A stretch of 7,033 nucleotides of DNA from Pseudomonadota bacterium (lineage in GTDB: Bacteria; Pseudomonadota; Alphaproteobacteria; Acetobacterales; Acetobacteraceae), in the NCBI GenBank assembly GCA_021805485.1, contig JAJZFF010000205.1:1-7033 (forward strand), written 5' to 3'. Each line of letters begins with the position of its first letter. The first letter of the stretch is position 1. Position numbers and translations under genes: made by a program. The notes below the pieces were generated by a model that saw only the letters and a list, made by a program, of their open reading frames with translations, was not told the DNA's origin and made no database searches. This document shows positions 1-7,033 of this stretch, piece by piece.

Positions 1-1
1 C

Positions 2-799
2 CCCGTCTACGACAAGCCGATGGTCTACTATCCGCTGTCGACCCTGCTGCTCGCCGGCATCCGCGACCTGCTGCTGATCTCCACCCCGCAGGACCTGCCC
101 CAGTTCCGCCGCCTGCTCGGCGACGGCAGCCAATACGGCATCCGCATCGGCTATGCCGCCCAGCCCTCGCCCGACGGCCTCGCCCAGGCCTTCCTGATCG
201 GCGCGGACTGGCTCGCCGGCGAGGCCTGCGCCCTCGCCCTCGGCGACAACCTCATCCACGCCGACCATCTCTCGCTCGCGCTGCGCCAGGCCGCCGGCCG
301 GGAGGCCGGCGCCACCGTCTTCGCCTACCAGGTGCGCGATCCCGAGCGCTACGGCGTCGTCACTTTCGATGGCGCCGGCCGCCCCATCGACATCGTCGAG
401 AAACCCACCGCCCCCGCCTCCAGCTGGGCGGTCACCGGCCTCTATTTCTACGATCGCCGGGTCAGCGAATTCGCCCGCCGCATCCGACCCTCCGCCCGCG
501 GCGAGCTCGAGATCACCGATCTCAACCGCCTCTATCTCGACGACGGCTCCCTCACCGTCGAGCGCCTCGGCCGCGGCACCGCCTGGCTCGACGCCGGAAC
601 CCCCGACTCCCTGCTCCAGGCCGCCACCTTCGTGCAGACCATCCAGGCCCGCCAGGGACAGCTCGTCGGCTGCCCCGAGGAAGTCGCCTTCCGCATGGGC
701 TTCATCGACGCCGACGCCCTGCGCCGCCACGCCGACCGCCTCGGCAAGACCGAACTCGGCCGCGTGCTGCGCGAACTCGCCGACGGAGAGCCCGCATGA
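2..799 (+). CDS. rfbA: Glucose-1-phosphate thymidylyltransferase, 5'-truncated by window edge
   Basis: RfbA/RmlA joins glucose-1-phosphate and dTTP to give dTDP-glucose and pyrophosphate, the first cytoplasmic step of dTDP-L-rhamnose synthesis. The open frame runs in from the left edge. It reads P-V-Y-D-K-P before the methionine at position 20, so that methionine is internal and not the start. Compared with enterobacterial RmlA (about 290 residues), roughly the first 29 residues are outside the window, including the nucleotide-binding G-G-x-G-T-R-L segment. The 265 visible residues carry the family signatures in order: [34 protein letters not shown] (metal/nucleotide site), [21 protein letters not shown] and GTAWLDAGT, then the C-terminal C-P-E-E-V-A-F-R. 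The gene appears intact. Its TGA stop overlaps the rfbC start by 4 bases (ATGA), implying translational coupling. Confidence 0.96.
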
Positions 800-1350
800 T
801 CGAGCCGCTCGACCTGCCCGGGGTGAAGCTCATCACCCCGCCCCGCTTCGCCGATTCCCGCGGCTGGTTCAGCGAAACCTGGAACCAGGCCAGGCTCGCC
901 GCCCTCGGCTTCAGCGAAACCTTCGTGCAGGACAACCACTCCTGCTCCACCCGGCCCGGAACCATCCGCGGCCTGCACTGCCAGATCGCCCCCTTCGCCC
1001 AGGGCAAGCTCGTCCGCTGCATCCGCGGCGCGATCTGGGACGTCGCCGTCGACATCCGCCACGGCTCGCCAAGCTTCGGCCGCTTCGCCGCCGCCGAACT
1101 CTCCGCCGCCAACGGCGCCCAGCTCTGGATCCCGCCCGGCTTCCTGCACGGCTTCTGCACCACCGAGCCCGATACCGAGGTCGTCTACAAGGTCACCGCC
1201 CCCTACGACAAAGCCTCCGAACGCGGCGTTATCTGGAACGACCCCGATCTCGCCCTGCCCTGGCCCGTCCCCGCCGGCACCGCCCTGCTCTCCGACAAGG
1301 ACACTCTCCTGCCCCGCCTGGCCGAGGCCGAACCCTGGTTCAGGCTCTGA
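796..1350 (+). CDS. rfbC: dTDP-4-dehydrorhamnose 3,5-epimerase
   Basis: RfbC/RmlC epimerises C3 and C5 of dTDP-4-keto-6-deoxyglucose, the third step of dTDP-L-rhamnose synthesis, as a cytoplasmic cupin dimer. The 184-residue length is normal for the family. Visible motifs are D-S-R-G-W-F at about 20-25, QDNHS at 45-49, the catalytic-histidine motif R-G-L-H at 58-61, and [10 protein letters not shown] at 111-120. Y131 (V-Y-K-V) matches the known general-acid tyrosine, and a S-D-K-D segment at 166-169 carries the partner aspartate. The residue after the catalytic histidine is Cys (RGLHCQ) where Tyr or Phe is commoner, probably a harmless variant. A GGAGAG ribosome site at 785-790 sits 5 bases before the ATG. 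The gene overlaps rfbA by 4 bases, and rfbD starts 1 base after its stop. Confidence 0.97.
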
Positions 1351-1351
1351 C

Positions 1352-2257
1352 ATGCCGACCCGCCCGATCCTCATCACCGGCGCGAGCGGCCAGCTCGGCC
1401 ACGCCCTCGCCACCCGCGCGCCCGCCGCCGGACTCCCCGCCCGCGCCGTCGGCCGTCCCGGCCTCGACTTCGACGCCCCGGAGACGATCGCCGCCGCCCT
1501 CGCCGCCGCCGATCCCGCCCTCGTCGTCAACGCCGCCGCCTGGACCGCCGTCGACGCCGCCGAGGCCAACGCCGACGCCGCATACCGCGCCAATCGCGAC
1601 GGCCCCGCGACCCTCGCCACCCTCTGCCGCGCCCGCGGCATCCCCCTCATCCACGTCTCGACCGACTATGTGTTCGACGGCACCAAGGGCGCGCCCTACA
1701 CCGAAGCCGACCCGATCGCCCCGCTCGGCGTCTATGGCGAAAGCAAGGCCGCCGGCGAGGAAGCCGTGCTCGCCTCGGGCGCGGATGCCATCATCCTGCG
1801 CACCGCCTGGGTGTTCTCCGCCACCGGCAAGAATTTCGCCCGCACCATGATCGCCGCCGCGCACCGCCTGCCGACGCTGCGCGTGGTTGCCGACCAGCGC
1901 GGCGCCCCCACCGCCGCCGAGGACCTCGCCGAGGCCATCCTCGCCATCGCCGCCCGCATCCTCGCCGAAGGCTGGCAGCCCGGCTTCGCCGGCATCTTCC
2001 ACGCCACCGGCGCCGGCGACACCACCTGGCACGGCTTCGCCACCGAAATCCTCGCCATCGCCGCACTCCACGGCACGCCCCACCCCGAAATCATCCCCAT
2101 CGCCACCGCGGACTGGCCCACCCCGGCACGCCGCCCCGCCGACTCCCGCCTCGATGCCACAAAACTCAAACAAACCTTCGGCCTCGCGCTCCCAGACTGG
2201 CAAAACGCCACCGCCCGCATCGTCCCCGCAATCCTCGCGCAGGACGAAACAACGTGA
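1352..2257 (+). CDS. rfbD: dTDP-4-dehydrorhamnose reductase
   Basis: RfbD/RmlD reduces dTDP-4-keto-L-rhamnose to dTDP-L-rhamnose with NAD(P)H, the last step of the pathway. It is an extended short-chain dehydrogenase of 301 residues, normal length. The Rossmann glycine motif T-G-A-S-G-Q-L-G lies at 9-16, V-V-N-A-A-A-W-T-A-V-D at 58-68, and the S-T-D-Y-V-F-D-G signature at 103-110. The catalytic Y-x-x-x-K is Y128/K132 (YGESK). L-R-T-A-W-V-F is at 149-155, and the substrate-side R-P-A-D-S-R-L-D at 261-268 is typical of RmlD. There is no strong ribosome site before the ATG. The 1-base gap to rfbC suggests translation is coupled. Its TGA overlaps the GTG start of the next, broken gene. Leucine is coded mostly by CTC, as in rfbA and rfbC. 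Confidence 0.97.
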   Translation: MPTRPILITGASGQLGHALATRAPAAGLPARAVGRPGLDFDAPETIAAALAAADPALVVNAAAWTAVDAAEANADAAYRANRDGPATLATLCRARGIPLIHVSTDYVFDGTKGAPYTEADPIAPLGVYGESKAAGEEAVLASGADAIILRTAWVFSATGKNFARTMIAAAHRLPTLRVVADQRGAPTAAEDLAEAILAIAARILAEGWQPGFAGIFHATGAGDTTWHGFATEILAIAALHGTPHPEIIPIATADWPTPARRPADSRLDATKLKQTFGLALPDWQNATARIVPAILAQDETT

Positions 2258-2445
2258 TCACCATCCTCCTCTCCACATTCAACGGATCACACTTCCTCCA
2301 GGATCAGCTCAACAGCTTCGCCGCTGCGACTCCGCAACAGGCGCCGCCGGCGGGGGAGGCGCCGGGAAGAACTGCTGGCGGACACGTTCAAGCCAGCCCG
2401 GCTTGTGGCGTCCGTATTGCAGGACGCGCGCGCGCTCGATCGTGA
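2254..2445 (+). pseudogene. Family 2 glycosyltransferase, N-terminal fragment only
   Basis: The frame opens with a GTG that overlaps the rfbD stop (GTGA); an AGGA lies 9 bases upstream at 2241-2244. Its first 22 residues, M-I-T-I-L-L-S-T-F-N-G-S and then F-L-Q-D-Q-L-N-S-F, match the N-terminal strand and nucleotide-binding T-[FY]-N-G segment of GT2 rhamnosyltransferase-like enzymes, which usually exceed 280 residues. After about residue 26 (near 2331) the translation becomes proline- and glycine-rich with no GT2 character, and it stops after 63 codons. No D-D-G-S or D-x-D follows in any plus frame. The remaining DNA is the antisense of a DUF190 gene. The natural reading is a glycosyltransferase that followed rfbD and lost about 90% of its length to a deletion or rearrangement. 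The exact breakpoint cannot be fixed from this sequence alone. Confidence 0.75.
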
Positions 2446-2734
2446 CCAGGCCGCTCTGCATCATCGAATCCAGAACCGGCAGGAAGACCTCGATCCTGTC
2501 GGTGGCGTCGACGATCTCGACGATGACGGGATGATCGTCGGAGAACGGCAGAAGGTGCCCCTCATGCAGGCGCCCTGTATGGCCGAAGCCGAGCGTGCCG
2601 CGCAGCACGGTGGCGCCGGCGAGCCCGTGATCCCGCGCCGCGTGAACGATCGCGATGAACAGCGACGTCCCGCCATGGCGGTCGGCCGAGCTGGTATAGA
2701 TCCGCAGCAGCGAAGCCTCGTGTGGAACATCCAT
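2309..2734 (-). CDS. DUF190 (PII-like) protein, copy 1, with proline-rich tail
   Basis: A 141-residue DUF190 family protein. The family has a PII-like ferredoxin fold, and the molecular role of most members is unknown. The domain spans about residues 8-107. It has L-L-R-I-Y at 9-13, G-L-A-G-A-T-V-L-R-G at 37-46, G-F-G at 49-51, H-P-V-I-V-E-I-V-D at 68-76, the F-L-P-V-L-D segment at 84-89 and G-L-V-T-I-E at 95-100. A 34-residue tail follows (K-P-G-W-L-E-R-V-R-Q, then P-A-P-P-P-P-A-A-P). Its last 8-12 residues are read from DNA that on the plus strand encodes the glycosyltransferase fragment, so the original C-terminus may have been replaced at the junction. The start is supported by AGGAGG at 2743-2748 (minus strand), 8 bases before the ATG. 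It lies 30 bases downstream of the second DUF190 gene and is last in the operon. It has about 40% gap-free identity to that neighbour, counted by eye. Confidence 0.9.
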   Translation of the reverse strand: MDVPHEASLLRIYTSSADRHGGTSLFIAIVHAARDHGLAGATVLRGTLGFGHTGRLHEGHLLPFSDDHPVIVEIVDATDRIEVFLPVLDSMMQSGLVTIERARVLQYGRHKPGWLERVRQQFFPAPPPPAAPVAESQRRSC

Positions 2735-2764
2735 CGCCGTGTCCTCCTCGCTGTCTCGTCCGCG

Positions 2765-3112
2765 TCAGGCCGGGGCCGGCGAACCGGGAACGATCTTTCG
2801 CATCTTGAGCGCCTCCAGCGTGACCACGCCGGAGGGAATGATCGGCTCGATCACCGGCAGGAACGCCTCGATCCGGTCCGGCCGGTCGATGATCTCGACG
2901 ACGATGGGCTGATGCGCCCCGGCATCGACGTTGATGCCCGTCCTCATTCCGCGCGAGGTGCCAAAGCCCATCGGGGCCGGCAGCGCCGTGCCGCCGGCCA
3001 GCCCGGCCCGCATCGCCGCATCGAGGATCGCGCGATAGAGCGGCTGGCCGCCGGCCATGTCATCCTCGCCCAGGAAAACCCTGAGCAGAAGGGCATCTTC
3101 CATGATGCGCAT
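2765..3112 (-). CDS. DUF190 (PII-like) protein, copy 2
   Basis: A compact 115-residue DUF190 protein, essentially the bare domain. It shows L-L-L-R-V-F-L-G at 8-15, G-G-Q-P-L-Y at 21-26, G-L-A-G-G-T at 37-42, G-F-G at 49-51, P-I-V-V-E-I-I-D at 69-76, F-L-P-V at 84-87 and S-G-V-V-T-L-E at 94-100. It aligns to its downstream neighbour without gaps over the first 100 or so residues, with about 41 identities. The two differ most in the loop regions 43-48 and 52-68, which in PII-like folds correspond to ligand- or partner-contacting loops. The first ATG is chosen because a perfect AGGAGG at 3119-3124 lies 6 bases upstream; a second ATG three codons later is possible. The gene is preceded by the widest gap in the minus-strand operon, so it may have its own promoter. 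Function is unknown; a regulatory role for the adjacent membrane complex is inference. Confidence 0.92.
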   Translation of the reverse strand: MRIMEDALLLRVFLGEDDMAGGQPLYRAILDAAMRAGLAGGTALPAPMGFGTSRGMRTGINVDAGAHQPIVVEIIDRPDRIEAFLPVIEPIIPSGVVTLEALKMRKIVPGSPAPA

Positions 3113-3233
3113 CGAGGTCCTCCTCGGCGTTCGGGTCGAACCGGCCCGGACAACGACGCTGCACCGAGACTAGCGCCGATCCGCCTTCCCTGTCAGCAAC
3201 AAACGATATCCTCCCGATCGTGTGAGCCGCCGG
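3113..3233 (-). other. 121-base gap upstream of the DUF190 pair, possible weak promoter
   Basis: This is the only sizeable non-coding stretch in the minus-strand operon; other junctions overlap or are at most 30 bases. On the minus strand a CTGACA (plus-strand 3191-3196) resembles a -35 box. It is followed 16-17 bases later by GCTAGT/CTAGTC (about 3168-3174), a poor -10 match. A short perfect inverted repeat, GTTCG-GGT-CGAAC, lies at 3129-3141, just upstream of the AGGAGG ribosome site at 3119-3124. It could be a small operator or leader hairpin, or chance. No rho-independent terminator with a T-run is visible after the membrane-subunit gene. The DUF190 genes may therefore be co-transcribed, separately initiated, or both. 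Confidence 0.3.
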
Positions 3234-5210
3234 TCAGAACAGGGCGACAACGAGAATGGCGACGAGCAGCAGGCCGATGATGCCGAGATAGAGGTTGAGA
3301 GAGCCCGACTGCAAAACCCGGGCCCGCCGGGCGAGGCCATTCGCCAGCCGCACCGCCGGGCCGAACAGGGCGGGGCCGAAAATCGGCGCCACGTCGTGCT
3401 CGAAACGCAGATGCTTCACGAAATACGGCGACAGGCTGGTTTCCACGCCGGTTTCCGCGCGCGGGCGATAGACGAAGCTGTAGAACGTCCGGAGCGAATT
3501 CGAGAAGGTCAGCGCCGTGGTCGCATTGCGCCGGTCGAGGCGCGGCGAGCCGCCATACCAGACGGGAACCCGCCGCGCTGGGCGGCGTCTGGACAGCAGG
3601 ATCGCCATCACCGGCACCAGCGCCAGCAGCGGCATCACGATGACCAGCTTCGACGGCGAGATGAAGGCGAAGCCGGCGCTCAGCGGCACCAGGATCCATC
3701 CGTCGGCCATGTGCGCCGCGGCATCGATGGCGCCATGCGCGGGCCAGGAACGGGCGAGCGCGCCGAGCCAGACCGGCATTCCCACGGCCAGCGCGAGCAC
3801 GGCGAGGCCAAGCGCGCCGACCGCGGATTGATGCCGCGCGGGAAGCCGCGCGCCGCCGTCCGCCGCGCGCCCTTGCAGGCCGACGCCGAACAGCTTGACG
3901 AAGGTGGCGAAGGCGATCGCCGCCGTCAGCGCGAGGCCCGCGCCGGTCAGCACGAGCGTCAGGCGCCCGGCCAGCCCCGGCAGGTGGAACCCCTGGAACA
4001 CGGTCTGGAACATGAACCATTCCGAGACGAACCCGGCCTGGGGCGGCATCGCCGCCAGGCTCATCGCGGCGAACAGCGCCCCGATGCCGAAAATGGGCGT
4101 GTTCGCGCGCAGCATTCCATCCTGCCGGATGGCGTAGCCGCCGGTTGCGGCGAACACGCCGTCGGCGGCGAGAAACAGCGCGCCCTTGGCAAGCGCGTGG
4201 GCGGCGAGATGCAGCAGCGCGACCGTGAACGCCAGCCCGGCGAACAGGGGCAGTTGCCCCGCCGCGAACAGCAGCGCGGCGCCGAGCGCGGTCACCGCGA
4301 CCGACGCGTTCTCCGCCGTGGAGAAGGCGAGCAGCGCCCGCCAGTCCTCCTGCTGGAAGGCGTAGAGCGTGGTGAGGATCGCGCTGGTCACGCCGATGGC
4401 GCACAGCGCGATGCCGAACCCCTCGTCCACCCCGCCCGGCAGCCAGACCAGCAGGCCTCGCGCCAGGCCGAAGAACGCGGCGTTGAGCACGACGCCGGAC
4501 AGCACCGCCCCGGTCGCGCCCGAGCCCGCCGCATAGGCGCCCGGAAACCATTCGTAGAACGGCAGCAGCCCGAGCTTGGCGCCGAACCCGACGATGAGCA
4601 GCCCCCCCGCGATCGCCGGGCCATAGAGCGCCGCGCCGCGCCAGGCCGACGCGAACCCCCCAAAGTCCAACGAACCCGAGGCCGTCCCGAGGACCAGAAC
4701 GGCAGCGAGCAGCGCCACCGCTCCCACCTCGAGCAGGCCGAGCATGAACAGCGCGTGGCCTCCCGCCCCTTCACCCAGCCGCTCGCCGAGGATCATCGCC
4801 GCGCCGCCCAGGCTCATGATCTCCCAGGCGATGAGGAATGCGGCCCCCTGCGTCACCCCGAAGACGCCGAGCGCGCCGATCAGGCTCATCGACAGTCCGA
4901 ACAGCCAGAACCGCCCGCCCCGCCCCGGCGAGCCGAGCCAGGCCGCCAGCATCGCCGGCGCCAGCCCGAAGCCGAACAGCCAGAGCGCGGCCGGGGAGAG
5001 CGTGAAGCCGGAACCCTCGTCGGCGATGCGGAAGACGGGCAGCGCCACCGGCGGACTGGCCCCCGGCAGCGCCAGGATCGCGGCGATCATGCCGGCGAGG
5101 CAACCCAGCCCGGCCAGCCCGCGGCCGAACGCGACCCCCCTGCCCGCCAGCGCGATGAGGCCGGCGACCAGCCACAGCAGGACGGCGAGGCCGATCAGGT
5201 CATTCACCAT
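3234..5210 (-). CDS. HyfB/NuoL-type proton-translocating membrane subunit
   Basis: A 658-residue, highly hydrophobic polytopic protein of the antiporter-like family (complex I NuoL/M/N, Mrp, HycC/HyfB). Its length is close to HyfB of hydrogenase 4 (about 670). Key proton-channel residues are in place: E130 in I-A-W-E-I-M-S-L (helix 5), K212 in G-F-G-A-K-L-G-L-L-P-F (broken helix 7, followed by Y-E-W-F-P), Q-E-D-W-R-A-L-L-A-F-S at 287-297, H334/H338 and K342 in H-A-L-A-K-G-A-L-F, and K439 in F-V-K-L-F-G (helix 12). The C-terminal S-F-V-Y-R-P at 578-583 followed by a last helix (about 636-657) is HycC/HyfB-like, not NuoM-like. It probably couples electron transfer in the soluble arm to ion movement across the cytoplasmic membrane. 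The ATG overlaps the upstream fusion gene by 11 bases, with GGAGG at 5219-5223. It is less likely to be DabB, because no DabA-like (DUF2309) partner is present. Confidence 0.93.
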   Translation of the reverse strand: MVNDLIGLAVLLWLVAGLIALAGRGVAFGRGLAGLGCLAGMIAAILALPGASPPVALPVFRIADEGSGFTLSPAALWLFGFGLAPAMLAAWLGSPGRGGRFWLFGLSMSLIGALGVFGVTQGAAFLIAWEIMSLGGAAMILGERLGEGAGGHALFMLGLLEVGAVALLAAVLVLGTASGSLDFGGFASAWRGAALYGPAIAGGLLIVGFGAKLGLLPFYEWFPGAYAAGSGATGAVLSGVVLNAAFFGLARGLLVWLPGGVDEGFGIALCAIGVTSAILTTLYAFQQEDWRALLAFSTAENASVAVTALGAALLFAAGQLPLFAGLAFTVALLHLAAHALAKGALFLAADGVFAATGGYAIRQDGMLRANTPIFGIGALFAAMSLAAMPPQAGFVSEWFMFQTVFQGFHLPGLAGRLTLVLTGAGLALTAAIAFATFVKLFGVGLQGRAADGGARLPARHQSAVGALGLAVLALAVGMPVWLGALARSWPAHGAIDAAAHMADGWILVPLSAGFAFISPSKLVIVMPLLALVPVMAILLSRRRPARRVPVWYGGSPRLDRRNATTALTFSNSLRTFYSFVYRPRAETGVETSLSPYFVKHLRFEHDVAPIFGPALFGPAVRLANGLARRARVLQSGSLNLYLGIIGLLLVAILVVALF

Positions 5211-5991
5211 CGATCCGCCCTCCGCGCACGCGTTGCGCCCGGCGCCCGAGGAACATCAGCAGCGCCTCGATGATCGCGGCCGGATTGGGCGGGCAACCGG
5301 GCAGGTAGAGGTCGACCGGCAGCGCCTCCTCGAGGCCGGACAGGCACGGCCCGCCCGGCGCGATGCCGCCGGACACCGCGCAGGTGCCGCAGGCCATGAC
5401 CCAGCGCGGCGCCGGCATCGCCTCCCAGGTGCGGCGCAGCGGCTCCAGCATCGCCCGCGTCACCGGGCCGGTCACCAGCAGCAGATCGGCGAAGCGCGGC
5501 GAGGGCGTGAAGAAGATGCCCAGCCGGTGCAGGTTGTAGAACGGGTTGTTCAGGGCCTGCAGCTCGGATTCGCAGCCATTGCAGGAGCCGGCATCGACAT
5601 GCCGCACATGCAGGCTGCGCCGGAAGCCGCGCCCCGGACCCTCCGGCGCGGCCGCGGCCGCCGGGCCGGCGGCGATGCCGGTCCTGAGATCGTCGCGCGC
5701 CCGCACGCCGAACGCCCAGTCGCCGCTCTCGGCCAGCGCGCCGGTCGGGCAGGCTTCGACGCAACGCTGGCAGACGACGCAGCGCCCGTAATCGAGCGCG
5801 ATCCGCGCGCCGGAAAGACTGATCGCGCCGGTCGGGCAGGATGCCGCGCATGCGTCGCACCCCGCCTCGCAGCGCCCGGGGTCGAGCCGCGGCATCCCGA
5901 CCACGCCATCCTGGCCGTCCGGCCCCGGCTTCAGCGGCCACGGCGTGGTGGCTGGCCCTTCGAGCAGGCCGATCAGCGTCCAGAGTGCCAT
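5200..5991 (-). CDS. Ferredoxin-NuoB/HycG-like fusion subunit
   Basis: Two electron-transfer modules lie in one 263-residue chain. The N-terminal part (about 1-100) is a 2[4Fe-4S] ferredoxin domain like HycF/HyfH/NuoI, with cysteines C41, C45, C48, C52-P and C71, C74, C77, C81-P. The C-terminal part (about 125-255) is the complex I 20-kDa / hydrogenase-3 small subunit. It has C137-N-G-C140-E, C204 in C-G-T-C-A-V-S-G-G, and C233 in P-G-C-P-P-N-P, the expected ligands of the proximal (N2-like) cluster. An alanine/proline-rich linker (about 106-119) joins them. These are normally separate genes (hycF/hycG, nuoI/nuoB). I chose the ATG at 5991 because GGAGG at 5997-6001 sits 5 bases before it; a GTG at 5997, two codons upstream, would overlap that ribosome site. 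The first ferredoxin motif starts C-x3-C where C-x2-C is usual. The gene lies 13 bases after the large-subunit stop and overlaps the membrane-subunit gene by 11 bases. Confidence 0.93.
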   Translation of the reverse strand: MALWTLIGLLEGPATTPWPLKPGPDGQDGVVGMPRLDPGRCEAGCDACAASCPTGAISLSGARIALDYGRCVVCQRCVEACPTGALAESGDWAFGVRARDDLRTGIAAGPAAAAAPEGPGRGFRRSLHVRHVDAGSCNGCESELQALNNPFYNLHRLGIFFTPSPRFADLLLVTGPVTRAMLEPLRRTWEAMPAPRWVMACGTCAVSGGIAPGGPCLSGLEEALPVDLYLPGCPPNPAAIIEALLMFLGRRAQRVRGGRIDGE

Positions 5992-5996
5992 CCGCA

Positions 5997-6001
5997 CCTC
6001 C
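5997..6001 (-). promoter_or_regulatory. Ribosome binding site that fixes the fusion-subunit start
   Basis: The minus strand reads GGAGG here inside a GGGGGAGG run, 5 bases before the ATG at 5991. A GTG at 5995-5997 would overlap this site, so the ATG is the more plausible initiation codon. The site lies between the large-subunit stop (6005-6007) and the fusion gene. Confidence 0.6.
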
Positions 6002-6004
6002 CCC

Positions 6005-7033
6005 TCATCGCGCGCATCCGGCGATGGTCAGGCCGAAACTCGCCTCGTTGATCGCGTAGTCCATCATGTTCGTGCCGTGCACGGTGTAGGGAAACACCCG
6101 CCAGTTGGAGAAGGAGGGCGACTTGATCTTGACCCGCGCGAGCCGCCCGTCGGGCCCGACATGCACGGCATAGATCAGCGTGCCGCGCGGCGATTCCGCC
6201 CAGCCCATCGCCTCGGCGCCGGCGGCCGGCGCGCAGGCGACCCGGATTGCGCCGCCGGGCGTCAGCGCGATGGCGCGCTCGATCATCAGCAGCGCATTCT
6301 CGATCTCGGCGATCCGCACGCGAGCACGGGCGTGGGCATCGCCGTCGGTCCCGGTGGCGACGGCGAGGGCGAGGTCGGGATCGTCGTAGGCGGCATAGGC
6401 ATGGTCGCGCCGCAGGTCGCGGTCGAGGCCGGAGGCACGGGCAACCGGCCCGGTCGCGCCCTGGTCGAACGCCACCTCGCGGGGCAGCACGCCGGTCGTC
6501 GCCAGCCGGTCGAAATGGCTTTCCGAGGCGTCCAGCCGCGCGATGTAGCGGCGGATCGGCGCGCGCAGGGCATCGAGCGCCCCGGCAAGACCCTCGACGC
6601 GCAGCTCCCGCCGCAGCCCGCCCGGCGCGATCACGCCGCGCAGGAACCGGCTGCCCGTCACCCGGGCGCCGATCTGCTTGACCCGCTCGGCAAGCAGCGC
6701 GCCTTCGGCATGGGCCACCTTCAGCGTCGTCGTATCGGCAAGATGGCCGAGATAATGAAGATGATTGTAAAGCCGCTCGAGCTCGGCGACGATCACCCGC
6801 TGGTAGCGCGCGCGGCCGGGAACGGCCACCTGCGCGGCGGCCTCCACCGCCTGCGCATAGGCAAGGGCATGCGCCACGCTGCCGACCCCCGAAACGCGCT
6901 CGGCCAGCACGAGCCCGGTCTCCGGCGTCTGGTCGACGAAGCGGTCTTCCATGCCGCGATGCTTGAGGAACAGGTGCGGCACGTAATGCAGGATCGCCTC
7001 GCCGACATAGAAGAAGCTGAACTCGGCCGATTC
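6005..7033 (-). CDS. Ehr-type (HycE/HyfG-like) large subunit without Ni-Fe ligands, 5' end cut
   Basis: 342 residues are visible. The frame runs off the right edge, so an apparent GTG start at 6982 is internal (17 more codons read through to 7033). It belongs to the complex I 49-kDa / group 4 hydrogenase large-subunit family: F-Y-V-G-E-A-I-L-H-Y at 8-17, L-K-H-R-G-M-E at 23-29, A-E-R-V at 44-47, E-L-E-R-L-Y-N-H-L at 84-92, R-G-V-I-A-P-G-G at 132-139, G-P-V-A-R-A-S-G at 195-202, E-S-P-R-G at 280-284 and K-S-P-S-F-S-N at 304-310. The hydrogenase C-G-I-C is S48-G-V-G51 (plus-strand 6881-6892). The C-terminal C-x-x-C is missing, leaving only an unpaired Cys three residues from the end. This fits Ehr (energy-converting hydrogenase-related) complexes, which share the architecture but cannot bind the Ni-Fe centre. 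The protein should sit on the cytoplasmic face with the fusion subunit. Its substrate is unknown. Confidence 0.9.
   Translation of the reverse strand, partial: ESAEFSFFYVGEAILHYVPHLFLKHRGMEDRFVDQTPETGLVLAERVSGVGSVAHALAYAQAVEAAAQVAVPGRARYQRVIVAELERLYNHLHYLGHLADTTTLKVAHAEGALLAERVKQIGARVTGSRFLRGVIAPGGLRRELRVEGLAGALDALRAPIRRYIARLDASESHFDRLATTGVLPREVAFDQGATGPVARASGLDRDLRRDHAYAAYDDPDLALAVATGTDGDAHARARVRIAEIENALLMIERAIALTPGGAIRVACAPAAGAEAMGWAESPRGTLIYAVHVGPDGRLARVKIKSPSFSNWRVFPYTVHGTNMMDYAINEASFGLTIAGCAR

Follow-up and report, generated by a model that had tools for sequence, protein, structure and literature searches.

The locus described here raises the question of what a hydrogenase-like complex could be used for when its large subunit has lost the cysteines of the Ni-Fe site. 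The genes concerned lie on the minus strand of a 7,033-nt stretch of DNA, referred to here as the window, in the following arrangement:

6005..7033, minus strand: NuoC/D-, HycE-like large subunit, C-terminal 342 aa of about 476, with its 5' end beyond the window
6881..6901, minus strand: ERVSGVG, against DRVCGIC, with the first Ni-Fe Cys pair gone (alignment to E. coli HycE)
6008..6040, minus strand: SFGLTIAGCAR, against SLDPCYSCTDR, with the second Ni-Fe Cys pair gone; a clade-specific conserved end (alignment to HycE)
5200..5997, minus strand: fusion of a two-[4Fe-4S] ferredoxin domain (HycF/NuoI-like) and a NuoB/HycG-like small subunit (PF12838, PF00037, PF01058)
3234..5210, minus strand: HyfB/NuoL-like antiporter-type membrane subunit (PF00361, 7.7e-28)
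2765..3112, minus strand: first DUF190 protein (PF02641, 8.9e-26), 121 nt past the HyfB-like gene
2309..2734, minus strand: second DUF190 protein (PF02641, 8.1e-33)
1-2257, plus strand: rmlA, rmlC and rmlD, unrelated to the minus-strand operon

The large-subunit ORF enters at 7033, running off the window, and stops at 6005 after 342 aa. A database protein of 476 aa (P0001) shows a single difference, V42A, over the stretch shared with this ORF and, given its full length, shows that the N-terminal 134 aa lie beyond the window. The product matches PF00346 and PF00374, and that of the HyfB-like gene matches PRK06521 (hydrogenase 4 subunit B) at 3.3e-79, below the cut-off of this model. Under the explanation that is slightly favoured here, a fluoride-response operon would have its 3' half in the window.

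At the other end, positions 1-2309 share 95% identity with an Acidiphilium multivorum AIU301 plasmid, NC_015188.1, and the similarity stops there. The matching stretch consists of the rml genes and the beginning of a gene annotated as a glycosyltransferase, whose frame is broken off after about 18 codons, exactly where the fluoride operon ends with the stop of its final gene (2309). The reading frame 2254-2445, without a Pfam match, is explained instead by this DNA comparison. The edge at about 2309 looks like an insertion or recombination boundary, or possibly an assembly join. The rml cluster (1-2258) is also 95% identical to the 23-kb mobilizable plasmid CP084176.1 of Acidithiobacillus ferrooxidans YQ-N3, which belongs to a different bacterial class from the source of the window, and this suggests that the sugar genes may have moved between acidophiles.

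A link with fluoride was first suspected from the genes that surround the annotated plasmid relatives, among which crcB, a CLC-type channel, enolase, inorganic pyrophosphatase, phosphoglycerate mutase, DUF190 and MutS-like genes appear in varying sets. The relatives compared occupy 83 loci, namely the best 80 of 197 confirmed genome relatives and three of five plasmid places (L081, L082 and L087), at 55% identity or more. The Rfam model, applied to ten loci, detected 24 fluoride riboswitches in seven of them (L003, L005, L007, L010, L083, L086 and L087), with 50-56 bits against a cut-off of 34 in L003, L005, L007, L010 and L087; no Rfam riboswitch was found in L001, L002 and L046, whose DNA begins less than 2.6 kb before the match. 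A covariance model was then built from these 24 riboswitches and run over the window and 94 loci. The crcB motif (RF01734) is present in 63/63 relatives of at least 55% identity with at least 4.6 kb of upstream DNA, a set including the near-copies L048/L050 and L066/L067; since L003, L005, L007 and L087 supplied sequences to the model, 59/59 are independent of it. The motif has the same orientation as the operon; counted upstream from the query start, the nearest copy is 3672-4158 nt (median 3758) away, and the weakest scores 37.3 bits. Five shorter loci reaching 3.8-4.25 kb upstream also have it, and the other 15 of the 83 end short of the site. Over these 68 loci, 42-531 nt (median 109.5) separate the riboswitch end from the start of the first gene, which is NuoH-like. 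Some loci carry a second, more distant riboswitch, and one in L039 lies outside the operon leader.

The same motif was found in 0/32 control loci, comprising nine plasmid and ten genome loci of ordinary Ehr complexes, ten true formate hydrogenlyases (67-97% identical to HycE) and the hyc, hyf and nuo loci of E. coli, individual ones of which may not include the operon start; the top scores were 20.2 bits (L134, E 0.064) and 16.0 bits (L131, E 0.57). The whole genomes of 12 carriers contain 2-24 riboswitches each, with at least one above the Rfam cut-off in 12/12. The highest number belongs to Ancylobacter dichloromethanicus (the genome of L027), in which 23 of the 24 matches, 21 of them over the Rfam cut-off, are gathered on one contig (C49, 15628-71019) in a very large fluoride island of about 56 kb. 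Across 398 genomes drawn evenly over the phylum, 73 HycE-like places (1e-30) and 77 riboswitch places were located, the latter with stricter filters under which weak riboswitches may be lost; comparing both lists by eye, the only pair within 10 kb involves the fluoride-clade gene of A. iwatense. The other large subunit of this organism, encoded on contig C75, carries the motif SSGG and is an ordinary Ehr protein; the riboswitch search gave no match on that contig.

There is very little doubt, therefore, that the operon family belongs to the fluoride regulon. Within the window there is no riboswitch, the two matches obtained being to unrelated families and both below their gathering scores. The nearest relative with a complete operon (L003, 80% identity) has one and, on this basis, the copy in the window, with its leader beyond the edge, very probably belongs to the same regulon and would be under the same control. 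The first-pass annotation missed both the riboswitch and the separate position of the clade, because both lie outside the window.

The gene order of the family is riboswitch, NuoH-like, HyfE-like, HyfF-like, HycE/NuoCD-like, ferredoxin-NuoB fusion and HyfB-like, often with DUF190 or CrcB nearby. A profile search of all ORFs in the 53 loci of at least 15 kb recovered DUF190 in 45, CrcB in 35, enolase in 23, MutS-like proteins in 23, dynamin-like proteins in 17, phosphoglycerate mutase in 13, pyrophosphatase in 7 and CLC in 7, and each of these eight families was absent from the control loci (0/32). At least one among CrcB, DUF190, enolase, pyrophosphatase, CLC and phosphoglycerate mutase accompanies the operon in 47/53 long loci, and none of them in 6/53.

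Of the gene families looked for, DUF190 is the one most often present beside the operon, and the window carries two such genes behind those of the putative pump. DUF190 proteins have a PII-like fold and may be fluoride-linked regulators. The DUF190 genes had also suggested CO2/bicarbonate transport by a DabB and a PII-like protein, an idea that was dropped because the neighbours are fluoride genes; a literature search gave no support for it. Another recurrent feature of the fluoride islands is a pair of proteins assigned to MutS by annotation or by match (L003, 13962-17062; L081, 3008-6090); in the L003 pair, only MutS domain V is recognised.

The defect that gives this complex its interest is located by alignment of the window protein with E. 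coli HycE, in which C241, C244, C531 and C534 correspond to S, G, T and G. The two motifs concerned, ERVSGVG (residues 45-51, 6901-6881) and SFGLTIAGCAR (residues 332-342, 6040-6008), are those that the first-pass annotation had pointed out as replacing both Ni-Fe cysteine pairs, and the comparison bears this out: all four ligands are missing in each of the 84 clade members, which are the window and one from each of the 83 loci. Comparisons were also carried out on hand-picked sets of 36 and 46 sequences. The single cysteine near the C-terminus, C340, is kept in 81/84 rows; it is not a retained ligand, since it falls one column beyond HycE C534. The sequencing error that the annotation had named as a possible cause is excluded, because all 83 relatives examined, at 55% identity or more, also lack the four cysteines. 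Its opinion that the loss does not reflect decay holds as well, since the 12 Fe-S cysteines of the partner subunit and the charged residues of the pump subunits are conserved in the relatives. The C-terminal pocket has been remodelled and is strongly conserved as NMMDYAINEASFGLTxxGCxR. The position of the quinone-binding tyrosine of NuoD is occupied by Gly or Ala in 84/84 rows. Among solved structures, the best match for the large subunit is HycE of the E. coli formate hydrogenlyase (7z0s_E), in agreement with the profile search.

It is practically certain, from these data, that the complex is not a hydrogenase. HypD belongs to the Ni-Fe maturation machinery needed by [NiFe]-hydrogenases, and its profile (PF01924) is matched in 2/21 genomes carrying the complex and in none of the other 19, some of which may be incomplete drafts; among 14 reference genomes, this search gave a match in four, E. 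coli being one of them. The warning that automatic labels would mislead was well founded: among the best 120 of 2016 relatives, counted by eye, the source gives the name 'formate hydrogenlyase subunit 5' to 31 and 'Ni,Fe-hydrogenase III large subunit' to 10.

The alignment and tree that had been recommended also place the family apart from both hydrogenases and ordinary Ehr complexes. In a tree of 68 rows, in which roughly a quarter of the fluoride-clade rows were included, the sampled members form one branch (26 rows, 100/100), with L070 and L075 inside it (100/100). A wider branch (31 rows, 99/95) adds the riboswitch-linked proteins of M. branderi and Alicyclobacillus and a second set of paralogues, and ordinary Ehr proteins (29 rows, 100/96) and hydrogenases (7 rows, 100/97) are set apart. 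The rooting is unsure because the branch leading to the complex I root is very long, and long branches likewise make the placement of the M. branderi and Alicyclobacillus proteins unsure. The clade occurs in 1/398 genomes spread evenly over the phylum and in 5/150 of the family of A. iwatense, where no copy is identical to that of the window, so its distribution is scattered rather than universal.

Additional large subunits accompany some of these operons. In L060, a second diverged large subunit without the Ni-Fe cysteines (17292-18884, 37% identical to that of the window) lies directly behind the first operon and has its own fluoride riboswitch at 13981, 3.9 kb before the matched part; L073 also has a second copy, and L036 has a fragment of one at the end of the locus. 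On an Alicyclobacillus plasmid (L086), a riboswitch (9337-9407) is followed by a lone HycE-like large-subunit gene (9548-11044), and no HyfF-type or NuoB/ferredoxin-NuoB-type gene was found on this plasmid.

The remaining subunits look like those of a working redox machine. The ferredoxin-NuoB fusion, compared in 82/83 loci, has 12 cluster cysteines, four for each of the two ferredoxin clusters and four for the proximal cluster, each of them kept in 81 or 82 of the 82 relatives. Subunits were counted when an unbroken match covered 80% of the reference at 40% identity or more, which gave HyfB-like sequences in 75/83 loci, HyfF-like in 49/83 and NuoH-like in 68/83. The Glu and Lys sites compared in the membrane subunits are the proton-path residues of NuoM and NuoL. 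All 75 HyfB-like sequences have E144, K229 and a Glu at 399 (NuoL numbering), this Glu taking the place of NuoL K399 as in HyfB and HycC. The HyfF-like sequences keep E144, K173, K234 and E407 (NuoM numbering) in 47-49 of 49, and NuoM K265 is Asn in 49/49, as it also is in E. coli HyfF. PF00361 is matched in the window by the HyfB-like protein and in L003 by the HyfF-like one. Where NuoH, HyfC and HycD have an acidic loop, the NuoH-like subunit shows LPIHSST-HIEVYMIEEAR.LEYSG, a loop specific to the clade, and NuoH D213 is His in 67/68 sequences. The coupling may therefore differ from that of complex I, given this changed loop and the replaced quinone tyrosine.

Taking these results together, the explanation to which we give a little better than an even chance is that of a fluoride-induced, complex I-like ion pump that neither produces nor uses H2 and defends the proton-motive force and the internal pH against HF. 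Under acid conditions, fluoride would enter as HF and release H+ and F- in the cell; CrcB or CLC-type exporters would then expel F-, spending proton-motive force, and F- acting on the riboswitch would switch the complex on. Electrons would pass from a cytosolic carrier through the two [4Fe-4S] clusters to the proximal cluster, and from there to an acceptor lodged in what was the Ni-Fe pocket, now remodelled. For the carrier, ferredoxin is the likeliest candidate, a tentative one that falls somewhat short of an even chance. The redox energy would serve to expel H+ through the HyfB- and HyfF-like subunits, so that the proton-motive force and internal pH could be kept up without ATP while F- blocks glycolysis. 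As judged from sequence, a redox-driven proton pump is thus somewhat favoured for the complex. The first-pass annotation had already proposed an ion-pumping redox complex that does not use hydrogen; its second half stands, and the ion-pumping half goes no further than what the conserved residues suggest. Against the pump model, no gene for an electron donor or acceptor can be recognised, and the observations that fit it worst are the changed NuoH loop, the missing quinone tyrosine and the lone large subunit on the Alicyclobacillus plasmid, which a pump alone does not explain.

The same conserved antiporter-type subunits could belong to a non-redox cation/H+ antiporter, similar to Mrp or NhaA, that works under fluoride stress and in which the Fe-S arm is structural or acts as a switch. 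This is unlikely, since an arm with a purely structural role is hard to reconcile with 12 Fe-S cysteines kept in at least 81 of 82 sequences. Rather improbable, in turn, is an electron valve, whose main task would be to pass electrons on to another acceptor while glycolysis and respiration are blocked by fluoride, with pumping as a secondary effect. The intact Fe-S wire and the strong conservation of the remodelled C-terminal pocket agree with it, but no acceptor enzyme is evident in the operon and the pump residues are conserved to an equal degree.

A primary, redox-driven export pump for fluoride or HF itself, in which the catalytic site was removed and the proton-coupling arm refitted, would account for a riboswitch in every relative whose leader is present and for the clade-specific loop of the NuoH-like subunit. 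However, dedicated exporter genes lie nearby in the long loci (CrcB in 35/53, CLC in 7/53) and the proton-path residues look normal, which makes such a pump very unlikely. The fluoride exporters known to us (Fluc/CrcB channels and CLC-F antiporters) run on existing gradients. A functional formate hydrogenlyase or group 4 hydrogenase, as stated by the annotation and the fluoride literature and in keeping with the source-given names and with HycE as nearest relative in sequence and fold, is scarcely credible and is rejected, as the four Ni-Fe cysteines are missing in 84/84 members and HypD in 19/21 genomes. The window itself lacks a riboswitch, as would befit an ordinary Ehr complex unlinked to fluoride, with the riboswitch serving something else, but its presence at the same place and strand in 63/63 upstream regions, against 0/32 controls, leaves hardly any room for this reading.

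The proposed pump gives a different meaning to an old entry of the fluoride regulon. According to the relevant passage of Weinberg 2010 (PMC2864571), the crcB motif is found upstream of genes 'encoding formate hydrogen lyase', and passages of later papers (PMC8004769, PMC8752731) repeat this link. In a 2024 review (PMC11139923), formate hydrogenlyase is described, in the section concerned, as an enzyme oxidizing formic acid in anaerobic fermentation; the same source indicates, in the parts dealing with these subjects, that both the proton-motive force and the pH of the cytoplasm fall when HF enters, that fluoride export requires the proton-motive force, and that Na+/H+ antiporters come next in frequency among the riboswitch-linked classes. 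The riboswitch-linked 'formate hydrogen lyase' of these works is treated there as a true formate hydrogenlyase, in contrast to the family studied here, which is devoid of the hydrogenase site; the two are probably the same genes. In a search of the open literature, which may be incomplete, no paper was found stating that the riboswitch-linked enzyme lacks this site. Since a complex without the Ni-Fe site stands behind a fluoride riboswitch in close relatives, the genes listed as fluoride-induced 'formate hydrogenlyase' are probably not hydrogenases, and such genes are probably part of how some bacteria withstand fluoride. A puzzling entry becomes in this manner a testable idea, that of a dedicated complex I-like pump guarding the proton-motive force against HF. 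Moreover, one Ehr family now gains a physiological signal and therefore a condition for inducing, purifying and assaying it. Fluoride tolerance is relevant to life in acid and to microbes meant for the breakdown of fluorinated pollutants.

Compared with known systems, the family resembles the E. coli formate hydrogenlyase and hydrogenases-3 and -4 (HycE, HyfG; PDB 7z0s) in its set of NuoH-, HyfE-, HyfF-, NuoCD-, NuoI/NuoB- and HyfB-like subunits, and HycE is the nearest to its large subunit in sequence and fold. It differs from formate hydrogenlyase in that the four Ni-Fe cysteines are gone, the NuoI- and NuoB-like parts are fused, a fluoride riboswitch is present and HypD is usually absent; among the neighbours annotated in L081, L083 and L087, for which the gene tables are incomplete, there is no formate dehydrogenase. 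With respect to respiratory complex I, the quinone tyrosine is replaced and the NuoH loop changed, and the PLSDB gene tables of the same three loci, which are incomplete, list no NuoEFG close to the operon. The fluoride operon of Enterobacter cloacae FRM (ppaC, uspA, eno, gpmA, crcB, orf5249), as presented in the main text of its description (PMC5533749), has in common with this family its riboswitch control and several neighbours, namely eno, a pyrophosphatase, gpm and crcB; a term search of that main text returned no hydrogenase or dehydrogenase.

Another close known system is that of the Ehr complexes, described in a passage of PMC6349859 as related to group 4 hydrogenases without the Ni/Fe-coordinating residues, a loss with which the first-pass annotation had correctly associated the large subunit; a redox reaction coupled to charge translocation is only suspected in that text. 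The Ehr complexes of the hyfB-first type, known from Rhizobium, Cupriavidus and Azospirillum, share with the present family the loss of the Ni-Fe ligands and the antiporter-type subunits. However, they are only about 30-36% identical to it and form a separate clade, most of them with the motif R.SGDST ... KSFNCSYSG; hyfB comes early in their operons, NuoB is a separate gene where annotated, and there is no riboswitch. In its ligand loss and antiporter-like subunits the fluoride family corresponds to the definition of Ehr, and the redox-coupled translocation attributed to it here is putative.
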